Below the pieces are notes generated by a model. The model worked only from the letters and a program-made list of their open reading frames with translations, did not search any database and was not told the origin of the DNA. A program made the position numbers and the translations under genes. A stretch of 64,000 bases of DNA from contig NZ_GL892076.1 in assembly GCF_000213975.1 (NCBI RefSeq), forward strand, positions 2,677,595 through 2,741,594, given 5' to 3'. This stretch comes from Centipeda periodontii DSM 2778 (GTDB lineage Bacteria > Bacillota > Negativicutes > Selenomonadales > Selenomonadaceae). This document shows positions 1-64,000 of this stretch, in pieces; position 1 is the first letter of the stretch; the number at the start of each line of letters is the position of its first letter.

Positions 1-496
<496 letters not shown>

Positions 497-695
497 GTGA
501 AGAGCCTGTTGGCTCATTATGTCATTCTTGTAAAAGAATTGTGTTTCGTTGACTGACATCAACGATGTTGCATCTGGCTGTTAGAGTTTCCTCTAACTTG
601 TTTTGCATTGTGTAGTTTTCAGGGTACATCCTGCGCCGCACAAGGCTTCAAGGCTCTTTCCAGTTCCTCGTAGCTCTCATCGGCGCGACTGTCAT

Positions 696-725
696 AATAT
701 AACACAAAGGGTTGACTCTCGTCAA
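696..725 (-). promoter_or_regulatory. Probable rRNA operon promoter
   Basis: Reading leftward, TTGACG (720-725) and TATATT (696-701) are separated by 18 bases, about 200 nt upstream of the 16S 5' end. This distance suits a bacterial rRNA leader. The -35 box lies inside a GGGTTGAC/GTCAACCC hairpin (709-728) that follows the M20 hydrolase gene. This is a sequence-based inference. Confidence 0.5.
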
Positions 726-728
726 CCC
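709..728. terminator. Hairpin between the M20 hydrolase and the rRNA promoter
   Basis: An 8-bp perfect stem (GGGTTGAC, loop TCTC, GTCAACCC) lies just downstream of the stop of the minus-strand hydrolase. On the plus strand it is followed by CCTTTTT and on the minus strand by CTTTGTG, so it is a weak terminator for the hydrolase gene. It overlaps the -35 box of the rRNA promoter. Confidence 0.45.
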
Positions 729-744
729 CCTTTTTCAAGTTTTT

Positions 745-1986
745 CTAAATTTCTTCGCCGCGCATGGTAAGACGGCGCACAGTTGCAGAATAGAGCCGCA
801 CTCCCGTCACGATTTGCTCGATGCTCGCGTACTCAGCCGGGTTGTGGCTAACCCCATCCCTGCAAGGGATGAAAATCATGCCGGTCGGCGCGTAGTCTGC
901 CCAGTGCATACTATCATGGCCCGCTCCGCTTGGCATCTTTCGATAGGCGAATCCGAGCCTCTCCGCCTCCTGAGCAATAATTTCGACGACAGCAGGTGAC
1001 ATGTGTGCCGGCATGTCCTTGCTGACGGGGCGAATCTCGCAGCTAAGGCCGCGTGCATGCACGACAGCGGCAATCTCACTGCGCACGGTTTGCTCGACCT
1101 GCTCGCGTGCGTTTGCGTCGATGCTTCGGAGGTCGATGCCAAGGGCCACATCGCCGGGAATGACGTTCATCACGCCCGGCGTAACATCGACGACGCCGAC
1201 AGTACCGACCACGGGCGGATCCACTTGTGCCCCCGCCGCATGCTCGACGGCAAGGATGATTTCTGCCGCCGCACAGAGGGCGTCATGGCGCAGGGACATG
1301 GGGGTTGCACCGCTGTGATCGGCGTCTCCGTGAATCTCACAGTAAAAGCGTGCCGGCGCAGCGATGCCTGTGACGATGCCGATGGGAAGCCGTTCATGCT
1401 CAAGTACTTTGCCCTGCTCAATGTGGAGTTCGAGCACCGCCTTGAGCGGCTGTGTGTACTTCGCCGCCGCAATGTTGTCGGGATCGAGCCCGCGCTCCTT
1501 CAGCACGTCGTAGAGACTCTTCCCGCCTTTGTCATGCAGGCGATGCAGTTCCTCAAGCGGAAGTTCCCCGCGCATGGCACGGCTGCCGAGGGTTGCGGCA
1601 GAGAAGCGGCTGGACTCCTCGCACATGAAGAGGACGATTTCGACGGGATGATCAGGCCGATCGCCGTCCTCGCGCATGCTGCGGACAGTCTCAATCGCCG
1701 CAAGCACACCCGCGAGTCCGTCGTAGTTGCCGCCGCGCGGGACGCTGTCGCTGTGCGAGCCGCACATGACGGCGGGGAGGCTGTCATCCTTTCCCGCAAG
1801 GCGTCCGAGGACGTTCCCAAACGCATCGGTGCGCAGGGTGAGCCCCGCTGCCTCCATCTGCCGCATGAGATAGGCACGTCCTTCCCAGTCGCTGTCCGTG
1901 AATGCAAGTCGGTTGATGCCTTCGCCCGGTGCTGTGATTTTCTGCATCACCGCAAAATCCTGTGCCAGTCGTTCCTGATTGACCAT
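745..1986 (-). CDS. M20-family Zn hydrolase, N-carbamoyl-L-amino-acid hydrolase / allantoate amidohydrolase type
   Basis: The 413-residue protein belongs to the hydantoinase/carbamoylase branch of peptidase family M20, cytosolic two-metal enzymes that cleave N-carbamoyl amino acids or allantoate. Visible hallmarks are GSHSDSVPRGGNYDG (metal ligands His and Asp), CEESSRF (catalytic Glu), a central dimerisation domain with HIEQG and GDADHSGATPM, and a C-terminal SGAGHDSM. The start was placed at ATG 1986 because GAAAAGGAGAG lies about 9 bases upstream; a longer frame exists but has no ribosome site. It stands alone next to the rRNA operon, so substrate cannot be inferred from context. Confidence 0.85.
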   Translation of the reverse strand: MVNQERLAQDFAVMQKITAPGEGINRLAFTDSDWEGRAYLMRQMEAAGLTLRTDAFGNVLGRLAGKDDSLPAVMCGSHSDSVPRGGNYDGLAGVLAAIETVRSMREDGDRPDHPVEIVLFMCEESSRFSAATLGSRAMRGELPLEELHRLHDKGGKSLYDVLKERGLDPDNIAAAKYTQPLKAVLELHIEQGKVLEHERLPIGIVTGIAAPARFYCEIHGDADHSGATPMSLRHDALCAAAEIILAVEHAAGAQVDPPVVGTVGVVDVTPGVMNVIPGDVALGIDLRSIDANAREQVEQTVRSEIAAVVHARGLSCEIRPVSKDMPAHMSPAVVEIIAQEAERLGFAYRKMPSGAGHDSMHWADYAPTGMIFIPCRDGVSHNPAEYASIEQIVTGVRLYSATVRRLTMRGEEI

Positions 1987-2024
1987 CGTCGAATCTCTCC
2001 TTTTCTGGATGGGTATGTCCCTGT

Positions 2025-2270
2025 TCAGAATCCAGCGACGTGCGCCATGCATACGACAATGACGCCCGGTATGCCAAAAATACCGACGATGAGAGCCTTG
2101 AGAAAGGTGATCTCAATGCCGACACCAAAGAGGTTGATGCCCCACAGGATGATCGCACCGACGATGCTGTTCGTGATGAGTTTCCACAGAATACGGAACG
2201 GCAGCGCGATCAGCTTGCCAAGAATTGCAAATACGATGATGCCAACAGCAATGCCTGCAACAATGTCCAT
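2025..2270 (-). CDS. BofA-family membrane protein (pro-sigmaK processing inhibitor family)
   Basis: An 81-residue, strongly hydrophobic protein with two or three membrane segments. Its length, and its position directly after recR, match BofA-family proteins; in Bacillus the order is dnaX-yaaK-recR-yaaL-bofA. BofA of sporulating Bacillus restrains the SpoIVFB protease. Many non-sporulating Negativicutes keep a homologue whose role is unknown. It is probably co-transcribed with recR: its ribosome site (AAGGGAG) lies in the 3' end of recR and the genes are one base apart. Confidence 0.75.
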   Translation of the reverse strand: MDIVAGIAVGIIVFAILGKLIALPFRILWKLITNSIVGAIILWGINLFGVGIEITFLKALIVGIFGIPGVIVVCMAHVAGF

Positions 2271-2271
2271 C

Positions 2272-2868
2272 CTAGATCTCCCTTCTGTTCTCCATGGCGC
2301 GCGAGAGCGTCACCTCATCCGCGTACTCAAGATCGCCGCCAACGGGCAGCCCATGCGCAATGCGCGTGACACGCACGCCCATGGGTTTGAGCAGCTTCGC
2401 AATATACATCGCAGTCGCCTCGCCCTCGACGTTGGGATTGGTTGCGACGATAACTTCCTGCACGTCGGACGTGCCGACACGCGTGACAAGTTCGCGGATG
2501 CGGATGTCGTTCGGACCGATGCCCTCGATTGGGGAGAGCGCCCCATGCAGAACGTGATAGACGCCCGTGTAGTCGTTCATGCGCTCCATTGCCGCCACAT
2601 CGGGCGGCTGCTCAACAACGCAGATGGTCGTGTGGTCGCGCTTTTCTGCCATGCAGATGGCACACGGGTCGCTGTCCGTGAGGTTGAAGCAGGTGGAGCA
2701 AAAACCGATTTTCTCCTTTGCCTCGACGATGGCAGAGGCAAGCCGACGCGCCCGTTCCATATCCATATCGAGGACATGGTAGGCGAGGCGTGCCGCAGTC
2801 TTTGCTCCGATGCCGGGCAGTGCACGGAACTGCTCCATGAGCTGCGTGAGCGGCGCAATGGTGTGCAT
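2272..2868 (-). CDS. recR: Recombination mediator protein RecR
   Basis: The 198-residue length is standard for RecR, which forms a ring clamp with RecO/RecF to load RecA on gapped DNA. In order there are an N-terminal helix-hairpin-helix ([15 protein letters not shown], residues 17-31), a four-cysteine zinc finger (C57, C60, C69, C72), a Toprim domain (about 80-175, starting ICVVEQPPD) and a C-terminal segment with the [10 protein letters not shown] Walker-like motif. The start codon overlaps the stop of ybaB, so the two are translationally linked in the dnaX operon. Confidence 0.97.
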
Positions 2869-3194
2869 CAGAGGAGTCCCGGCGGGAGTCCCAATCCACT
2901 CGTGAGCTTGCCCATCTCCTGTGCCATCATCTCGTCGACCTTCTTCGTTGCTTCATTAAATGCCGCCGAGATGAGATCCTGCAGCATCTCGATGTCCTCG
3001 GGATCAACTGCCGCAGGCGCAATGATGAGGCTCTGTACCTGCTTTTCGCCGTCCATGACGATCTTCACTGCGCCGCCGCCCGCCGACACCTCGACGGTCT
3101 TGCGCTTCAGTTCGTCCTGCATCTTCTTCATCTCGTTCTGCATCTTCTGGACTTTTTTCATCATACCGGCCATATTGCCGCCGCCATTGAACAT
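2868..3194 (-). CDS. YbaB/EbfC family nucleoid-associated protein
   Basis: The 108-residue protein has the YbaB/EbfC layout: a Met/Lys-rich N-terminal helix ([19 protein letters not shown]), then a small beta sheet with [11 protein letters not shown] and a C-terminal helix. YbaB homologues are dimeric DNA-binding proteins encoded between dnaX and recR in most bacteria, as here. The RBS AAAAGGAG lies just upstream of the ATG. About 170 bases with a dispersed repeat separate it from dnaX. Confidence 0.93.
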
Positions 3195-3251
3195 AGTAAC
3201 TCTCCTTTTATGTTTAGCAAGATAGAAGCCAGAAGCTATGTGTCGCTCCTA

Positions 3252-3335
3252 AGCGAACCCTAGTGAAGCAGGCGAATAAGCACACGATCACTTGCGTAAC
3301 GAGGCGCTCGCGTGAAGTACGCATAGCGTATATAT
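3252..3335 (+). repeat. Dispersed intergenic repeat family B, copy 1
   Basis: This copy contains the family core GCGAACCCTAGTGAAGCA followed by CACTTGCGTAACGAGGCG, also found near 20165 and 26832. It lies between dnaX and ybaB. No open frame is apparent. Its function is unknown. Confidence 0.6.
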
Positions 3336-3364
3336 TCATAGCCTAACAAAAACCGCCCACAACG

Positions 3365-5203
<1,839 letters not shown>

Positions 5204-5285
5204 GGCAAAACCTCCCAACAACAAAAAAACAGCCCTCACGGGGCTGCACCGGATACACGCGATTTCTCCCACGGCAGACCACAGT

Positions 5286-5398
5286 CCCCAGGCGCCCTCA
5301 CGGCACATGGAACGATCCGCTTACCGCTGCTTCCTTCCGGACCTGACGGGGTTCACAGGGCCCCATTGCGTGAGACCAAGGCACTGCAGCCCGCCCTG
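5286..5398 (-). ncRNA. ffs: Signal recognition particle RNA (small bacterial type, 4.5S-like)
   Basis: The minus strand has the conserved SRP RNA apical domain: GTCAGGTCCGGAAGGAAGCAGC (5330-5351), with the GGAA tetraloop and the internal loop that binds Ffh. The flanks, CAGG at 5398 and CCTG near 5289, can pair to close the hairpin. The length of about 110 nt suits the small form. The ends are approximate. The RNA sits between tRNA-Ser and dnaX, as in other Firmicutes. Confidence 0.92.
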
Positions 5399-5415
5399 AG
5401 AAAAATCAATAAAAA

Positions 5416-5506
5416 TGGCGGAGAGTGAGAGATTCGAACTCTCGGTACGGTATCACCGCACACACGCTTTCCAGGCGTGCTCCTTCAACCACTCGGACAA
5501 CTCTCC
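5416..5506 (-). tRNA. tRNA-Ser (anticodon GGA)
   Basis: A 91-nt class II tRNA with a 7-bp acceptor stem (GGAGAGT/ACTCTCC), the anticodon loop CTGGAAA in stem CACGC/GCGTG, a long variable arm, a T-arm GAGAGTTCGAATCTCTC, discriminator G and a genome-encoded CCA. The anticodon GGA reads UCC/UCU serine codons. Confidence 0.97.
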
Positions 5507-5548
5507 ACGTGCTCTCTAAAAAAGCTATTCACTTCTGCAACGCTTGCT

Positions 5549-5577
5549 AGTCTAACATGAGAGCTGCGCCCTGTCAA
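5549..5577 (-). promoter_or_regulatory. Promoter of the tRNA-Ser / SRP RNA / dnaX unit
   Basis: On the minus strand TTGACA (5572-5577) and TAGACT (5549-5554) are separated by exactly 17 bases, about 45 bases upstream of the tRNA 5' end. It lies directly after the pfkA terminator. Confidence 0.65.
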
Positions 5578-5580
5578 GAA

Positions 5581-5614
5581 AAAAATAAGGGGAACTGCAC
5601 GCAGCAGCCCCCTG
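5581..5614 (-). terminator. Intrinsic terminator of pfkA
   Basis: On the minus strand, AGGGGGCTGC and GCAGTTCCCCT form a GC-rich stem with a 5-base loop, followed by TTATTTTTTT, right after the pfkA stop. Confidence 0.75.
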
Positions 5615-5622
5615 TTTTCCAT

Positions 5623-6588
5623 TTACGCCAACACGCGTGAGAGCCGCACGAGCTCCGGATCGAGTGTCTTCGTATTGTTGACCGCCTCGAAGAGGTTTAC
5701 GCCCACGACCTGCCCTTCGTTGAAGCTATAGACCACATCACTGACCCCTGAGATGATCGCGAGCGCCGCCTTTTCACCGAGCATCGACGCCTTGATGCGA
5801 TCCTCGACCGTCGGCGAACCGCCGCGCTGGATATGACCGAGCACCGAAACGCGCGTGTCGATCTCCGTCTTCTCACGGATGATCTTGCCGATCTCCACAG
5901 CCGAGCCCGCGCCCTCAGCGACCACAATGATGCTGTAGCGCTTGCCCGCCTCGTACATCTCCTTCAGTTCGCAGCTGATCTCCTCAAGATCGTATGCCAC
6001 CTCCGGTACAAGGATGTACTCCGCACCACCGGCAATGCCCGACATCATCGCGAGCCAGCCCGAGTGACGCCCCATGACCTCGACAAGAATGATGCGGCGA
6101 TGCGCCGACGCCGTGTCGCGCAGCTTGTTGATCGCATCCACGATCGTATTGCACGCCGTGTCGCAGCCAATCGTATAGTCCATGCCCCAGACGTCGTTGT
6201 CAATCGTACCCGGCAGCCCCACGATCGGCATTCCCGTCTCCTTGCTGAGGAGCGAGCCGCCCGTAAGCGAGCCGTCACCGCCGATGATGACCAGTCCCTC
6301 GATGCCGCGCTTGCGCAGATTCTCGAATGCCGTCTTGCGCCCCTCGGGCGTCATGAACGACTTGCTGCGCGCCGTGCCGAGGAACGTACCGCCGCGCTGA
6401 ATCAGATCGCTGACGCTGCGCGTCGTCAGTTTTTCGATATCATCGTGCACCATGCCGCTGTATCCGTTGTGAATGCCATAGACATCGACACCCTCGTAGA
6501 TCGCCGTGCGCACCACCGCGCGCGCTGCCGCATTCATGCCCGGGCTGTCTCCGCCCGAAGTGACGACCGCAATTGCCTTTTTCAACAT
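5623..6588 (-). CDS. pfkA: ATP-dependent 6-phosphofructokinase
   Basis: A 321-residue Pfk-A family enzyme that phosphorylates fructose 6-phosphate in glycolysis. Visible motifs are the ATP-binding TSGGDSPGMNAAARA (near residues 8-22), GGDGSL, the catalytic PGTIDNDVWGMDYTIGCDTA (proton-acceptor Asp in TIDND), EVMGRHSG (substrate site) and the QRGGSPTVEDR effector region. Allosteric bacterial Pfk-A is usually about 320 residues. The start was set at ATG 6588 because GGGGGAT lies 7-8 bases upstream; the longer frame adds nine unconserved residues. Confidence 0.97.
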   Translation of the reverse strand: MLKKAIAVVTSGGDSPGMNAAARAVVRTAIYEGVDVYGIHNGYSGMVHDDIEKLTTRSVSDLIQRGGTFLGTARSKSFMTPEGRKTAFENLRKRGIEGLVIIGGDGSLTGGSLLSKETGMPIVGLPGTIDNDVWGMDYTIGCDTACNTIVDAINKLRDTASAHRRIILVEVMGRHSGWLAMMSGIAGGAEYILVPEVAYDLEEISCELKEMYEAGKRYSIIVVAEGAGSAVEIGKIIREKTEIDTRVSVLGHIQRGGSPTVEDRIKASMLGEKAALAIISGVSDVVYSFNEGQVVGVNLFEAVNNTKTLDPELVRLSRVLA

Positions 6589-6714
6589 AAAAACATCCCC
6601 CGTCCCGTATGTCACGCTTGTGCGAATCGTTTTCTATTCTCTATTCTACGAAAGCATGCGTAAAAAGTAAAGAGTTTCGCAGAAAAAACCTTTCGCCGCT
6701 GCGTCCATACAAAA

Positions 6715-6752
6715 GAGAGATTGGAGTCCTCTGCTGAGGAAATCCAATCTCT
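6715..6752 (-). terminator. Terminator of the AGCS symporter gene
   Basis: A 10-bp stem (AGAGATTGGA at 6716-6725 with TCCAATCTCT at 6743-6752) enclosing a smaller CCTC/GAGG hairpin. On the minus strand it is followed by CTTTTG. It begins about 16 bases after the symporter stop. Confidence 0.65.
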
Positions 6753-6767
6753 TTCTCCATACCAATA

Positions 6768-8201
6768 TCAGTGTTTTTGTGCACGCAGCTGCTCCTCATC
6801 CCACCCAACAATGCCGTGCAGGTCCGGCATGATGGAGGGATCGAAGACAGGGTTCTTGCCCGCCGCCTTTTGCGCGAAGTAATCTGTGAGCGCAATGCGC
6901 GCAAGCGGTGCAAGGCGTGCGATGGCGTAAAGGTTCGTGACGCAGATCATCGCCATGAAGAGGTCGGCGAGGTTCCACACGAGCCCCAACGCCGCGATGC
7001 ACCCAAAGAAGACCATTGCAACCACGCCAAGACGATAGACGAAGAGCGCACGCTCCGTGTTTCCGCCGAAGAAGTGGATGTTGACCTCACCGTAGTAGTA
7101 GTTGCCGACAACGGAGCTGAAGGCAAAGAGGAAGATGAGTACGGCGAGGAGGCTCGACGCCCACGGACCGAAGACGCTCGCGAGCGAGTCCTGCGCGAGT
7201 GCGATGCCCGTCGTATCGCCGCCGATCACATACTGCCCGGTGAGGAGGACGATGAACGCCGTCGCCGAGCAGACAATCCATGTATCAACGTAAACACCGA
7301 ACGCCTGCACGAGGCCCTGCTTGACGGGATGCGTGACATTCGCCGTCGCCGCCGCATTCGGGATGGAACCCTCCCCCGCCTCGTTTGAGAAGAGTCCGCG
7401 GCGAATCCCCGTGAGGATCGCCGTGCCGATGCCGCCGCCGACCGCCGCCTGCGGACTGAACGCATCGTGCAGAATGAGCGCAAACATCGCGGGTACCTGA
7501 TCGATGTGCAGAATGACGGTAATGAGTGCAATGAGGAGATAGATGCCCGCCATCACAGGCACGAGCAGGGTTGCAAAATTTGCCACACGCTGGATGCCGC
7601 CGAAGATGACCACACCCGAGAGCACAGCGAGGACACCGCCCATCACCCATGTGTCGATGCCGAATGCCTTCTCCATCGAGAGCGCGATCGTATTTGCCTG
7701 CACCGATACATAGATGAGACCGAAGGTCACGGAGATGAGCACGGCAAAGAGCTTTGCTACTGCCGGCTGCCCGAGAGCATTCTGGATGTAGTACGCAGGT
7801 CCGCCATGAAAGAGTCCGTGTCCACGCGGAATCTTGTAGATCTGGGCGAGCGTGCTCTCAACGAAGCCCGTTGCCGTTCCGATGAAGGCGATGACCCACA
7901 TCCAGAAGACCGCGCCGGGACCGCCCGTCACAATCGCAATCGCAACCCCCGCGATGTTACCGACACCGACGCGCGAGGCGGTACTCACACAGAATGCCTG
8001 AAACGAGGAGATCGCCTTGCGCCCGCTCGGACGCCGTCCGAGATCGCCCGCGAGCAGGCGCACCATCTCGGGCAGCGCACGCAGCTGAACAAGTCCGGTC
8101 GATACCGTGAACCAGAGACCACTGCCGACAAGCACAACGATGATGATATAAGTCCACAGAAAATCGTTGATCGTGCCGACGATCGTATTGAGGAAATCCA
8201 T
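6768..8201 (-). CDS. Alanine/glycine:cation symporter (AGCS family, AlsT/AgcS type)
   Basis: A 477-residue polytopic membrane protein with about eleven hydrophobic segments. It has AGCS hallmarks: GVGNIAGVAIAIVTGGPGAVFWMW, GGPAYYIQNALG and FSNEAGEGSIPNAAATANVTHPVKQG. The family takes up alanine, glycine or related amino acids with Na+ or H+. The start at 8201 is preceded by AGAAAGGGTGG; the longer frame has no ribosome site. It is a single-gene unit with its own promoter and terminator. Confidence 0.93.
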   Translation of the reverse strand: MDFLNTIVGTINDFLWTYIIIVVLVGSGLWFTVSTGLVQLRALPEMVRLLAGDLGRRPSGRKAISSFQAFCVSTASRVGVGNIAGVAIAIVTGGPGAVFWMWVIAFIGTATGFVESTLAQIYKIPRGHGLFHGGPAYYIQNALGQPAVAKLFAVLISVTFGLIYVSVQANTIALSMEKAFGIDTWVMGGVLAVLSGVVIFGGIQRVANFATLLVPVMAGIYLLIALITVILHIDQVPAMFALILHDAFSPQAAVGGGIGTAILTGIRRGLFSNEAGEGSIPNAAATANVTHPVKQGLVQAFGVYVDTWIVCSATAFIVLLTGQYVIGGDTTGIALAQDSLASVFGPWASSLLAVLIFLFAFSSVVGNYYYGEVNIHFFGGNTERALFVYRLGVVAMVFFGCIAALGLVWNLADLFMAMICVTNLYAIARLAPLARIALTDYFAQKAAGKNPVFDPSIMPDLHGIVGWDEEQLRAQKH

Positions 8202-8232
8202 AAAACCACCCTTTCTAAAAAGAATACGTTTC

Positions 8233-8262
8233 ATAATAATGGAAGAAGCAAGTTTTTGTCAA
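8233..8262 (-). promoter_or_regulatory. Promoter of the AGCS symporter gene
   Basis: On the minus strand TTGACA (8257-8262) and TATTAT (8233-8238) are 18 bases apart, about 32 bases upstream of the start codon. Confidence 0.55.
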
Positions 8263-8326
8263 ATTGGATTCCTGTATTCTTTTATAGGCACAGCCATTTG
8301 GGGAGATTTATATGTCCATTCCTTTA

Positions 8327-8488
8327 GGAATCACTGATAAATTCAGCACCGCCATCTTAGCGCATCTTTTTTGCCCGCTCAATGCCTGCAAATCCTCCAC
8401 ATAGCTTGGACTATGCGTCCGGTTTGCCTCCTCAATCGGACGAAAAAATCTACGCCAATCTGACGGACTTCATTTTATCAGTGATTCC
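8327..8488 (-). mobile_element. MITE-like palindromic element (family A), copy 1, inverted
   Basis: A 162-bp element, inverted relative to the reference copy at 15272. Its ends are GGAATCACTGATAAA and TTTATCAGTGATTCC, and it is flanked by the perfect 4-bp direct repeat TTTA (8323-8326 and 8489-8492). It has no coding capacity; the two halves are imperfectly self-complementary around a CATAGC/GCTATG-type centre. It occupies the gap between the symporter promoter and pyk. The stretch 8489-8601 after it holds only a solo element end (8564-8581) and the pyk leader. Confidence 0.88.
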
Positions 8489-8601
8489 TTTACTTCTCTC
8501 TAAAAAGAGTGTAAAATGACAGTAGTTGTAAATTTCAGGGACAGAGGAATTGCCGATAGTTCCATTTTATCAGTGATTCCCAAAAAGCGGGGGAGTATAA
8601 T

Positions 8602-10017
8602 ATGCTGAAAAAGACGAAAATCATATGCACACAGGGACCGGCAACGGATCCCGAGGGAATTGTCGACGCGCTCATCGAGAGCGGAATGAACTGTGCGCGC
8701 TTCAACTTCTCGCACGGCACGCACGACGAGCATCTCGCGCGCATCAACAAGGTGCGTGCAGCGGCGGAGCGCTCCGGGAAGGTCATCTCGCTCATCCTCG
8801 ATACAAAGGGACCGGAGATGCGTCTCGGCGAGTTCGCGGAGGGCAAGGTACAGCTCGAAAAGGGGCAGAAGTTCACGCTGACCCATGACGATGCACCGGG
8901 CGATGCGACGCACGTCAGCGTCAACCATAAGAACCTCTATAACGAGGTGAAACCAGGTGACACGCTGCTCCTCTCGGATGGGCTCGTCGGACTTGTCGTC
9001 GATGAGATTCGCGGCAAGGACATCGTGACGACCGTGCAGAACTCAGGGCCGATGTCCACGCGCAAACGTGTGGCGGCACCGGGTGTCGAACTTGGTCTGC
9101 CCGCAATCTCCGAGCAGGACGAGCGCGACATCATCTTTGGCATTCAGAACGACATGGACTTCGTGGCGGCATCCTTCATCCAACGTCCCGCAGACGTGGA
9201 GGAGATCCGCCATCTGATCGCAACGCACGGCGGTCACATGGAGATCATCCCGAAGATCGAGAATCTCGCGGGCGTCAACAACTTTGACGAAATCCTTGCG
9301 GTCTCGGACGGCATCATGGTCGCACGCGGCGACCTCGGTGTCGAGGTTCCTGCCGAGGACGTGCCCGTCATCCAGAAGGAAATCATCCGTAAGTGCAACG
9401 CGGTCGGCAAGCCCGTTATCGTCGCAACGCAGATGCTCGAATCCATGACGACGAACCCGCGCCCGACACGCGCGGAGGTCTCGGATGTCGGCAACGCGAT
9501 CTTCGACGGCGCGGATGCCATCATGCTCTCCGGTGAGACGGCAAGCGGCGACTACCCCGTCGAGGCGGTCAAGATGATGAGTACGATTGCCCTACGCATG
9601 GAGGAGTCGCTCGAATACGACACCATCATTCGCTCGCGCAGCATCCGCGAGCGCTCCTCGGTGACGGACGCCGTTTCGCATGCAACCGTGCAGCTCGCCT
9701 ATGAGACGAGCGCTGCTGCCATTCTGACGCCGACCCAATCCGGCTACACGACGCGTGTCGTATCGAAGTACCGCCCGAAGGCGATGATTGTCGCCTACGC
9801 ACCGAACCCAATGATTGCACGTCACATCAATCTGCGTTGGGGTGTCTACTCCATCCAAGGGCGCAAGTGGACGAACGTCGAAGACATGATCGAGTCCTGC
9901 ACGCGTAGTGCCCTCTCGCATGGCTACGTCACACAAGGCGACAAGGTCGTCATGGTCGCAGGCATGACCTACAACGAGGGTGGCTCCGTCGCCGTCCGCG
10001 TCACAACGATTGCCTAA
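8602..10017 (+). CDS. pyk: Pyruvate kinase
   Basis: A 471-residue enzyme of lower glycolysis converting phosphoenolpyruvate and ADP to pyruvate and ATP. It shows ARFNFSHGTHDEH, the LDTKGPEMR active-site strand, a B domain (about 70-165), FVAASFIQRPADVEEIR, the catalytic IIPKIENLAGVNN lysine segment, VARGDLGVEVP, VATQMLESM and LSGETASGDYPVEAV. The length is that of the short form, without the C-terminal PEP-utiliser-like extension of Bacillus-type enzymes. GGGGGAG precedes the ATG. The stop TAA is immediately followed by a solo MITE end. Confidence 0.97.
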   Translation: MLKKTKIICTQGPATDPEGIVDALIESGMNCARFNFSHGTHDEHLARINKVRAAAERSGKVISLILDTKGPEMRLGEFAEGKVQLEKGQKFTLTHDDAPGDATHVSVNHKNLYNEVKPGDTLLLSDGLVGLVVDEIRGKDIVTTVQNSGPMSTRKRVAAPGVELGLPAISEQDERDIIFGIQNDMDFVAASFIQRPADVEEIRHLIATHGGHMEIIPKIENLAGVNNFDEILAVSDGIMVARGDLGVEVPAEDVPVIQKEIIRKCNAVGKPVIVATQMLESMTTNPRPTRAEVSDVGNAIFDGADAIMLSGETASGDYPVEAVKMMSTIALRMEESLEYDTIIRSRSIRERSSVTDAVSHATVQLAYETSAAAILTPTQSGYTTRVVSKYRPKAMIVAYAPNPMIARHINLRWGVYSIQGRKWTNVEDMIESCTRSALSHGYVTQGDKVVMVAGMTYNEGGSVAVRVTTIA

Positions 10018-10043
10018 GGAATCGCTGATAATTGGTAAACGAA

Positions 10044-10079
10044 AGGAAGCCGCTTGTATCCGAAACGGCTTCCTTTTTT
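10044..10079 (+). terminator. Terminator of pyk
   Basis: GGAAGCCG and CGGCTTCC form a perfect 8-bp stem followed by TTTTTT, about 30 bases after the pyk stop. Confidence 0.85.
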
Positions 10080-10111
10080 GAACAAAGATGCCTAAATGAA
10101 AGGAAACTATT

Positions 10112-10483
10112 ATGGAAGTCATTCACAGCGACAACGCCCCCGCAGCCCTCGGCCCCTACAGTCAGGCAATGAAGGTCGGCAATCTCGTCTACACCTCGGG
10201 ACAGATCGGCATTGACCCCGCCGTCGGCAAGATCACGGGCACAACAGTCGGCGAACAGGCGGAACAGGTCTGCAAAAACCTCTCCGCCGTCCTCGCCGCC
10301 GCCGGCACCGACCTCACACGCGTCGTCAAGACCATGTGCTTCCTCGCGGACATGGGCGACTTTGCCGCATTCAACGAGGTCTACGCCCACCACTTCACGG
10401 GCAAGCCCGCACGCTCCTGCGTCGCCGCAAAGGCTCTGCCTGCGGGTGCCCTCTGCGAGATCGAAGTGATCGCGGAGGTGTGA
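10112..10483 (+). CDS. RidA family reactive intermediate/imine deaminase
   Basis: A 123-residue protein of the YjgF/YER057c/UK114 family. RidA proteins are homotrimers that hydrolyse the enamine/imine intermediates released by PLP-dependent dehydratases. Visible family motifs are APAALGPYSQA, VYTSGQIGIDP, the VVKTMCFLADMGDF strand-helix and the C-terminal RSCVAAKALPAGALCEIEVIAE, with the Arg and Glu typical of active members. AAAGGAA precedes ATG 10112. The gene is flanked by terminators on both sides and appears monocistronic. Confidence 0.94.
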   Translation: MEVIHSDNAPAALGPYSQAMKVGNLVYTSGQIGIDPAVGKITGTTVGEQAEQVCKNLSAVLAAAGTDLTRVVKTMCFLADMGDFAAFNEVYAHHFTGKPARSCVAAKALPAGALCEIEVIAEV

Positions 10484-10510
10484 GGCGACACATTCCATCG
10501 GAACACAACA

Positions 10511-10542
10511 ACGGGACGATCCGCGCGGATCGTCCCGTTTTC
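10511..10542. terminator. Bidirectional terminator between ridA and aroF
   Basis: ACGGGACGATCCG and CGGATCGTCCCGT form a perfect hairpin between two convergent genes. TTTT follows on the plus strand, and GTTGTTGT, poorer in T, on the minus strand. Confidence 0.8.
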
Positions 10543-10555
10543 TATGTCTGTATCG

Positions 10556-11590
10556 TTATCCCAAGACCATCGGCTCAATCGCCTCGTCCTTCATGAAGCG
10601 GCCGAGCTTCTTTACACTCACCATGAGATCCTTGTAGTTCTCGGGCGTGAGTGACTGCGGTCCGTCGGAGAGTGCGCGTGCGGGGTTTGGGTGCACCTCG
10701 ATGATGAGTCCGTCCGCGCCTGCCGCAATCGAGGCAAGACACATCGGCTTGATCATGCGCCACTTGCCCGTGCCGTGGCTCGGATCGGCGATGATCGGCA
10801 GGTGCGAGAGATGCTTGATCGCGGCGATTGCGCTGATGTCGAACGTGTTGCGCGTGTACGTTTCATAGGTGCGAATTCCGCGCTCGCAGAGGATGACGTT
10901 CGGGTTACCCTCGTTCATGATGTACTCTGCCGCGTTCAGCCACTCGTCAATGGTCGCGGCGAGCCCGCGCTTGAGCATGACGGGCTTGCCGGTACGTCCG
11001 ACCGCCTTGAGGAGACCGAAATTCTGCATATTGCGCGCGCCGATCTGGAGGAGATCCGCATAGGCGGCAACCGTGTCCACAGCCTCCACCACCGTCACCT
11101 CGGTGACGACGGCAAGCCCCGTCTTTTCGCGTGCCTCAGCGAGATATTTCAGGCCCTCTTTCTCGAGCCCCTGAAATGCGTAGGGCGAGGTGCGCGGCTT
11201 GTACGCGCCGCCGCGGATGAACTGAGCACCGCCTGCCTTGATGATCTCTGCCGTCTCCATCAGCTGGTCGCGCGACTCAACGGCACAGGGCCCCGCCATG
11301 ACGACAGGCGTACCATCACCGATTTTGATGCCGCGAATATCGATGACCGTCGGCGTGGGGTGGAACTCACGACTCGCAAGTTTGTAGCTCTTGGAGATGG
11401 CAACGGTCGTCTCCACACCGTGCATCGCGTCCAGTGGTGTCGCCGCGAGCTTCGTCTTGTCACCGATGACACCGACAATCTTCTGCCGCGCGCCCTCCAT
11501 AATCTTTGCCTCGAGCCCCTTCTCCTCAATGGCACGAATGACGTTCTCGATATCTGCCTGTGTGGCATCCGAATTCATAATGACGACCAT
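10556..11590 (-). CDS. aroF: 3-deoxy-7-phosphoheptulonate (DAHP) synthase, type I-beta with regulatory domain
   Basis: The 344-residue enzyme condenses PEP and erythrose 4-phosphate, the first step of the shikimate pathway. An N-terminal ferredoxin-like regulatory domain (about 1-70, [20 protein letters not shown]) precedes the catalytic barrel with [57 protein letters not shown] and [10 protein letters not shown], which contains metal and phosphate ligands. This arrangement is the Thermotoga-type enzyme that is feedback-inhibited through the N-domain. It lies 14 bases after pheA in the same operon. Confidence 0.96.
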
Positions 11591-11604
11591 GGTATCTCTC
11601 CTTA

Positions 11605-12462
11605 CTATTCATTGTGTGCCATGTGCACGGGGAAAACACCAAGCACCTTCAGCCAGATACTCTTCGCGGCAACAGCCTCGATGGAGGCGCGTACAGCATC
11701 CTCCGGGCTGTGGGCATCGAGATCGAAAAAGAATATGTATGCACCAAGCTCCGTTCGCGCAGGGCGTGACTCGATGCGCGTGAGGTTCACCGCACGGCGC
11801 GCAAACTCGCCAAGCACGTCGTAGAGTGCGCCCGCACGGGAGCCGTCGATCTGACAGACGACGAGCACCGTGTCGGACGCCTCTGCAGGCGGCGCAGCAG
11901 CCCCATCGCGCACAACCTCAAAGAAACGCGTACAGTTCGAGCCGCGATCCTCGATCTTGCCTGCAATCTCGACCAAACCGTTCAGCGCCCCCGCACGGCG
12001 CGTACAGATTGCCGTCGCCCCCGCATCCGGCGGAGCATGCGCAACAATCTCCGCCGCGCGTGCCGTGCTTGCCGTCTTGATAATCTCTGCCTGCGGACAG
12101 TGACGCAAGAGGAAGTCACGGCACTGCGCGATGGGCTGTGCGTGCGAGTATACCACGTAGATCTCACTGTCCGCCGCACGTGCCATGAGGTAGTTGTGCA
12201 CGGGCCAGATCACCTCATGCCTGACGCGCAGCGTATCCGAGCGTGCAAGCGAATCGAGCGTCACGGCGATCGCCCCCTCGAGCGAGTTCTCGACCGGCAC
12301 GAACGCAGCGTCCACCGCCCCTGTCTCCACCGCGTGCAGACACTCACCGATATCGCCGTAACAGACAATCTCGCAGTCGCGTTTCTGCCACTCCACGAGA
12401 TAGAGCGCAGCAGCCTCGCTGTGCGTCCCTACCGGACCGAGTACGCCCATTTTTTGTCTCAC
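11605..12462 (-). CDS. pheA: Prephenate dehydratase with ACT domain
   Basis: The protein converts prephenate to phenylpyruvate for phenylalanine synthesis. The catalytic domain (about 1-175) has [21 protein letters not shown], the hydrophobic docking strand and [10 protein letters not shown], whose Thr-Arg-Phe is the catalytic signature. An ACT domain (about 195-275) carries [10 protein letters not shown] and the ESRP phenylalanine-binding motif, which implies feedback control. I prefer the GTG at 12462 because GGGGAGG is 7 bases upstream; an ATG two codons earlier overlaps that site. It forms an operon with aroF. Confidence 0.94.
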
Positions 12463-12498
12463 ACACATTCCTCCCCATAGGAGTCCCCAGTGTCCTCT

Positions 12499-12527
12499 AC
12501 TATACTATATGCGCGGCGTGTTGACAA
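12499..12527 (-). promoter_or_regulatory. Promoter of pheA-aroF
   Basis: On the minus strand TTGTCA (12522-12527) and TATAGT (12499-12504) are 17 bases apart, about 37 bases before the start. Confidence 0.55.
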
Positions 12528-12579
12528 GAGCAATGGGAAACACTTTCATTTCATATGCGTTTCACTTGTTCCACACCTG

Positions 12580-12588
12580 TGCTATAAT
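12580..12588 (+). promoter_or_regulatory. Extended -10 promoter of the HD-domain gene
   Basis: TGC directly before a perfect TATAAT (12583-12588) makes an extended -10 element, about 36 bases before the start codon. No good -35 box is visible, which fits this promoter type. Confidence 0.5.
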
Positions 12589-12624
12589 AGAGATAATTTC
12601 TCAGCCGCATGAAAAGGAGCAGCT

Positions 12625-13203
12625 ATGTCGCCAAAGGAATATCTCGCCATCATCCACTGCATCGCCGGACTCAAAGAGCGCACGCGCCACGCGTGGATGA
12701 AGTCGGGACGGCAGGAGAGCGTCGCCGAGCACAGCTGGCGGATGGCACTCATGGCATACTTTCTGCGCGATCAATTTCCCTCTGTCGACCTCACGCGCCT
12801 GCTCCTCATGGCGCTGCTGCACGACATGGGCGAAGTCTTTACGGGTGACATTCCAACCTTTGAAAAGACGGAAGCCGACCGTGCGCATGAACATCGTCGA
12901 CGCGATGAATGGATCAACGCGCTCCCTGCGCCGTACGCGGCAGAAGTACGCGCCCTCTTTGCGGAGATGGACGCGATGGAGACCGAGGAAGCGCACATCG
13001 CCCGTGCACTCGACCGCATGGAGGCGGTCATCACGCACAACGAGGGCGATCCGCACACATGGCTCCCGCTTGAGTACGATCTCCAACGCACATACGGCAT
13101 CAAGGAGGCAGCATTTTCGCCCACACTCAAAGATCTGCGTGCAGAGATCAACAACGAAGTAGAAAAAGTCATTTCATCACTGAAAAAGGAGGAGACGATA
13201 TGA
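12625..13203 (+). CDS. HD-domain phosphohydrolase (YfbR-like 5'-nucleotidase family)
   Basis: A 192-residue single-domain HD hydrolase. The metal-binding pattern is intact: the first His in AEHSWR (about residue 35), the His-Asp pair in ALLHDMGE (about 66-67) and a distal Asp in ALDRMEAV. Family members such as YfbR dephosphorylate deoxynucleoside 5'-monophosphates; the substrate here is inferred only. AAAAGGAG precedes ATG. The last four bases overlap the start of the methyltransferase gene (ATGA). Confidence 0.85.
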   Translation: MSPKEYLAIIHCIAGLKERTRHAWMKSGRQESVAEHSWRMALMAYFLRDQFPSVDLTRLLLMALLHDMGEVFTGDIPTFEKTEADRAHEHRRRDEWINALPAPYAAEVRALFAEMDAMETEEAHIARALDRMEAVITHNEGDPHTWLPLEYDLQRTYGIKEAAFSPTLKDLRAEINNEVEKVISSLKKEETI

Positions 13204-13976
13204 AAACGAACTATGGCAACTGGATTTCCACCCCGATGATGAAAACTCTCGTGGCAATCGCCGCCGTGCTCTACGTGCTGACTGCGCTCTATGCGTTCAT
13301 TTACGACCGCGTGACCGCCCCCTTCTTCATCCTCGCCATCCTATCCGGCATTGCAACGCTCGTCGTCCTCTATATGTACTACTGCCGCTATGTCTTCTCC
13401 TTCGAGGGCGGCGGCCTCATGCGGCGCATCCACGGCTATCTGCTCGATCAGCTGCCGTGGGACGGACTCGGCAGTGCGCTCGAGGTCGGCTGCGGCTCGG
13501 GTGCACTCAGCATCAGCGCGGCAAAACGCTTCCCGCTCGCCGAGATACAGGGCATCGACTACTGGCCGCCGATGTGGAACTACGGGCAGCCGCAGTGCGA
13601 GGCAAATGCTGCCGCCGAGGGTGTCGCGGATCGCTGCACATTTCAGCACGGAGATGCAGCAAAGCTCGACTTCCCCGACAATCACTTCGATGCTGTTGTC
13701 AGCAACTTCGTCTTTCATGAGGTGCGCACACAGAAGGACAAGTTCCTGCTCGTCGAGGAGTCCCTGCGCGTTCTAAAAAAGGGCGGTGCATTCGCCCTGC
13801 ACGACACCTTTGGAAACAGGGATATGTACGGCAACATGGATGAATTCGTCGCCTATCTTCAGGAAAAGGGGATTGCCGACGTTTCCTACCTCCCGAACAC
13901 CGAACGCAACATTCCCATGCCCGCGCCCGTGCGCTTCATGATGCGCGGTATCGGCATGCTCTATGGAACGAAGTAA
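13200..13976 (+). CDS. Membrane-anchored SAM-dependent methyltransferase (class I)
   Basis: A 258-residue protein with two N-terminal transmembrane helices (about 14-36 and 41-60), then a Rossmann-type methyltransferase domain. Motif I is EVGCGSG (residues 95-101), followed by GIDYWPPMW, the acidic FQHGDAAKLDF and DAVVSNFVFHEV. The substrate is not recognisable. It is translationally coupled to the upstream HD gene and 16 bases before the glucosaminidase gene, so the three may form one operon. Confidence 0.85.
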   Translation: MKTNYGNWISTPMMKTLVAIAAVLYVLTALYAFIYDRVTAPFFILAILSGIATLVVLYMYYCRYVFSFEGGGLMRRIHGYLLDQLPWDGLGSALEVGCGSGALSISAAKRFPLAEIQGIDYWPPMWNYGQPQCEANAAAEGVADRCTFQHGDAAKLDFPDNHFDAVVSNFVFHEVRTQKDKFLLVEESLRVLKKGGAFALHDTFGNRDMYGNMDEFVAYLQEKGIADVSYLPNTERNIPMPAPVRFMMRGIGMLYGTK

Positions 13977-13992
13977 CGAAAGGAACACACCT

Positions 13993-15270
13993 GTGATTGT
14001 CAAAAAGATCCCTGCCATTCTTTCTGCTTCCGCGCTTCTCTGCATCGCTCCCATCCATGCAGCACCGCCCCCGGATCCCGGTCCTATGATCCTACGCCCC
14101 GCATTTCCCGACACAATCCCACAAGGAACGACGGTGGATGCAACACTTGCCGCAGAAATCCATTTCGCCCTGCCCGCCGCAAATCCCGACATCCTCAAAA
14201 TGCCCACGACGGAGCCGACCGAAGTCACCATCGCGGGCGAGGCAACGGCAACCGAGGAGCAGATGCTCGCCTACCTTCTGCGCCGCAATCCGACCCCGAA
14301 ACTCACGGGCACGCCCGAAGAGCTTGTCCATGCCTACTACGAAGAGGCGGAGCACGAAGGTGTACGTGCCGATGTCGCGCTCGCGCAGGCGTTCAAGGAG
14401 ACGGGCTGCTTCGCCTACGGCGGCGACGTGGATTGGAAGCAGAACAATTTCTGCGGACTCGGCGCAACCGGGGGCGGCGTGAAAGGGCTCTCCTTCCCCG
14501 ACATGCGCACGGGTGCGCGCGCCCATATCCAACACCTCCTCGCGTACAGCCGCAAAGAACGCCCGACGAATCCGATCGTCGACCCACGCTACGACCTCAT
14601 CCGCAGGAACCGCCCCGATATCTACGGACGGCTCACGCGCTGGACAGACCTCAACGGCGTCTGGGCAGTCCCCGGCAGGAACTACGGGCAGGAGATCCTC
14701 ATCATCCGCGATGCCGCGCGCGCCCCCGATGGCTCGGACGCATCGCTTCGCGCTGCGAATGCACACATCATGCAGGCGGGCGATGCCGACAACTACATCT
14801 ATCGCGGGCTCGTCTATCTCCATCGCGGCTCCTACGCAGAGGCGCTTGATGACTTCAAGGCCGCGCACAAGCGCAATACGAAACGCACCGAGCCCTACCT
14901 CGGAATCGCACTCGCCCATGCGGGCGCAGGGAACGTCAAGGAAGCTCGCCGCGCCTACGAAGTCTACCTGAAAGTCGCCCCTGACGATGCCGCCGCCCTC
15001 TACAACTACGGGCTCACCCTCCTCGCGGAGAACAGCCCCGCGAAGGCGGTTGCCCCTCTGCGCGACGCCATCCGCCGCGCACCGCAGAACGCGGACAGCT
15101 ACAGCGCCCTCGCCGTCGCCCTCATCCGCACGAAGGACTACACAGGCGCGTGGAAAGCACTCGCGGATGGTGCCGCCATCGCCCCCACAAACATCGACAT
15201 CCTCGTGAACCAGATCCTTTTGCAGGCATGCCTCAATGATGCGGGCGACAAAAGGCACAAGAAGAAGTAA
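13993..15270 (+). CDS. Exported glucosaminidase-domain protein with TPR repeats
   Basis: The product is 425 residues when read from GTG 13993, which has AAAGGA 8 bases upstream; the preceding ATG frame overlaps the methyltransferase gene. A signal peptide (IVKKIPAILSASALLCIAPIHAA) directs export. A mannosyl-glycoprotein endo-beta-N-acetylglucosaminidase-type domain follows (about 100-250), with the catalytic Glu in AQAFKETGCF and NNFCGLGATGGG. At least three TPR units (about 265-410) end the protein. It probably acts on peptidoglycan in the periplasm. The stop codon abuts a MITE copy. Confidence 0.85.
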   Translation: MIVKKIPAILSASALLCIAPIHAAPPPDPGPMILRPAFPDTIPQGTTVDATLAAEIHFALPAANPDILKMPTTEPTEVTIAGEATATEEQMLAYLLRRNPTPKLTGTPEELVHAYYEEAEHEGVRADVALAQAFKETGCFAYGGDVDWKQNNFCGLGATGGGVKGLSFPDMRTGARAHIQHLLAYSRKERPTNPIVDPRYDLIRRNRPDIYGRLTRWTDLNGVWAVPGRNYGQEILIIRDAARAPDGSDASLRAANAHIMQAGDADNYIYRGLVYLHRGSYAEALDDFKAAHKRNTKRTEPYLGIALAHAGAGNVKEARRAYEVYLKVAPDDAAALYNYGLTLLAENSPAKAVAPLRDAIRRAPQNADSYSALAVALIRTKDYTGAWKALADGAAIAPTNIDILVNQILLQACLNDAGDKRHKKK

Positions 15271-15271
15271 A

Positions 15272-15433
15272 GGAATCGCTGATAAAATGAAGTCCGTCAG
15301 ATTGGCGTAGATTTTTTCGTCCGAACAAGGAGGCAAACCGGACGCATAGCAAGGGCTATGTGGAGGATTTGCCGACGAAGTGCGGGCAAAAAAGATACGT
15401 CAAGATGGCGGTGCTGAATTTATCAGTGCTTCC
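15272..15433 (+). mobile_element. MITE-like palindromic element (family A), copy 2, reference orientation
   Basis: A 162-bp element beginning GGAATCGCTGATAAAATG and ending AATTTATCAGTGCTTCC. It is flanked by perfect 4-bp repeats TAAA (15268-15271 and 15434-15437), the first of which includes the stop codon of the glucosaminidase gene. It has no ORF. The internal halves are imperfectly complementary around CATAGC/GCTATG, so a transcript would fold into one long hairpin. Confidence 0.9.
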
Positions 15434-15453
15434 TAAAAACATGGAGGCGTGCT

Positions 15454-15885
15454 ATGAGCGACTACGAACTGCCATTCCACATGACGGACAGAATCACTTC
15501 GCTGATTGCAGAAATCAGCGAACAGGTCGGTCGCATCACCGTTCTCCAAGGCGATTCGATCGGTCCACATCTACGACGTGAGAACAGAATCCGAACGATT
15601 CACTCTTCTCTTGCGATCGAACATAATTCACTCTCATTGGAGCAAGTAACGGCGATTCTAGACGGCAAACGTGTCCTTGGCAACCCGAACGAAATTCGGG
15701 AGGTACAAAACGCCTATGCTGCCTACGAGTTCATGCTGAATCAGAAAATAAGTGTTGTTGGTCGCAAGACCGATCAAGATAGCGACCAAGTCACCGACCA
15801 AGATCGGACACCGGTCGAACGCCTCCTCATCGCACTTGGCAGTGAAACACTCTCCACCACCGCTCTGATGAAACGCCTCCTTCTG
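15454..15885 (+). pseudogene. Fic-family protein remnant (catalytic core deleted)
   Basis: The first ~90 residues are a typical Fic N-terminus: LIAEISEQVGRITVLQG, LRRENRIRTIHSSLAIEHNSLS, QVTAILDGKRVLGNP and IREVQNAYAAYE. SSLAIEHN resembles the inhibitory-helix region. The frame then jumps straight into the C-terminal tail (DQDSDQVTDQ..., LSTTALMKRL), so the whole catalytic Fic domain with HPFxxGNGR is missing. After KRL the frame runs into unrelated sequence and the terminators. An RBS, GGAGG, still precedes the ATG. Fic enzymes AMPylate target proteins; this copy cannot. Confidence 0.8.
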
Positions 15886-15905
15886 TGTTTTTTGCACAAA
15901 ATTGA

Positions 15906-15936
15906 GGCTGTTGCACGTTTGTTTCGTGCAACAGCC
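15906..15936 (+). terminator. Strong hairpin after the Fic remnant
   Basis: GGCTGTTGCACG and CGTGCAACAGCC form a perfect 12-bp stem with a 7-base loop. The tail is CCTTCAC, poor in T, so termination is likely but not certain. Confidence 0.5.
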
Positions 15937-15952
15937 CCTTCACGTCCCACAC

Positions 15953-15997
15953 AAAAAGAACCGTGCCGAGGTCGATCCTCAGCAACGGTTCTTTTTT
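15953..15997. terminator. Bidirectional terminator (Fic remnant / hypothetical membrane protein)
   Basis: AAAAAGAACCGT and ACGGTTCTTTTTT flank a GAGG/CCTC sub-stem, giving T-runs in both directions between convergent genes. Confidence 0.8.
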
Positions 15998-16007
15998 ACA
16001 GTAAACC

Positions 16008-16934
16008 TTATTCCTCGAGCTTCAGCAGTCCCGGCTGCTCGATGTTCCACTTATCCTTGCGCAGGGTGAAGAGGGCGGGCACGTCTACGGTGAGCTTGTC
16101 ATAGCTCTTGCCGGCCTCGTAGCGTGTGGCGAAGGTCTCCTTCATTCCCGCTTCCTCATGCATCATTTGATCGTAGGGGAACATGGGACTCGGGATGACA
16201 GCGTAGTCTCCGGGCTGCCCGGGGATGTCATACGCCCAGAAGGTCGCCTCATTGACATCCTCGACCGTTTCAAACTTTGGCATTGTCTTGCCGTTTTTGT
16301 TCGCCGCGTGATCTGTGCAGACAAGGAGATGCAGACCATACTTATCGATGAGGGGCTGACAGAGCTCCTCACCGCGCTCGGGTGAAAAGGTCTCGCGCAG
16401 CGCATGATAATCATCCAAAAGATCCTGCCAGATGGGCTTGCTCTCAAGCAGCTCATCCAGATTGATCTCGTCTTCCTCCGGCTCCGGTTCGGGTGCAGGC
16501 TCCGGCACAGGTTCCGGTTCCGGTACGGGCTCCGGCTCAGGTGGCGGCGGCGGTGCGGCAGCGGGACGCTCTTTCAACGCCTCAATCTCCGCAGCGAAGT
16601 GCTTTACCAGCGCTTCCATCTGAACGAGGCGGGGTTCGATCTGTGCGAACTGCTCCTTGAGTCGATTGACTTCCTCCGCCGTTTGTCCGTCTTTCATCAC
16701 CGACGCTTGGATCTCTGCCGAAAGGCGCTCTGCCTCCGTACGCAGCCACGAAACATGTCCCTCGATGACATCGACGGTGCCGCCCGTCTGCCGCCACGCA
16801 TAATGTGTCGCGACCGCAGCGATCGCAACGCTCGCCACGACGAGAACGAACGAGAGTATCGTCATCACGTCCGCCATCATGGGATGAATGAACCCCACTG
16901 CCTGTGCAGCGGTTGCCGCTGTCTCAGTTTCCAT
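16008..16934 (-). CDS. Hypothetical membrane-anchored coiled-coil protein with Pro/Glu-rich linker
   Basis: I do not recognise the family of this 308-residue protein. A single N-terminal transmembrane helix (about 22-46) is followed by a probable coiled coil (about 55-125), then a Pro-Glu repeat region (about 128-155, PEPEPVPEPEPVPEPAPE). A globular C-terminal domain of about 150 residues has the Trp/Tyr-rich segment EATFWAYDIPGQPGDYAV. The linker would suit a protein spanning the periplasm, like TonB-type linkers, but no known C-domain is visible. AAAGGG lies upstream of the start. Confidence 0.7.
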   Translation of the reverse strand: METETAATAAQAVGFIHPMMADVMTILSFVLVVASVAIAAVATHYAWRQTGGTVDVIEGHVSWLRTEAERLSAEIQASVMKDGQTAEEVNRLKEQFAQIEPRLVQMEALVKHFAAEIEALKERPAAAPPPPPEPEPVPEPEPVPEPAPEPEPEEDEINLDELLESKPIWQDLLDDYHALRETFSPERGEELCQPLIDKYGLHLLVCTDHAANKNGKTMPKFETVEDVNEATFWAYDIPGQPGDYAVIPSPMFPYDQMMHEEAGMKETFATRYEAGKSYDKLTVDVPALFTLRKDKWNIEQPGLLKLEE

Positions 16935-17061
16935 AGACCATCAACCCTTTCCCTCCATCACAATCAAACAAACGCACGAAACGAGTTCATAGCAAAACAC
17001 ATATCCTTAATAAATTCTCTGTCATATCCCTAAAATCCTTCTAAAAAATACTCTGCATACA

Positions 17062-17092
17062 GAAAAAGAGCCGCCCCGCGCGAAGCGACTCT
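17062..17092 (-). terminator. Terminator of the flavodoxin operon
   Basis: On the minus strand AGAGTCGC and GCGGCTCT pair with one mismatch and are followed by TTTTTCTG, about 27 bases after the flavodoxin stop. Confidence 0.65.
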
Positions 17093-17118
17093 GATTCTAT
17101 CATTGGATGCCGAGCAGT

Positions 17119-17553
17119 TTAGAGCGCGCTGACGAGCTCTGCGCCAAGATCCTTGCTGCCCTGAACGCCCTCTTCATCCGGCTCATTCTCGACGATGAAG
17201 GTGTTGACGAGCTTTGCGCCTGCCTCCGTCGTACGCTCGGACCAAGTTTCCATCCAAGCACCTGCGCCCCAGCCCCACGAACCGAAGAGCACGACCGGCT
17301 TGCCGGAGAGCTTTCCACTGTCGACTGCCTCTGCGAAGAACGGCTCATACGAGCCCTCCTCGAGTTCCTCCGCACCCATCGAGGGGCAGCCGAGTGCAAG
17401 ACCATCGAAGTCGTCGATCTGATCCACGGAGAAGCTGTCCACCTCGAAGCACTCGACGTCAGCGCCCGCACCCTGCGCACCCTCGACGACAGCCTCTGCC
17501 ATCTTCTGCGTGTTGCCCGTACCGGACCAGTACACAACTGCTACCTTTGCCAT
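17119..17553 (-). CDS. Flavodoxin (short chain)
   Basis: A 144-residue FMN electron carrier. The phosphate-binding loop YWSGTGNTQKMAE is at residues 9-21, followed by GLALGCPSMGAEELEE and LFGSWGWGAGAWMETW, which build the isoalloxazine pocket. Short-chain flavodoxins replace ferredoxin under iron limitation. It follows the DUF3793 gene by 49 bases with GAGGAGG upstream, and a Fur-like site in the promoter of that gene supports iron control of both (inference). Confidence 0.94.
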   Translation of the reverse strand: MAKVAVVYWSGTGNTQKMAEAVVEGAQGAGADVECFEVDSFSVDQIDDFDGLALGCPSMGAEELEEGSYEPFFAEAVDSGKLSGKPVVLFGSWGWGAGAWMETWSERTTEAGAKLVNTFIVENEPDEEGVQGSKDLGAELVSAL

Positions 17554-17602
17554 GTGAAATCCTCCTCATAGAAATCCGAGAGCCGTAGATTCCCTACGCT
17601 CT

Positions 17603-18169
17603 CTATACTGCCTGCACCAACTCGGCAAGGGGGCGCCCCGCCTCCAGCCGCGTACAGAACTCCTGTGTGCAGACCGAGTACTGCTCAAAGAGCGCTCGTG
17701 CCTCGGCCTCGTTCGTGTAGACCTTCCAGTATCCGCTGTAAACGAAATCCTGCCCCCGACGCGTGATGAACTCGCGCACATCCTCCGGAGGATAGCCGAG
17801 AAAAAGTCCGACCTCCGGCGGGAGTGTCTTGCGCACACGCATGCGGAGACGCAGGAACTCGAGCCGCTCCTCCATGCTGTCTGTCAGGCGATAGCCTGCC
17901 TCGCACAGGATTTCCTGCGCCTTTGGCACAGCGAGTGCACGTGCGACAAGCTCTTCCCGATAGAAGAGAATGAGGACATACTCCTCTCCCTCTGCCACAC
18001 GGAACATCGAGATCCCCTTACAGGAAAAACACGGCTCATAGGACGCAAGCAGCGCCTCAAAATCCTGAAAGCGGCTCTTTTGAAAGGACAGCAGGCTCCC
18101 CGCCGTCAGACCCGCAAGCAGGGGTGCAGCGTGATAGCCGAGCAAATGCTCAAAATCTGGACAACGCAT
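17603..18169 (-). CDS. DUF3793 family protein
   Basis: A 188-residue protein resembling the DUF3793 family, often encoded near flavodoxin or iron-acquisition genes in anaerobic Firmicutes; its function is unknown. Recognisable parts are the N-terminal HLLGYHAAPLLAGLTAGSLLSF, the Cys pair EPCFSCKG and VGLFLGYPPEDVREFI. The start was chosen at 18169 because GAGGGGGAT lies 7-9 bases upstream; a 30-residue longer frame would run through the promoter. It probably forms an operon with flavodoxin. Confidence 0.8.
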   Translation of the reverse strand: MRCPDFEHLLGYHAAPLLAGLTAGSLLSFQKSRFQDFEALLASYEPCFSCKGISMFRVAEGEEYVLILFYREELVARALAVPKAQEILCEAGYRLTDSMEERLEFLRLRMRVRKTLPPEVGLFLGYPPEDVREFITRRGQDFVYSGYWKVYTNEAEARALFEQYSVCTQEFCTRLEAGRPLAELVQAV

Positions 18170-18230
18170 CGTAATATCCCCCTCTGCGCTATGGCGCAAC
18201 AAAACGCCCTCGAAATTCGTCCGATATTTC

Positions 18231-18259
18231 ATTATACCGTAAACGATTCTCATTAGCAA
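18231..18259 (-). promoter_or_regulatory. Promoter with Fur-box-like operator for DUF3793-flavodoxin
   Basis: On the minus strand TTGCTA (18254-18259) and TATAAT (18231-18236) are 17 bases apart. The spacer overlaps GCTAATGAGAATCGTTTAC (18239-18257), which matches the Fur consensus GATAATGATAATCATTATC at about 13 of 19 positions. A repressor bound there would block the promoter. It is consistent with iron-starvation induction of flavodoxin. Confidence 0.6.
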
Positions 18260-18393
18260 CAGCTTTTATCACAGAGGTGAGTATTTGGTCTGTATCTATT
18301 ATAGCGAAGATTGCCCTCACTGACAACCGAATCTTTTCTATTTATCAATAGGAAGAATTTAACGTGAACACATAGAGAGTGCATCTGAAAACA

Positions 18394-18422
18394 TTGACAA
18401 AGCTCCCCGTCTGTGCTACGTT
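18394..18422 (+). promoter_or_regulatory. Promoter of metNIQ
   Basis: A perfect TTGACA (18394-18399), a 17-base spacer and TACGTT (18417-18422), 33 bases before the metN start. The leader is too short to hold a SAM riboswitch downstream of this promoter. The stretch 18260-18393 shows nothing else I can support. Confidence 0.55.
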
Positions 18423-18455
18423 TAATCGGAATCTCAGTCAAAGGAAACCTACCAT

Positions 18456-19508
18456 ATGATATATCTAAAAAATATTGTAAAGACATACGAGGGCGACATC
18501 CACGCACTGCGCGGCATTGATCTCTCCATCGAGCGCGGCAGCATTTACGGCATCATCGGACTGTCGGGCGCCGGCAAGTCCACGCTCATTCGCTGCATCA
18601 ATATGCTTGAACGTCCGACGAGCGGCGAGGTGCTCGTGGGCGGACGCGACCTGATGAAGATGAGTGAGAGCGAGCTGCGCGAGGAACGCCGCCATATCGG
18701 CATGATCTTCCAACATTTCAACCTGCTGTCCTCCGCGACCGTCTACGACAACGTCGCGTTTCCGCTGAAACTTGCGGGAAAGTCTGCGGATGAAATCAAA
18801 CCGAAGGTCACGGAGCTGCTCGACCTCGTCGGGCTCGCGGACAAGGCGGACGCCTACCCGAGCCATCTCTCGGGCGGACAGAAGCAGCGTGTCGGCATCG
18901 CGCGTGCACTTGCAAACGAGCCGAAGGTACTGCTCTGCGATGAGGCGACCTCGGCACTCGACCCGCAGACGACGAAGTCCATCCTCGCGCTCATTCGCGA
19001 TATCAATCGCCGCATGGGCCTGACCGTCGTCGTCATCACGCACGAGATGCAGGTCATCAAGGATATCTGCGACCGCGTTGCGGTCATCGACGGCGGCGTC
19101 ATTGCCGAGGAGGGCGACGTGGTGGATGTGTTCACTGCGCCGCGCGAGCCGATCACGAAGGAGTTCATCAGCGTGCTCCTCTCGAACGAGCTGCCGACGG
19201 CGTTCCGCGGGAATCCCATCGAACACACGCCGAGCCGGGACAGCTATATGCTGCTGCGCCTGACATTCCTTGGTGAGAGCGCGGATGATCCTGTGCTCGC
19301 GGGTATGATTCGCCTCTTCCCCGACATCGAGGTCACAATGCTCTTCGGCACGCTCGACCAGATCAAGGAGCTGCCGTTCGGTCGCATGATCATCGGTGTA
19401 CGCGGCGAGCGTGCCGAGATTGAGGCAGTGATCTCATATCTCTCCGCACAGCATTTGAAACAGGAGGTGATTGGCTATGTCCGCCGAAATGATGCCCCTT
19501 CTAACTAA
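18456..19508 (+). CDS. metN: Methionine ABC transporter ATP-binding protein MetN
   Basis: The 350-residue ATPase of the D/L-methionine importer. Walker A GLSGAGKST is at residues 35-43, with the Q-loop in GMIFQHFNLL, signature LSGGQKQRVGIARAL (about 138-152), Walker B VLLCDEATSALDP and H-loop VVITHEMQ. A C-terminal NIL domain (about 265-345) binds methionine and mediates trans-inhibition in E. coli MetN. AAAGGAAA precedes the ATG. The 3' end overlaps metI by 32 bases. Confidence 0.96.
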   Translation: MIYLKNIVKTYEGDIHALRGIDLSIERGSIYGIIGLSGAGKSTLIRCINMLERPTSGEVLVGGRDLMKMSESELREERRHIGMIFQHFNLLSSATVYDNVAFPLKLAGKSADEIKPKVTELLDLVGLADKADAYPSHLSGGQKQRVGIARALANEPKVLLCDEATSALDPQTTKSILALIRDINRRMGLTVVVITHEMQVIKDICDRVAVIDGGVIAEEGDVVDVFTAPREPITKEFISVLLSNELPTAFRGNPIEHTPSRDSYMLLRLTFLGESADDPVLAGMIRLFPDIEVTMLFGTLDQIKELPFGRMIIGVRGERAEIEAVISYLSAQHLKQEVIGYVRRNDAPSN

Positions 19509-20130
19509 GGCGCTGGGCGAGACGATCTATATGGTCGTCATCAGCATGGCGATCTCGACCGCGATCGGCGTTCCGCTCGGCGTGCTCCTGCATGTCACGA
19601 GCAAAGGCGAGATCCTCGACGCACCGATGCTCAACCGCACGGTGGGTGCGGTGGTCAACGCCGTGCGGTCCATTCCGTTCATTATCCTGATGGTTGCAAT
19701 CATTCCGCTGACGCGTCTCATCGTCGGCTCCGCGATCGGCACGACAGCGGCAATGGTGCCGCTTGTCATTGCCTCCGTCCCCTTCATCGGGCGGCAGGTG
19801 GAGACCTCACTGCGCGAGGTGCCGCACGGACTGATCGAGGCAGCGCTCTCGATGGGAGCAACGCCCATGCAGATCATCTCACGCGTTCTGCTCCCTGAGT
19901 CCATGCCAAGCATCGTCAGCCAGCTCACGACCGTCATCATCGCCCTCGTCGGTGAGTCCGCGATGGCGGGTGCGATCGGCGGCGGCGGCCTCGGCGATCT
20001 CGCGATCCGCTACGGATATCAGCGGTTCCGCCCCGACATCATGATCGCGACCGTCGTCATCCTCATTGTTCTCGTCCAGCTTGTGCAGTTTGCGGGCAAC
20101 AGCCTCGCCGCACGGCTGAATAAGAGATAA
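19477..20130 (+). CDS. metI: Methionine ABC transporter permease MetI
   Basis: A 217-residue inner-membrane permease with about five transmembrane helices and the EAA-type coupling loop EAALSMGATPMQIISRVLLPES. GESAMAGAIGGGGLGDLAIRYGYQRF near the end is typical of MetI. ATG 19477 was chosen because GGAGG lies 9 bases upstream, inside metN; a TTG two codons earlier is possible. Confidence 0.95.
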   Translation: MSAEMMPLLTKALGETIYMVVISMAISTAIGVPLGVLLHVTSKGEILDAPMLNRTVGAVVNAVRSIPFIILMVAIIPLTRLIVGSAIGTTAAMVPLVIASVPFIGRQVETSLREVPHGLIEAALSMGATPMQIISRVLLPESMPSIVSQLTTVIIALVGESAMAGAIGGGGLGDLAIRYGYQRFRPDIMIATVVILIVLVQLVQFAGNSLAARLNKR

Positions 20131-20164
20131 TTTTTATATTGTTTATTTGCGACATGAGTTCAAA

Positions 20165-20215
20165 AGCAAACCCTAGTGGAGCACGCGATCACTTGCGTAA
20201 CGAGGTGTATGCGTT
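20165..20215 (+). repeat. Dispersed intergenic repeat family B, copy 2 (short)
   Basis: Contains AGCAAACCCTAGTGGAGCA followed directly by CGCGATCACTTGCGTAACGA, a compact version of the repeats near 3252 and 26832. It lies between metI and metQ. Confidence 0.55.
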
Positions 20216-20248
20216 GAACTTATAACGCAGAGCATGAAGGAGGTTCTT

Positions 20249-21061
20249 ATGAAGAAATTACTCACCATCGCCCTCGCCGTCACGGCGCTTGCCCTCGTCG
20301 GCTGCGGCGGCGGCGCGGACAACGCCGGCGCAAAGTCAGAGAAGGTCGTCAAGGTCGGCGCCTCCCCCGTCCCCCATGCCGAAATCCTCGAGGTCATCAA
20401 ACCTGAGCTCGCAAAGGAAGGCGTCAAGCTCGAGATCGTCGAGTTCAATGACTACGTGCAGCCGAACCTCGCGACGAACGACAAGGAAATCGACGCGAAC
20501 TTCTTCCAGCATGAGCCGTACCTCAAGAACTTCGTCACCGAGCATCCGGAGCTGAAGCTCGTAAACGTCCTCGGCGTCCACGTCGAGCCGATGGGCATCT
20601 ACTCGCACAAGATCAAGAACATCAACGAGCTGAAGGACGGCGCGCAGGTTTCCATCCCGAGCGATCCCACGAACGGCGGACGCGCCCTGCTCCTCCTCGA
20701 GCACGCAGGCCTGCTGAAGCTCAAGGACGGCGTCGGTGCAGCAGCGACCGTGCAGGATGTTGTCGACAATCCGAAGAAGCTGAACTTCAAGGAGATCGAG
20801 GCGCCGCAGCTGCCGCGCACACTCGACGACGTGGATATCTCCGTCATCAACACGAACTGGGCAATGCAGGCAGATCTCATCCCGACGCGTGACGCCCTCT
20901 TCATGGAGGACAAGACCTCCCCGTACGTCAACATCCTCGTCGTCCGTCAGGGCGATGAGAACCGCCCCGAGATTCAGGCGCTCATGAAGGCGCTCCACTC
21001 CGAGGCGGTCAAGAACTTCATCAACGAGAAATACAAGGGCGCAATCATCCCCGCATTCTGA
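20249..21061 (+). CDS. metQ: Methionine-binding lipoprotein MetQ
   Basis: A 270-residue NlpA-family substrate-binding lipoprotein. The signal sequence MKKLLTIALAVTALALVGC ends in a lipobox (LVGC) whose Cys becomes the lipidated N-terminus. The mature part has VKVGASPVPHAEIL, the FNDYVQPNLA and DANFFQHEPYL segments and VSIPSDPTNGGRALLLL, characteristic of MetQ. The start at 20249 follows AAGGAGG; the in-frame ATG 15 bases earlier precedes that site. It supplies methionine to MetNI. Confidence 0.95.
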   Translation: MKKLLTIALAVTALALVGCGGGADNAGAKSEKVVKVGASPVPHAEILEVIKPELAKEGVKLEIVEFNDYVQPNLATNDKEIDANFFQHEPYLKNFVTEHPELKLVNVLGVHVEPMGIYSHKIKNINELKDGAQVSIPSDPTNGGRALLLLEHAGLLKLKDGVGAAATVQDVVDNPKKLNFKEIEAPQLPRTLDDVDISVINTNWAMQADLIPTRDALFMEDKTSPYVNILVVRQGDENRPEIQALMKALHSEAVKNFINEKYKGAIIPAF

Positions 21062-21077
21062 GGATGGATTGCATGTT

Positions 21078-21108
21078 GCACAGGAGAGCCATACGGCTCT
21101 CCTGTTTT
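21078..21108 (+). terminator. Terminator of metNIQ
   Basis: CAGGAGAGCC, loop ATAC, GGCTCTCCTG, then TTTTTG, starting shortly after the metQ stop. Confidence 0.88.
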
Positions 21109-21165
21109 TGTTTCCATCCCTCCTCTATATATGATAAAATATAGATATTAGGAGGGGATATTGCC

Positions 21166-21453
21166 ATGCTATCAATCGCAGCCATCAAGGAACGCATTGT
21201 TCCTGTATGCAAAAAGTACCCCATACGAAAAGCCTATCTTTTTGGATCGTATGCACGCGGCAATGCAACCGAAGCAAGCGATGTCGACTTACGTATCGAA
21301 GGAGATATTAAGAGTTTTTTCATGCTGGGAGGCATCTATTCCGATCTTTCGGATGCACTCGGTACAGAACTCGATCTGTTAAGCAAGCTCCCTGATTCCG
21401 AAACATTTCAGGCGAATCTGAGAAAAGACGAGGTGCTGCTCTATGAACGATAG
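21166..21453 (+). CDS. mntA: MntA-type nucleotidyltransferase antitoxin
   Basis: A 95-residue minimal nucleotidyltransferase. The GS-x10-DxD active-site motif is intact: G27-S28 and D39-x-D41 in LFGSYARGNATEASDVDL. In characterised HepT/MntA pairs this enzyme AMPylates the HEPN toxin on a tyrosine and neutralises it. The reading frame overlaps the HEPN gene by 11 bases. It is more A+T-rich than neighbouring genes, which suggests acquisition. AGGAGGGG precedes the ATG. Confidence 0.88.
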   Translation: MLSIAAIKERIVPVCKKYPIRKAYLFGSYARGNATEASDVDLRIEGDIKSFFMLGGIYSDLSDALGTELDLLSKLPDSETFQANLRKDEVLLYER

Positions 21454-21784
21454 AGACAGACAGATTGCAAAACACATCCTGCGACATTGTGCTGAGCTAA
21501 TGAACACCGTAGAGAGGTTCCGCACTTCAAAAGAAATTTTCAAGCACGATCATGTCTTTTACAATGCGTGCTGCATGTCGCTCTTTCAGATTGGTGAACT
21601 TTCCAAACGCATATCGGAGGAGTTCAAAAGCATTCACGCAGATCTGCCGTGGTCTGAAATGCGCGGCATGCGAAATCTCTTTGCACATGAATACGAATCC
21701 GTAGACAAGGAACTGCTGTGGGAGACGATCATCAGTGATATTCCTGCACTATATCGACAACTGCATAAAATTTATTCTTTATGA
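21443..21784 (+). CDS. hepT: HepT-type HEPN toxin (DUF86)
   Basis: A 113-residue all-helical HEPN protein. The hallmark RX4HXY motif is present as R77-NLFA-H82-E-Y84, the ribonuclease site; Y84 is the residue AMPylated by MntA in studied systems. It overlaps the antitoxin gene upstream and the MATE gene downstream (ATGA, 21781-21784), so all three are likely translated from one mRNA. Confidence 0.88.
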   Translation: MNDRDRQIAKHILRHCAELMNTVERFRTSKEIFKHDHVFYNACCMSLFQIGELSKRISEEFKSIHADLPWSEMRGMRNLFAHEYESVDKELLWETIISDIPALYRQLHKIYSL

Positions 21785-23256
21785 ACAAAATCCTCAACAA
21801 ACTCCACGCACTCAAACGCCGCGAGCGGATCTACGGCATACGCAACCCGCTCACCTATGATTTCCTCCATCACAATCTGCACCACCTGCACGTCCTGCTG
21901 TTCCACAGCGCCGATCAGCAGGACTTTACGCGCGGCGCGATCGTGCGGCAGCTGCTCATCTTCATGCTGCCCATCCTGCTCTCACAACTGCTCCAACAGT
22001 TCTACACCATCGCAGACACCGCACTCATCGGGCAGGTGCTCGGCGCAGAGGCACTCGCGGCGGTCGGCACGGCAGGGCTCATTCTCTCCGTCATTGTCAA
22101 CTTCTTCATCGGCTTTTCGGCGGGACTCAGCGTCCTCATCTCCCATCTCTATGGGGAAAAGGAATATGTGCGTCTGAGTGGGCTTGTGCAGAGTATCTTC
22201 GTCACCGTATTCGTCTTTGCCGTTCTCTTCACGGCGGCGGGCATCGTACTGACGCCCGTCCTCCTCACCGCGCTCTCCACCCCCGATGAACTTATCCCGA
22301 TGGCGAGTCTCTATCTGCGCGTCGCCCTTCTCGGTATGCTCGCGCAGCTCCTCTATAACACAGCAGCCGCCATCCTGCGCGCACTCGGCAACACAACGAG
22401 TGTGCTGCACTACCTCGCCGTTGCCGTCGTCCTTAACATCGCACTCGATGTCCTGCTCCTGATCGTCATTCCGTGCGGCATCGCAGGTGCGGCAGCCGCC
22501 ACCGTGATCGCCCAGTATGCGGCGGCACTGCTCGCCCTGCGCAAATTCCTCCATCTCCACGGTGCATGGCAGCCACGCCTCACGCACCCCTTCTTCCAGC
22601 CCGCGCACCTCCTACCCATCCTCGGCACGAGCATCCCCGCAGGGCTGCAGGCGGTCTTTATGAGCATCTCCTCGCTCGTCATTCAGTTCTATATCAACTC
22701 CTTCGGCTACGCGGCGATGGCGGGCATGACCGTCTATGCGCGCATCGAGGGCTTTCTCTACTATCCGCTCTTCGCATTCGGCATTGCACTCACGAGCTTC
22801 ATCGGACAGAACATCGGCGCACATGACCTCATGCGCGTACGGGAGGGTCTGCATGTGAGTCTGAAACTTGCGGGATTCGGCACAATGGGAATGGCACTCG
22901 TCACAGGACTCGCCGCTCCCACGCTTGTTTCCCTGTTTACGAGCGATCCTGCCGTCACAGAGAACGCGCTTGACGCCGTCTACTGTACCTTCCCATTTTA
23001 CTTTCTCTATGGCATCAATCAGATCTACATCGGAGCGATCCGAGGGCTCGGCGATACGCTCTATCCGATGCTGACCGCACTCGCCGCCTACTGCGTATTC
23101 CGCGTTGCATGGTGCTATGGATGGGACCTCGTCGGCATCCACTCCATGCACATCGTCTACAATGCATATAATGTCAGCTTCCTCGTTATGGGAGTGCTCC
23201 TCTGGATGGGCTGCCGGAGAGCACTGCACCGGATGCCGCAGAACAACGACGCATAG
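21781..23256 (+). CDS. MATE family multidrug/Na+ antiporter
   Basis: A 491-residue membrane protein with about twelve hydrophobic helices in two related halves: QLLIFMLPILLSQLLQQFYTIADTALIGQVLG in the first and TSIPAGLQAVFMSISSLVIQFYINSFG opening the second. MATE proteins export drugs or metabolites using Na+ or H+ gradients. It has an unusual ~55-residue hydrophilic N-terminal extension rich in His, Leu and Arg. The start overlaps the hepT stop, so translation is probably coupled. The stop TAG forms part of the target duplication of a MITE. Confidence 0.9.
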   Translation: MNKILNKLHALKRRERIYGIRNPLTYDFLHHNLHHLHVLLFHSADQQDFTRGAIVRQLLIFMLPILLSQLLQQFYTIADTALIGQVLGAEALAAVGTAGLILSVIVNFFIGFSAGLSVLISHLYGEKEYVRLSGLVQSIFVTVFVFAVLFTAAGIVLTPVLLTALSTPDELIPMASLYLRVALLGMLAQLLYNTAAAILRALGNTTSVLHYLAVAVVLNIALDVLLLIVIPCGIAGAAAATVIAQYAAALLALRKFLHLHGAWQPRLTHPFFQPAHLLPILGTSIPAGLQAVFMSISSLVIQFYINSFGYAAMAGMTVYARIEGFLYYPLFAFGIALTSFIGQNIGAHDLMRVREGLHVSLKLAGFGTMGMALVTGLAAPTLVSLFTSDPAVTENALDAVYCTFPFYFLYGINQIYIGAIRGLGDTLYPMLTALAAYCVFRVAWCYGWDLVGIHSMHIVYNAYNVSFLVMGVLLWMGCRRALHRMPQNNDA

Positions 23257-23418
23257 GGAAGCACTGATAAATTCAGCCGCGCCATCTTAGCGCATCTTTT
23301 TCGCCCGCTTTTCGTTAGCAAATCCTCCACATAGCTTTGGCTATGCGTCCGGTTTGCTGCCTCAATCGGACGAAAAAATCTGCGCCAATCTGACGGACTT
23401 CATTTTATCAGTGATTCC
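23257..23418 (-). mobile_element. MITE-like palindromic element (family A), copy 3, inverted
   Basis: 162 bp with ends GGAAGCACTGATAAAT and ATTTTATCAGTGATTCC, flanked by the perfect 4-bp repeat ATAG (23253-23256 and 23419-23422). The left copy of the duplication contains the stop codon of the MATE gene. Confidence 0.9.
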
Positions 23419-23422
23419 ATAG

Positions 23423-23470
23423 AAAACGGTCTTATCACACGCACACGCGCGTATGGTAAGACCGTTTTTC
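23423..23470. terminator. Bidirectional terminator
   Basis: AAAACGGTCTTA and TAAGACCGTTTTT form a stem with a 22-base loop containing a GCGCGC palindrome, between convergent genes. Confidence 0.75.
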
Positions 23471-23481
23471 GTATACACCTG

Positions 23482-24582
23482 TCACGGCGTCGCAGGCGTC
23501 TCCGCATTCACGGCACTGCGTCGGATCATGTCGCCGACGCGCAGGTCATAGGTGAGTGCCTGCTTGTGCAGTGTCTCGGCGCGTGCAAAGTCCTCGGGCA
23601 GCCCCGAATCAAGCCCCTCTATGAAGCTCTCATACGAGGCGATGGATGCCTCCGTCGCTGCCTTGCGCTGCGCGGCGAGGTACGCTGCGCCGCGCGGAAT
23701 CTCGACAGCATCCAACTCATGCTGATATTTTTTCAGCGCGGGGATCATATCTTCCTGCAGAAGACGGATGAGTGCCTTGCGGTGATCGATCGTATAGGTG
23801 CTGCGCTCCGTCTCCGTCAGGTAGCGGAACTCGTTCTGCGACGAGCGGAACACACCGTTGTAGCGGTCGACGATCGGGCGCGTTGCCTCGATGTAGTGCG
23901 TGAGATCCTTCCCTGACGCCCTCTGAACCGCCTCAAGATAGGCACGGTAGTTCGCCACGCGCACGATCTGCCACCCCATCTCAGACTTCTCCATGCGCAG
24001 TTCCATAGGAAACTCCAGCCCCGTCCCGCCGTCGCGCACGGTGATGTGCGCCACGGCACCGCCGCCGTCACGTTCAACTGCGCCGATGGCGACCAGCTCC
24101 GTGTCGCGCAGATGACTGCACTCCATCAGATACTCGTAATCGATGCCGAGCTGCCGTCCCTTGAGTTCATCAACGCCCTCGGGCTCCGCCCACACAGAGT
24201 TTTGAACGGCGTTTTCAATCGTGCGCACGAGCCCCCCTGCAACACTCCCCTTGATGTTCTGATAGAACTTGCCGGAGGCAGTGCGTTCGGACTCCCCCAG
24301 ACTCGTATCACGCGCAAAGAGGACATAGGTGAGATCATCATAGCCCGCATCGGCAACCGCCGCAACATTGACACGCCGCTGAAATCCCTCCAAATCATGC
24401 GCCTCGATTGCAGCAGCTGCGCGCGCGAGCGCATATTCCGGACGCTGGATGTAGTAGGCAAGGTACCACGCGATCGCCAAAATCGTGACGACGATCAGGC
24501 TCGCCGCAAGCACAAACCTCCGCTTGTGCGCCTTGCGACGGCGTGCCAATCGCACCCGCCACGCAAACTGGTCCACCGACAC
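23482..24582 (-). CDS. Hypothetical membrane-anchored protein (DUF2939-like N-terminus)
   Basis: A 366-residue protein starting at GTG 24582 (GGGAGG 7 bases upstream; the longer frame lacks an RBS). A basic N-terminus (RRRKAHKRR) is followed by one transmembrane helix (about 25-47), then an extracytoplasmic domain. RPEYALARAAAAIEAHDLEGFQRRVN after the helix resembles DUF2939-type proteins, but the match is from memory and weak. The C-terminal third is helical. The role is unknown. It is a single gene downstream of the bio operon terminator. Confidence 0.7.
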   Translation of the reverse strand: MSVDQFAWRVRLARRRKAHKRRFVLAASLIVVTILAIAWYLAYYIQRPEYALARAAAAIEAHDLEGFQRRVNVAAVADAGYDDLTYVLFARDTSLGESERTASGKFYQNIKGSVAGGLVRTIENAVQNSVWAEPEGVDELKGRQLGIDYEYLMECSHLRDTELVAIGAVERDGGGAVAHITVRDGGTGLEFPMELRMEKSEMGWQIVRVANYRAYLEAVQRASGKDLTHYIEATRPIVDRYNGVFRSSQNEFRYLTETERSTYTIDHRKALIRLLQEDMIPALKKYQHELDAVEIPRGAAYLAAQRKAATEASIASYESFIEGLDSGLPEDFARAETLHKQALTYDLRVGDMIRRSAVNAETPATP

Positions 24583-24685
24583 TGCCGCACCTCCCTTCGC
24601 ACAAATGTAAACGATGATATTATAGCATTGAACGGCATTTCGTTCAATCATCTGCCATGCGTCTTTCCAAGAATAGGACAAATAC

Positions 24686-24709
24686 CAAAAAGACGCCCAT
24701 CGGACGTCT
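24686..24709 (-). terminator. Terminator of the biotin operon
   Basis: On the minus strand AGACGTCC, GAT, GGGCGTCT form a stem with one G-T mismatch, followed by TTTTTGG, 15 bases after the bioA stop. Confidence 0.7.
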
Positions 24710-24724
24710 CTTTTCATGCGATAT

Positions 24725-26071
24725 TTATGCCCCGAGCACTTCGTCCATCGAGAGCTTCATACGCTCAATGGCGATTTCGAGCTCGGGCTTTCCAATATTC
24801 AGCGGCGGATTGAAGTAGAGGACATCGCCGAGCGGGCGCAAGAGCAGCCCGTGTTTCAGCGCGCGGCGGTAGATCGCGTAGCCGAGCCGGCGCTTGCCGT
24901 CAAAGGGGCGCTTCTCTCCCCTGTCCTCAACCAGTTCCACGGCGTGAATCAGCCCGATGTGGCGGATCTCGCCGACATTCGGATGTGTGCCGAACACCTC
25001 CGTCAATCGTTCCGTCAGCCATCGCGCGGTCTCTGCGGCACGCTCCAATATATTCTCCTCATCAAGAATGTCGAGCACGGCGAGCGCAGCCGCGCAGCCG
25101 AGCGGGTTGCCCGCGTAGGTGTGCGAGTGCATAAACGCCTTGCCCTCGCTCCAGTCGGCGTAGAATGCCTCGTAAATTTTTTCTTTCACAATGGTGATCG
25201 ACATCGGCATATAGCCGCCCGTCAGCCCCTTCGACAGACACATGATGTCGGGCGTGATCCCAGCGCGCTCGCACGCAAAGAGTCGCCCCGTGCGCCCGAA
25301 GCCCGTCGCAATCTCGTCCGCGATGAGGAGCACGTCATGCGCATCGCAGAGAGCGCACAATTTTCGCAGGTATTCCTCGGGATAGATGCGCATGCCCGCG
25401 CTCCCCTGCAGGAGCGGCTCGACGATCATCGCCACCGTTTCGTGCCCGTGTTCTGCAAACGCACGCTCCGCATGGACAAAGCATTCGCATGCACAGTCCT
25501 CACGCGTTGCTCCAAACGGACAGCGATAGCAGTCGGGCGCCTCGACGTGAATGTTGTCCATCATCATGGGCTGATACATCTCGGCGAAGAGATCCATGCT
25601 CCCAACCGAGAGCGCGCCGATGGTCTCGCCGTGGTAGCCCTCCGTGAGGCACATAAAGCGCGTTTTCTCCGTGCGCCCCGTCTGCTGGCAGTATTGGAAC
25701 GCCATCTTAAGCGCCGCCTCAACCGCTGAGGAGCCATTGTCGTTGAAGTGAAACTTCGTCAGTCCCTCGGGCACGAGCGACGCCAGTCGCTCGGCAAGCT
25801 CGATCGCGGGACGATGGGAGAAGTTTGCAAAGATGACGTGCTCGAGGCGTTCAAGCTGCTCCTTGAGCGCCGCATTGATCTTTTCGTTCGCGTGCCCAAG
25901 TAGGTTTGCCCACCACGAGCTTACGATATCGAGATAGGCATGTCCGTGTACGTCGTAGAGCCACACTCCCTTTGCGTGGTCGATCACCATCGGCGGCAGC
26001 TGCTCGTAGTCCTTCATCTGCGCGCACGGGTGCCAAATGTGGCGAAGGTCGCGCTCCTCAATCGTCGGCAT
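24725..26071 (-). CDS. bioA: Adenosylmethionine-8-amino-7-oxononanoate aminotransferase
   Basis: A 448-residue class III PLP aminotransferase that makes 7,8-diaminopelargonate in biotin synthesis. Diagnostic parts are the start IWHPCAQMKDYEQLPP, DGHAYLDIVSSWWANLLGH-like segment (read GHAYLDIVSSWW), NGSSAVEAALKMAFQY, the substrate-binding region of LTEGYHGETIGALS, IADEIATGFGRTG and the PLP lysine in LSKGLTGGYMPM. It has an additional Cys-rich insert near CPFGATREDCACEC. It follows bioD by 17 bases. Confidence 0.95.
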   Translation of the reverse strand: MPTIEERDLRHIWHPCAQMKDYEQLPPMVIDHAKGVWLYDVHGHAYLDIVSSWWANLLGHANEKINAALKEQLERLEHVIFANFSHRPAIELAERLASLVPEGLTKFHFNDNGSSAVEAALKMAFQYCQQTGRTEKTRFMCLTEGYHGETIGALSVGSMDLFAEMYQPMMMDNIHVEAPDCYRCPFGATREDCACECFVHAERAFAEHGHETVAMIVEPLLQGSAGMRIYPEEYLRKLCALCDAHDVLLIADEIATGFGRTGRLFACERAGITPDIMCLSKGLTGGYMPMSITIVKEKIYEAFYADWSEGKAFMHSHTYAGNPLGCAAALAVLDILDEENILERAAETARWLTERLTEVFGTHPNVGEIRHIGLIHAVELVEDRGEKRPFDGKRRLGYAIYRRALKHGLLLRPLGDVLYFNPPLNIGKPELEIAIERMKLSMDEVLGA

Positions 26072-26088
26072 AAAGCTCTCCCTCTCTC

Positions 26089-26769
26089 TTAGTCATACAG
26101 TGCGGCAAGCGCATCCACCGCCATCGGCAGCTCCACGGCACCGTGCTCCACACAGGCGAGCACGCGCACTCCCGTCAGTGCCTCAACCATCTTCACATTG
26201 TCCTCCTGCATCGTGCCGCCCTGCCAGTTGTTGAAGATAAAACCCTTCAGCGGAATGCCGCGCATCCTCAGATGCTCTGCCGTCAGGACGGCGGCGTTGA
26301 TCGTGCCGAGTCCTGCATCCGCGACGACGAGCGCGGAGAGTCCGAGGCGCAGGACGAGATCGTCCAAGACAACATGCTCCACGTCATCCCAACGCAGGGG
26401 ACAGATAATGCCGCCGCTCCCCTCCACCGTCAGATAGTCTGTCCGCTCCTGTGCCTGTTTGAAGTCCTGCTCGACTTTGTCGAAATCCATGGGACGGTTT
26501 TCAATCTGCGCGGCAAGATGAGGAGATACGGCGTCACGATAGATGTAGGAGACGCTTGCATCCTCTGCCGCGAGTCCCGCAATCTGCGCCACATGGAGCG
26601 CATCGCCCGGCAGGAGCGTGCCGTCCGCGAGGGTCTCCGCCCCCGAGAGCGCCGCCTTGTAGTAGCCTGCACGCAGCCCCGCATCCACGAGTTTTTTCAC
26701 AATCAACCCCGTGACGTAGGTCTTGCCGATGTCCGTACCCGTCCCCGTGATAAATAATGCCTTGCCCAT
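26089..26769 (-). CDS. bioD: Dethiobiotin synthetase
   Basis: A 226-residue ATP-dependent carboxylase closing the ureido ring of dethiobiotin. The P-loop FITGTGTDIGKTYV (residues 5-18), the lysine in YYKAALSG, VEGSGGIICPL (nucleotide/metal site), VVADAGLGTINAAVLTAEHL and FNNWQGG are typical. It lies between bioA and bioY; an unusual 226-base gap with repeat family B separates it from bioY. Confidence 0.95.
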   Translation of the reverse strand: MGKALFITGTGTDIGKTYVTGLIVKKLVDAGLRAGYYKAALSGAETLADGTLLPGDALHVAQIAGLAAEDASVSYIYRDAVSPHLAAQIENRPMDFDKVEQDFKQAQERTDYLTVEGSGGIICPLRWDDVEHVVLDDLVLRLGLSALVVADAGLGTINAAVLTAEHLRMRGIPLKGFIFNNWQGGTMQEDNVKMVEALTGVRVLACVEHGAVELPMAVDALAALYD

Positions 26770-26831
26770 GCTGTCAATGAACTCCCTTCCTGCTGACCTA
26801 TGTATCTTGTGCGATATGCTGTCGTGCCACT

Positions 26832-26990
26832 GAGCGAACCCTAGTGAAGCAAGCGGAGAATAGCGTGCGACTCGCCCCCGGCGTACTTCTTTCGTTCAAG
26901 CGTAGCGCGTTTAAGAAGTGCGCCGGTATTTAGGCGAACGAGCACGCGACCGTTTGCGTAACGAGGCGTTCGCGAAGGGCACACAGCAGA
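26832..26990 (+). repeat. Dispersed intergenic repeat family B, copy 3 (long)
   Basis: Begins GCGAACCCTAGTGAAGCA and ends GTTTGCGTAACGAGGCGTTCGCG, with about 110 bases of internal sequence absent from the other two copies. It sits inside the bio operon between bioY and bioD. No ORF or terminator T-run is visible in it. Confidence 0.55.
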
Positions 26991-26995
26991 GACGT

Positions 26996-27532
26996 TTACA
27001 GCCAAAGTCCCGCCTTCTGTGTCCGCACGCCGATGTATGCCGCCGCCACGCAGAGCAGAAAATCCGGCACAACCTGTAGCACACCGCAGTACCAGATCGC
27101 GACCCAAAAGCCGATCGGCGCGTCGATGATATAGTTCGACGCGAAGTAAAAATACGAAATACCAAAGACATAGACGACCACCATGCCCAGAAGGCATGCG
27201 ATAAGTGCACGACGAAATGTCGGTGCCCCCATGCGGACGAACGCACCCGTCACCCAGCCCTGCACGATGAATCCCACAAGGTAGCCGAACGTCGGCTGAA
27301 GCACATAGCCCGGTCCCCCGCCCGAGGCAAAGACCGGAATCCCGACCAGTCCCATCAGCACATATGTCCCGATCGCAAGTGCTCCGAGCCGCGCTCCAAG
27401 CATCAGCCCCGCAAGCAGGGTAAAGAGGAACTGGAGCGTATACACATCCGTCCCGACCGGAATGCGGACGAATGCACCGACGGCAACGAGCGCAATGAAG
27501 AGTCCGCAGAGAATTATTTCTCGTAGCTTCAT
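26996..27532 (-). CDS. bioY: Biotin ECF transporter substrate-binding component BioY
   Basis: A 178-residue membrane protein with about six hydrophobic helices: REIILCGLFIALVAVGAFVRIPVG at the start, FTLLAGLMLGARLGALAIGTYVLMGLVGIPVFASGGGPGYVLQPTFGYLVGF in the middle (quoted in pieces: LLAGLMLGARLGA, GIPVFASGGGPGYVLQPTFG), the BioY biotin-binding signature. The start at 27532 uses GGAGG 12 bases upstream; the longer frame would run through the promoter and operator. It is the first gene of the bio operon. Confidence 0.93.
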   Translation of the reverse strand: MKLREIILCGLFIALVAVGAFVRIPVGTDVYTLQFLFTLLAGLMLGARLGALAIGTYVLMGLVGIPVFASGGGPGYVLQPTFGYLVGFIVQGWVTGAFVRMGAPTFRRALIACLLGMVVVYVFGISYFYFASNYIIDAPIGFWVAIWYCGVLQVVPDFLLCVAAAYIGVRTQKAGLWL

Positions 27533-27581
27533 AATGTTCAGATACCTCCAAGCATATTTATCAATGAAATAAATCTGTTTT

Positions 27582-27636
27582 ATCATACACTCTTCGTGTT
27601 TTACTGTCAACCAATTTATTTTATTCCAGTTTACAA
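27582..27636 (-). promoter_or_regulatory. bioY promoter with BirA operator
   Basis: On the minus strand TTGACA (27605-27610) and TATGAT (27582-27587) are 17 bases apart. The -35 box is inside a BirA-type operator: TTGTAAACT (27628-27636), 15 bases, GGTTGACAG (27604-27612), close to the Firmicute consensus TTGTTAACC-N15-GGTTAACAA. Biotin-bound BirA would therefore repress bioY-bioD-bioA. Confidence 0.8.
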
Positions 27637-27726
27637 ATATTTTCGCACAAAAAAAAGACAGCACGCAGACTGTCCGATGTGTGATACCGTTGTTGATGTT
27701 ATCTATTCGGTGGACGGTCAATCTAG

Positions 27727-27886
27727 GGAATCACTGATAAAATGAAGTCTGCCAGATTGGCGTAGATTTTTCGTCCGAACAAGGTGGAAAACCGGACGCA
27801 GAGTGATGCTCTGTGGAGGATTTTCCGCCGAAGTGCGGGCAAAAAAGATGCGTCAAGATGGTAGTGCTGAATTTATCAGTGACTCC
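27727..27886 (+). mobile_element. MITE-like palindromic element (family A), copy 4
   Basis: 160 bp with ends GGAATCACTGATAAAATG and AATTTATCAGTGACTCC. Flanking tetranucleotides are CTAG and CTGA, only partly matching, so the duplication has decayed or is absent. It separates the bio operator region from the 20-residue peptide gene and ends 28 bases before that start codon. Confidence 0.85.
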
Positions 27887-27913
27887 CTGAGCCCTAGAGG
27901 GTGGTGATTGACT

Positions 27914-27976
27914 ATGAACGAAACAAATATTGCGCTTTTGTTGCTTGTCGTTCTAGTATTACTGATAAAAAAGTAA
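27914..27976 (+). CDS. Small hydrophobic peptide, candidate type I toxin
   Basis: A 20-codon ORF: a polar MNETN start, a stretch of Ala, Leu, Val and Ile long enough to enter a membrane (residues 6-18), and a Lys-Lys end. GGGTGGTGATTGACT before the ATG resembles the leader of Firmicute holin-like toxins such as the TxpA/BsrG class. A terminator begins at its stop codon, and a good promoter on the opposite strand (28067-28095) would make an antisense RNA overlapping its 3' end. That layout is typical of type I toxin-antitoxin systems. No homology search was possible, so the assignment is inferred from architecture. Confidence 0.5.
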   Translation: MNETNIALLLLVVLVLLIKK

Positions 27977-28060
27977 ACCGCCCCATAGCAGCCAAGTTAT
28001 AGGCGGTTTTACTTTCCAACTATACAAGGGGCTGGCCGTTTACACGACAGCACCTTTTCT
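27967..28060 (-). ncRNA. Candidate antisense RNA to the small peptide mRNA
   Basis: A promoter at 28067-28095 on the minus strand should start RNA near 28060. The hairpin at 27975-28010, read in this direction, is followed by ACTTTTTTATC at about 27975-27965, giving an RNA of about 95 nt. It would pair with roughly the last 45 nt of the peptide mRNA, including its stop codon and terminator. No direct evidence of expression. Confidence 0.45.
27975..28010. terminator. Shared bidirectional terminator of peptide mRNA and antisense RNA
   Basis: AAACCGCC and GGCGGTTT form an 8-bp stem. TTACTTT follows on the plus strand and ACTTTTTTATC on the minus strand. Confidence 0.7.
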
Positions 28061-28066
28061 ATGTGT

Positions 28067-28095
28067 ATTATACAACAGAACGCAAATCATTTCAA
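28067..28095 (-). promoter_or_regulatory. Antisense promoter facing the small peptide gene
   Basis: On the minus strand TTGAAA (28090-28095), a 17-base spacer and a perfect TATAAT (28067-28072). It starts at the extreme 3' end of the metallophosphoesterase gene and no annotated protein gene follows it, which supports a small RNA. Confidence 0.6.
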
Positions 28096-28098
28096 GCA

Positions 28099-29412
28099 CT
28101 ATCGTTTCGTCACCCGCACGCGATCCATCTCTGTCCCATCGGGCAGGAAGCACGCGATCTCGAGTGCCTCCCGCGTGACATCCATTGTGAGATAGTTGTC
28201 CGTCTCGGGCTGCGGCAGCGTCACCTCATCGAAGGCGTGATCGATCCAGAGATTCGGATAGCGCACATTGCCCGCCACACCTGTAAGGATGTAGAGTGGT
28301 CCCTTCTTGTTCGGCGTCTTCTCGAATCCGAAGATGTGCCCGCGATTCCGATACGTGTGCAGATGTGCCGAAAAGACAACGTCGATTGCAAGCTCGTCAA
28401 AGATGGGCATCCAGACACGTCCGTTCTCCTCATCAATACCCTCCTGCCGCTCGGGACGCCCGTTGATCCGATATTGCAGCACATCCTTGTGCATGAGAAC
28501 AACGTTCCAGCGCTTGCGATTTGCTTTCAAGTCGCGGCGAATCCATGCCAGCTGTTCCTCGACCAGCCCATTCTTAAACTCTCCGATTTCCTTCTGCTGC
28601 GTGCAGAGCACAATGTAGTGCACATCACCGTAGTCAAACGAGTAGTAGTAGCGCTCGAATGCCTTGCTCCCGTTCGTGGGTGTCTTAAAATAATGCAGGT
28701 ACGCCTCGGGCAGGCGCACCTTCCAATTGAGGTCGTACGTCTCGTGGTTGCCCATCACGGGTGCGATTGGAATCACGCGCTTCATTTCCTCCACACCGCC
28801 GAAGAAGTCCATCCACTGCCGGCGATCCTCTCCGTTGTCCACAAGATCGCCCATACAGGCAAAGATCTGTGCGTCCGTATTGCGTGCCCATGCGAGATGT
28901 GCCATCTCCTTCCAGTCCGCATAGTCAGAGGACTGGGAGTCCGGAAAGATCAACATTTTGTATGCTTCATTGGCGTTCGGCGCATAGATTTCCCACCAAT
29001 CCGTCGCCATCTCCCCAGCCGTAATGCGATACTGGTACTTCGTGCCCGGGGTCAGCTGATCGAGCTCTGCCGCATACTGATAGACCTCGATGCCCTCATC
29101 CGTAAATCGATCATCCATCACAGGATAGCGGCGCACGATCTCCTCCTTCCCCCGCACGCGCAGCTCGACGGTCTGCTGCTCCGTGGGCGTGGATATTTCC
29201 CACATAAGGACGCGCGCCCGCCCCGTATCCCCCGCAACGATCTGGCGCAGGCGCTCAACGTACAGCACACCGGGGAACTGACGCAGAGCCGTGTCCCGAA
29301 GTCCGCGCAGTCCACCGAGATGCCAGAGCGCCGCTCCGCCTGCCGCGACTACACCTGCCGCAGCAGCCACCTTAATAAAGGTACGACGATTGATACTGTT
29401 CTTATTTCCCAT
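28099..29412 (-). CDS. Tat-exported metallophosphoesterase, purple-acid-phosphatase-like
   Basis: A 437-residue protein. The N-terminus has a twin-arginine signal (RRTFIK at 9-14, then a hydrophobic Ala/Gly run). A fibronectin-like domain (about 45-150, MWEISTPTEQQTVELRVRG) as in purple acid phosphatases precedes the calcineurin-like domain (about 155-420). Metal ligands are seen in IFPDSQSSDYADW, FACMGDLVDNG, VMGNHETYD and FSAHLHTYRN. The usual first GD.H motif is changed to FPDSQ, so the metal site may be atypical. The substrate is unknown. Confidence 0.85.
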   Translation of the reverse strand: MGNKNSINRRTFIKVAAAAGVVAAGGAALWHLGGLRGLRDTALRQFPGVLYVERLRQIVAGDTGRARVLMWEISTPTEQQTVELRVRGKEEIVRRYPVMDDRFTDEGIEVYQYAAELDQLTPGTKYQYRITAGEMATDWWEIYAPNANEAYKMLIFPDSQSSDYADWKEMAHLAWARNTDAQIFACMGDLVDNGEDRRQWMDFFGGVEEMKRVIPIAPVMGNHETYDLNWKVRLPEAYLHYFKTPTNGSKAFERYYYSFDYGDVHYIVLCTQQKEIGEFKNGLVEEQLAWIRRDLKANRKRWNVVLMHKDVLQYRINGRPERQEGIDEENGRVWMPIFDELAIDVVFSAHLHTYRNRGHIFGFEKTPNKKGPLYILTGVAGNVRYPNLWIDHAFDEVTLPQPETDNYLTMDVTREALEIACFLPDGTEMDRVRVTKR

Positions 29413-29490
29413 AGATTCATTCCTTTATATACTCACTGCACCTCATCACACTCCTTGGTGCAGACTCCAAGTCAAGCTTTTTCGTTCATT

Positions 29491-30222
29491 TCATGCGGAC
29501 TGCAAATAGCAGGAGGCAAGTTCCTCCGCCGTGAGTTCTCGTCCCTGTGCGCGCAGCTTAAGATAGCGCGCGACATCCACGCAGCTGATCCGTCCGTCGG
29601 GGAGGAAACTGCCCGTATCGCAGGCGATGATATTGTTCGGCAAAAAGAGCGGTACATTTCGCCCGTCGAGCGCCTGTGTCGGTGTGTGCCCCACGACGAC
29701 AAGCTCCGCTCCCCTATAGTTATCGAAAAAGCTGTCGCGAATCCAAAGAAGATCCTGCGATGTCTGTTTTTTGCGCGTGGGATTGATCCCTGCATGGACG
29801 AAGAGCACGCTCTGCACTCCATGCGTCACACGAAAATAAAGGGGTCTCGCCTTGACAAACGCAATGAGCTCCTCGGACTCATGAGAGGGCAGCGCCGCAA
29901 GCTGCATCTTCGTCACCTTGCCGCCGTTCATCAGCCAGATATCGAAATGTCCGAAAAGCGTTCTGCCGAGCCCGTGTTCCTTCAGATAGCCGAGCATCAT
30001 CGCCTCGTGGTTGCCGCAGAGCGCGTGAACGTTCTCGTACCGCTCCACCTGCTCATGCACAAAGCGCAGGACATCCACGGGCGCAGCGCCGCGGTCAATG
30101 TAGTCCCCGAGAAAGACGAGCAGATCTTGTTGATCGTCAAACGCAATCGTTTTCCAAAGTGCACGCAGTTTGTCCACATAACCGTGGATATCCCCCACGG
30201 CAAGAATCCGTCGAAATGCCAT
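29491..30222 (-). CDS. Metallophosphoesterase of the Ser/Thr protein phosphatase type
   Basis: A 243-residue PPP-like phosphatase with the full motif set: GDIHG (residues 10-14), GDYIDRG (39-45), GNHE (70-73), a later His in LFVHAGINP and VVGHTPTQA. Bacterial relatives dephosphorylate proteins or act as ApaH-like hydrolases; the substrate here is not determined. It lies upstream of the exported phosphoesterase in the same direction, 78 bases away. The start has AAGGGGGCGG upstream. Confidence 0.88.
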   Translation of the reverse strand: MAFRRILAVGDIHGYVDKLRALWKTIAFDDQQDLLVFLGDYIDRGAAPVDVLRFVHEQVERYENVHALCGNHEAMMLGYLKEHGLGRTLFGHFDIWLMNGGKVTKMQLAALPSHESEELIAFVKARPLYFRVTHGVQSVLFVHAGINPTRKKQTSQDLLWIRDSFFDNYRGAELVVVGHTPTQALDGRNVPLFLPNNIIACDTGSFLPDGRISCVDVARYLKLRAQGRELTAEELASCYLQSA

Positions 30223-30325
30223 GGAAACCGCCCCCTTTCACTCTTTATTATATCGCATCGCGTCTGAAATGAACATGAGAGTCACAAATCTTTCTATGTA
30301 TTCCGTGCCAATTCAAGCTGTATGA

Positions 30326-30354
30326 TTGACATTCTGCGCCGCGCGATATATGAT
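30326..30354 (+). promoter_or_regulatory. Promoter of purB-purA
   Basis: TTGACA (30326-30331), 17 bases, TATGAT (30349-30354), 45 bases before the purB start. No purine riboswitch or PurR box was recognised in the short leader. Confidence 0.65.
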
Positions 30355-30399
30355 ACGAATGTTGGGATATGTTCATGTATCATGCGCAGGAGGAAGCAA

Positions 30400-31692
30400 A
30401 TGATAGAACGCTATACGCGTCCGGAGATGGGACATCTCTGGTCGATCCAAAACGAGTGGCAGACCATCCTGAACGTGGAGATTGCCGCGTGCGAAGCGAT
30501 GGCAGAGCTGGGTGAGATCCCCACCGCCGCCGTGGAGAATATCAAGAAGAACGCACGGTTCGATGTCGCACGCATCAACGAGATCGAAAAGACCACCGAT
30601 CATGACATCATTGCATTCCTCACAAACCTTGAGGAGAACGTCGGTGAGGACTCGAAATACATCCACAAGGGCCTCACGTCGAGCGATGTCAAGGACACGG
30701 CGTACTGCATCATGATGCGCGATGCCGCCGCGATCATCGAGGGTGATCTGCACGCATTCCGCGAGGTACTGCGCCGCCGCGCTGAGGAGTTCCGCCACAC
30801 GCCCTGCATCGGGCGCACGCACGGCATCCATGCGGAGCCGATGACGTTCGGGCTGAAGCTGCTCCTCTGGAGCGCGGAGATCGAGCGCGACATCGAGCGC
30901 CTCACGCGCGCGAAGGAGGTCGTCTCCGTCGGCAAGCTCTCGGGCGCCGTCGGCACCTACTCCAACATCGACCCGCGCATCGAGGAGCTGACGTGCAAAA
31001 AGCTCGGGCTGACGCCCGTCCGTCTGGCGACACAGGTCATCCAGCGCGACCGCCACGCCGAATTTGTCACGACGCTCGCCATCATCGCGGGCACGATGGA
31101 GAAGATCGCGACCGAGATCCGCAACCTGCAGCGCACGGACATCCGTGAGGCAGAGGAGTTCTTCAAGGCGGGGCAGAAGGGCTCGTCCGCGATGCCGCAC
31201 AAGCGCAACCCGATCAACTGCGAGCGCGTTTCGGGCATGGCACGCCTCGTGCGCGGCAACGCCGTCGCGGCGCTCGAGGACATGACGCTCTGGCATGAGC
31301 GCGACATCTCGCACTCCTCCGTCGAACGCGTCATCCTGCCCGACGCGACGATCAACGTGGACTACTGCCTGCACAAGCTGACGGGCATCGTCGACAAGCT
31401 GCTCGTCTACCCCGACGCCATGCTGCACAACATGAACCGCACGGGCGGGCTCATCTACAGTCAGCGCATCCTCACGGCGCTCGTCAACAAGGGCGTCCTG
31501 CGCCAGACGGCGTATGTCTGGGTGCAGCGCAACGCCATGAAGCGCTGGCTCGAGAAAGAGGATTTCCGTACCAACGTCGAAAAGGACGCCGACATCTCCG
31601 CACACCTCACAAGGGAAGAGATCGACGCGTGCTTTGACTATACCTATTTCCTGCGCCATGTGGATTCCATATTTGCGCGCTTTGATCTCTAA
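30400..31692 (+). CDS. purB: Adenylosuccinate lyase
   Basis: A 430-residue enzyme of the fumarase/aspartase superfamily acting twice in purine synthesis (SAICAR to AICAR, adenylosuccinate to AMP). Family features are the N-terminal YTRPEMGHLWSIQNEWQ, KGLTSSDVKDTA, GRTHGIHAEPMTFG with the catalytic His, SGAVGTYSNIDP and the signature loop GSSAMPHKRNPINCE. AGGAGG lies 6 bases before ATG 30400; the longer frame runs into the promoter. It is followed by purA 24 bases later. Confidence 0.97.
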   Translation: MIERYTRPEMGHLWSIQNEWQTILNVEIAACEAMAELGEIPTAAVENIKKNARFDVARINEIEKTTDHDIIAFLTNLEENVGEDSKYIHKGLTSSDVKDTAYCIMMRDAAAIIEGDLHAFREVLRRRAEEFRHTPCIGRTHGIHAEPMTFGLKLLLWSAEIERDIERLTRAKEVVSVGKLSGAVGTYSNIDPRIEELTCKKLGLTPVRLATQVIQRDRHAEFVTTLAIIAGTMEKIATEIRNLQRTDIREAEEFFKAGQKGSSAMPHKRNPINCERVSGMARLVRGNAVAALEDMTLWHERDISHSSVERVILPDATINVDYCLHKLTGIVDKLLVYPDAMLHNMNRTGGLIYSQRILTALVNKGVLRQTAYVWVQRNAMKRWLEKEDFRTNVEKDADISAHLTREEIDACFDYTYFLRHVDSIFARFDL

Positions 31693-31716
31693 GGGAAAGA
31701 ATAGGGGGACTCTATC

Positions 31717-33003
31717 ATGTCAACCATCGTTATCACGGGCACACAGTGGGGCGACGAGGGCAAAGGGAAGATCGTCGACTACCTCGCAAGCAAGGCGGAC
31801 ACCGTCGTCCGTTTCCAGGGCGGCTGCAACGCCGGTCACACCGTCGTCGCAGACGGAGAGGAGTACAAGCTGCGCCTCCTGCCGTCGGGCATCCTCTACA
31901 AGGGCACACTCAACATCATTGCAAACGGCGTCGCCTTTGATCCCGAGGTCTGCCTGCAGGAGATGGACGCCATGACGGCGCGCGGCATCGACACCTCGAA
32001 CACCCGCATCTCCGACCGTGCACATGTCGTCATGCCCTATCACCGCCTGATGGACGGCATCGGCGATGCGCAGCGCGGTGCAGACAAGATCGGTACGACG
32101 GGGCGCGGCATCGGCCCCTGCTACATGGACCGCGACGACCGCATCGGCATCCGCGTCTGTGACCTCATGGAAAAGGACGAGTTTGCAAAAAAGCTCAAGC
32201 GAAATCTTGATATCAAAAACGGCGAGCTCGCTGCGGTCTACCACCATGAACCGCTCGAATACGAAGAAGTATTGAAGGAGTATCAGGGCTACGCCGAGCG
32301 CCTGCGCCCACTCGTCACCGACACGATCCCCCTCCTCAACGAGGAGATCGCGGCGGGACATAAGATCCTCTTTGAGGGCGCACAGGCGACCATGCTCGAC
32401 ATCGACTACGGGACCTATCCCTACGTCACGGCATCGCACCCCGTCTCGGGCGGCGTCACCGTTGGCGCGGGCGTCGCACCGAAGAAGATCGACAAGGTTG
32501 TCGGCATCGTCAAGGCGTACTGCACGCGCGTCGGTGAGGGGCCCTTCCCCACCGAGCAGCTGAACGCGATCGGCGAAAAGCTGCGCGAGGCGGGGCATGA
32601 GTTCGGCACCGTCACGGGACGGCCGCGCCGCACGGGCTGGCTCGATGCGGTCGTCGTCCGCCACGCGGGGCTGCTCTCCGGCATCGACTACATGGCGGTC
32701 ACACGCCTCGACATTCTCGACGGCTTCGACGAAATCAAGATCTGCACGGGTTACAAGCACAAGGGGCAGCTGCTGAAGGGCGTCCCCGCAAGCCTCAACG
32801 TCCTCGCAGAGGTCGAGCCGGTCTACGAGACCTTCTCGGGATGGAAAACGGACATCTCGGGGATCCGCAGCTACGACGACCTGCCCGAGAACGCACGCAA
32901 GTATCTCGAGCGCATGGCTGAGATCACGGGCATTGCCCTCGGCATCGTCTCCGTCGGTCCCTCGCGCGAGCAGACCATCGTCCTCGCCAAGGATCTGTTC
33001 TAA
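31717..33003 (+). CDS. purA: Adenylosuccinate synthetase
   Basis: A 428-residue GTP-dependent enzyme that joins IMP and aspartate in the AMP branch. It shows the P-loop TGTQWGDEGKGKIVD (about 7-21), the NAGHTV IMP loop, GTTGRGIGPCYMDR, the ATMLDIDYGTYPYVT switch region and TGRPRRTGWLDAV. Its length is standard. The stop TAA is part of the target duplication of a MITE. Confidence 0.98.
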   Translation: MSTIVITGTQWGDEGKGKIVDYLASKADTVVRFQGGCNAGHTVVADGEEYKLRLLPSGILYKGTLNIIANGVAFDPEVCLQEMDAMTARGIDTSNTRISDRAHVVMPYHRLMDGIGDAQRGADKIGTTGRGIGPCYMDRDDRIGIRVCDLMEKDEFAKKLKRNLDIKNGELAAVYHHEPLEYEEVLKEYQGYAERLRPLVTDTIPLLNEEIAAGHKILFEGAQATMLDIDYGTYPYVTASHPVSGGVTVGAGVAPKKIDKVVGIVKAYCTRVGEGPFPTEQLNAIGEKLREAGHEFGTVTGRPRRTGWLDAVVVRHAGLLSGIDYMAVTRLDILDGFDEIKICTGYKHKGQLLKGVPASLNVLAEVEPVYETFSGWKTDISGIRSYDDLPENARKYLERMAEITGIALGIVSVGPSREQTIVLAKDLF

Positions 33004-33164
33004 GGAATCGCTGATAAAATGAAGTCTGTCAGATTGGTGTAGATTTTTTGTTCGATCAAGGAGACAAACCGGACGCATAGCCAAAGCTATGTGGAGGATT
33101 TGTCGACGAAGAGAGGGCGAAAAAGATGCGCCAAGATGACAGGGCTGAATTTATCAGTGCTTCC
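33004..33164 (+). mobile_element. MITE-like palindromic element (family A), copy 5
   Basis: 161 bp with ends GGAATCGCTGATAAAATG and AATTTATCAGTGCTTCC, flanked by the perfect 4-bp repeat CTAA (33000-33003 and 33165-33168). The left copy overlaps the purA stop codon. Confidence 0.9.
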
Positions 33165-33189
33165 CTAACAATTTCTTTGTAAAAATAAT

Positions 33190-33228
33190 GGCACGCTTAC
33201 GCATTTACGCACGGCGTGCCGTTTTTAT
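33190..33228 (+). terminator. Terminator downstream of purA
   Basis: GGCACGC and GCGTGCC form a stem with a long loop, followed by GTTTTTATT. It makes an apparent ORF start at 33188 implausible. Confidence 0.7.
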
Positions 33229-33238
33229 TGCGCTTGAC

Positions 33239-33259
33239 TACTACGATTCAATCGTAGTA
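33239..33259 (+). promoter_or_regulatory. Inverted-repeat operator upstream of the toxin-antitoxin pair
   Basis: TACTACGAT, TCA, ATCGTAGTA is a perfect 9-bp inverted repeat directly after a TTGACT (33235-33240) that can serve as -35 box. It is a likely autoregulatory site for the downstream XRE-family antitoxin. Confidence 0.6.
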
Positions 33260-33286
33260 AACTATGAAAAGAGGCAGGTGATCCCA

Positions 33287-33642
33287 TTGAGGCTATCCAG
33301 AATGTTTGTCCAGCCAACCACATTCCTCAGAGAATGGAAACGCCTCGGGTTCACCGATGAAGATCTACGGCGTATGGAGTATCAACTCCTGCAAAATCCT
33401 AAGATGGGCGATGTCATTCAGGGAACGGGACGTCTGCGCAAGATGCGTTTTTCCTATGAACATCGTGGAAAGAGCGGCAGCGTCCGCTCTGCTACGTCGA
33501 CTTTGAACAGTACGAACAGATCTACCTGTTTGCTGTCTTCGCCAAAAATGAGCAGGATAATCTGTCTTCCTCGGAATGCGCCCTGCTCAAAAAACAAATT
33601 GAGAGGCTTGAGAAAACCTTACAAAGGAGGTTCTTTGAATGA
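33287..33642 (+). pseudogene. RelE/HigB-type toxin, frameshifted
   Basis: The first frame (TTG 33287 or ATG 33302) gives MFVQPTTFLREWKRLGFTDEDLRRMEYQLLQ, NPKMGDVIQGTGRLRKMRF and GKSGSVR, typical of RelE/HigB-like ribonucleases. The sequence then continues one frame over as CYVDFEQYEQIYLFAVFAKNEQDNL and ends RRFFE-stop at 33642. One base is missing near 33485-33492. Restoring it gives the usual SGSxRVCYVDF core, so the toxin is inactivated. Its end overlaps the antitoxin start. Confidence 0.8.
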
Positions 33643-33944
33643 GTACGGCTTTTTCCATGCTGTCCACCGCACTGGGTGAAGCAATTGAAGATGCGGAGGG
33701 GCGCGGGATAAAACTTCGGCGTGAACATCTCAGCATCGAGATAGAACCGTTACCCGTCTATTCGGCAGAACGAATCAAGTCAATTCGCCAAACAGCAGGT
33801 GTGACACAGAGAACCTTCGCCTCTTACTTCGGTGTTTCCTGCCGCACCATTGAGGCTTGGGAGTCCGGAAAAAACCACCCCTCCGGTCCTTCCAAGAGAC
33901 TGCTCCACTTACTGGAAAACAAACAGTGCTCCATTGTGCGCTGA
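33639..33944 (+). CDS. XRE-family antitoxin of the RelE-type pair
   Basis: A 101-residue protein with a C-terminal helix-turn-helix (about 45-95, IKSIRQTAGVTQRTFASYFGVSCRTIEAWESGKNHPSG). It is the usual partner of DUF1044/HigB-type toxins. GGAGG lies 8 bases upstream within the toxin gene, and the start overlaps the toxin stop (ATGA). It is intact although its toxin is frameshifted. It probably binds the inverted repeat at 33239-33259. Confidence 0.88.
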   Translation: MSTAFSMLSTALGEAIEDAEGRGIKLRREHLSIEIEPLPVYSAERIKSIRQTAGVTQRTFASYFGVSCRTIEAWESGKNHPSGPSKRLLHLLENKQCSIVR

Positions 33945-33947
33945 CAA

Positions 33948-33983
33948 AAAACGAGGATTGCCATACACAGCAATCCTCGTTTT
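33948..33983. terminator. Bidirectional terminator
   Basis: AACGAGGATTGC and GCAATCCTCGTT form a perfect 12-bp stem, followed by TTATT on the plus strand and TTTTGT on the minus strand, between convergent genes. Confidence 0.85.
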
Positions 33984-33984
33984 A

Positions 33985-34590
33985 TTATGCCACCGCAAAG
34001 CCCGCCTCAACAAAAAATTTCCGGTATACCTCCGCCTTCGCTTCGAGCTTCATCGGGTAGGCGCGCGAGGTGGACGGGAGACGCGTGACGAGGAGATCAC
34101 GGTCGCCGCAGCGTGCGGCGATGGTTTCTCCCGTCTTGAAGTCCTTTGCCCTCACCTCCGTCTCAAGGAGTGAGAGCAGGATCTCCGTCGCCTTGCCGCC
34201 CGTCGTACAGATGCGGCGGCACTGCGGAATTTTCTCCAAAATCTCGGGCAGTTCAACCGTCTCCACAACCTTCAGATAGGCATCGGATGCATTCCCATGC
34301 GTACGAATGGCACGGCGCACTCCGGGGCAGGAGGCAATGCCGCGCTCCGTGAGAAATGCCTTGATCTTCTCCGCGTCAAACGCCTTTTCTCCCGCACGCT
34401 GAAAGTGCATCGCGTCACCGAAGAATACGAGCCCATAGACGCGCCACATATCGTTTTGGAAATTCGGATAGTGAAACTCCATCGTCCGCTTCTCTGCCGC
34501 CGGCGGGAAGCTCCCCATCATCAGTAAGCTCGCATGGGGCGGCAGAAACGGCGGGAACGGGCGAAGCTCGATCTGCTGTTCATCGGTCAT
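33985..34590 (-). CDS. Uracil-DNA glycosylase superfamily protein
   Basis: A 201-residue protein with the UDG fold signatures LLMMGSFPPAAEKR (motif 1 region), the FHYPNFQNDMWRVYGLVFF segment and a C-terminal TRLPSTSRAYPMKLEAK (motif 2 region, with Ser replacing the common HPS). It resembles the Mug/UDG-like group DUF in genomes annotated only as uracil-DNA glycosylase family, so it is probably a base-excision repair enzyme with uncertain specificity. It lies 9 bases after the YeiH gene. Confidence 0.75.
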   Translation of the reverse strand: MTDEQQIELRPFPPFLPPHASLLMMGSFPPAAEKRTMEFHYPNFQNDMWRVYGLVFFGDAMHFQRAGEKAFDAEKIKAFLTERGIASCPGVRRAIRTHGNASDAYLKVVETVELPEILEKIPQCRRICTTGGKATEILLSLLETEVRAKDFKTGETIAARCGDRDLLVTRLPSTSRAYPMKLEAKAEVYRKFFVEAGFAVA

Positions 34591-34599
34591 GATTGCACC

Positions 34600-35583
34600 T
34601 CAGAGCAAGCCGAGCGCATGCTGCACGATGAGCGACGTGCCCGCCACTGCGATCCAGCAGACCATGCCGAGTATGAGTGGACGCGTCCCGTTCTTGATGA
34701 GCGACGGGAGATCCGTATTCAGTCCGATCGCGCTCATCGCGAGCACAATGGAGAACTTGCCGAGCGTTCCGAGCCCGTGCGAAATCTCTGCGGGGATAAT
34801 GCCCGTCGTGTTCACGATGCACGCGAGCACAAAGTAGAGCACGAACATCGGAAAGATTCGCTGCAACGAGAAGCCTGCGCCGCTCTTCGCCGCCCCGCGC
34901 ATCATCAGCAGAGCAAAAAACAGACAGACCGGCACAATCATAAGCGTACGCGTCAGCTTGACAATCGTCGCATATGCACCCGCGTCGTGGCTGTATGCGT
35001 AGCCCGCCGCGACGACGGACGAGGTGTCGTTGATCGCCGTACCCGCCCACATGCCGAAGCCCGCGTCCGACATCCCGACGGAATGCCCGATGAAGGGAAA
35101 AATAAAGACCGCGAGGACATTGAAGAAGAAGATGGTCGCAATCGAAATGACCACATCGCGATCCTTTGCCCCGATGACGGGCGCGACTGCCGCGATTGCA
35201 GAACCCCCGCAGATCGCCGTGCCCGCGCCGACGAGCGAGGTCATATCGCGATCCAGCCCGAGCACCTTCCCCATCAGGAACGCCGCACCGAACGCAGCGA
35301 GCAATGTAAAGATCATGACGTAGAGCGACTGCTCCCCGACCTCGACGACATGAAAGAGATTCATCTCGAAGCCGAGCAGGATGATCGCGTATTGGAGAAT
35401 TTTCTTGCCCGTGAATTGAATCCCCTTCTCCACCGCATGCGGCCGCCGCTTCTTCGCAAACAGCATGCCGAGCAGAATACCGAACACGGGACCGCCCACG
35501 ATTGGGAAGTACAGCCCCAAGATATACGCCGGTATCGCAAAGAGCAGCGCATAGAGAATGCCGTCCATATATTCGCGTTTCAT
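34600..35583 (-). CDS. YeiH family putative sulfate exporter
   Basis: A 327-residue inner-membrane protein with about ten helices. Diagnostic YeiH motifs are GKKILQYAIILLGFEMNL, GAGTAICGGSAIAAVAPVI, the GHSVGMSDAGFGMWAGTAINDTSSVVAAG segment and LNTDLPSLIKNG. The family is annotated as a putative sulfate or sulfite exporter, but direct evidence is scarce. Start MKREYMDG follows a GAGAGG site. Confidence 0.88.
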   Translation of the reverse strand: MKREYMDGILYALLFAIPAYILGLYFPIVGGPVFGILLGMLFAKKRRPHAVEKGIQFTGKKILQYAIILLGFEMNLFHVVEVGEQSLYVMIFTLLAAFGAAFLMGKVLGLDRDMTSLVGAGTAICGGSAIAAVAPVIGAKDRDVVISIATIFFFNVLAVFIFPFIGHSVGMSDAGFGMWAGTAINDTSSVVAAGYAYSHDAGAYATIVKLTRTLMIVPVCLFFALLMMRGAAKSGAGFSLQRIFPMFVLYFVLACIVNTTGIIPAEISHGLGTLGKFSIVLAMSAIGLNTDLPSLIKNGTRPLILGMVCWIAVAGTSLIVQHALGLL

Positions 35584-35707
35584 ACATTCACCTCTCTCAG
35601 AACAAACCTACTATTCCCTTCATCTTACACCTTTTTCCGTTAAAATGCACGAAAAAACTACCGCATCCTCCTATGCAAGGCGAGATGCGGCACAACGATG
35701 CGATTCC

Positions 35708-36073
35708 CTAAGAAAACAGCTCCGCCCACTCCTTTTCGCGGAAGCCCGTGAGCACACGATCCTGCGTGATGAGCAGCGGACGCTTCACAAGCATGCCGTC
35801 GGACGCAAGTACGGCGTACTGCTCCTCCTCCGTCATCGCAGGCAGCTTGTCCTTGAGCGCGAGCTCACGGTAGAGCATCCCACTCGTGTTGAAAAACCGC
35901 TTCAGCGGCAGTCCGCTTCTTGCGTGCCACGCACGCAGCTCGTCTGCCGTCGGCTTCTCCGCCACGATGTCGCGCATCGGCGCCGCGCAGCCGTGCGCGC
36001 GCAAAAACTTCTCCGCCTTCTGGCAGGTCGAACACTTCGGATAACCGATAAAGAGCACATCGTTCTTTGACAT
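35708..36073 (-). CDS. ArsC/Spx family protein (arsenate reductase-like)
   Basis: A 121-residue thioredoxin-fold protein. YPKCSTCQKAEKFL carries a CxxC at the N-terminus and VKRPLLI carries the conserved Arg-Pro. The protein is of the YffB/ArsC-like type, also called Spx/MgsR-like; the usual interaction with RNA polymerase cannot be judged. ATG 36073 follows GGAGG by 7 bases. It is a single gene after the terminator of the PTS regulator. Confidence 0.85.
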   Translation of the reverse strand: MSKNDVLFIGYPKCSTCQKAEKFLRAHGCAAPMRDIVAEKPTADELRAWHARSGLPLKRFFNTSGMLYRELALKDKLPAMTEEEQYAVLASDGMLVKRPLLITQDRVLTGFREKEWAELFS

Positions 36074-36134
36074 TGTCATTCCTCCTTCAAACGCAGTCAT
36101 TTCCATTATACAAACGCAGAAAATATTTGCAATC

Positions 36135-36176
36135 AAAAACAGCGTCCTCCTCCTATATGGGGGAAAACGCTGTTTT
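36135..36176 (-). terminator. Terminator of the PTS operon
   Basis: On the minus strand AAAACAGCGT and ACGCTGTTTTTG flank a CCCCC/GGAGG sub-stem, directly after the regulator stop. Confidence 0.75.
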
Positions 36177-36177
36177 C

Positions 36178-38106
36178 TTATTTTACAAATCGCTCCGTCA
36201 GGAGTTCCTTCAGCCGCTGCGTAAACCGCTCGAACGTCGGCTTCGCCGCGATCTCCTCGGCAAATTTCTTCTCCTCGAAGATATGCGAGAAATAGTCCCA
36301 GAGCTGAAACGAGCGCGGATTGTTCTTGCCGATGTGGATCAGCATGACGATCTGCACCTCGCTCCCCTCCTCATCCCAGCACACCGGGTTCCGAATGACA
36401 CAGGTGCTGACAAAGGTATCGGAGGATACCGCCTGCATGGGATGCGGCAGGGCGATGCCGCGGCTGAAAAAGGTGCTGCCGATGTTCTCACGCTCAAGCA
36501 CGGCGTCAAGTATTCCGCTGAGCCCATAGTGCTCCTCGGCGTGCGCGGAGAGCAGCTCGAGGATCTCTGCCTTGGTCGCATGTTCCCGATAGAAGAAGAG
36601 GTCCTTGGAGAAGATCCCGACCACGTCCTCGATATCCGAAAAGCCGTCGAGCAGCAGCTTGATGCTGCGCCGATCAAGCTCCGTCGGGAACGGTGTGATA
36701 TACATCGCGAGCCCGTTGTCATATACCTCGTTCTTCTCCGTCGTCAGAAAGACATCGTAGTCATCCAACATACTCGGATGCAGTTCATCGGCATGAATGA
36801 AATCGAGTGCAGCGATCTCCCGCGAGAACCACTTCATCAGAATGGAACGCAGGAGCACCGTCATGCTCATCTTGAGCGACGAGATGACGAGCACGCGCGT
36901 CTCCTTCTTCTTTTGACGCAGCTCGAGCAGCGTGCCATAGAAATGCGCCGCGATCAGCGCGATCTCATCGTCGATAATGCGTGCATCATCGAGATATGCT
37001 TCGCGCAGCAGATAGGAAAAATACGTTGCAATCTCATAGCCGAGCGGGAACGTTTCGCGCACCTCCGTGAGGCTCGCACTCTGAAGCTGCATGTCATACT
37101 TCACCCGAATCATGAGCGGGATGCAGTGCAGTGCGATGGCGATGCGCAGGCTGATGCTGTTCGTGAAGTCCACGCCGTAGTTCGCCTTGATCCGCAAAAA
37201 CGCATCACGGATGAATTCATCCAGCTCCTTGGAGATGATATCGTGATTCTTGAAGATCTCCTGCCCCTTGAGATAGATGGCAAAGAAACGTACCTCCTCC
37301 CTCGGAAAACGACAGAGGAAACGATCGGAGAGCTTCGCAAAAATGCGCTCCGAGATACGCAGTTCCTTCTCAATATCGTCCGTAATGCGCAGCTCCTTCT
37401 CCTGAATAAAGAAGCGTTTTTGCGCACGGTGCAGCATGATGTTCAGCGTCAGCACGGCATTGCTGAAATCCGCATCCTGAATGTAGTAGTGGAACTCCAC
37501 GAACACATTGAGCAGTACATCCTTGAGATAGGAGATGCGCTGCAGATCGATGTGGTTGTCACGCTCCTCCTCAATGCCCTGCAGATGTGCGAGGTAGAGC
37601 CCGTTTTCCGCAAGACAGCGGCGCTTGTCGATCTCAGAGCCGACAATGCGCAGGCGGTTATCCTTGCGCTGAACACTGAGGCGGAACGGCGCAAGGCTCT
37701 TCTGAACGCTGCGCAGGTCCGTGAGCAGTGTCGACCGCGAGATGAAGAGCGCCTCCTCAAGTTCATACATCGGCATCTCGCGAAACCTGCCGAGCAGAAT
37801 GAAGACGATCTTCGTCACACGGCTGAGCGGATAGGAGAGCGAGCCGACGGTGTGCTGCATATAGAGATTGTTGACCCAGTCGGAGAACATCTCCGCATCC
37901 TCGACGGCGAGGTAGCTGCCCCGTCCCTGCTGTGAGACCACGCGCGCCAGCCCTGTCTGTTCCAGCTCCTCCTTCACACTCTTCATATCCGCCTGTGTCG
38001 TGCGGACGCTGACTGCATGCTTCTTCGAGAAATACGACGCTGTGAAATACGTACTGCCCGCCTCGTACATCTCGAGCATCATCCTGACCTGACGCGCGTT
38101 CAGCAT
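36178..38106 (-). CDS. PRD-domain transcriptional regulator with EIIB-like and EIIA domains (BglG/MtlR/LicR type)
   Basis: A 642-residue regulator. An N-terminal HTH region (about 1-60, FSKKHAVSVRTTQADMKSV) is followed by a second HTH/Mga-like part, two PRD domains (about 180-400) that are phosphorylated by PTS proteins, an EIIB-like domain (about 405-490) and a fructose/mannitol-type EIIA domain (about 500-640) with the phosphorylatable His in GIALPHPMQAV. It is the last gene of the adjacent mannose-family PTS operon and is probably its activator. There is no AAA+ domain, so sigma-54 control as in LevR is not expected. Confidence 0.88.
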   Translation of the reverse strand: MLNARQVRMMLEMYEAGSTYFTASYFSKKHAVSVRTTQADMKSVKEELEQTGLARVVSQQGRGSYLAVEDAEMFSDWVNNLYMQHTVGSLSYPLSRVTKIVFILLGRFREMPMYELEEALFISRSTLLTDLRSVQKSLAPFRLSVQRKDNRLRIVGSEIDKRRCLAENGLYLAHLQGIEEERDNHIDLQRISYLKDVLLNVFVEFHYYIQDADFSNAVLTLNIMLHRAQKRFFIQEKELRITDDIEKELRISERIFAKLSDRFLCRFPREEVRFFAIYLKGQEIFKNHDIISKELDEFIRDAFLRIKANYGVDFTNSISLRIAIALHCIPLMIRVKYDMQLQSASLTEVRETFPLGYEIATYFSYLLREAYLDDARIIDDEIALIAAHFYGTLLELRQKKKETRVLVISSLKMSMTVLLRSILMKWFSREIAALDFIHADELHPSMLDDYDVFLTTEKNEVYDNGLAMYITPFPTELDRRSIKLLLDGFSDIEDVVGIFSKDLFFYREHATKAEILELLSAHAEEHYGLSGILDAVLERENIGSTFFSRGIALPHPMQAVSSDTFVSTCVIRNPVCWDEEGSEVQIVMLIHIGKNNPRSFQLWDYFSHIFEEKKFAEEIAAKPTFERFTQRLKELLTERFVK

Positions 38107-38144
38107 ACCACCCCTCCTCTCTGCGCCAGGAAAGCGCGCTGCCC

Positions 38145-39197
38145 TTATTCGAGTTCTCCGAATTTCAACAGCACCTTATAGGTATCCGACCGCATCGCCG
38201 TTTCCATCGCCTGCCCAAAATCCCGGTAATCGAATATCGCTTCCCTGAGGGGTTCCGGTGACAGGATCTTTTTGCCGATGAGCAGCACCGACTGATCGTA
38301 GGAAGAAATCGATGGATTCACGGCACCGATGATCCGCTGCTGATAGGAATGAACAGACCCTAGATCGACGGGCACAGGCGTGTTCGGGTGAATCGAGCTG
38401 AACATGATGACCGTCCCGCCGGGTGCGGTCGCCCGCACCGCGTCTCCGGCAATTGCGGGAATTGCCGTCGTATTGAATACAACGTCTGCCCCACGCCCCT
38501 CCGTGAGCTCTCTGATGCGTGCCTGTAAATCCTCGTGAATGGGATCAATGGCGGCGGCAGCGCCCAGCTGAAGCGCTTTTTCCCGGCGCTCGGCGAGCGG
38601 CTCACTGAGGATGACGCGCACGCCCTTCAGCTGTGCGGCCATGACATGCAGCATCCCCATCGTTCCGCCGCCGATCACCAGCACATCATCACCAAAGCGC
38701 AGCTGTGCGCGTTCGATGCTGTTGATCACACAGGCAAGAGGCTCTGTGAACGCCATATCCTCAAAGCGGGCATCCTTCGGATAGACGTAGAGATCGCCCG
38801 CCTTTGCCGTAATGTATTCGGCAAAGCCCTTATAGCCAGAGATACCATTCGGCTTTTGGAAGGTCTCTGTCTTTGGAAAATCCTCACAGATATTTTCCTC
38901 ACCGCGCTTGCAGTAATGGCATGCTTTGCAGTCGTCAATAATATACTGCACAACCTTCTGCCCGACGGAAAAGCGCTCCGCGTTCACCGCACTGCCAAGA
39001 CGCTCGATCGTACCGCAGTACTCATGACCGCCGATGCGCGGATAGGAATAGCTGCAGTCTCCGCGAAAATCCCGCACGTCGTTTGTGCAGATCCCCGCCG
39101 CGTGAATGCGGATGAGCACCTCATCCGCCTGCGGCTCCGGCGTTGGAATCTCCTCTATGGAAAAATCCCCCGGCCTCTTCAAAACGATTGCCTTCAT
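38145..39197 (-). CDS. Zinc-dependent medium-chain dehydrogenase (polyol/sugar-phosphate type)
   Basis: A 350-residue MDR-family enzyme. Catalytic zinc ligands are Cys37 (GICTND) and His58-Glu59 (GGHEYCG); structural zinc Cys are C90, C93, C96 and C104. The Rossmann glycine motif VIGGGTMGML binds NAD(P). In PTS operons such enzymes oxidise or reduce sugar-alcohol phosphates, such as galactitol 1-phosphate or sorbose 1-phosphate. The substrate here is not determinable from sequence. It lies between the IID gene and the regulator. Confidence 0.88.
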   Translation of the reverse strand: MKAIVLKRPGDFSIEEIPTPEPQADEVLIRIHAAGICTNDVRDFRGDCSYSYPRIGGHEYCGTIERLGSAVNAERFSVGQKVVQYIIDDCKACHYCKRGEENICEDFPKTETFQKPNGISGYKGFAEYITAKAGDLYVYPKDARFEDMAFTEPLACVINSIERAQLRFGDDVLVIGGGTMGMLHVMAAQLKGVRVILSEPLAERREKALQLGAAAAIDPIHEDLQARIRELTEGRGADVVFNTTAIPAIAGDAVRATAPGGTVIMFSSIHPNTPVPVDLGSVHSYQQRIIGAVNPSISSYDQSVLLIGKKILSPEPLREAIFDYRDFGQAMETAMRSDTYKVLLKFGELE

Positions 39198-39216
39198 CGT
39201 CTCGACTCCTCTTTCC

Positions 39217-40044
39217 TCAGAAGGTCAGAATCCCCGTGACACCGCAGACAATACCGAGGGCCACAATCAGACCGATGATCTTAATCGACGACCAGCGCTG
39301 CTTGAGCAGCCAGTAGATTCCCATGGTCACGCTGAGCGGCAAAATGCTTGGCATGACGTGATCGAGGAAGTCCTTTTGGATACTGAACACCGACGCTTCG
39401 CTCGCAATCTCGATGCCGCAGGTCACCTTGACATAGTTCACAATCAGACCGCCCATAACCATGCAGCCCATGATCGAGGCACCCTTGAGGATCTTCTGCA
39501 GGGTTCCCCTCTCGAGGAAGTCCATGATGGCATCATGTCCCGCACGGTAGCCGAACATGAAGTTCACATAGCTGAATCCATAGGCAGCAGCGACAATGAG
39601 AACGGCATAGATGATCGCGCCCCAGATATTTCCGCTGCCCGCAAGCGAGATGTCAATACAGATCGCAAGCAGAATCGGGATGAGCACGCCCTGCCACACG
39701 GTATCGCCGAGGCCCGCGAGAGGACCCATGAGCGAGGTCTTGATGTTCGTGATGAACTGCGCCGGGATGTTTTCGTCCTTCGCCTTCTCCTCCTCAAGCG
39801 CAATCGCCATACCGAGGATGCAGGCACCGAACTCCGGATGCACGTTGAAGAACTCGATCTCGCGCTTCATCATCTCTTTTTGCTTTTCGGGATCATTCTG
39901 ATAGAGACATTTTACGATGGGCGTAAAGGTATGCGCACAGGCAAGCCCCATCATACGCTCATAATTGTAGCACGTCTGCACAAACGTTTCCCAGATGAAC
40001 CATGCGCGGCGCAACGCGCCTTTTGTTACCTGATTTTCCTGCAT
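39217..40044 (-). CDS. PTS mannose/fructose/sorbose family EIID component
   Basis: A 275-residue membrane subunit starting QVTKGALRRAWFIWETFVQTCYNYERMMGLACAHTFTPI (quoted in part: LRRAWFIWETFVQTCYNYER), the characteristic EIID N-terminus. EFFNVHPEFGACILGMAIALEEE, GPLAGLGDTVWQGVLIPILLAI and a C-terminal hydrophobic part follow. With EIIC it forms the sugar channel. It is 17 bases downstream of the EIIC gene. Confidence 0.94.
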   Translation of the reverse strand: MQENQVTKGALRRAWFIWETFVQTCYNYERMMGLACAHTFTPIVKCLYQNDPEKQKEMMKREIEFFNVHPEFGACILGMAIALEEEKAKDENIPAQFITNIKTSLMGPLAGLGDTVWQGVLIPILLAICIDISLAGSGNIWGAIIYAVLIVAAAYGFSYVNFMFGYRAGHDAIMDFLERGTLQKILKGASIMGCMVMGGLIVNYVKVTCGIEIASEASVFSIQKDFLDHVMPSILPLSVTMGIYWLLKQRWSSIKIIGLIVALGIVCGVTGILTF

Positions 40045-40060
40045 GTCATTTCACCCTTTC

Positions 40061-40849
40061 TCAGTCGTCGTCATCATCGTCATCATCTGTAGCACCGGCG
40101 ACGGCGGGTTCATTTGCGCTCGTAACCTGCATGTAGACGATCGCCACCAGCAGAGAGATCACGCCGAGGGTGAGCAGGCTGAAGCCCGAGAATACCGCAA
40201 GGATGAATCCGAGGAAGAGGAACACCTTCGCCTCGCCCTTGTAGATATAGAGAAGGGTGATTGCAATACCAAGTGCCGGCATCACGCCGCCGATGATCTG
40301 GAACACCTTCAGGATCGTTCCGCTGAGCAGGCTGAGCATTCCCTGGATGTAGGATGCACCGAAGTATGCGGCAAGTCCGCACGGGACAACCGTCATGAGG
40401 AAGCACATCATCTGCGGAAAGAGAATATTCGCACGCCAGATCTTATCGTACTCGCCGCGCTCAATGTAGCGGTCCGCGATATGAACGTAAATCGAGTCCA
40501 GTGTCATGCGCCCGTACCAGACGATCGTACCGAGCACGCCGAGCGGCACGGCAATCGCAAGCGCCGTCCCTGAGTCGAGATTGCCCGCAATCGCATACGT
40601 CGTACCAAGCACGCCTGCAAGCCCCATATCTGCAGGCATACTTCCGCCTGCCGAGATGAATCCAAGGTAAACGAGGTTGATGGAGCCGCCAACCACCGCA
40701 CCTTGTACGGGATCACCCAGAATAATGCCGGCAACCAAGCCGCATACGAGTGGTCTCTGAAGAGACCAAAGTCCTGCAAACGGCAGATTTCCGACGGCAA
40801 GCCAATATGTGATACCAAGCAATACCGCCTGCGTAACCGAAATATCCAT
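40061..40849 (-). CDS. PTS mannose/fructose/sorbose family EIIC component
   Basis: A 262-residue membrane subunit with about seven helices. RPLVCGLVAGIILGDPVQGAVVGGSINLVYLGFISAGGSMPADM is the diagnostic EIIC stretch (key pieces: GLVAGIILGDPVQG and GGSINLVYLG). ATG 40849 was chosen because AAGGAGG lies 7-8 bases upstream. The protein ends in eight consecutive Asp residues encoded by GAC/GAT codons (40064-40087), which is unusual for this family. Confidence 0.94.
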   Translation of the reverse strand: MDISVTQAVLLGITYWLAVGNLPFAGLWSLQRPLVCGLVAGIILGDPVQGAVVGGSINLVYLGFISAGGSMPADMGLAGVLGTTYAIAGNLDSGTALAIAVPLGVLGTIVWYGRMTLDSIYVHIADRYIERGEYDKIWRANILFPQMMCFLMTVVPCGLAAYFGASYIQGMLSLLSGTILKVFQIIGGVMPALGIAITLLYIYKGEAKVFLFLGFILAVFSGFSLLTLGVISLLVAIVYMQVTSANEPAVAGATDDDDDDDD

Positions 40850-40898
40850 ACAGTTTCCCTCCTTAATGAAATGAAACATAAATCCGTTTCATTGAAGC

Positions 40899-41375
40899 TC
40901 AGATATAATTCTTCGCCTCGATGACCTGCTGCTCCGGGACGAGCTGATAGTAGACGCGTACGCCGAGCGACTCAAGCTTTCGTATTGCCTCGATCTCGGC
41001 CTCGTCACAGGCAACATTTTTGATGAACGGCTTACGGGCATCGCGTACGCCCATGCCGCCAAGGTTGACCTCCTTGATCCCGACACCGTTTTCCACAAGA
41101 CGCAGATAGGAGATCGGCGTCTTGGTGAGCACCATCATCTTCTCACCCGGCTTCGGGTCGCCCTTCAGCTTTTCGCTCGCCGTCGCCACATCATAGACGA
41201 GCACCTTGATCCCCTCGGGGGCAAGCGCTTTCAAAACGCGCTTGTTGAACGCATCCACGGCGACCTCGTCGTCTACGATGACGATGCGGTTGATGCTGAG
41301 CGACGGTGACCAGACCGACACAACCTCTCCGTGAATCAGGCGGTCATCCACGCGTGCCAATACAATATTTCTCAT
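40899..41375 (-). CDS. PTS mannose/fructose/sorbose family EIIB component
   Basis: A 158-residue cytosolic phosphocarrier. The active-site His15 lies in ARVDDRLIHGEVV; IVIVDDEVA, MMVLTKTPISYLRLVENG and VNLGGMGVRDARKP are typical of EIIB-Man. The start overlaps the EIIA stop by 4 bases. Confidence 0.95.
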   Translation of the reverse strand: MRNIVLARVDDRLIHGEVVSVWSPSLSINRIVIVDDEVAVDAFNKRVLKALAPEGIKVLVYDVATASEKLKGDPKPGEKMMVLTKTPISYLRLVENGVGIKEVNLGGMGVRDARKPFIKNVACDEAEIEAIRKLESLGVRVYYQLVPEQQVIEAKNYI

Positions 41376-41785
41376 TCTTCATCCCCCTCATTTTCTGTGA
41401 GCAGCAGATTGACATCCTTCACCGTAGCCGCTGCTTCCTTCAGTACCTGCACGCAGATTTCCTCCGCGCTCATCCCCGCATTGCGGTTCATGATAATGGA
41501 CACCAAGAGCGGAAGGTTGATCCCCGTGATGTGACGGAACGAAAAGTGCTCCATCAGCTCTACACAGACATTGAACGGCGTCCCGTGGAACAGATCCGAA
41601 AGGACGAGTACCTCCTCGTCACCCGCATGCTCAAGGACCTGACGCACCTTGTCCTGCAGTGTCGATCGATCCTCCTCCGGGGCGAGACCAAAAGAGAGCA
41701 GTTCCTGCTGCGCTCCGACGAGCATCTGCACACTGCTGACGAGCCCATCGGCAAAAGGACCGTGCGACACAACAACAATCTTCAT
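41372..41785 (-). CDS. PTS mannose-family EIIA component
   Basis: A 137-residue EIIA-Man-type domain with the phosphorylated His8 in VVVSHGPFADGL and VLSDLFHGTPFN. It is the first gene of the PTS operon. ATG 41785 follows a CGAGGTGA site; six extra residues are possible from an upstream ATG. Confidence 0.94.
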   Translation of the reverse strand: MKIVVVSHGPFADGLVSSVQMLVGAQQELLSFGLAPEEDRSTLQDKVRQVLEHAGDEEVLVLSDLFHGTPFNVCVELMEHFSFRHITGINLPLLVSIIMNRNAGMSAEEICVQVLKEAAATVKDVNLLLTENEGDEE

Positions 41786-42052
41786 CAAATCACCTCGCCT
41801 CAATATGGAAATTTCGATCCATCATACTCCTTGCCATGGGCGCCGCATGGCGATTCGTCGACATATGTGAATCATATCATAAAATTCTTGCTATATATGA
41901 CAATCTTTTTTCGCAATATATACGAAATTCATCAGATTTATTTCAGAAACGACTGCATCAAACATATGAAGAAAGAAAGCCGTCACGGTATATAGAAACC
42001 TCTATACTGAAATCGCATTTTGCAGAATGGTTTCGGAAATGGAGGAAACAAT
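41786..42052. promoter_or_regulatory. Divergent regulatory region between the PTS operon and the glycerol-1-phosphate dehydrogenase-like gene
   Basis: AT-rich intergenic DNA. Leftward, TTGTCA and TATGAT are spaced 16 bases (about 41870-41905), a likely PTS promoter. Rightward, TATACT at 42003-42008 may be the -10 box of the dehydrogenase gene, with a poor -35. I saw no clear catabolite-response element and no sigma-54 motif. A PRD-regulator site is expected but not recognised. Confidence 0.4.
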
Positions 42053-43402
42053 ATGACACATACACGGGAGAATATAGCGGATCTCTCCATCAATGAGCTG
42101 CTCGGACGGGAGATCGCATGTTCCTGCGGTCATGCGCACAGCATCCCCATGAAGCGTGTGCTGATCGGCTCCGGCGTTACCACAGACATCCCGCGCACAC
42201 TGCGCGAGTGCGGCTACAAGAAGGCGCTCATCCTCTCCGACCGCATCACATGGGATATCGCGGCAAAGGATGTCGCAGAGTATCTCGAACGCGACGGCTT
42301 CCCCTATGAGACGCTCGTCCTTGAGGGACGCGTTGTCCCGGATGAGGCGCGTATCGGCGAGATCATCATCCACGCGCCGCGCGATGCGGACATCATCATC
42401 GCTGTCGGAACGGGCGTCATGTGCGACATCGGCAAGATGATCTCGTACAAAATGGACATCGATACCGCCGCCGTTGTCACGGCGCCCTCTGTGGACGGCT
42501 TTGCCTCCAAACACGCGGCGCTTGTCATCGGTCGCCTCAAAGTCTCCTTTACCACACATTGTCCGACCATCATCGTCGGCGATGTCGACGTATTGAAAAA
42601 TGCGCCCATGTCCATGATCATCGCCGGCTGGTGTGACATCATGGGCAAATTCTCCTGTCTCTCCGACTGGAAGATCTCACATATCGTGAATGACGAATAC
42701 TACTGTGAAACCCTCGCGGACATGGTATACCGCTCTGTCCGCATCTGCCGCGACAATCTCGAAGCGCTGAAGCTGCGTGAACCGCACGCCGTACAGTCCG
42801 TCATGGAGGCGCTCGTGCTCGCAGGCATTGCGATGAGCTTCATCGGAAACTCGCGTCCCGCCTCCGGCTCCGAGCACCATCTCTCACACTGTTGGGAGCT
42901 GCGCACAGCAAAGGAGGGTAAAGAACTCGCGCCGCACGGCATTCAGATTGGCGTCGGCGAGGCACTGATCTCGATGCTGTACGGATGGCTCAAAACAGAG
43001 ACGGTCGACTTTGCCACAGCGCGTGCAATTCCCTTCGATGAGCGTGCGTGGGAAGCCGGTGTGCACGACTACTTCGGCAGCGATGCCGATGACATCCTGA
43101 AGGAGATTCGCGGCGATCACCGCTACGATGCCGATGTGCGTGCGCGTCGCTTAGCGGCACTTGAGAAGAACTGGCCGGCAGTCCTCGAGATCGTCCGCGC
43201 CATGCCCGCACATGAGGAAATCGTTGCCATGCTGAAGTCCGCAGGCACAGCGACAGCGCCCGCAGATATCCACCTCACAGATAAGGAGGCTGCCGACTCC
43301 ATCCGCCACGCCAAAGAGGTGCGAAACAAATACACCGTCCTCGGTGTGCTCGACGATCTCGGTCTGCTTGAGACGTACGCAGCCCGTATCGAAGCAAAAT
43401 AA
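42053..43402 (+). CDS. sn-glycerol-1-phosphate dehydrogenase-like protein (AraM/EgsA family)
   Basis: A 449-residue member of the iron/zinc alcohol dehydrogenase-like group that contains archaeal EgsA and Bacillus AraM. NAD-binding AVGTGVMCDIGKMISYKM, APSVDGFASKHAAL, and metal-ligand regions IIAGWCDIMGKFSCLSDWKIS and SGSEHHLSHCWE are visible. AraM makes glycerol 1-phosphate from dihydroxyacetone phosphate in Bacillus. Divergent placement opposite a sugar PTS suggests a role in that catabolic pathway (inference). GGAGGAAA precedes the ATG. Confidence 0.82.
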   Translation: MTHTRENIADLSINELLGREIACSCGHAHSIPMKRVLIGSGVTTDIPRTLRECGYKKALILSDRITWDIAAKDVAEYLERDGFPYETLVLEGRVVPDEARIGEIIIHAPRDADIIIAVGTGVMCDIGKMISYKMDIDTAAVVTAPSVDGFASKHAALVIGRLKVSFTTHCPTIIVGDVDVLKNAPMSMIIAGWCDIMGKFSCLSDWKISHIVNDEYYCETLADMVYRSVRICRDNLEALKLREPHAVQSVMEALVLAGIAMSFIGNSRPASGSEHHLSHCWELRTAKEGKELAPHGIQIGVGEALISMLYGWLKTETVDFATARAIPFDERAWEAGVHDYFGSDADDILKEIRGDHRYDADVRARRLAALEKNWPAVLEIVRAMPAHEEIVAMLKSAGTATAPADIHLTDKEAADSIRHAKEVRNKYTVLGVLDDLGLLETYAARIEAK

Positions 43403-43414
43403 CAAGCCCTTACT

Positions 43415-43458
43415 AAAAAATTCGCTGCCAACGAAAATGTCGGCAGCGGAATTTTTTT
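43415..43458 (+). terminator. Terminator of the dehydrogenase gene
   Basis: AAAAAATTCGCTGCC and GGCAGCGGAATTTTTTT form a stem with a bulge and a long T-run. Confidence 0.8.
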
Positions 43459-43480
43459 GCACTTTAGTTATTTTTTCTTT

Positions 43481-43516
43481 TTGACCTATTGACTTTTTGA
43501 CTTTTTCGTGTATAAT
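43481..43516 (+). promoter_or_regulatory. hsp20 promoter with tandem TTGAC repeats
   Basis: Three TTGAC boxes recur every 8 bases at 43481, 43489 and 43497. The middle TTGACT is 16 bases from a perfect TATAAT (43511-43516). No CIRCE or CtsR site was recognised. A leader of about 100 nt follows and contains small hairpins (AAGGTG/CACCTT and GCGGG/CCCGC). Confidence 0.6.
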
Positions 43517-43622
43517 AACAATCGAAAGGTGATTGAAAGCACCTTCCCAACGAAAAGAAAATGATCAGCGGGTCGAATCCCAAACATCGCCCCGCAGCAA
43601 AATCTCTAAGGAGTTGATTACA

Positions 43623-44081
43623 ATGTTTGGATTGGTACCTTTTGCCGGACGCCGTGGACTCGCGCAGCGTGATGCAGCGAATCCATTTGCACTCTTTGAC
43701 GCGATGCGCGACAGCTTCTTCCGCGATGATTTCCCCTCCGCGAACTGGGGCGCCGCCTCGTTCAAGGTGGACGTAAAGGACAGCGGCGATCACTACGAGC
43801 TGACCGCCGATCTGCCGGGCATGACGAAGGAGGACATCGCCCTGCACTACGAAAACGGCTATCTCACGATCGCTGCCAGCCGCAGCGAGTCCAACGATGA
43901 GAAGGACGATGCAGGCAACTACATCCGCCGTGAGCGTCACACGGGCGAGGTCAGCCGCTCGTTCTACATCGACGGCATCGACGACGCGAACATCCACGCA
44001 GAGTTCAAGGACGGCGTATTGCAAGTGAACCTGCCGAAGGCGGCGGGTGAACCCGAGCGTAAGCAGATCGAGATTCACTGA
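43623..44081 (+). CDS. hsp20: Small heat shock protein (Hsp20/alpha-crystallin family)
   Basis: A 152-residue ATP-independent holdase chaperone. An N-terminal arm (1-40, MFGLVPFAGRRGLAQR) precedes the alpha-crystallin domain (about 42-140) with FKVDVKDSGDHYELTADLPGM, IALHYENGYLTIAA and the C-terminal KDGVLQVNLPKA. AAGGAG lies about 9 bases before ATG 43623; a longer frame lies in the leader and is unlikely. It is a single-gene unit. Confidence 0.95.
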   Translation: MFGLVPFAGRRGLAQRDAANPFALFDAMRDSFFRDDFPSANWGAASFKVDVKDSGDHYELTADLPGMTKEDIALHYENGYLTIAASRSESNDEKDDAGNYIRRERHTGEVSRSFYIDGIDDANIHAEFKDGVLQVNLPKAAGEPERKQIEIH

Positions 44082-44109
44082 TCTCCCACAATTTTCTCCC
44101 ATGAATGAA

Positions 44110-44158
44110 AAAGAGCGGAGCTGCTCTCAGGAAACTCCTGAGCGGCAGTTCCGCTTTT
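44110..44158. terminator. Bidirectional terminator between hsp20 and the LysR gene
   Basis: AAAGAGCGGA-CTGC and GCAG-TCCGCTTTTT enclose a CTCAGGA/TCCTGAG inner stem, giving T-runs on both strands between convergent genes. Confidence 0.85.
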
Positions 44159-44160
44159 TG

Positions 44161-45051
44161 CTATCCCTCTTCCTCAAGTCCCGCAGCAAAGTCCTCCGCA
44201 AGCAGCGCAAGCGGATGCGGCAGCCATCGCTCTCCGGCAGCGAGAATCTGCAGCTGCATCGCAATCTCGTAATCCTCGACATGGACCACAGCAATGCGCC
44301 CCTCGCGCACGGCATCGGCAACGGCGACGGCAGGCAGGATGGAGAGCCCCAGTCCCGCCGCCACAAAGTCGATGATGGTCTTGCTCGTACCAATCTCCAC
44401 ACGGTCACGCAGATAGAGCCCTCTCTCTGCGAGATCCTCCTCCAGTTTCTTGCGGTAGTTTGTTCCGCGCTGGGTGAGCACCCACGTACTGTCCACAAGT
44501 TCATGCAGCTGTACGGGGCGATGGGCAAAGGGCGAGTCGATGGCAGCGATGAACTCGACCGGAGACGGACTGCGATGCAGGACGCGCAGGCTATCCCCTT
44601 CCTGATATGGATCAAACAGGATGGCGATATCGATGTCGCCATGCACAAGCGCCTTGCGCAGATGCGGTGCCGTATCATTGGCGACATGCAGGCGCACCTT
44701 GGGATACTTGCGCAGGAACATACCGACGCGCTGCATATACCGTGAGGTGGCAATGGTCTCGATGATACCGAGGAAGAACTCCCCCTCCGGCTCACCTGTA
44801 CTGCAAAACTGCATGAGCGTCTCCTGTTCCAGTGCTGCCATACGATAGGCATAGGGCAGGAATGCGCGTCCCGCACTTGATAGCGTGATACGGCGTCCCG
44901 CACGGATGAAGAGCGAGGCACCCAGTTCGCGCTCGAGCATTTGGATCTGTTGCGTGACAGTCGACTGCGCATAATTTTCGCGCAGTGCCGCCACGGTAAA
45001 ACTGTTTGTTTCTGCTACATGAATGAATGTTTTAATATTTCGAAGTTCCAC
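44161..45051 (-). CDS. LysR family transcriptional regulator
   Basis: A 296-residue LTTR. The N-terminal winged HTH (1-60) reads MELRNIKTFIHVAETNSFTVAALRENYAQSTVTQQIQMLERELGASLF in full length (key parts: TFIHVAETNSF and AALRENYAQSTVTQQI). The effector domain spans 90-290. It is divergent from aspA, so it probably controls aspA and the adjacent dicarboxylate transporter. The inducer is unknown. Confidence 0.92.
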   Translation of the reverse strand: MELRNIKTFIHVAETNSFTVAALRENYAQSTVTQQIQMLERELGASLFIRAGRRITLSSAGRAFLPYAYRMAALEQETLMQFCSTGEPEGEFFLGIIETIATSRYMQRVGMFLRKYPKVRLHVANDTAPHLRKALVHGDIDIAILFDPYQEGDSLRVLHRSPSPVEFIAAIDSPFAHRPVQLHELVDSTWVLTQRGTNYRKKLEEDLAERGLYLRDRVEIGTSKTIIDFVAAGLGLSILPAVAVADAVREGRIAVVHVEDYEIAMQLQILAAGERWLPHPLALLAEDFAAGLEEEG

Positions 45052-45119
45052 GCAAATCCTCCCCTTTATTGTTTTTTTCGATAAGTAAATTCGTTTCTTT
45101 CAATTTTACTGCATTCATT

Positions 45120-45137
45120 ATTTATGATATCATAAAT
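45120..45137. promoter_or_regulatory. Perfect 18-bp palindrome between lysR and aspA
   Basis: ATTTATGATATCATAAAT is a perfect inverted repeat 43 bases before the aspA start. It is a likely binding site for the divergent LysR regulator (T-N11-A rule satisfied) or for a CRP/FNR-family protein. It overlaps a possible aspA -10 box (TATCAT). Confidence 0.5.
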
Positions 45138-45180
45138 TCTAGAAGATGGAAATGGTTCTATTGTCAAAGGAGAGATGATT

Positions 45181-46566
45181 ATGAGAACCGAACACGATTT
45201 CCTAGGCAACCTTGAAGTGCCCGATGATGTTTACTATGGCGTACAGACGATGCGCGCCATCGAGAACTTCCACATCACGGGACAGAAGCTCGATCCGGAC
45301 TTCATTGTGGCGCTCGCGCAGGTGAAGAAGGCGGCGGCTCTCGCGAACATGGACACGGGACGCCTTCCGCACGACATCGGCGATCTGCTTGTGAAGGCGG
45401 CGGACGAGATCATTGCGGGCGAGCACATCGATCAGTTCCCCGTCGATCCGATTCAGGGCGGCGCGGGCACATCCGTCAACATGAACATGAACGAGGTGCT
45501 TTGCAACCGCGCACTCGAGCTGCGCGGCGAGGCGAAGGGACGTTACGACATCATTTCGCCGAACAACCACGCCAACATGGCGCAGTCGACGAACGACTCG
45601 TTCCCCACGGGCATCAAGGTCTGTCTCGCGGCAAAGGGGCTCGTCTTCCTCGCAGCACTCGAGCATCTTGCATCGGAGCTTGAGAAAAAATCAGAAGAGT
45701 ACCGTGACATTCTGAAGATGGGTCGTACGCATCTCCAAGATGCTGTCCCCATCACGCTCGGACAGGAGATGGGCGCATACGCCTCCGCCGTACGACGCTC
45801 CATGGGGCGCATCCAATTCGTCCTCGACAATCTCCACACGATCAACATGGGCGGCACCGCCGTCGGCACGGGACTCAACGCAGAGCCTGCCTACATTGAG
45901 GCGGTCGCCAAACGCCTCTCGGAGATCACGGGCGAGAGCTACACGACGGCACATAATATCATTGATGCAACGAACAACACGGACGCATTCGCAGACTTTT
46001 CCTCCGCACTCAAGAATGCGGCGCTCGTCCTCATCAAGCTTGCGAACGATTTCCGTCTCATGGCATCGGGTCCGCGCTGCGGTCTGAACGAGCTGCGTCT
46101 GCCCATGCGCCAGCCGGGTTCCTCCATCATGCCGGGCAAGGTCAACCCCGTCATCGCCGAGGTGCTCGACCAGGCATGCTATCAGGTGATCGCAGGTGAC
46201 CTCGCCGTAACGTTCGGTGTGGAGAACGGACAGTTCGAGCTGAACGTCATGGAGCCGGTCATGGCATTCAATATGTTCAACTCGCTGAACTATATCACGC
46301 GTGCGGTGAACACCTTTGTCGACAAGCTGCTCATCGGTCTGGAACCGAACGTCGAGCAGTGCCAGAAATGGCTCGACAAGAGCGTCGGCATCGTGACGGC
46401 ACTCCTGCCGCACATCGGCTATGAGAAGTCCGCCGAGCTCGCACGCGAGGCGTACACGACGGGCAAACCCATTCGCGAGATCATCCTTGATCGTGGGATC
46501 CTCTCGAAAGAGAAGCTCGAACACATCCTCTCGCCGCGCCAGATGACGCATCCCGGAATTGCGTAG
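45181..46566 (+). CDS. aspA: Aspartate ammonia-lyase (aspartase)
   Basis: A 461-residue enzyme of the fumarase/aspartase superfamily that interconverts aspartate with fumarate plus ammonia, feeding fumarate respiration or fermentation. TEHDFLGNLEVPDDVYYGVQT at the start, QGGAGTSVNMNMNEVL, GRTHLQDAVPITLGQE and the signature loop GSSIMPGKVNPVI separate it from fumarase C and argininosuccinate lyase. ATG 45181 was preferred over 45175 because of spacing to AAAGGAGAG. A DcuA/B transporter follows. Confidence 0.94.
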   Translation: MRTEHDFLGNLEVPDDVYYGVQTMRAIENFHITGQKLDPDFIVALAQVKKAAALANMDTGRLPHDIGDLLVKAADEIIAGEHIDQFPVDPIQGGAGTSVNMNMNEVLCNRALELRGEAKGRYDIISPNNHANMAQSTNDSFPTGIKVCLAAKGLVFLAALEHLASELEKKSEEYRDILKMGRTHLQDAVPITLGQEMGAYASAVRRSMGRIQFVLDNLHTINMGGTAVGTGLNAEPAYIEAVAKRLSEITGESYTTAHNIIDATNNTDAFADFSSALKNAALVLIKLANDFRLMASGPRCGLNELRLPMRQPGSSIMPGKVNPVIAEVLDQACYQVIAGDLAVTFGVENGQFELNVMEPVMAFNMFNSLNYITRAVNTFVDKLLIGLEPNVEQCQKWLDKSVGIVTALLPHIGYEKSAELAREAYTTGKPIREIILDRGILSKEKLEHILSPRQMTHPGIA

Positions 46567-46581
46567 GAATCCACGGACTAA

Positions 46582-46637
46582 GGGATCACTGATAAAACGA
46601 AATCCGTCGGATCGGAGCAGAGTTTATCAGTGATTCC
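46582..46637 (+). mobile_element. Internally deleted MITE (family A), 56 bp
   Basis: Only the two ends remain: GGGATCACTGATAAAACG and GAGTTTATCAGTGATTCC. The flanks CTAA and CTTA look like a decayed 4-bp duplication. It lies between aspA and the Dcu gene and could form a short hairpin in the shared transcript. Confidence 0.7.
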
Positions 46638-46663
46638 CTTAATATCAAAGGGGATGATACATT

Positions 46664-47986
46664 ATGTTTTGGATTGAACTCATTGTTGTTCTTGGAATGC
46701 TCCTAATCGGTGCACGCGTCGGCGGCATCTTCCTCGGTATGTCGAGTGGTGTCGCGCTCGCCATTCTGGTCTTCGGCTTCGGCTGCACGCCGGGCTCGCC
46801 AGCGATCGATGTCATTATGATCATCATGACCGTTGTCGTGGCAGCATCCGTACTTCAGGCATCGGGCGGTATGGACTATCTGATCCAAGTGGCGATCAAC
46901 ATGCTGCGCCGCAACCCGAAGCGGATCAGCTTCTACGCGCCGCTCATCAGCTGGTTGTTCACGTTCATGTGTGGCACGGGCAACATCGTCTACGGCATCC
47001 TGCCGGTCATTGCCGAGGTGTCGCGTGAGGCGGGCGTTCGTCCCGAGCGTCCAATCTCCGTCTCCGTCGTCGCATCGCAGCAGGCGATCACGGCATGCCC
47101 GATCTCTGCGGCGACGGTCGCTCTCCTAGCTCTCTTGGCTCCCGCCAACATCACACTGATTGACATCCTCATCGTCTGCGTGCCCGCAACGCTCATCGGC
47201 GTTCTAGTCGCCTCCTTCTACGCCTCCCGTGTTGGCAAGGAACTCGCGGAGGATCCCGAGTATCTGGCGCGCGTCGAGGCTGGCGAGGCTGCACCGATCA
47301 ACGAAAAGACAGATTTTCAGGAAAAGACATTCGGCAGCAAGGAGAAGAAGGCTGTGTGGCTTTACCTCCTCGCAACGGTCATCGTTATCGCCTTCGGCAT
47401 CTTCCCGGATCTCCGTCCGACCTACCTTGTTGGCGACAAGATGACGACGTTCTCGATGACGGCAACGATCGAGATGGTCATGATGATCATGGCAGGCGTG
47501 ATCCTGCTTGCGACAAAGACCGATGTGCGTACGGTCATCGAGCAGTCTGTCTTCAAACAGGGTCTCATGGGCGTCTACTGTATCTTCGGTCTGACATGGG
47601 CGGGCGATACGCTGGTCAAGAGCAACCTCGACTTCCTGAAGGCAGGAGCACAGGATGCCGTCGTGGCAAATCCATGGGTCTTCGCCTTCGTCCTGTTCTT
47701 TATGTCCGCACTGATCCTCAGTCAGGCGGGAACGCTCGGTGCACTTGCACCACTTGGCATCTCTCTCGGCATCACCGCTCCCTCAATGATCGGTATGTTC
47801 CCTGCCGTCAGCGGTCTCTTCTTCGTACCGAGCTACGCGACGGTGCTCGCGGGCATCGCGTTCGACCGAACTGGTACCACACGGATCGGAAAATTCGTAT
47901 TCAATCACAGCTTTATGGTGCCGGGTCTGATCACCTGCTTTGTCAGTGTCGCTGTCGGTCTCGGCCTCGCAAACGTATTGCTCTGA
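46664..47986 (+). CDS. Anaerobic C4-dicarboxylate transporter, DcuA/DcuB family
   Basis: A 440-residue membrane protein with about eleven to twelve helices. FWIELIVVLGMLLIGARVGGIFLGMSSG, QASGGMDYLIQVAINMLRRNPKRI and FMCGTGNIVYGILPVIAEVSREAG (pieces cited) match the DcuA/B family, which exchanges fumarate, malate or aspartate for succinate. Next to aspA it would import aspartate or export succinate. AAAGGGG precedes the ATG. Confidence 0.93.
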   Translation: MFWIELIVVLGMLLIGARVGGIFLGMSSGVALAILVFGFGCTPGSPAIDVIMIIMTVVVAASVLQASGGMDYLIQVAINMLRRNPKRISFYAPLISWLFTFMCGTGNIVYGILPVIAEVSREAGVRPERPISVSVVASQQAITACPISAATVALLALLAPANITLIDILIVCVPATLIGVLVASFYASRVGKELAEDPEYLARVEAGEAAPINEKTDFQEKTFGSKEKKAVWLYLLATVIVIAFGIFPDLRPTYLVGDKMTTFSMTATIEMVMMIMAGVILLATKTDVRTVIEQSVFKQGLMGVYCIFGLTWAGDTLVKSNLDFLKAGAQDAVVANPWVFAFVLFFMSALILSQAGTLGALAPLGISLGITAPSMIGMFPAVSGLFFVPSYATVLAGIAFDRTGTTRIGKFVFNHSFMVPGLITCFVSVAVGLGLANVLL

Positions 47987-48035
47987 TATTCTGAGAATTA
48001 CACGGAGGAAGCGATATAAGGAGATCGTTCGCGCG

Positions 48036-48146
48036 ATGCGGGCGTTCCCCGACGAAGAGATCGATGAACTCTTCGCCCCGCTCACGATGACGGACTGGAC
48101 ACAGAGCAGCAAGCTCCTGTCCGGTGAAAAGACAAAGAAAATGTAA
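48036..48146 (+). CDS. Possible small protein or gene remnant, unrecognised
   Basis: A 36-codon frame rich in acidic residues (FPDEEIDELFAPLTMTDWTQSS) with AAGGAG about 12 bases upstream of the ATG and a hairpin terminator 11 bases after the stop. The acidic helix followed by a Lys-rich end looks protein-like, but I recognise no family. It could be the C-terminal remnant of a lost gene. Confidence 0.3.
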   Translation: MRAFPDEEIDELFAPLTMTDWTQSSKLLSGEKTKKM

Positions 48147-48156
48147 TGTATGGATT

Positions 48157-48187
48157 CGCCGCGTTCGGTTCGGACGCGGCGGGTTTG
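48157..48187 (+). terminator. Terminator of aspA-dcu transcript
   Basis: CGCCGCGT and ACGCGGCG form a perfect 8-bp stem, followed by GGTTTG; the T-run is weak. Confidence 0.5.
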
Positions 48188-48286
48188 TATTTCAGTCATA
48201 CAAAAGCGGCACACGATTACAGCCATAAATTTTCATTCCCTATGGGAGGATTCTTGTCATTATTGTTGAATTCTTCTATCTGTTTG

Positions 48287-48445
48287 GGAAATCACTGATA
48301 AAATAGACCTTCCGATTGGCGTAGATTTTTTCGTCCGAACAAGAAGGCAAATCGGACGCATAGCCAAAGCTATGTGGAGGATCGCGGGCGTAGTGCGGAC
48401 AAAAAAGATGCGTCAAGATGGCGTGGCTGAATTTATCAGTGCTTT
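48287..48445 (+). mobile_element. MITE-like palindromic element (family A), copy 6
   Basis: 159 bp with ends GGAAATCACTGATAAAATA and AATTTATCAGTGCTTT, flanked by TTTG (48283-48286 and 48446-48449). It ends 15 bases before the ribosome site of the DcuC gene and so forms its immediate upstream region. The stretch 48188-48286 before it holds nothing I recognise. Confidence 0.82.
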
Positions 48446-48477
48446 TTTGGCATCATATTTTCAAGGAGGTTTTTTCA

Positions 48478-49752
48478 TTGGCTCTTGCAGGAGGAATTAT
48501 TGTCATCATCGCCTTTGCCGCCATCATCAAGAAGTATGAGGCGCGCATGGTACTCTTCGCCGCAGGTCTGCTCATGTGCTTCATCGGCGGCGTTGCGGGC
48601 AACGCCATCACGACGTTCAGCAAGACGATGGTGCACGGCACGCTCGTGCCCGTCATCTGTACGGTCATGGGCTTCTCGTTCGTCATGAAACTCACGGAGT
48701 GCGACCGTCACCTCGTCGAGTCCATCTCCGGCGTCATCACAAAGGCGCGCGTCATTCTCATCCCGCTCGCGACACTCCTCACTTGGTGGATCAACATTGC
48801 GATCCCGAGTGCGGCGGGCTGCGCAGCTGCGGTCGGCAGTATCCTCATCCCCGCCCTCATTGCGGCGGGCGTGCATCCGGCAATGGCGGCGGCGGCAGTC
48901 CTCGCAGGGACATGGGGCAGTGCGATCAGCCCCGGCACCTCACACAACCCGTTTGTCGCCGATCTCGCGGGCACGGATGTCATGTCCGTCATCATGAATG
49001 AAGCGCCCGCTGCCATCATCGCATCCTTTGTCTGTATCATTGCACTCACTGCGATTTCGGTGATCCGCAAGGAAGGTCCAAGCGATGACCGCCGTCAGGC
49101 ATATCTCGCCGAGCTCTCCGAGGAGGAGCAGAACCGAACGTTCAAGATCAATCCCATCTATGCGCTCATCCCGCTCGTCCCCCTCGTCATGCTCGTGCTC
49201 GGCAGCAAGCAGATCGCGATCCTGCCGCTGACGGACGTGCCGACTGCCATGATTACGGGCTCGATCCTCGCACTCATTGCAACACGCACGAATCCGCAGG
49301 AGGTCACGAAGAAATTCTTCGACGGTATGGGCAGCGCCTATGGCAGCGTCATGGGTCTCATCGTCGCGGCAGGCGTCTTTACCGCCGGCATGGCGGCAAT
49401 GGGATTGACCGACGCACTGATCGAGACGATGAAAGGCTCGGAGTCGATCGCAAAGTTCGCGGGCGCATTCGGCCCCTTCCTCATCGCCGTGATCTCCGGC
49501 TCGGGTGACGCAGCAGCACTCGCCTTCAACGGCGCGATCACACCGCAGGCGGAGGCGTTCGGCATGAGCATTGTCGATCTCGGTTCGCTCGCACAGATGG
49601 CGGGCGCGATTGGACGCTCGATGTCCCCCGTCGCAGGTGCGGCAATGGTCTGCGCAGGGCTTGCAAATGTCAGCCCGATGGAGATCTCCAAGCGCAACGC
49701 AATCCCGATGCTGCTCGCGACCATTACCTTTATGATCGCACTGTTCATCTGA
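48478..49752 (+). CDS. DcuC-family C4-dicarboxylate transporter
   Basis: A 424-residue membrane protein with about eleven helices. The TTG at 48478 is chosen as start because AAGGAGG lies 8 bases upstream; earlier codons are inside the MITE. HGTLVPVICTVMGFSFVMK, GCAAAVGSILIPALIAAGVHP, GTWGSAISPGTSHNPFVADLAG and SGSGDAAALAFNGAITPQAE fit the DcuC family. It heads a likely operon with two M20 hydrolases, so the true substrate could be a peptide or acyl-amino acid rather than succinate (inference). Confidence 0.82.
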   Translation: MALAGGIIVIIAFAAIIKKYEARMVLFAAGLLMCFIGGVAGNAITTFSKTMVHGTLVPVICTVMGFSFVMKLTECDRHLVESISGVITKARVILIPLATLLTWWINIAIPSAAGCAAAVGSILIPALIAAGVHPAMAAAAVLAGTWGSAISPGTSHNPFVADLAGTDVMSVIMNEAPAAIIASFVCIIALTAISVIRKEGPSDDRRQAYLAELSEEEQNRTFKINPIYALIPLVPLVMLVLGSKQIAILPLTDVPTAMITGSILALIATRTNPQEVTKKFFDGMGSAYGSVMGLIVAAGVFTAGMAAMGLTDALIETMKGSESIAKFAGAFGPFLIAVISGSGDAAALAFNGAITPQAEAFGMSIVDLGSLAQMAGAIGRSMSPVAGAAMVCAGLANVSPMEISKRNAIPMLLATITFMIALFI

Positions 49753-49767
49753 GAAAGGAACAGCTTC

Positions 49768-50895
49768 ATGATCGACAAAAAAAGAGTGCTCGATGAATTC
49801 TTCGAACTCGTTTCCATCCGCTGTTCGACGCTTGCGGAACGCGAAATCGGCGACCTGCTCACCGCACGCCTGAAGGAACTCGGGGCGGCGGAGATCCACG
49901 AGGACACGGCAGGGGAAAAACTCGGCGGCAGCTGCGGCAATATCATCGCAAATTTCAAGGGAACGATCACGGGTGTCCCCACCGTCATGCTCACGGCACA
50001 TATGGACTGCGTCGAGCCGTGCGCGAACATCAAGCCCGTTCGGAAGGAGGGTGTCATCCGCTCCGACGGCACGACGATTCTCGGTTCGGACGACAAGGCG
50101 GGCGTGGTCGCCATTCTTGAGACACTGCGCTGTCTGAAGGAACACAATATCCCGCACGGCGATCTCCAGATCGTCTTTACCGTTGCCGAGGAGGGCGGTG
50201 TCAACGGCTCGCGCTGCCTCGACGCGTCGCTTCTCCGTGCTGATTTCGGCTATACGCTCGACACGCACGGGCATCCCGGCATCGCGGTATTCAAGGCACC
50301 CGGCAAGAACCAGATCGAGGTGCGGATACACGGCAAGGCGGCTCACGCGGGCATCGAGCCCGAGGCGGGGAAGAACGCCATCACAGCGGCGGGCAGTGTA
50401 CTCACCGCTGTCCCGCAGGGGCGCATCGACGAGGAGACCACCTGCAACGTCGGCAAGATCACGGGTGGCACGGCGACTAATGTCGTCGCCGAGTTCTGCA
50501 CGGTGAACTTCGAGTCGCGCAGCCGCGACAAGGCAAAGCTCGATGCCATCACGCAGCGTATCGTGGACGCTGTGAACGGTGCGATAGCAGGAACGGGCTG
50601 CACTGTGGAGATCGCAGTCAATAAGGACTACGATCCCTTCGAACTGCCGAAGGATGCCCTTCCCATACAGTATCTGCACCGTGCCGCAGGAAAACTCGGT
50701 CTCCCCGTGGAAATCTTGGAGGAGGGCGGCGGCTCGGACGCAAATCACTTCAACACGTATGGCGTACCGACGACGGTGCTCGCTGTCGGTATGACGGACT
50801 GCCACACGAAGGAAGAGAGCATCCGCGAGCAGGATCTCTATGATGCGGCAGAGCTTGCCCTCGCCATCGTGCGCGAGGTCTCTGAGGACGCATAG
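49768..50895 (+). CDS. M20 family metallopeptidase, PepT-like
   Basis: A 375-residue dinuclear zinc peptidase. TVMLTAHMDCVEP carries the first ligands (His and Asp), TTILGSDDKAGVVAILE the bridging Asp, and VFTVAEEGGVNGS the catalytic Glu-Glu pair. The dimerisation domain (KAAHAGIEPEAGKNAI) and a final HFNTYGVPTTVLAVGMTDCHT follow. It is closest to the PepT-like di-/tripeptidase group. It is 16 bases after the transporter and 23 before the next hydrolase. Confidence 0.87.
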   Translation: MIDKKRVLDEFFELVSIRCSTLAEREIGDLLTARLKELGAAEIHEDTAGEKLGGSCGNIIANFKGTITGVPTVMLTAHMDCVEPCANIKPVRKEGVIRSDGTTILGSDDKAGVVAILETLRCLKEHNIPHGDLQIVFTVAEEGGVNGSRCLDASLLRADFGYTLDTHGHPGIAVFKAPGKNQIEVRIHGKAAHAGIEPEAGKNAITAAGSVLTAVPQGRIDEETTCNVGKITGGTATNVVAEFCTVNFESRSRDKAKLDAITQRIVDAVNGAIAGTGCTVEIAVNKDYDPFELPKDALPIQYLHRAAGKLGLPVEILEEGGGSDANHFNTYGVPTTVLAVGMTDCHTKEESIREQDLYDAAELALAIVREVSEDA

Positions 50896-50917
50896 AACAA
50901 CGGAAAAGGAGAATACG

Positions 50918-52231
50918 ATGGAACTGGATGCAAAGATCACACAGATGGCAGATGCGATGGCAGACGAACTGATCCGGCAGCGGCGGGATCTCCACCGTCA
51001 TCCGGAGCCGGGCTGGACGGAGTTCCGCACGGCGTCCATTGTCGCAAAGACACTCTCGGAGCTTGGCTATGAGGTGCAGGTCGGTCGCGAAGTCATGGAG
51101 GAGAGCGCACGCATGGGCGTTCCCTCGGATGACGCACTCGCGCGGGAGAAGGAGCGCGCCCGCAGCGAGGGTGCAGACCCCGCATGGCTTGATCGCATGG
51201 ACGGAGGCTTTACAGGCGTCGTCGGCACCATGCACTTTGCGCGCAAGGGACCCGTTGTCGGCATTCGCTTTGATATGGACTCCAACGATGTGACCGAAAC
51301 GGATGCGCCCGAGCATTTCCCGAACCGCGAGGGCTTTGCCTCCTGCCACGCGGGCGCAATGCACGCCTGCGGGCACGACGGGCATACCTCTGTCGGGCTC
51401 GGTGTCGCACGCATCTTTGCCGCACTGAGGGACGAGCTTGCGGGAACTGTGAAGCTCGTCTTTCAGCCCGCCGAAGAGGGTGTGCGCGGAGCGCATGCGA
51501 TGGTGGAAAAGGGTGTCGTGGACGATGTCAACTACATGCTCGGCGCACATTTCGGCTTCAAGGCGAAGGAGACGGGCAGCGTTGCGTGCAACGTCGTTGG
51601 CTTCCTCGCGACGAGCAAATACGACGCGCACTTCGTCGGTGTACCCGCACATGCGGGTGCCGCGCCCGAGGAGGGCAAAAACGCCGTACTCGCAACCGCA
51701 TGTGCGGCACTGAACCTTCATGCGATCTCGCGCCACTCAGGCGGTGCCTCGCGCATCAATGTCGGCTATATGGAGGCGGGCAGCGGGCGCAACGTCATCG
51801 GTGATAAAGGACTGCTGCGCATTGAAACGCGCGGTGCAACGAGCGCGATCAATCGCTACATGGAACAGGAAGCCGAGCGCATCATCAAGGCAGCAGCTGC
51901 CATGTACGATGTCGATGTCACGATCGAAAAGGCGGGCGGCGCCGCCGGCGGCAACAACACGCCGGAGCTCGCCTCCTATCTCGAAAATCGCGCAAAGGAG
52001 CTCGGACTCTTCCGCGATATCATGAGCGAAACCAACTTCGGCGCGAGCGAGGACTTCTCCTACTTCATGGAGCGCGTTCAGGAGCGCGGCGGGCAGGCCG
52101 CCTACATGATGATCGGCGCGCAGCTCGCGGCAGGACATCATGACTCACGATTCAACTTCGACGAGAAGGCGCTCGTCTACGCTGCCAAAATGATCGCTGC
52201 AAGTGGTGCTTCCCTTCTGCTGGGACAATAA
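50918..52231 (+). CDS. M20 amidohydrolase, AbgA-like (p-aminobenzoyl-glutamate hydrolase subunit type)
   Basis: A 437-residue enzyme. LIRQRRDLHRHPEPGWTEFRTA opens the catalytic domain. VGREVMEESARMGVPSDDALAREKERAR and GGFTGVVGTM resemble E. coli AbgA closely (from memory). FASCHAGAMHACGHDGHT and FQPAEEGVRGAHAM hold the metal ligands. AbgAB cleave p-aminobenzoyl-glutamate after uptake by AbgT; here a DcuC-like carrier and a PepT-like peptidase replace AbgT and AbgB. The exact substrate is unproven. AAAGGAG precedes ATG 50918. Confidence 0.85.
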   Translation: MELDAKITQMADAMADELIRQRRDLHRHPEPGWTEFRTASIVAKTLSELGYEVQVGREVMEESARMGVPSDDALAREKERARSEGADPAWLDRMDGGFTGVVGTMHFARKGPVVGIRFDMDSNDVTETDAPEHFPNREGFASCHAGAMHACGHDGHTSVGLGVARIFAALRDELAGTVKLVFQPAEEGVRGAHAMVEKGVVDDVNYMLGAHFGFKAKETGSVACNVVGFLATSKYDAHFVGVPAHAGAAPEEGKNAVLATACAALNLHAISRHSGGASRINVGYMEAGSGRNVIGDKGLLRIETRGATSAINRYMEQEAERIIKAAAAMYDVDVTIEKAGGAAGGNNTPELASYLENRAKELGLFRDIMSETNFGASEDFSYFMERVQERGGQAAYMMIGAQLAAGHHDSRFNFDEKALVYAAKMIAASGASLLLGQ

Positions 52232-52321
52232 TCTTTGCGGTCTTGCACACTCCTGCACGCGATTATCCCGCACAAACGCATCGAACCTGTGGTATAATGG
52301 ACGTGATGAGGAGGTGTGCTC

Positions 52322-53456
52322 ATGGAGGAAGTACGAACATGCAATCCGACAAACGACGTGGTGTTCAAATTTGTCTTTGGGCGCGAAGAACGAAAGCGTA
52401 TTACACTTTCGTTTATTAATGATGTTTTGGGGCGCAATGATGAGGACGCCTTCGTCGATATTCAAGGAATCGCTGATAAAATGAAGTCCGTCAGATTGGC
52501 GTAGATTTTTTCGTCCGAACAAGGAGGCGAACCGGACGCATAGCCAAAGCTATGTGGAGGATTTGCCGACGAAGTGCGGGCAAAAAAGATACGTCAAGAT
52601 GGCGGTGCTGAATTTATCAGTGCTTCCTTAGTTTCGGAATACAGAACTCACGCCCGATAAGCTCTTTGACAAACTGGGGCGACTCGACGTATTCGGCATT
52701 CTGAGCGATGGCACGCGCGTCGACATTGAGATGCAGGTCATCAACCATATGAACATGGAAAAACGAAGCCTGTTCTATTGGGCGCATATGTATCTGCATT
52801 TCGATGCACTCCGTATAGGTGCGGAGTACGGAACGCTGAAACCTGCGATCGCGATCAACATTGTACGCTTTTGCTTTTTACCGCAGGAGGACCCCCATTC
52901 CCGCTATGTAATCTTCAATCCCGAGACGGGACATCAGCTTTCCGATGATATGGAGCTGCATTTTTTGGAGATCCCGAAGTACCGGAAGAAAACGGTTGCC
53001 AAGATGAACCGCATCGAGCGATGGCTGGCGTACTTCGCGGATACACTGAGCGAACACGAAAAGGAGGAGATGAAAATGGCAGCACCGGCCGTAAGTGAAG
53101 CGATTCAAGCGACAGAAACATTCCTAATGGATGAAGCGGCATACCAAAACTATCTTGCGCGCGAGTCAGCCATTTGGGACTATAATACCGACGTCCGAGA
53201 AAATCGACGGCGCGCACGGGAGGAAGGACATGCCGAAGGGCTGATCGAGGGGCGTGCCGAAGGACGTGCCGAAGGACGTGCCGAAGGGCGTGCGGAAGGA
53301 CATGCCAAAGGTCTAATCGAAGGAGAACACCATGCTGCACTTCGAATTGCGCGTATGATGCTTGCCGCGCATAAGAACGTCGCCGAGATCGAACAACTAT
53401 GCGGTCTGTCGCGAGATGAAATCCTCGCATTACAGAAAAACAATCCAAGCATGTGA
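52322..53456 (+). pseudogene. Rpn-family (PD-(D/E)XK nuclease transposase family) gene split by a MITE
   Basis: The 5' part (CNPTNDVVFKFVFGREERKR, SFINDVLG) ends at DIQ (codon 52463-52465). The 3' part starts FRNTELTPDKLFDKLGRLDVFGILSDGTRVDIEMQV and lies one frame over. Removing 166 bases (the 162-bp element plus 4) joins DIQ to FRN in frame and gives a 322-residue Rpn protein. The RVDIEMQ motif holds the D/E-x-Q of the nuclease. The C-terminus has a tandem AEGR repeat. GAGGAGG precedes ATG 52322. The gene is interrupted, although the 3' half could still be translated alone. Confidence 0.85.
52466..52627 (+). mobile_element. MITE-like palindromic element (family A), copy 7, inside the Rpn gene
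   Basis: 162 bp, nearly identical to the copy at 15272, with ends GGAATCGCTGATAAAATG and AATTTATCAGTGCTTCC. Flanking tetranucleotides are TCAA and TTAG (not identical). The frame change across it equals 162+4 bases, which supports insertion with a 4-bp duplication that has since diverged. Confidence 0.9.
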
Positions 53457-53503
53457 GCGCAGCGAATTTCCGATCGATGAGGTCTCCCGCAAATTAATAC
53501 CTG

Positions 53504-53568
53504 TTGCTAAGTCACCCTCTTCATGATATAATCTCTACAATATAGGAGATGATGGAAGAGGGTGACTT
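53504..53568 (+). promoter_or_regulatory. Recombinase promoter with flanking 14-bp inverted repeats
   Basis: TTGCTA (53504-53509), 17 bases, TATAAT (53527-53532). The -10 box lies between AAGTCACCCTCTTC (53509-53522) and its exact inverse GAAGAGGGTGACTT (53555-53568). The right arm overlaps the first codons of the recombinase gene. It could be an operator, recombinase core sites or an invertible segment. Confidence 0.6.
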
Positions 53569-54682
53569 TTTGGCGGGAAACAAGACCTATCGCAGAGGCG
53601 GTTCGCAGGAAATGGGCATTCCTGCGCGGTGTGCGGAAACCGCCCCCGGCAATGTGCGCCGTATGGGCGAGGTATCCATGAGCGTACGGCAGGACGCCAT
53701 TACGCCCGAATATTTCATCACCCATTTCTACGAATACCTTCCGCGCTACATCGCGGGCGGTGCGCCCACAGCGGACACGCGCGACACGTACGAACTGGCG
53801 ATTCGCCTCTTCCTCCACTGGTGCATGGAGCAGGGACTCCACCCGCTCAGTGACGTACACGATTACCAGATTCGCGTCTACATGGAGGAGATGCGCACGC
53901 GTGGCTACAGCGCGGCAACGCTCATGATCAAGGGCGCGGCAATCCGTGCCTTTTACAAGGTTGCACAGCGCCTCTCCTTCATCGCTGAGAATCCCTGCGC
54001 CGATCTGCAACTGCGCAATCCGCAGCACCTCGACGAGGACTATAAATATCTCACCATCGATCAGATCAAGGAGATCTGCGAGGGGCTCGCGGCGGACAAG
54101 AACGCCCTGCGCCGACTGCGCAACCTCCTCATCGTCTACCTCATGGGCGTCGAGGGACTGCGCGTCGTCGAGGTCATGCGCCTCTCGGACGAGGACATCG
54201 ACTGGCAGCGCGGGCGCATCGAGATCCGGGGGAAAGGGCATGCGGGGATCATCTACCCATGCGAGGAGACGTTTCAGCTTCTCAAAGCGTACATCGAAAC
54301 GCGCGGTGCCATACCGCCCGAGAATCGTCTCACACCGACCGTCATCTCGTGTTCGCCGAACAATCGGAACGGGCGCATCACGCGCGTCGGCATCCGCTAC
54401 GTCATCAACAAGGCACTGACGGATGCAGGGCTCAAGCAGCCCGGCTACGCGTGTCATCTCTTTCGCCACAGCTGCGGCACAAACCTCTATCAGGAGACCA
54501 AAGACCTGCGTGTCGTGCAGGAGACTCTGCGCCAGCGCAGCCCCAAAGTCACCGCGAAATACGCCCACGTTCACGATCGTATGGAGAAACGATATACCGG
54601 CGGCATCTCGCCGGGGATGAACATGGGGGCTGTGCAGGATGTGGCAACAGCAGAATCCGCACAAAATATGAAACGGCAGTGA
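53549..54682 (+). CDS. Tyrosine recombinase/integrase (XerC/D-like)
   Basis: A 377-residue (or shorter, from TTG 53570) site-specific recombinase. An N-terminal SAM-like core-binding domain (about 50-150) precedes the catalytic domain (about 165-365). Catalytic residues seen are Arg in VEGLRVVEV, Lys in EIRGKGHAG, H-x-x-R in HLFRHSCGT and the nucleophile Tyr in VTAKYAHVHD. The second His of the usual LGH motif is replaced (LRQ). There are no phage genes nearby; it may be a standalone or mobile-element integrase. Confidence 0.88.
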   Translation: MMEEGDFLAGNKTYRRGGSQEMGIPARCAETAPGNVRRMGEVSMSVRQDAITPEYFITHFYEYLPRYIAGGAPTADTRDTYELAIRLFLHWCMEQGLHPLSDVHDYQIRVYMEEMRTRGYSAATLMIKGAAIRAFYKVAQRLSFIAENPCADLQLRNPQHLDEDYKYLTIDQIKEICEGLAADKNALRRLRNLLIVYLMGVEGLRVVEVMRLSDEDIDWQRGRIEIRGKGHAGIIYPCEETFQLLKAYIETRGAIPPENRLTPTVISCSPNNRNGRITRVGIRYVINKALTDAGLKQPGYACHLFRHSCGTNLYQETKDLRVVQETLRQRSPKVTAKYAHVHDRMEKRYTGGISPGMNMGAVQDVATAESAQNMKRQ

Positions 54683-54702
54683 GACTTACTCACTGCCGTT
54701 TC
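54670..54702. terminator. Bidirectional terminator
   Basis: GAAACGGCAGTGAG and CTCACTGCCGTTTC form a perfect 14-bp stem with loop ACTTA, between convergent genes. Confidence 0.85.
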
Positions 54703-54720
54703 TACATGCAGGATACACTC

Positions 54721-55773
54721 TTATTTTCCATCCAAGTGCCTGACACACGCCGCAATAATCTCCTCAGGTCTTACATGGTAGAGACAGTGGGGCTGCGGAT
54801 AGCTCGGACAGTCCGTTTCCCCATAGCTGCACGGGCAGCACGGCTCATGCGAGGTAAACGCCGTTGCGTTGTCACTGATCGGATGCCAACGGCGCGGCGA
54901 AGTGCACCCGAACATAACCACGAGCGGAACGCCCGTCACTGCCGCAATGTGAGCGCCGCCTGTGTCCACACTGACGAGCAGGTCCAGCTGTGCGTAGAAT
55001 GCAGCGAGTTCCATAAGATTTGTTTTCCCGCAGAGGTTTTCGACAGGCAGCCCGATCGCCGCAATCACTTCCTCGGCGTAGGCATGGTCGCCCGGTGCAC
55101 CCGTCACATAGAACGCAGCGTCATAGCGTGCGTAAAGCGCTCGAACAATTTCTACGAAATACTCCTTCGGCCACGTTTTCAGCCCGAACGTTCCCTTGAC
55201 GCAAAGTCCGATCTTTCGTTTGCCCGCCGCCGGCAGGAGAAATGCCGCCGCCTTTTCCCGTTGCATCTCGGTGGGCTGCGGCAGGATCGGGCGTTCGTGT
55301 CCCTCAACCCCTGTAAAGCCGCGAATGATCTCCTGATACGTCTCTGCCTGTAGCGTATCGTCGAGATCATGCTTGATCGGAACGGTATGCGTATAGAGCC
55401 ATGTCACACGACTCGGTTTATCGTCAAAAACGCGCGAGGGCCCGACGCGGACGGGGATCCTCGCGAGCCAGCACAAGAGCGCAGGGCGCAGCTTACGGTC
55501 AAACGAAATGGCAAGATCAAATTTTCGTGCGCGCAGTTCCCGCACCATCGCCCACGTTCTCCTGATGGAGTTCTGCTTTGCCTTGTAGTCAAAGAGAATC
55601 ACATCGTCAATCACGGGATTGCACTCGATTACCTCCCGCACGATGGGACGCGACAGCATCGTGATGCGTGCGTTCGGATAGACCTTTTTGAGCAGGGCGA
55701 TCGCACTCGTCGTGAGAATGACATCACCGAGGTTCACCATCGCATAGACGAGGATGTTATGATACTCCCTCAC
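54721..55773 (-). CDS. Glycosyltransferase family 9 (heptosyltransferase-like)
   Basis: A 350-residue GT-B enzyme. ILVYAMVNLGDVILTTSAIALLKKVYP, FDLAISFDRKLRPALL, GLCVKGTFGLKTWP and the donor-site SVDTGGAHIAAVTGVPLVVMFGCTSPRRWHP (cited in pieces) are GT9 signatures. It probably adds a heptose to the LPS core. The C-terminal Cys-rich EPCCPCSYGETDC is common in GT9. It is the last gene of the LPS operon and overlaps the DUF535 gene by 4 bases. Confidence 0.9.
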   Translation of the reverse strand: MREYHNILVYAMVNLGDVILTTSAIALLKKVYPNARITMLSRPIVREVIECNPVIDDVILFDYKAKQNSIRRTWAMVRELRARKFDLAISFDRKLRPALLCWLARIPVRVGPSRVFDDKPSRVTWLYTHTVPIKHDLDDTLQAETYQEIIRGFTGVEGHERPILPQPTEMQREKAAAFLLPAAGKRKIGLCVKGTFGLKTWPKEYFVEIVRALYARYDAAFYVTGAPGDHAYAEEVIAAIGLPVENLCGKTNLMELAAFYAQLDLLVSVDTGGAHIAAVTGVPLVVMFGCTSPRRWHPISDNATAFTSHEPCCPCSYGETDCPSYPQPHCLYHVRPEEIIAACVRHLDGK

Positions 55774-56672
55774 GGCTTCAGAACCTCCCCCATCCGCGCG
55801 GCGATCGCTGCGTCCACCTCGTCGAGAAAGGCAAAGCGGCGCCGATAGACCGCACGCTTGCGCGTCGGCACTTCCTCCATCGTCTTGCGCGGCAGGGTAA
55901 GCGGAATCTCATAGAAGCGTTCATCTGCCGTCTGCGTGCCGCCCGCCTCCTCCCAGAACGCGCCGAAATCCGTCTTGAGCTTGCGGTTGCGGCGCAGGTG
56001 ATTGTTTGCATAGTACCCCGCATTCGACACGGCGAGAATGCGCTGTATGCCGAGAGAGCGCGCGACTGCCTGCACCATGTAGAGGATGAGGTTTTTCGTG
56101 CGGAAGCGGTGTGCGCGCTTCGTCATCTCGCGCACAAAATCCTGCGCATTCTCCGTGTTTGGACCCTGCATCGCACCGATCACGAGCGTCGGCATGCCGT
56201 CCCGCTGCTCGATCCAGAACATGATCTGATAGAGATGTTCCCCATCCACATCCATCATCACAGATAGCAGCCCCTCCTTGCGCTGTCCCGGCTCGAACTT
56301 CAGATAGGCGTTCCACCTCAGATCCGTATCCGATGAATGCCAGATTTCATGACCGTGATTAAGACTCAGATCCACAAAGTCCGCACATTTCAGTCGTTCT
56401 TCCAAAAAGGAATAGTGATCCTTAATCAGAGAGATGCGCGCACTGATCGTCGATCCTGCATAAAAAAAGGCACGCGTCGCCTGTTCGAGCGGAAACGGAT
56501 TGCGTTTGTAGACGGCACGCCGTGCCTCTGTCTCTTGAAAGAACTCATAGAGTTCGCGCAGCTTCCGTCGATGCAGGAGTCCGCGCACCATAAAGACGAG
56601 CGCACGGTGACGCTCGCGTGGATTGTCGAACCGATAGGCACGGTGCGCGACGGCGCGAATCTCAGCAATCAT
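55770..56672 (-). CDS. DUF535 (VirK/YbjX family) protein
   Basis: A 300-residue soluble protein. FERLKCADFVDLSLNHGHEIWHSSDTDLRWNAYLKFEPGQRKEG-like central part (key residues: LRWNAYLKFEPGQRKEGLLS), IGAMQGPNT and KNLILYMVQAVARSLGI are the VirK/YbjX hallmarks. In Proteobacteria the family is linked to virulence and outer-membrane stress, with unknown biochemistry. It overlaps both neighbours by 4 bases, so it belongs to the LPS operon. Confidence 0.85.
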   Translation of the reverse strand: MIAEIRAVAHRAYRFDNPRERHRALVFMVRGLLHRRKLRELYEFFQETEARRAVYKRNPFPLEQATRAFFYAGSTISARISLIKDHYSFLEERLKCADFVDLSLNHGHEIWHSSDTDLRWNAYLKFEPGQRKEGLLSVMMDVDGEHLYQIMFWIEQRDGMPTLVIGAMQGPNTENAQDFVREMTKRAHRFRTKNLILYMVQAVARSLGIQRILAVSNAGYYANNHLRRNRKLKTDFGAFWEEAGGTQTADERFYEIPLTLPRKTMEEVPTRKRAVYRRRFAFLDEVDAAIAARMGEVLKP

Positions 56673-57448
56673 AAAACATCTCCCGTATGGCGATTCGTCT
56701 GATCCAAATAGTACAGCTTTACATATTTCGCCATCGTGTAAAAATAGTGAAATACCGCAAGAATGAACCCAATCCGCCCGTCAAGAAACCCACACTTTAG
56801 AAAGTACATGCGAAAACTTGCCCAAACAGGATGCAGGATCATATCGGCAAGATTCGCACGCCGCCCTGCGTTGTACGATTTCTGCGCAGCAAGCGTCGTG
56901 TAGGTATTCAGCTTGCCCAGATAGTGAACCCAGTCACGATAGGGATAGTGTACGAGATAGGATTTCCTCGGGAGCTTGATCTCCTGATACGGGTGACAGA
57001 TCTTTGGGTGCACAAGCCCTGTGACACTCGTCCCATCGCGCGGCAGGAGACGGACGACATAGTCCGGAAACCAGCCGCCATGCCGGAGCGGCTGCTCGAA
57101 ATAATAGCTCAGGCGCGCGTTCGCATATGCATAGCGCCGATCATCCGCCGCAACGATTTCCTTGATACGCTCTGCAAGCTGCGATGTCACGCGCTCATCT
57201 GCATCCAAAAAATAAATCCAATCGCACGCCGCTTCCCCCACGGCAAAGGTCTGCTGCGCGCCCCAGTCGCCGGCAAGCGCACGTTGCACAACACGCGCTC
57301 CAAGAGCGCGTGCCAGTTCCGCCGTCCGGTCCGTACTGAAATCATCAATAACAACGACTTCATCAGCAAAGGAAACGCTGCGAATACAGTCCTCTATGTT
57401 CTGCTCCTCATTCTTTGCGAGAATGAGCACCGATAGATTCTGAGCCAT
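56669..57448 (-). CDS. Glycosyltransferase family 2 (LPS core, WaaE/KdtX-like)
   Basis: A 259-residue GT-A enzyme. SVLILAKNEEQNIEDCIRSVSFADEVVVIDDFSTDRTAELA opens the nucleotide-sugar domain (key: VIDDFSTD), WIYFLDADERV is the DxD motif, and HGGWFPDYVVRLLPRDG and HYLGKLNTYTTLAAQ match WaaE/KdtX. It probably adds a sugar to the LPS core. ATG 57448 was chosen for AAAGGA upstream; a further ATG at 57472 lacks a site and overlaps the previous gene. Confidence 0.88.
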   Translation of the reverse strand: MAQNLSVLILAKNEEQNIEDCIRSVSFADEVVVIDDFSTDRTAELARALGARVVQRALAGDWGAQQTFAVGEAACDWIYFLDADERVTSQLAERIKEIVAADDRRYAYANARLSYYFEQPLRHGGWFPDYVVRLLPRDGTSVTGLVHPKICHPYQEIKLPRKSYLVHYPYRDWVHYLGKLNTYTTLAAQKSYNAGRRANLADMILHPVWASFRMYFLKCGFLDGRIGFILAVFHYFYTMAKYVKLYYLDQTNRHTGDVL

Positions 57449-57468
57449 AACGCCGTCCTTTCCTGCCT

Positions 57469-58620
57469 TCATGCTTTTGAATGCGGTTTGATAATCTCCA
57501 TAATATGCGCAGCAAAACGCGCAGGCGCATATTCATCGGCAGCACAGTGAAGTGCTTCATGCCAACGAGGCGCGCGGCTGTCATATTCGTTGATGAATGT
57601 CTCAAGCGCCGCCCCGAGTGCCGTCATATTCCCACTGGGGAACGTCATCCCTATCGAAAAGCGTTCAAACACCTCGGGATTCATGTCGTCGCTCGTGAGG
57701 ACGGGCTTTTGAAAGCCGATTGCCGTGAAGAGCATCGCCCCCCAGTGGTAGCGGTAACGCGGTGCAGAGTACGGCAGAAGAAGCGCATCCATATCTGCAA
57801 TGGCACGCTGCCACTCTGCTCCGATCAGCCCGCGATGCAGGAAGGTTATGCCCTTTCCCTCGTGCGCCGCAATGATGCGCTCGAACTCCGCCGCATCCTC
57901 CGCGTGCATGGTCGAACCCTGCACCATGAGACGAACAGGCCGCGTATAGTTCCCCGCAAGATAAACGTTCAGAAGATCTTCCAGGCGCTTTTCCCTGCGA
58001 AACTGCCCAAAGAAACCGATGGTGATCGGCTCATCTGCTGCTACAGGCGAATGCGGTACAACTTCGATGTCGCGCGGCACGAACGTCGGCGGCGGCATCA
58101 GCCGAATATTGGGACGTTGTTCCCCCAAAAGAGTGTTTCCAAAAGTCAGCACAACGGGGCGAATGTTCGTATATTTTGCAAGCGCATCCGCAGCCCCAAG
58201 AAATTTCGAAGCCTCGCTCGGATTGATGCCATGCTGGATGAAGACGACGGGAACGGGCGAGCGGCGCAGAACGCTCTGTCGCAGTGCACGGAGATAACGA
58301 TAGGTCGAGGTCGGAACGATGAGCGCGTCAAACGCCCCTCCCTTCGCAGCCTCATACAGCGCACGATACCACCCAAACCGCCGCCGTTCACGTTGCACAG
58401 AGAGCAGCATTTTTCGAATCCCGCGTGCATTCGTGTAGAGCACCGGTGCCCCGGACAGATATTGCACGGGGACATGATAATCCATGCCGAATTGAAATCC
58501 CTCAGGTACATAGAACACAATCTCATGCCCGAGCGCCTTCAGCTCATCCACCAGAATACGGTCAAAATCGACCTCATGCCCGCCGGGGGTCATGATGTTT
58601 TCAAATATGGCGATTCTCAC
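57469..58620 (-). CDS. Glycosyltransferase, GT-B fold (GT4-like)
   Basis: A 383-residue protein starting MRIAIFENIMTPGGHEVDFDRILVDELKALGHEIVFYVPEG (key: TPGGHEVDF). The C-terminal domain has ITIGFFGQFRREKRLEDLLNVY and the donor-site region MDALLLPYSAPRYRYHWGAMLFTAIGFQKPVLTSDD (cited in part). It resembles GT4 enzymes but lacks a clear EX7E glycine-rich motif. It is in the LPS operon, directly downstream of the ATPase/nuclease-like cassette. Confidence 0.8.
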   Translation of the reverse strand: MRIAIFENIMTPGGHEVDFDRILVDELKALGHEIVFYVPEGFQFGMDYHVPVQYLSGAPVLYTNARGIRKMLLSVQRERRRFGWYRALYEAAKGGAFDALIVPTSTYRYLRALRQSVLRRSPVPVVFIQHGINPSEASKFLGAADALAKYTNIRPVVLTFGNTLLGEQRPNIRLMPPPTFVPRDIEVVPHSPVAADEPITIGFFGQFRREKRLEDLLNVYLAGNYTRPVRLMVQGSTMHAEDAAEFERIIAAHEGKGITFLHRGLIGAEWQRAIADMDALLLPYSAPRYRYHWGAMLFTAIGFQKPVLTSDDMNPEVFERFSIGMTFPSGNMTALGAALETFINEYDSRAPRWHEALHCAADEYAPARFAAHIMEIIKPHSKA

Positions 58621-58631
58621 GTCACACCCCC

Positions 58632-59258
58632 CTATACAACACCTTGTTCTTTCAAATAATCTTCGAACTCCACCTGATTCAGTGTATGCACCTGACGAAA
58701 CAGATAGCCCTTGAATCGATCCAATCCGAAGAGGACAATACGTCTATTTGCCCAGCCTCTGGCTGCCTTATAAATCATCGTTCGATGCAATGACTCTTGA
58801 ACGTTTTGCCGCTCTAATCCTTTTCTCGTTTGCGGAGTAGGACATCTTTCATCGTACTTTTGTTTATTATAAACCAGAATATAGTCCATATACTTTCGCG
58901 TATAAGAAATATTCTGCTTAAAGTCCGAACGATACCACGAAAGATCAAATTTATCATCAAAAATCAAGAGCAAGCTATCATATAGCTTAAAAATAATCTC
59001 ATTATTTTCAGGAGCTCCTATTTTCCCATTCTTGAACTCAATGAATACAATATGATCTTCGTCCAGCCATAAGGCATCATTGGAGCAGGGGGTTTGTGTC
59101 AACTGCAGAGCGCAGTTCTCAACATACCAATCCTTCAGTCCGTCAAAATCAAAGACCTTAATCGAGCTCTCGCACATATATGCTTTTTTAGCCGAATCGA
59201 ATGAAATGTCATGAAGCGTTTTGCAACAACTTTGAAAATGTAAAGGCATTATCCCCAT
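58632..59258 (-). CDS. PD-(D/E)XK-like nuclease candidate, partner of the AAA ATPase
   Basis: A 208-residue protein that I cannot assign to a named family. SNDALWLDEDHIVFIEFKNGK reads as a PD-(D/E)XK nuclease core: Asp61 in SNDAL, then E74-x-K76 after a hydrophobic strand, followed by a helix (IIFKLYDSLLLIF). A C-terminal basic part has YKAARGWANRRIVLFGLDRFKGYLF. ATG 59258 has GAGG 11 bases upstream; a TTG overlapping the ATPase stop would add three residues. It is encoded immediately after the ATPase with the same AT-rich composition. It may be the effector of a two-gene defence system (inference). Confidence 0.6.
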   Translation of the reverse strand: MGIMPLHFQSCCKTLHDISFDSAKKAYMCESSIKVFDFDGLKDWYVENCALQLTQTPCSNDALWLDEDHIVFIEFKNGKIGAPENNEIIFKLYDSLLLIFDDKFDLSWYRSDFKQNISYTRKYMDYILVYNKQKYDERCPTPQTRKGLERQNVQESLHRTMIYKAARGWANRRIVLFGLDRFKGYLFRQVHTLNQVEFEDYLKEQGVV

Positions 59259-59263
59259 AGGAT

Positions 59264-60532
59264 TCAAGACCTCATGCGAAGTTCTGCGCGTAGATTTTCC
59301 AATATCTGTACAGGTGCAGACATCTTCTCATAGATTTGATCGAGTTCACCAGAAACATCAATGAACGACACTCTCTTACCATCATTTTTAGACAGATAGT
59401 AGTGTGACTTTTCTGCAACTCCATACTTACATGCGTATAACTCGATTGCATCGAGAAAAAAAGGACTATGCGTTGTAATGAGTACGGTCAGATTGAACTC
59501 TTTCTGGAGCAGGACAAGAATCTCTGCATAACGTAGCTGCCATTCAGGATGGAGATGAACCTCCGGCTCATCCAGAATAAGCACACCTTTTTCATGAAGC
59601 GTACCATTTTCAAGCAGACGCTTCAATATGGCAAAGGATTTCATTCCTGCTGACCAGTTTTCTACGTTAAGAGGCTGATCTTGCCCTTCCGTCTCCAAAA
59701 CAAAACGCCGCCGATTACGCGTCAGATTGCCGGGTACAATCCGCTGAAACATGGAAAATATTTCAGCCATTTTTCTTTTTATCTCAAGTCCCTCAATCAC
59801 TCCGGGACGCTCATCTGTCTCCAGATATTTAAGCAGCCCTTCTCTGAGAGGATTATTTTCTATCCCAAGAACTGCGAGTCTCATCTGAAAACACTTGTCA
59901 ATCAAAAAAGGATCGTCCACGTAAATGGCATCTTCAAGCAATTCGATTTCACTTCGATATGCTTTGCATTCATTCCTGTGGAACATCACATTCTTCGATT
60001 TTCCTTGAACATACAACGATATCTCTGCCTCTACATCATCATAGACAGAGTTGATTTGCCCTGCAAATATTCTAGAAAACGCATTTCCGACAAGAGATTT
60101 CTCGATTTCGCTATCAGAGGGTTCCAATGAATCTTCAATCTTAAACCGGAGATCCTGCTTTTCCTCCTCTAACAGATCAATATGCAGTTCCTCTTCAATA
60201 TTATGCAGGAGGTGTTCATACCAAGACTGCACTGATTTCACATTGGTGTCAAGACCATGAAAAAGCTTCGGCATCCCCTCCATTTCCATCATTCGGAGCA
60301 ACTGAAAACGTTCACTGTCACGCCTTAAAAGAACAGAGAAAAAGTCTCTTATCACATTTTTTCTTTCCTCCAGCACCTGCTGCGGCATATTTCTGAGAGC
60401 GTGAAACAATGTAAACAGAACTTTGCCAATCGTACTTTTCCCCGTATTGTTGTTTCCGGCAATGACAGTCAATCCATCAAAGTGAATCTCCGCTTCTTTA
60501 ATTTTTGCAAAATTCTTCAGTACTAGTTTCAT
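59264..60532 (-). CDS. AAA family ATPase (AAA15/OLD-like, defence-associated type)
   Basis: A 422-residue SMC/ABC-like ATPase. Walker A GNNNTGKST (26-34), a helical insert (about 45-270), an ABC-like signature NWSAGMKSF (292-300), Walker B VLILDEPEVHLHPEWQ (317-332) and the H-switch TTHSPF (353-358). This order is that of AAA15/AAA21 ATPases found in OLD-family nucleases, Septu, Gabija and related antiphage systems; no Toprim domain is present. It starts only 3 bases after the gmhB stop and overlaps or abuts the nuclease-like gene. It is more A+T rich than the surrounding LPS genes. Confidence 0.82.
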   Translation of the reverse strand: MKLVLKNFAKIKEAEIHFDGLTVIAGNNNTGKSTIGKVLFTLFHALRNMPQQVLEERKNVIRDFFSVLLRRDSERFQLLRMMEMEGMPKLFHGLDTNVKSVQSWYEHLLHNIEEELHIDLLEEEKQDLRFKIEDSLEPSDSEIEKSLVGNAFSRIFAGQINSVYDDVEAEISLYVQGKSKNVMFHRNECKAYRSEIELLEDAIYVDDPFLIDKCFQMRLAVLGIENNPLREGLLKYLETDERPGVIEGLEIKRKMAEIFSMFQRIVPGNLTRNRRRFVLETEGQDQPLNVENWSAGMKSFAILKRLLENGTLHEKGVLILDEPEVHLHPEWQLRYAEILVLLQKEFNLTVLITTHSPFFLDAIELYACKYGVAEKSHYYLSKNDGKRVSFIDVSGELDQIYEKMSAPVQILENLRAELRMRS

Positions 60533-60535
60533 TTG

Positions 60536-61060
60536 TTATATCCATTCATTGTATCTAGGAGATTCCACCGCCGCCTGCACGCAGTCGAGCAGACTCCCGC
60601 CCGTGTAGCGTACGCCTCGCACACCCGCACTCTCAGCGGCTTCGATATCGCGCGCGCCATCGCCAAAGAGGTACGAGGCAGCGGGGTCGATATCATGCTC
60701 TCGGATGGCGCGCAAGATCATGCCCGGTGCGGGCTTGCGGCAGTCACAAGGCTTCCTGTAGGCGGGGATTTCCGCCTCCGGATGGTGGGGACAGTAATAG
60801 AACGCGTCGATGTGTGCGCCGTGCTTTGTAAGCTGTGCATTCATCCAGTCGTGCAGACGCAGCACGGCGGCTTCGTCGTAATAGCCGCGTGCAATGCCGC
60901 TCTGATTCGTGACGACGACGACGATGTAGCCGTGTGCGTTCGCCCAGCGGATCGCCGCAACCGCGCCCTCCACCCAGATGAATTTTTCCGGCTCGTAGAG
61001 ATAGTCCACATCCTCGTTGAGCGTGCCGTCGCGGTCGAAGAAGATCGCCTTATTCGCCAT
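60536..61060 (-). CDS. gmhB: D-glycero-beta-D-manno-heptose 1,7-bisphosphate 7-phosphatase
   Basis: A 174-residue HAD phosphatase of the histidinol-phosphatase-like subfamily. KAIFFDRDGTLNEDVDYLY (nucleophile Asp), VVVVTNQSGIARGYY, the zinc loop CPHHPEAEIPAYRKPCDCRKPAPGM and SYLFGDGARDIEAA are characteristic. It makes heptose 1-phosphate for ADP-heptose. It overlaps hldD by 11 bases. Confidence 0.94.
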   Translation of the reverse strand: MANKAIFFDRDGTLNEDVDYLYEPEKFIWVEGAVAAIRWANAHGYIVVVVTNQSGIARGYYDEAAVLRLHDWMNAQLTKHGAHIDAFYYCPHHPEAEIPAYRKPCDCRKPAPGMILRAIREHDIDPAASYLFGDGARDIEAAESAGVRGVRYTGGSLLDCVQAAVESPRYNEWI

Positions 61061-62021
61061 AGGAGAAGTATCCGCCCGCCTTCAGGAAGTCACAGTACTC
61101 CCTGACCGCCTCCTCCATCGGGGTAAAGCCGCCGTCGTAGCCCGCCGCGAGAAGTGCTGTTGTATCTGCCTGCGTATAGTTCTGATACTTGCCGCGCAAG
61201 ACCTCCGGGAAGTCGCGGTAGACGATCTTGCCCTTGCCGAGCGCGGCAATGACGGCGTTTGCCGCCTCGTTGTAGCTGTGTGCGACGCCCGTACCGCAGT
61301 TGTAGACACCGCTCTCGCCACCATGCTCGAAGAAGTGGAGATTCACGCGCACAACATCGCCGACATAGACGAAGTCGCGGCGCTGCTCACCGTCCACGAT
61401 GCCCTCCGTCCCGCGGAAGAGACGTGCCTCACCCATCTCCATGATCTGATGATAGAGCTGATAGAAGATGGACGCCATCTTTCCCTTGTGATGCTCCTGC
61501 GGTCCGTAGACATTGAAGTATTTCAGTCCGACAATGGGACTGCGCGCCTCGGGAATCACCTGCCGCACATAGCGATCAAATGCGAGCTTCGAAAATGCGT
61601 AAGGGTTGAGCGCGTCCTCACATTTCCCACCCTCGGTGAAGCCGTTCTTTCCACCGCCGTAGGTCGACGCAGAGGAGGCATAGAAAAACGGGATGCGCGC
61701 CCCCATTGCAAAGTGCAGGAGCGCCTTGGAGTAGGAGTAGTTGACCTTCATCATGTAGTTGACATCGTACTCCATCGTGTCCGAGCATGCGCCCTCATGA
61801 AAAATCGCGTCGATATCCGTGCCGTCGAAGTCCCCCTCCTCGATGAGGTGGAGAAAGTCGTCCTTCTGCTGGTAGTCGATGAAATGCAGCCCGCGCAGAT
61901 TCTTGTAGTTCTCGCCGTCCTTCAGATCGTCGACGATGAGGATGTCCTTGTGCCCGCGCTCATTGAGCGCATGAACAAGGTTACTGCCGATGAATCCGGC
62001 GCCGCCGGTAACGATAATCAT
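61050..62021 (-). CDS. hldD: ADP-L-glycero-D-manno-heptose 6-epimerase
   Basis: A 323-residue SDR-type epimerase. The NAD(P) motif VTGGAGFIGSNLVHALNERG (4-23), IFHEGACSDT, the YxxxK in NPYAFSKLAFDRYV, KYFNVYGPQEHHKGKMASI and RDFVYVGDVVRVN are HldD/RfaD hallmarks. It makes ADP-L-glycero-D-manno-heptose, the sugar donor for the LPS inner core. It overlaps hldE by 4 bases. Confidence 0.95.
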   Translation of the reverse strand: MIIVTGGAGFIGSNLVHALNERGHKDILIVDDLKDGENYKNLRGLHFIDYQQKDDFLHLIEEGDFDGTDIDAIFHEGACSDTMEYDVNYMMKVNYSYSKALLHFAMGARIPFFYASSASTYGGGKNGFTEGGKCEDALNPYAFSKLAFDRYVRQVIPEARSPIVGLKYFNVYGPQEHHKGKMASIFYQLYHQIMEMGEARLFRGTEGIVDGEQRRDFVYVGDVVRVNLHFFEHGGESGVYNCGTGVAHSYNEAANAVIAALGKGKIVYRDFPEVLRGKYQNYTQADTTALLAAGYDGGFTPMEEAVREYCDFLKAGGYFSYGE

Positions 62022-63016
62022 AGATCCGCTCCTTCCTGACGGTCGAGCACCTGAAGAAGTTCCTCGCGGTTGACCGCATATGTTCCGAGCTTGGATACAA
62101 CGACGCTCGCCGCGAGATTTGCAAGATATGCCCCATCTGCCGGTCTCAGTCCGCCCGCAAGCGCAAGCCCGAACACGGCGATCACCGTATCGCCCGCACC
62201 CGAGACATCGAACACCTCCTGTGCACGTGTCGAAATGTGGACAACCTCCTCACCGTGAATCAGCGAAAGCCCCTTTGAGGAGCGCGTGAGAACGACGTTG
62301 CGCAGGTGGAATTTGCGCATGGCATAGCGCGCCGCCTTCTCCACATCAAAATCGTTGTTCGTGATCGGCTCCAATAGGATCTCGTTGATCTCCTTGATGT
62401 TCGGTGTAATATAGTCTACTTCTTTGTACTTCGCCCACTGTGCTCCCTTTGGGTCAACGATGACGGGCACACCGTGGTCGTGCGCCGCACGAATGATATG
62501 CTGACAGGCATACTCCGTGCAGGCGCCCTTGCCATAGTCGGAGATGATGACACAGTCCATGCTCTCATTGAGCTTCTGATCGATGTAGGCAAGATACCGC
62601 TCGGCATAGTCACCGTCAATCGGGCTCGCATCCTCGAAGTCGAGACGGAGCATCTGCTGATGCCCACCGATGATGCGGATCTTCGTGGTCGTCGGACGTT
62701 CCGTACGGACGAGCCCCGCATAGTCGATGCCGCGCGCCACAAATTTTTCCAGCAGGCTCTTGCAGTGTGCGTCATCGCCGACATAGCCCGCAATGCTGAC
62801 ATTCGTCCCAAGGAGCGCAAGGTTGTGCGCGACGTTCGCCGCACCACCGAGGGTTTCACGCGTGCCTGTCACATGCGTGATCGGCACAGGCGCCTCGGGC
62901 GAGATGCGCGTGACCTCACCGGAGTAGTATTTATCCAGCATCACATCGCCGACGACGAGGATGTTGCTGCGCACACTCTTCTCCGCGACCGTTTCGCGGA
63001 TTTTTGCCATATCCAT
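62018..63016 (-). CDS. rfaE1: D-glycero-beta-D-manno-heptose 7-phosphate kinase (HldE N-domain / RfaE1)
   Basis: A 332-residue ribokinase-family (PfkB) kinase. ILVVGDVMLDKYYSGEVTRISPEAPVPI opens it, GGAANVAHNLALLG follows, and VFDVSGAGDTVIAVFGLAL is the C-terminal PfkB signature with the catalytic Asp. There is no C-terminal nucleotidyltransferase domain, so this is the RfaE1-only form and the ADP-transfer step must be encoded elsewhere. ATG 63016 has AGGAG at 8 bases; the longer frame has no ribosome site. Confidence 0.93.
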   Translation of the reverse strand: MDMAKIRETVAEKSVRSNILVVGDVMLDKYYSGEVTRISPEAPVPITHVTGTRETLGGAANVAHNLALLGTNVSIAGYVGDDAHCKSLLEKFVARGIDYAGLVRTERPTTTKIRIIGGHQQMLRLDFEDASPIDGDYAERYLAYIDQKLNESMDCVIISDYGKGACTEYACQHIIRAAHDHGVPVIVDPKGAQWAKYKEVDYITPNIKEINEILLEPITNNDFDVEKAARYAMRKFHLRNVVLTRSSKGLSLIHGEEVVHISTRAQEVFDVSGAGDTVIAVFGLALAGGLRPADGAYLANLAASVVVSKLGTYAVNREELLQVLDRQEGADL

Positions 63017-63054
63017 GAGAACGCTCCTATCTGTAACCATCAAAAAACAAACAA

Positions 63055-64000
63055 TCAGTCAAATCCGTGGGCTTTGATCCCTGTGGGCAGGACGGGCCGA
63101 ACAAAGCGTCCCGCCGCCCCCTTTGGAGCAAGTCCAAACGCCCCATCCACCTGCTCCACCACACGCGTTTCGAAATCCATCGGACGCACAAGCTCGCAGG
63201 CGGGCTGCTCCCCGTTCTCTGCAAGCATTTGATCTGCGTATTTCAATATGAGTTCGGGCGGCATCCGCTTCATACACTTCATATATTCCTCACCCGCAAG
63301 AGGGCATTCGTGAATGCGGCAGGGATGGCACGGCACGGGTGCACGGACGGAAATACTCTTTGCATCGTATGGGTAGAAGCCGGGGATGGGGGATGCGCCG
63401 AACATGCAGAGAACAGGCACATTCATCGCAACGCCGACGTGCATCGGCCCCGAGTCCGTCGTGATGAAGAGGATGCAGCGGCGCAGAAGGCCCGCGAGGA
63501 CACCGAGGCTGACCTTCCCCGTGAAAATGTGCAGGCGCGGATGGTCCTTTTCCTTCATCTGTGCGCGGCATGTGTTGACAATCTCCACGTCCATCGGACC
63601 GCCCATAACAGCGATATGGTACCCGCGCACGAGGTAGTAGTCTGCCACCTCCGCAAAATACGCATCCATCCACCGCTTCGTCCGCCAGCTCGCGCCGATG
63701 TTGAGCGCAATCACCTTGTCCTCCGGCGCGAAATGCTCCGCCCAGAGCCGCGCCGCCTCCGCCTCGGCGGCGGGCGGCAGCCACATCTCAAGGCCTGCGT
63801 CATCGACCTCCCCGATCACGTCCGCCGCACGCAGCGCCGCATAGTGTGAGTGAACCTCGTGCATAATCGGGTGTTGGTCGGGGCTGACGTGATCGAAGAA
63901 GAACGAGAAGCCGGGCTTTGCATAGCCGACGATTTTCTTTCCGCCGCTGAGTGCCGCGAGCGCAGAAGAGCGCTCGTTGCGATGCAGATTGACGACGAGA
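63055..64000 (-). CDS. Glycosyltransferase family 9 (LPS heptosyltransferase II-like), partial
   Basis: The reading frame continues past the right edge of the window, so the N-terminus is missing. Visible parts are VVNLHRNERSSALAALSG near the edge, VIALNIGASWRTKRWMDAYFAEVADYYL, VMGGPMDVEIVNTCRAQ and FITTDSGPMHVGVAMNVPVLCMFGASPIPGFYPYD (cited in pieces), plus a Cys pair VPCHPCRIHECPL. GT9 members transfer heptose to lipid A-Kdo. It is the most upstream LPS gene seen here. Confidence 0.9.
   Translation of the reverse strand, partial: LVVNLHRNERSSALAALSGGKKIVGYAKPGFSFFFDHVSPDQHPIMHEVHSHYAALRAADVIGEVDDAGLEMWLPPAAEAEAARLWAEHFAPEDKVIALNIGASWRTKRWMDAYFAEVADYYLVRGYHIAVMGGPMDVEIVNTCRAQMKEKDHPRLHIFTGKVSLGVLAGLLRRCILFITTDSGPMHVGVAMNVPVLCMFGASPIPGFYPYDAKSISVRAPVPCHPCRIHECPLAGEEYMKCMKRMPPELILKYADQMLAENGEQPACELVRPMDFETRVVEQVDGAFGLAPKGAAGRFVRPVLPTGIKAHGFD

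Follow-up and report, generated by a model that had tools for sequence, protein, structure and literature searches.

In the par system, convergent promoters, a small hydrophobic peptide, a hairpin common to both RNAs and 5' structures that occlude the ribosome site have been described (PMC7472228). The AapA and Hok mRNAs form a long-distance interaction between their 5' and 3' regions (PMC6733600), and the TxpA toxin is a peptide of 59 amino acids (PMC8167048). For Selenomonas or the Negativicutes, no type I system was found in the openly licensed papers that were searched. We analysed a stretch of 64,000 nucleotides from Centipeda periodontii DSM 2778, here called the window, in which a preliminary description had proposed a type I toxin-antitoxin pair. 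From its sequence features, we consider it likely that this locus represents one of the copies of a type I toxin-antitoxin family which is chromosomal, is widespread in the Negativicutes and would operate by the mechanism set out below. In the same literature, this family is apparently undescribed.

The features of the locus are collected in Table 1. The hydrophobic ORF of 20 codons was located where it had been claimed, with its ribosome site in the upstream stretch GGTGGTGATTGACT. The convergent promoter is present as well, reading from 28095 to 28067 on the - strand with an 11/12 match, and would give an antisense RNA of about 95 nt, expected to run from about 28061 to a T-run at about 27966. 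A covariance model of the antisense RNA, termed R1, matched at 27967-28060 with 87.6 bits. The arms of hairpin 1 comprise 27970-27987 and 27998-28015, and the terminator scan scored this hairpin on the - strand. The tail following it is the complement of the antitoxin 5' hairpin. Both the predicted toxin mRNA and the predicted antitoxin RNA have more stable folds than shuffled sequences (z -2.6 to -2.8).

Table 1. Candidate elements of the toxin-antitoxin locus, numbered by position in the window
Feature	Positions	Strand	Basis
Putative toxin ORF, type A, 20 aa MNETNIALLLLVVLVLLIKK, followed by TAA	27914-27976	+	ORF call; purifying selection in type A
Putative ribosome-binding site GGGTGG	27899-27904	+	G-rich motif 5' of the ATG, also kept in relatives
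Hairpin 1, predicted antitoxin terminator and possibly also toxin terminator in the window copy	27970-28015		Terminator scan; T-runs
Predicted 3' tail of the toxin mRNA: hairpin 2 and CCTTTTCT, likely toxin terminator	28027-28060	+	T-run polarity (112 loci); long-distance helix
Predicted antisense antitoxin RNA, about 95 nt	27966-28061	-	Covariance model match; predicted structure
Predicted antitoxin promoter TTGAAA-17-TATAAT	28067-28095	-	Sigma-70-like scan, 11/12 match
First part of the putative toxin mRNA 5' leader, GATGTTATCTATTCGGTGGACGGTCAATC	27694-27723	+	Family alignment; would pair with the 3' tail
Probable remnant of the toxin promoter -10, GATACC	27683-27688	+	Alignment to the ortholog L011 (TATAAT)
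MITE-like inverted-repeat element inside the leader	27725-27888	no strand	Inverted repeats; fold; copies; absent from L011/L024

The occurrence of the cassette was followed with model R1, which had been built from an alignment of 13 copies. Two close relatives of the region are found elsewhere in the same genome, where the model matched about ten times with an E no higher than 1. An exact-style pattern detected relatives in 7 of 14 genomes of the genus; model R1 matched all 14, as well as 84 of 189 genomes of the family (22 of 30 genera) and 86 of 300 genomes of the class (32 of 97 genera). In a draw across the phylum, 7 of 398 genomes matched at the stricter E of 1e-4, one of them outside the class and with a copy that encodes the longer kind of peptide. 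The cassette L165, which comes from a different class of this phylum, has the same leader and tail motifs and a type C peptide of 33 aa, which suggests that the RNA frame extends beyond the Negativicutes. Among the named relatives that carry the cassette are Selenomonas massiliensis and Selenomonas sp. FOBRC6. No mobile copies were found in viral contigs with an exact pattern, nor in plasmids or phages with a single query each. Tandem copies were observed at six loci (L162 at G000:C1 around 550.8 kb, L075, L079, L122, L128 and L143), and the two copies of L162 encode near-identical peptides of 22 aa.

The matches were then scored for a peptide ORF, defined by an ATG, a length of 15-45 codons, a ribosome-site motif, a hydrophobic stretch and an end at the hairpin. 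Such an ORF was present in 85 of 121 matches and on the opposite strand, taken as a control, in 1 of 121. The combination of ORF, terminator and antisense RNA recurs in the own genome and in relatives far above chance. In the 36 matches that failed the strict test, many ORFs were degenerate or none was found, and some matches retain the antisense RNA next to a broken or missing ORF. In L094, at the bioY-metallophosphatase site that several species have in common, the toxin ORF is lost and the antisense -10 also looks decayed. Three kinds of peptide share the common RNA frame: kind A (MNETN.TLLL...), which is found in the window copy, kind B (M..YDF...FLVTICIVA.KA) and kind C, which has 31-38 aa. 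Codon changes in the peptide ORFs fall mostly on third and first positions. With a median dN/dS of 0.09 for type A and 0.25 for type B, the sequences indicate that both types are under purifying selection.

Both promoters were also recognised across the family. The antitoxin -10 matched in at least 5 of 6 positions in 70 of 73 loci and its -35 in at least 4 of 6 in 67 of 73. The toxin -10, which was scored by consensus only, was present in 70 of 74 loci, with a TGn extension in 59 and a -35 in only 29. Peptide and antisense promoter are both conserved in relatives. At the level of sequence, the proposed type I layout is supported by its broad conservation, by selection on the peptide ORFs and by the retention of both convergent promoters. 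In many copies of the genus, an A-tract with a GACAGC...GCTGTC hairpin lies just 5' of the toxin -10 (27649-27675 in the window; also L011, L014, L015, L017, L023 and L066). This element looks like a terminator for leftward transcription, i.e. for read-through of the antisense RNA.

To assign the ends of the two RNAs, T-runs were counted at 112 loci when at least 5 T were present in the 8 downstream positions. At hairpin 1, 84% of the loci had a T-run in the antitoxin direction and 29% in the toxin direction; for hairpin 2, the values were 92% in the toxin direction and 0% in the antitoxin direction. Read most simply, these counts assign hairpin 1 to the end of the antitoxin and hairpin 2 to the end of the toxin mRNA. 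Since this polarity places the mRNA end at hairpin 2, the toxin transcript probably spans the entire antitoxin, which would be complementary to it over the full antitoxin length. The overlap of the antisense RNA with the 3' end of the mRNA, as first proposed, is retained in this assignment, but it probably covers the entire antitoxin. A bidirectional terminator had also been proposed. The window copy does have T-runs on both sides of hairpin 1 (6 of 8 each), so early termination of the toxin mRNA is possible there, but in the family the T-run is mostly on the antitoxin side. One caveat is that the A-run which is conserved where the antitoxin begins could also be maintained for transcription start.

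The leader of the toxin mRNA, GGUGCUACC...GGUAGGCGGUC, and the tail, GACCGUUUACC...GGUAGCACC, are complementary to each other. The leader-tail duplex had a mean energy of -36.4 kcal/mol, and its z was below -2 in 74 of 74 loci. Shuffled leaders gave a mean of -18.6 and non-cognate leaders one of -31.1. Within loci, the 9-mers of the leader and of the antitoxin 5' end differed by a mean edit distance of 1.05, compared with 2.28 after permutation (0 of 5000). In 50 distinct leader-tail sets, 95.4% of the cells pair, and 30-51% do so in slid structures; 9 pairs were changed on both sides, in 60 such cells, a count reached by 0 of 500 shuffles. As these rows share ancestry and had been selected by consensus matching, the figures overstate their independence. 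The paired percentage and the covariation score were likewise unreached by any shuffle. Among the non-Watson-Crick cells of helix 1, G-U occurred 30 times and A-C 15 times (p 0.036), and helix 2 contains two constant G-U pairs. Because of this G-U excess and the constant G-U pairs, pairing on the toxin strand is favoured over a mere identity of leader and antitoxin. Taken together, the alignments indicate that the 5' leader and the 3' tail of the toxin mRNA can form a covarying long-distance helix.

We infer the transcripts, the toxicity and the action of the antitoxin from these features and propose the following mechanism. From a weak extended -10 promoter, the toxin mRNA would be transcribed with a length of about 200 nt, and it would code for a membrane peptide of 20-22 aa (sometimes 31-38 aa) with a single helix. 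The stronger convergent sigma-70 promoter would direct the synthesis of the antisense RNA of about 95 nt, which would end at hairpin 1. With the mRNA most likely ending at hairpin 2, the antisense RNA would be complementary to the entire 3' region. The leader-tail helix and a local hairpin over the ribosome site would hold the mRNA inert, and pairing of the antisense RNA with the 3' region is expected to cause decay or a block of translation. Most likely, a full-length 3' duplex would remove the helix and expose the mRNA to decay; the local hairpin would presumably keep translation low.

A switch was also considered in which binding of the antitoxin would open the leader-tail helix and thereby shut off the ribosome site. 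The predicted access of the ribosome site was 0.23 in the full mRNA, 0.19 in the truncated mRNA, which lacks the tail, and 0.18 in the antitoxin-bound mRNA, and was low in every state. The antitoxin 5' hairpin paired no more strongly with the ribosome site than dinucleotide shuffles did, and direct pairing was discarded. On account of both results, we do not claim a ribosome-site switch.

The toxin side of the window copy carries an insertion. Its arms (27725-27780 and 27833-27888) fold with -90 kcal/mol (z -11), and with a length of 165-171 bp, about 40 near-full copies in the own genome and 83-96% identity, MITE is a fair name for the element. The preliminary description had placed it directly upstream of the peptide gene. 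The element is real, but the S. massiliensis ortholog (L011/L024), which is uninterrupted and has no MITE, shows that it sits within the 5' leader, where it separates the leader from the ribosome site. From the ORF to the antitoxin, the window copy differs from L011 at 3 of 147 positions: one in the ORF and two in the antitoxin hairpin, which together make a compensatory change from A-U to G-C. The promoter and leader differ at 10 of 49 positions, which is above the ORF-to-antitoxin rate (p 7e-5) and, compared with 7 of 80 in the downstream flank, not clearly faster (p 0.07). The toxin -10 reads GATACC in the window copy and TATAAT in S. massiliensis, and the leader-tail helix is weakened to -21.7 kcal/mol. 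The idea that the MITE may have supplied a promoter found no support: the promoter scan found no + strand sigma-70-like site from 27590 to the ORF, including the stretch between MITE and ORF, and the decayed original promoter lies upstream of the MITE. A second MITE copy in the own genome (L159, G000:C1:793591-793851) interrupts a further toxin-antitoxin locus, where it separates the antitoxin 5' hairpin from the antitoxin terminator. Other MITE copies lie near cassettes in relatives (L017, L023 and L040).

With the MITE inside the leader and the toxin -10 decayed, the window copy probably makes no toxin, while its antisense promoter is intact and its ORF, terminators and antisense gene have hardly changed. 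The locus could instead still be a working toxin-antitoxin pair, with the toxin transcribed from the MITE or by read-through. The ORF with its single change from L011, the kept antisense promoter and the compensated antitoxin hairpin would agree with this; we regard it as unlikely, given the GATACC sequence, the empty promoter scan, the strong MITE hairpin in the leader and the weakened helix. The probably silent copy would be an example of the toxin side decaying ahead of the antitoxin side.

For the family as a whole, the peptides might be ordinary small membrane proteins, for instance regulatory ones, that are under cis-antisense control and are not toxins. Their conservation, the length of 31-38 aa in some of them and the chromosomal location, with no plasmid or phage copies found by one query each, are compatible with such a role. 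Many copies per genome, unrelated peptides that are interchangeable on the same RNA frame, an antisense promoter stronger than the sense promoter, the occluded ribosome site and degenerate ORFs beside retained antisense RNAs argue against it, and we hold it to be improbable. Far less probable still is the reading that the cassette is a non-autonomous mobile repeat, bounded by the leader and tail motifs as its inverted ends, with an ORF that is incidental. It would account for the near-inverted repeats on both sides of the ORF and for several copies per genome at different intergenic sites, but not for the conserved promoters outside the repeats, the coding selection, the bioY-metallophosphatase site common to several species and the excess of G-U over A-C. 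We further think it reasonably probable that, in a type I toxin-antitoxin family centred on the Negativicutes, one conserved RNA frame of leader, polarised twin terminators and antisense gene is combined with at least three kinds of peptide that are unrelated to each other, and that one 3' element serves as toxin terminator, as helix-closing arm and as template of the antitoxin 5' hairpin. The family would be a large, unannotated addition to the toxin-antitoxin genes of a bacterial class that lives in the mouth and gut, and model R1 provides the means of finding it. It would also be a small model in which to study what keeps a toxin mRNA inert and why the same RNA control frame is used again for different peptides.

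The cassette had no match above the cut-off in Pfam, NCBIfam, PADLOC and Rfam; the OhsC antitoxin (RF02495) reached 25 bits, below its curated score of 50. No described toxin family matched at the cut-off in Pfam or NCBIfam, where the peptides are too short to exclude a distant kinship. The family resembles TxpA/RatA and BsrG/SR4 in the antisense RNA over the 3' region of the toxin mRNA and in the hydrophobic peptide, but its peptides are mostly 20-22 aa long, far from the length of TxpA, and a 5'-3' helix is not described for these systems in the literature searched.

With Fst/par of pAD1 and its chromosomal relatives, the family shares the convergent promoters, the hydrophobic peptide, the shared hairpin and the occluded ribosome site. 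Fst has a PXXXG motif and a charged C-terminal tail, whereas the family has neither; type A and most type B peptides contain no P or G and so lack the Fst motif. The direct repeats DRa and DRb of par pair the two RNAs with each other, the antitoxin with the ribosome site, but here the outer repeats are inverted and would pair leader with tail within the mRNA. Also, par has a shared bidirectional terminator; hairpin 1 of the window copy has T-runs both ways, and across the family the terminators look polarised. AapA/IsoA and Hok/Sok are similar in the covarying helix between the mRNA 5' and 3' ends, a likeness that rests on the layout of the helix and not on sequence similarity. In those systems, processing of the 3' end activates translation; for the family, loss of the tail leaves the predicted ribosome-site access almost the same (0.23 to 0.19). 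Unlike in these systems, the 3' arm here is the complement of the antitoxin 5' end and likely the terminator, and the predicted anti-Shine-Dalgarno sequence is local and does not come from the 3' tail.

Follow-up and report, generated by a model that had tools for sequence, protein, structure and literature searches.

Two adjacent genes that lie between gmhB and a glycosyltransferase gene in the 64,000-nucleotide stretch of Centipeda periodontii DSM 2778 DNA that was analysed here (the window) probably belong to a published defence family, the 'OLD-ABC ATPase + Novel REase' operons, of which WonAB is a tested relative, and would act by a WonAB-like abortive infection; we give this reading a probability of about 0.77. 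According to PMC12137116, operons of this kind were found in silico by Krishnan et al. in 2020, and the example that is modelled there comes from Anaerovibrio lipolyticus. They are rare, being present in 0.96% of genomes (as the family is cited in PMC12137116 and PMC12409358), and 'OLD-ABC ATPase+Novel REase' is the subclass name used in PMC12409358. The sequence-only reading had known of no named system with exactly this pair, which did not hold, because the published operon fits and WonAB is its tested relative as described in PMC12137116. The window pair is a useful new example of a described, little-tested kind of system and not a new class. It adds a well-bounded and easily cloned example to the family that combines an ABC-ATPase sensor with a nuclease, for which two tested relatives, WonAB and PD-T4-4, were found, and we infer that the window copy defends its host against phages.

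Table 1. Genes of the cassette and its two flanks in the window
Feature	Position	Strand	Basis
OLD/AAA_15-type ABC ATPase, 422 aa	59264..60532	(-)	Pfam, conserved columns, predicted model
Probable PD-(D/E)XK nuclease (partner), 208 aa	58632..59258	(-)	ATG start; triad, predicted fold
gmhB-like HAD phosphatase, upstream flank	60536..61060	(-)	Pfam, congener comparison
GT4-type glycosyltransferase, downstream flank	57469..58620	(-)	Pfam, congener comparison

On the minus strand, gmhB is followed after a 3-bp gap by the ATPase gene, then by the partner gene and, after an 11-bp gap, by the GT4 gene (Table 1), and the coordinates, order and spacing that had been read from the DNA initially were exact. 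An alternative start of the partner, a TTG at 59267, would give a protein of 211 aa and overlap the ATPase stop; the ATG at 59258 was preferred because a GAGG was seen by eye upstream of it. The cassette, which had also been described as visibly more A+T rich, has a GC content of 0.407 compared to 0.566 for the whole window and is its most A+T-rich 1.9 kb, as none of the 621 sliding 1.9-kb windows was lower in GC. The values were 0.388 for the partner gene and 0.416 for the ATPase gene compared to 0.53-0.61 in the nine flanking genes that were measured, and GC3 was approximately 0.42 in the cassette compared to 0.58-0.77 in nine flanking genes. Two congeners that bear the cassette showed the same pattern (0.42-0.45 compared to 0.56-0.65 in the neighbours that were measured). 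A simple scan of positions 58400-61200 revealed no terminator-like sites and, on the coding strand upstream of the ATPase gene, no promoter-like sites. A 16-nt direct repeat with imperfect copies (81%) is present on either side of the cassette, at 58574 inside GT4 and at 60718 inside gmhB; as an insertion border it looks like chance, and no convincing border repeats were found. The lack of a terminator, of a coding-strand promoter at the upstream border and of convincing border repeats makes transcription from the host operon likely, and the cassette is probably transcribed together with gmhB.

The comparison with the congeners and the deviant composition support the initial view that a two-gene cassette was inserted between gmhB and a glycosyltransferase gene. 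In three congeners (G029, G030 and G033), the GT4 start follows the gmhB stop after 18, 13 and 27 nt, respectively, and the junction therefore exists without the cassette; these three empty sites offer a clean native comparison. Within the genus, gmhB is present in all 14 genomes and the pair in three, each time at the same gmhB junction, which fits an old residence as well as a recent gain. In the other two carriers, G025 and G036, gmhB again lies directly before the cassette, but another glycosyltransferase gene comes after it. In G036, the sequence beyond the cassette is, from the GGAGGTGCTC leader on, the one that directly follows gmhB in the cassette-free G034. The final codons of the window gmhB are unlike those of the congeners at this junction. 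It is worth mentioning that the gmhB frame beside the cassette in G025 (L079 6154-6732) lacks the usual stop, extends out of frame into the beginning of the ATPase gene and has 192 aa compared to the usual 165-175.

Such a position could also mean that the two genes belong to the LPS locus of the genus, have a role in the surface polysaccharide and were placed there by function. All three carriers in the genus having the pair directly after gmhB aligns well with this possibility, as does the placement of two relatives from outside the genus between polysaccharide or glycosyltransferase genes (L009 and L019). However, the other 11 of the 14 genus genomes have gmhB without the pair, which elsewhere was found between glyQ and glyS, next to nrdD or to restriction specificity genes, and after aspS-like genes, and neither protein matches a carbohydrate-enzyme family in Pfam; we consider a role in LPS highly improbable. 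A housekeeping LPS pair in particular is largely refuted by this distribution. The presence of the pair was sporadic beyond the genus too, as the sequence-only reading had supposed: two scans found it in six and seven, respectively, of the 189 genomes of the family sample, and in the phylum sample it was found in eight of 398, counting the genome of the window itself and one partial match (G247, a third of the model only). This spread is not that of an LPS housekeeping pair.

The ATPase matched the Pfam families AAA_15 (1.5e-18) and AAA_21 (7.6e-18), and no Toprim family of Pfam matched it at E 1 or better, which is in agreement with its first description as a defence-type AAA_15/AAA_21 ATPase that has Walker A/B and H-switch motifs and no Toprim. 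Its Walker A (G31, K32, S33), ABC signature (S294, G296, K298), Walker B (D321, E322) and H-loop (H355) motifs are conserved across 42 aligned ATPase sequences. The C-terminal extension is short, the protein ending 67 residues past the H-loop histidine, and conserved, with I400, Y401 and P407 being nearly invariant in the ATPase alignment (A6 was made from 42 references, without L036; A7 without L007 and L041; A8 without L007). The predicted model had a pLDDT of 88.2 and aligned at Z 15-18 with the heads of SMC, Rad50 and PtuA, among which an SMC head ranked first.

The partner very probably has a PD-(D/E)XK fold, as suggested by its predicted model together with the triad, the weak structural matches and the weak PADLOC matches of a few relatives. 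The residues D61, E74 and K76, which had been named beforehand as its active site, are invariant in all 46 aligned sequences, the window's included, while D39 (45/46), K91 (45/46) and D21 (44/46) are nearly so. The alignment thus points to a predicted active site of D61, E74 and K76, perhaps with K91. It was made from 48 references without L032 (cut), L036 (near-duplicate) and L038 (truncated) (alignment A5). Part of its rows was recruited by a pattern containing EFKNG, and therefore E and K were partly selected for in those rows; the rows from the genus/family and phylum genome scans, which were chosen without this pattern, also keep the triad. The AlphaFold model of the partner had a pLDDT of 88.6. 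Its 17 best structural alignments reached Z 5.7-4.5 with an rmsd of 3.5-4.6 over 105-133 residues, and all of them are with proteins that we take to be PD-(D/E)XK nucleases (Cdn1, McrC, FokI, BspD6I, BstEII, Card1, PspGI, Can2, EcoO109I and Bse634I). Rows 18-20 were unrelated SpoIIAA-type proteins (Z 4.5-4.4) with a lower rmsd. No structural match had a Z of 8 or above; according to the guidance of the tool, values below 8 can mean a common arrangement, and a best Z of 7-8 is typical of models that lack a clear match. Foldseek gave no match to the partner model at E 0.001, and its best rows were bunyavirus cap-snatching endonucleases (E 0.06 and up). Because of the weak Z, the lack of a Foldseek match and the SpoIIAA-type rows, the fold call rests on the motif and on a run of weak matches. 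The idea that the partner is a PD-(D/E)XK nuclease was thus upheld in that the best matches of its model are such nucleases and weakened in that none of them exceeds Z 5.7.

At the sequence level, neither Pfam nor PADLOC matched the window partner at E 1, NCBIfam gave a single chance-like match (E 0.16), and a search of solved structures with the partner profile gave a best E of 0.31. Such genes are therefore easily left as hypothetical. For the 46 partners together, the Pfam matches were weak and scattered among the 25 of 29 families that were listed, and in PADLOC (limit E 1) HEC-02B was matched by nine (best 8.4e-7), CARF-PDDEXK by two (best 6.7e-4) and Cas4 by three (best 0.0073).

The same structural matches would also suit a complex of the McrBC or Mre11-Rad50 kind that restricts or repairs DNA, in which the ATPase head would load on DNA ends and the nuclease would trim or cut DNA, perhaps in normal repair as well. 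The alignment of the ATPase with the SMC and Rad50 heads, SMC being the best, and the matches of the partner, which are mostly DNA nucleases and include McrC, are consistent with such a complex. Its rare and sporadic presence, however, argues against housekeeping repair, and there is no long coiled coil, as the longest helix between residues 49 and 156 of the ATPase model has 22 residues. We regard a complex of this kind as unlikely.

Two features of the 'OLD-ABC ATPase + Novel REase' family were found in the window: an OLD-type ABC ATPase without a fused Toprim, and an adjacent gene for a probable variant PD-(D/E)XK nuclease, whose fold matches are weak (Z of 5.7 or lower). The likeness to the published operon thus lies in the two genes, one for an OLD-type ABC ATPase and the other for a small nuclease with a variant restriction-enzyme fold. 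Anaerovibrio also carries a pair of the window type (Anaerovibrio sp. JC8, L010); this pair (L006 = L010) is homologous to the window pair, with an identity of 38% for the partner and 36% for the ATPase. The kinship to the A. lipolyticus pair and to WonAB runs only via this congener and via two pairs of the same layout on an Acinetobacter and a Klebsiella plasmid. Compared with the partner profile, the partners of the plasmid pairs reached an hhalign probability of 96.9 (E 1.9e-10) over 157 columns, and the alignments of their ATPases span only 28-31% of the window ATPase. On account of the Anaerovibrio sp. JC8 pair and the profile match of these gammaproteobacterial plasmid partners, we filed the window pair in this family, from whose published operon it differs in that the window copy lies inside an LPS operon and shows no control signals of its own. 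Pairs of an OLD-ABC ATPase and a PD-(D/E)XK enzyme were also described in BREX-type loci (PMC12839542), and the OLD-ABC/nuclease family as a whole is called as yet uncharacterised in PMC12137116.

According to the same text, WonAB consists of an OLD-type ABC ATPase and a PD-(D/E)xK-variant nuclease, both of which are needed for protection against phages; it comes from the WASA-1 prophage of Vibrio cholerae and is reported mainly from Gram-negatives (PMC12137116). WonAB depends on residues of the ATPase as well as of the nuclease, acts by abortive infection and causes an inhibition of translation, and the authors suspect that its target is RNA of the translation machinery (PMC12137116). Compared by description, the window pair has the same layout as far as described and a probable PD-(D/E)xK partner with a key lysine. 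Additionally, the distance from the catalytic E to the H-loop H is 33 residues both in WonA (E300, H333) and in the window ATPase (E322, H355); this equal spacing and the conserved C-terminal extension fit a shared mechanism, though they are no proof of it. WonAB differs from the window pair in being experimentally proven and prophage-borne.

Among the PADLOC models, the ATPase matched HEC-02A best (3.9e-25) and then PD-T4-4_A (8.2e-24). HEC-02 is a candidate system, and nine of the 46 partners match its HEC-02B model; the window partner itself has no HEC-02B match, and with 337 positions, the HEC-02A model does not reach the length of the window ATPase. One model that is named HEC-02B matches the ATPase (1.6e-20), and therefore the HEC-02 labels are mixed. 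PD-T4-4 is called similar to WonAB in organisation (PMC12137116); at the sequence level, PD-T4-4_B is absent among the 12 PADLOC families matched by the 46 partners at E <=1. Both HEC-02 and PD-T4-4 are probable relatives of the window pair. The initial statement that Septu, Gabija and PARIS have other partners was borne out, as the partners match neither PtuB (HNH) nor AriB (Toprim) in PADLOC and no helicase gene lies beside the pair. With PtuA of Septu and the retrons, the ATPase model aligned at Z 15.3-17.2 and in several rows end to end; membership in Septu was rejected, since the partner is PD-(D/E)XK-like and not HNH, and PtuB is not among these 12 families. PARIS and Gabija share the use of an OLD-class ATPase as the sensor, but their nucleases are Toprim proteins, and the window proteins match no Toprim family in Pfam. 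For PARIS, AriB (Toprim) is not among the 12 families either and the window partner matched nothing in Pfam or PADLOC, while for Gabija, there is no Toprim on the ATPase, and the neighbours are gmhB, the partner and GT4, without a GajB-type UvrD-like helicase.

Mostly by analogy with WonAB, the ATPase would dimerise, hold the nuclease on its C-terminal extension and serve as the sensor and activator, so that an infection cue sensed by it would activate the nuclease. The nuclease, as the effector, would cut a nucleic acid that is needed by both phage and host, possibly RNA of the translation machinery or DNA, and phage production would stop at the cost of the cell. It is also conceivable that the genes form a selfish or stabilising toxin-antitoxin pair, in which the ATPase holds a toxic nuclease in check and there is no dedicated phage sensing, as the overlapping genes, the sporadic spread and the deviant composition would allow. 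However, the gene order of the window pair, with the larger gene, the putative sensor, in front, is not that of most toxin-antitoxin pairs. Overproduced WonB is toxic, as expected of a toxin, but the nuclease without WonA is not, and the authors therefore reject simple sequestration by WonA (PMC12137116). A toxin-antitoxin role is in our view quite improbable.

Defence by a WonAB-like pair agrees with how the two genes occur in other genomes. The expected co-occurrence was evident: the ATPase gene lies directly upstream of the partner gene on the same strand in 49 of the 50 distinct loci (counting that of the window), and the exception starts 15 bases from a contig end. Five repeat loci were left out of this count and near-identical pairs such as L034-L036 were kept. 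With mechanical longest-frame starts, the two frames overlap in 42 of the 49 loci. The ATPase frame is shorter than 300 aa in six of the 49, of which L017 and L040 are cut by contig ends and the others look split or broken. In L024, L026, L030 and L053, a short or split ATPase frame lies beside the partner frame; these loci may be decaying copies or reflect errors of sequencing. Scanning 84,980 species genomes with the EFKNG-containing pattern revealed 38 loci, mostly in Bacillota, three of which are the G009, G012 and G039 loci of the family scan (Anaerovibrio and Mitsuokella among the Selenomonadaceae). The carriers outside Bacillota were Desulfovibrio and a relative, Leptotrichia, Treponema, Brachyspira, Fibrobacter, Flavobacterium, an elusimicrobium and an aminicenantes genome. 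Further loci were found in the family and phylum samples, on two viral contigs and in one record called a phage; a tblastn search of plasmids with two partners and a single-sequence scan of viral contigs with the partner gave no matches. The record L007 (MT835532.1), which is labelled Bacteriophage sp., has a complete pair beside ORFs that by eye are ParB-like and relaxase-like, and may be a plasmid or a conjugative element. A branch of the pair with a short ATPase (318-322 aa; L048-L051) was found in one family of the same phylum and, by size alone, may correspond to PADLOC HEC-02.

Pfam gave names to neighbours of the pair in 19 loci, for a total of 30 proteins and in some loci for one side only. 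In eight of these loci the neighbours were defence-like or belonged to mobile elements (L008, L011, L015, L016, L028, L037, L044 and L055), while the other 11 had housekeeping or other neighbours and no defence genes beside the pair. The neighbours of some relatives include type I restriction specificity genes, a zeta toxin, another AAA_21 ATPase, transposases and a recombinase. At E 1e-10 in PADLOC, type I restriction subunits, mad proteins and AriA-model ATPases had 3-4 members each among the 25 of 194 families that were listed; the PADLOC and Pfam tallies covered 134 of the 143 chosen ORFs, nine being omitted for size, with 25 of 194 and 25 of 162 families listed, respectively. The ORF after the pair in G169 (L099) looks, by eye, like a type III restriction subunit.

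Tight nesting, defined as having an ORF of the same strand no more than 120 bp away on each side, was observed in five of the 34 loci with both neighbours in reach. Pairs are nested between glyQ and glyS in Leptotrichia (L033 4713-6564), between a flippase gene and a pglD-like gene in Mitsuokella (L009 4680-6534), between two GT2 genes (L019 4689-6543) and between an M24 peptidase gene and a methyltransferase gene (L043 4644-6414). The nesting of some copies in housekeeping operons raises the testable question of how the cassette arrives and is expressed. It is possible, albeit doubtful, that the mostly-Bacillota branch is a distinct type within the OLD-ABC/PD-(D/E)XK family, which travels as a bare, promoterless two-gene passenger between the genes of operons (gmhB/GT, glyQ/glyS, flippase/pglD-like and others) and has its own nuclease target. 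If so, the expression and perhaps the trigger of the passenger pair would be tied to the transcription of the host operon.

A tyrosine-recombinase-like gene (Pfam Phage_integrase) is located at the end of the LPS cluster (window 53549-54682, plus strand). It is present at 81-93% identity in 10 of 13 LPS loci of the genus and is therefore no mark of recent integration. An ORF at 52731-53456 (plus strand) has a repeated EGRA-type stretch near its C-terminus and by eye resembles the PD-(D/E)XK transposase (PDDEXK_2) family.
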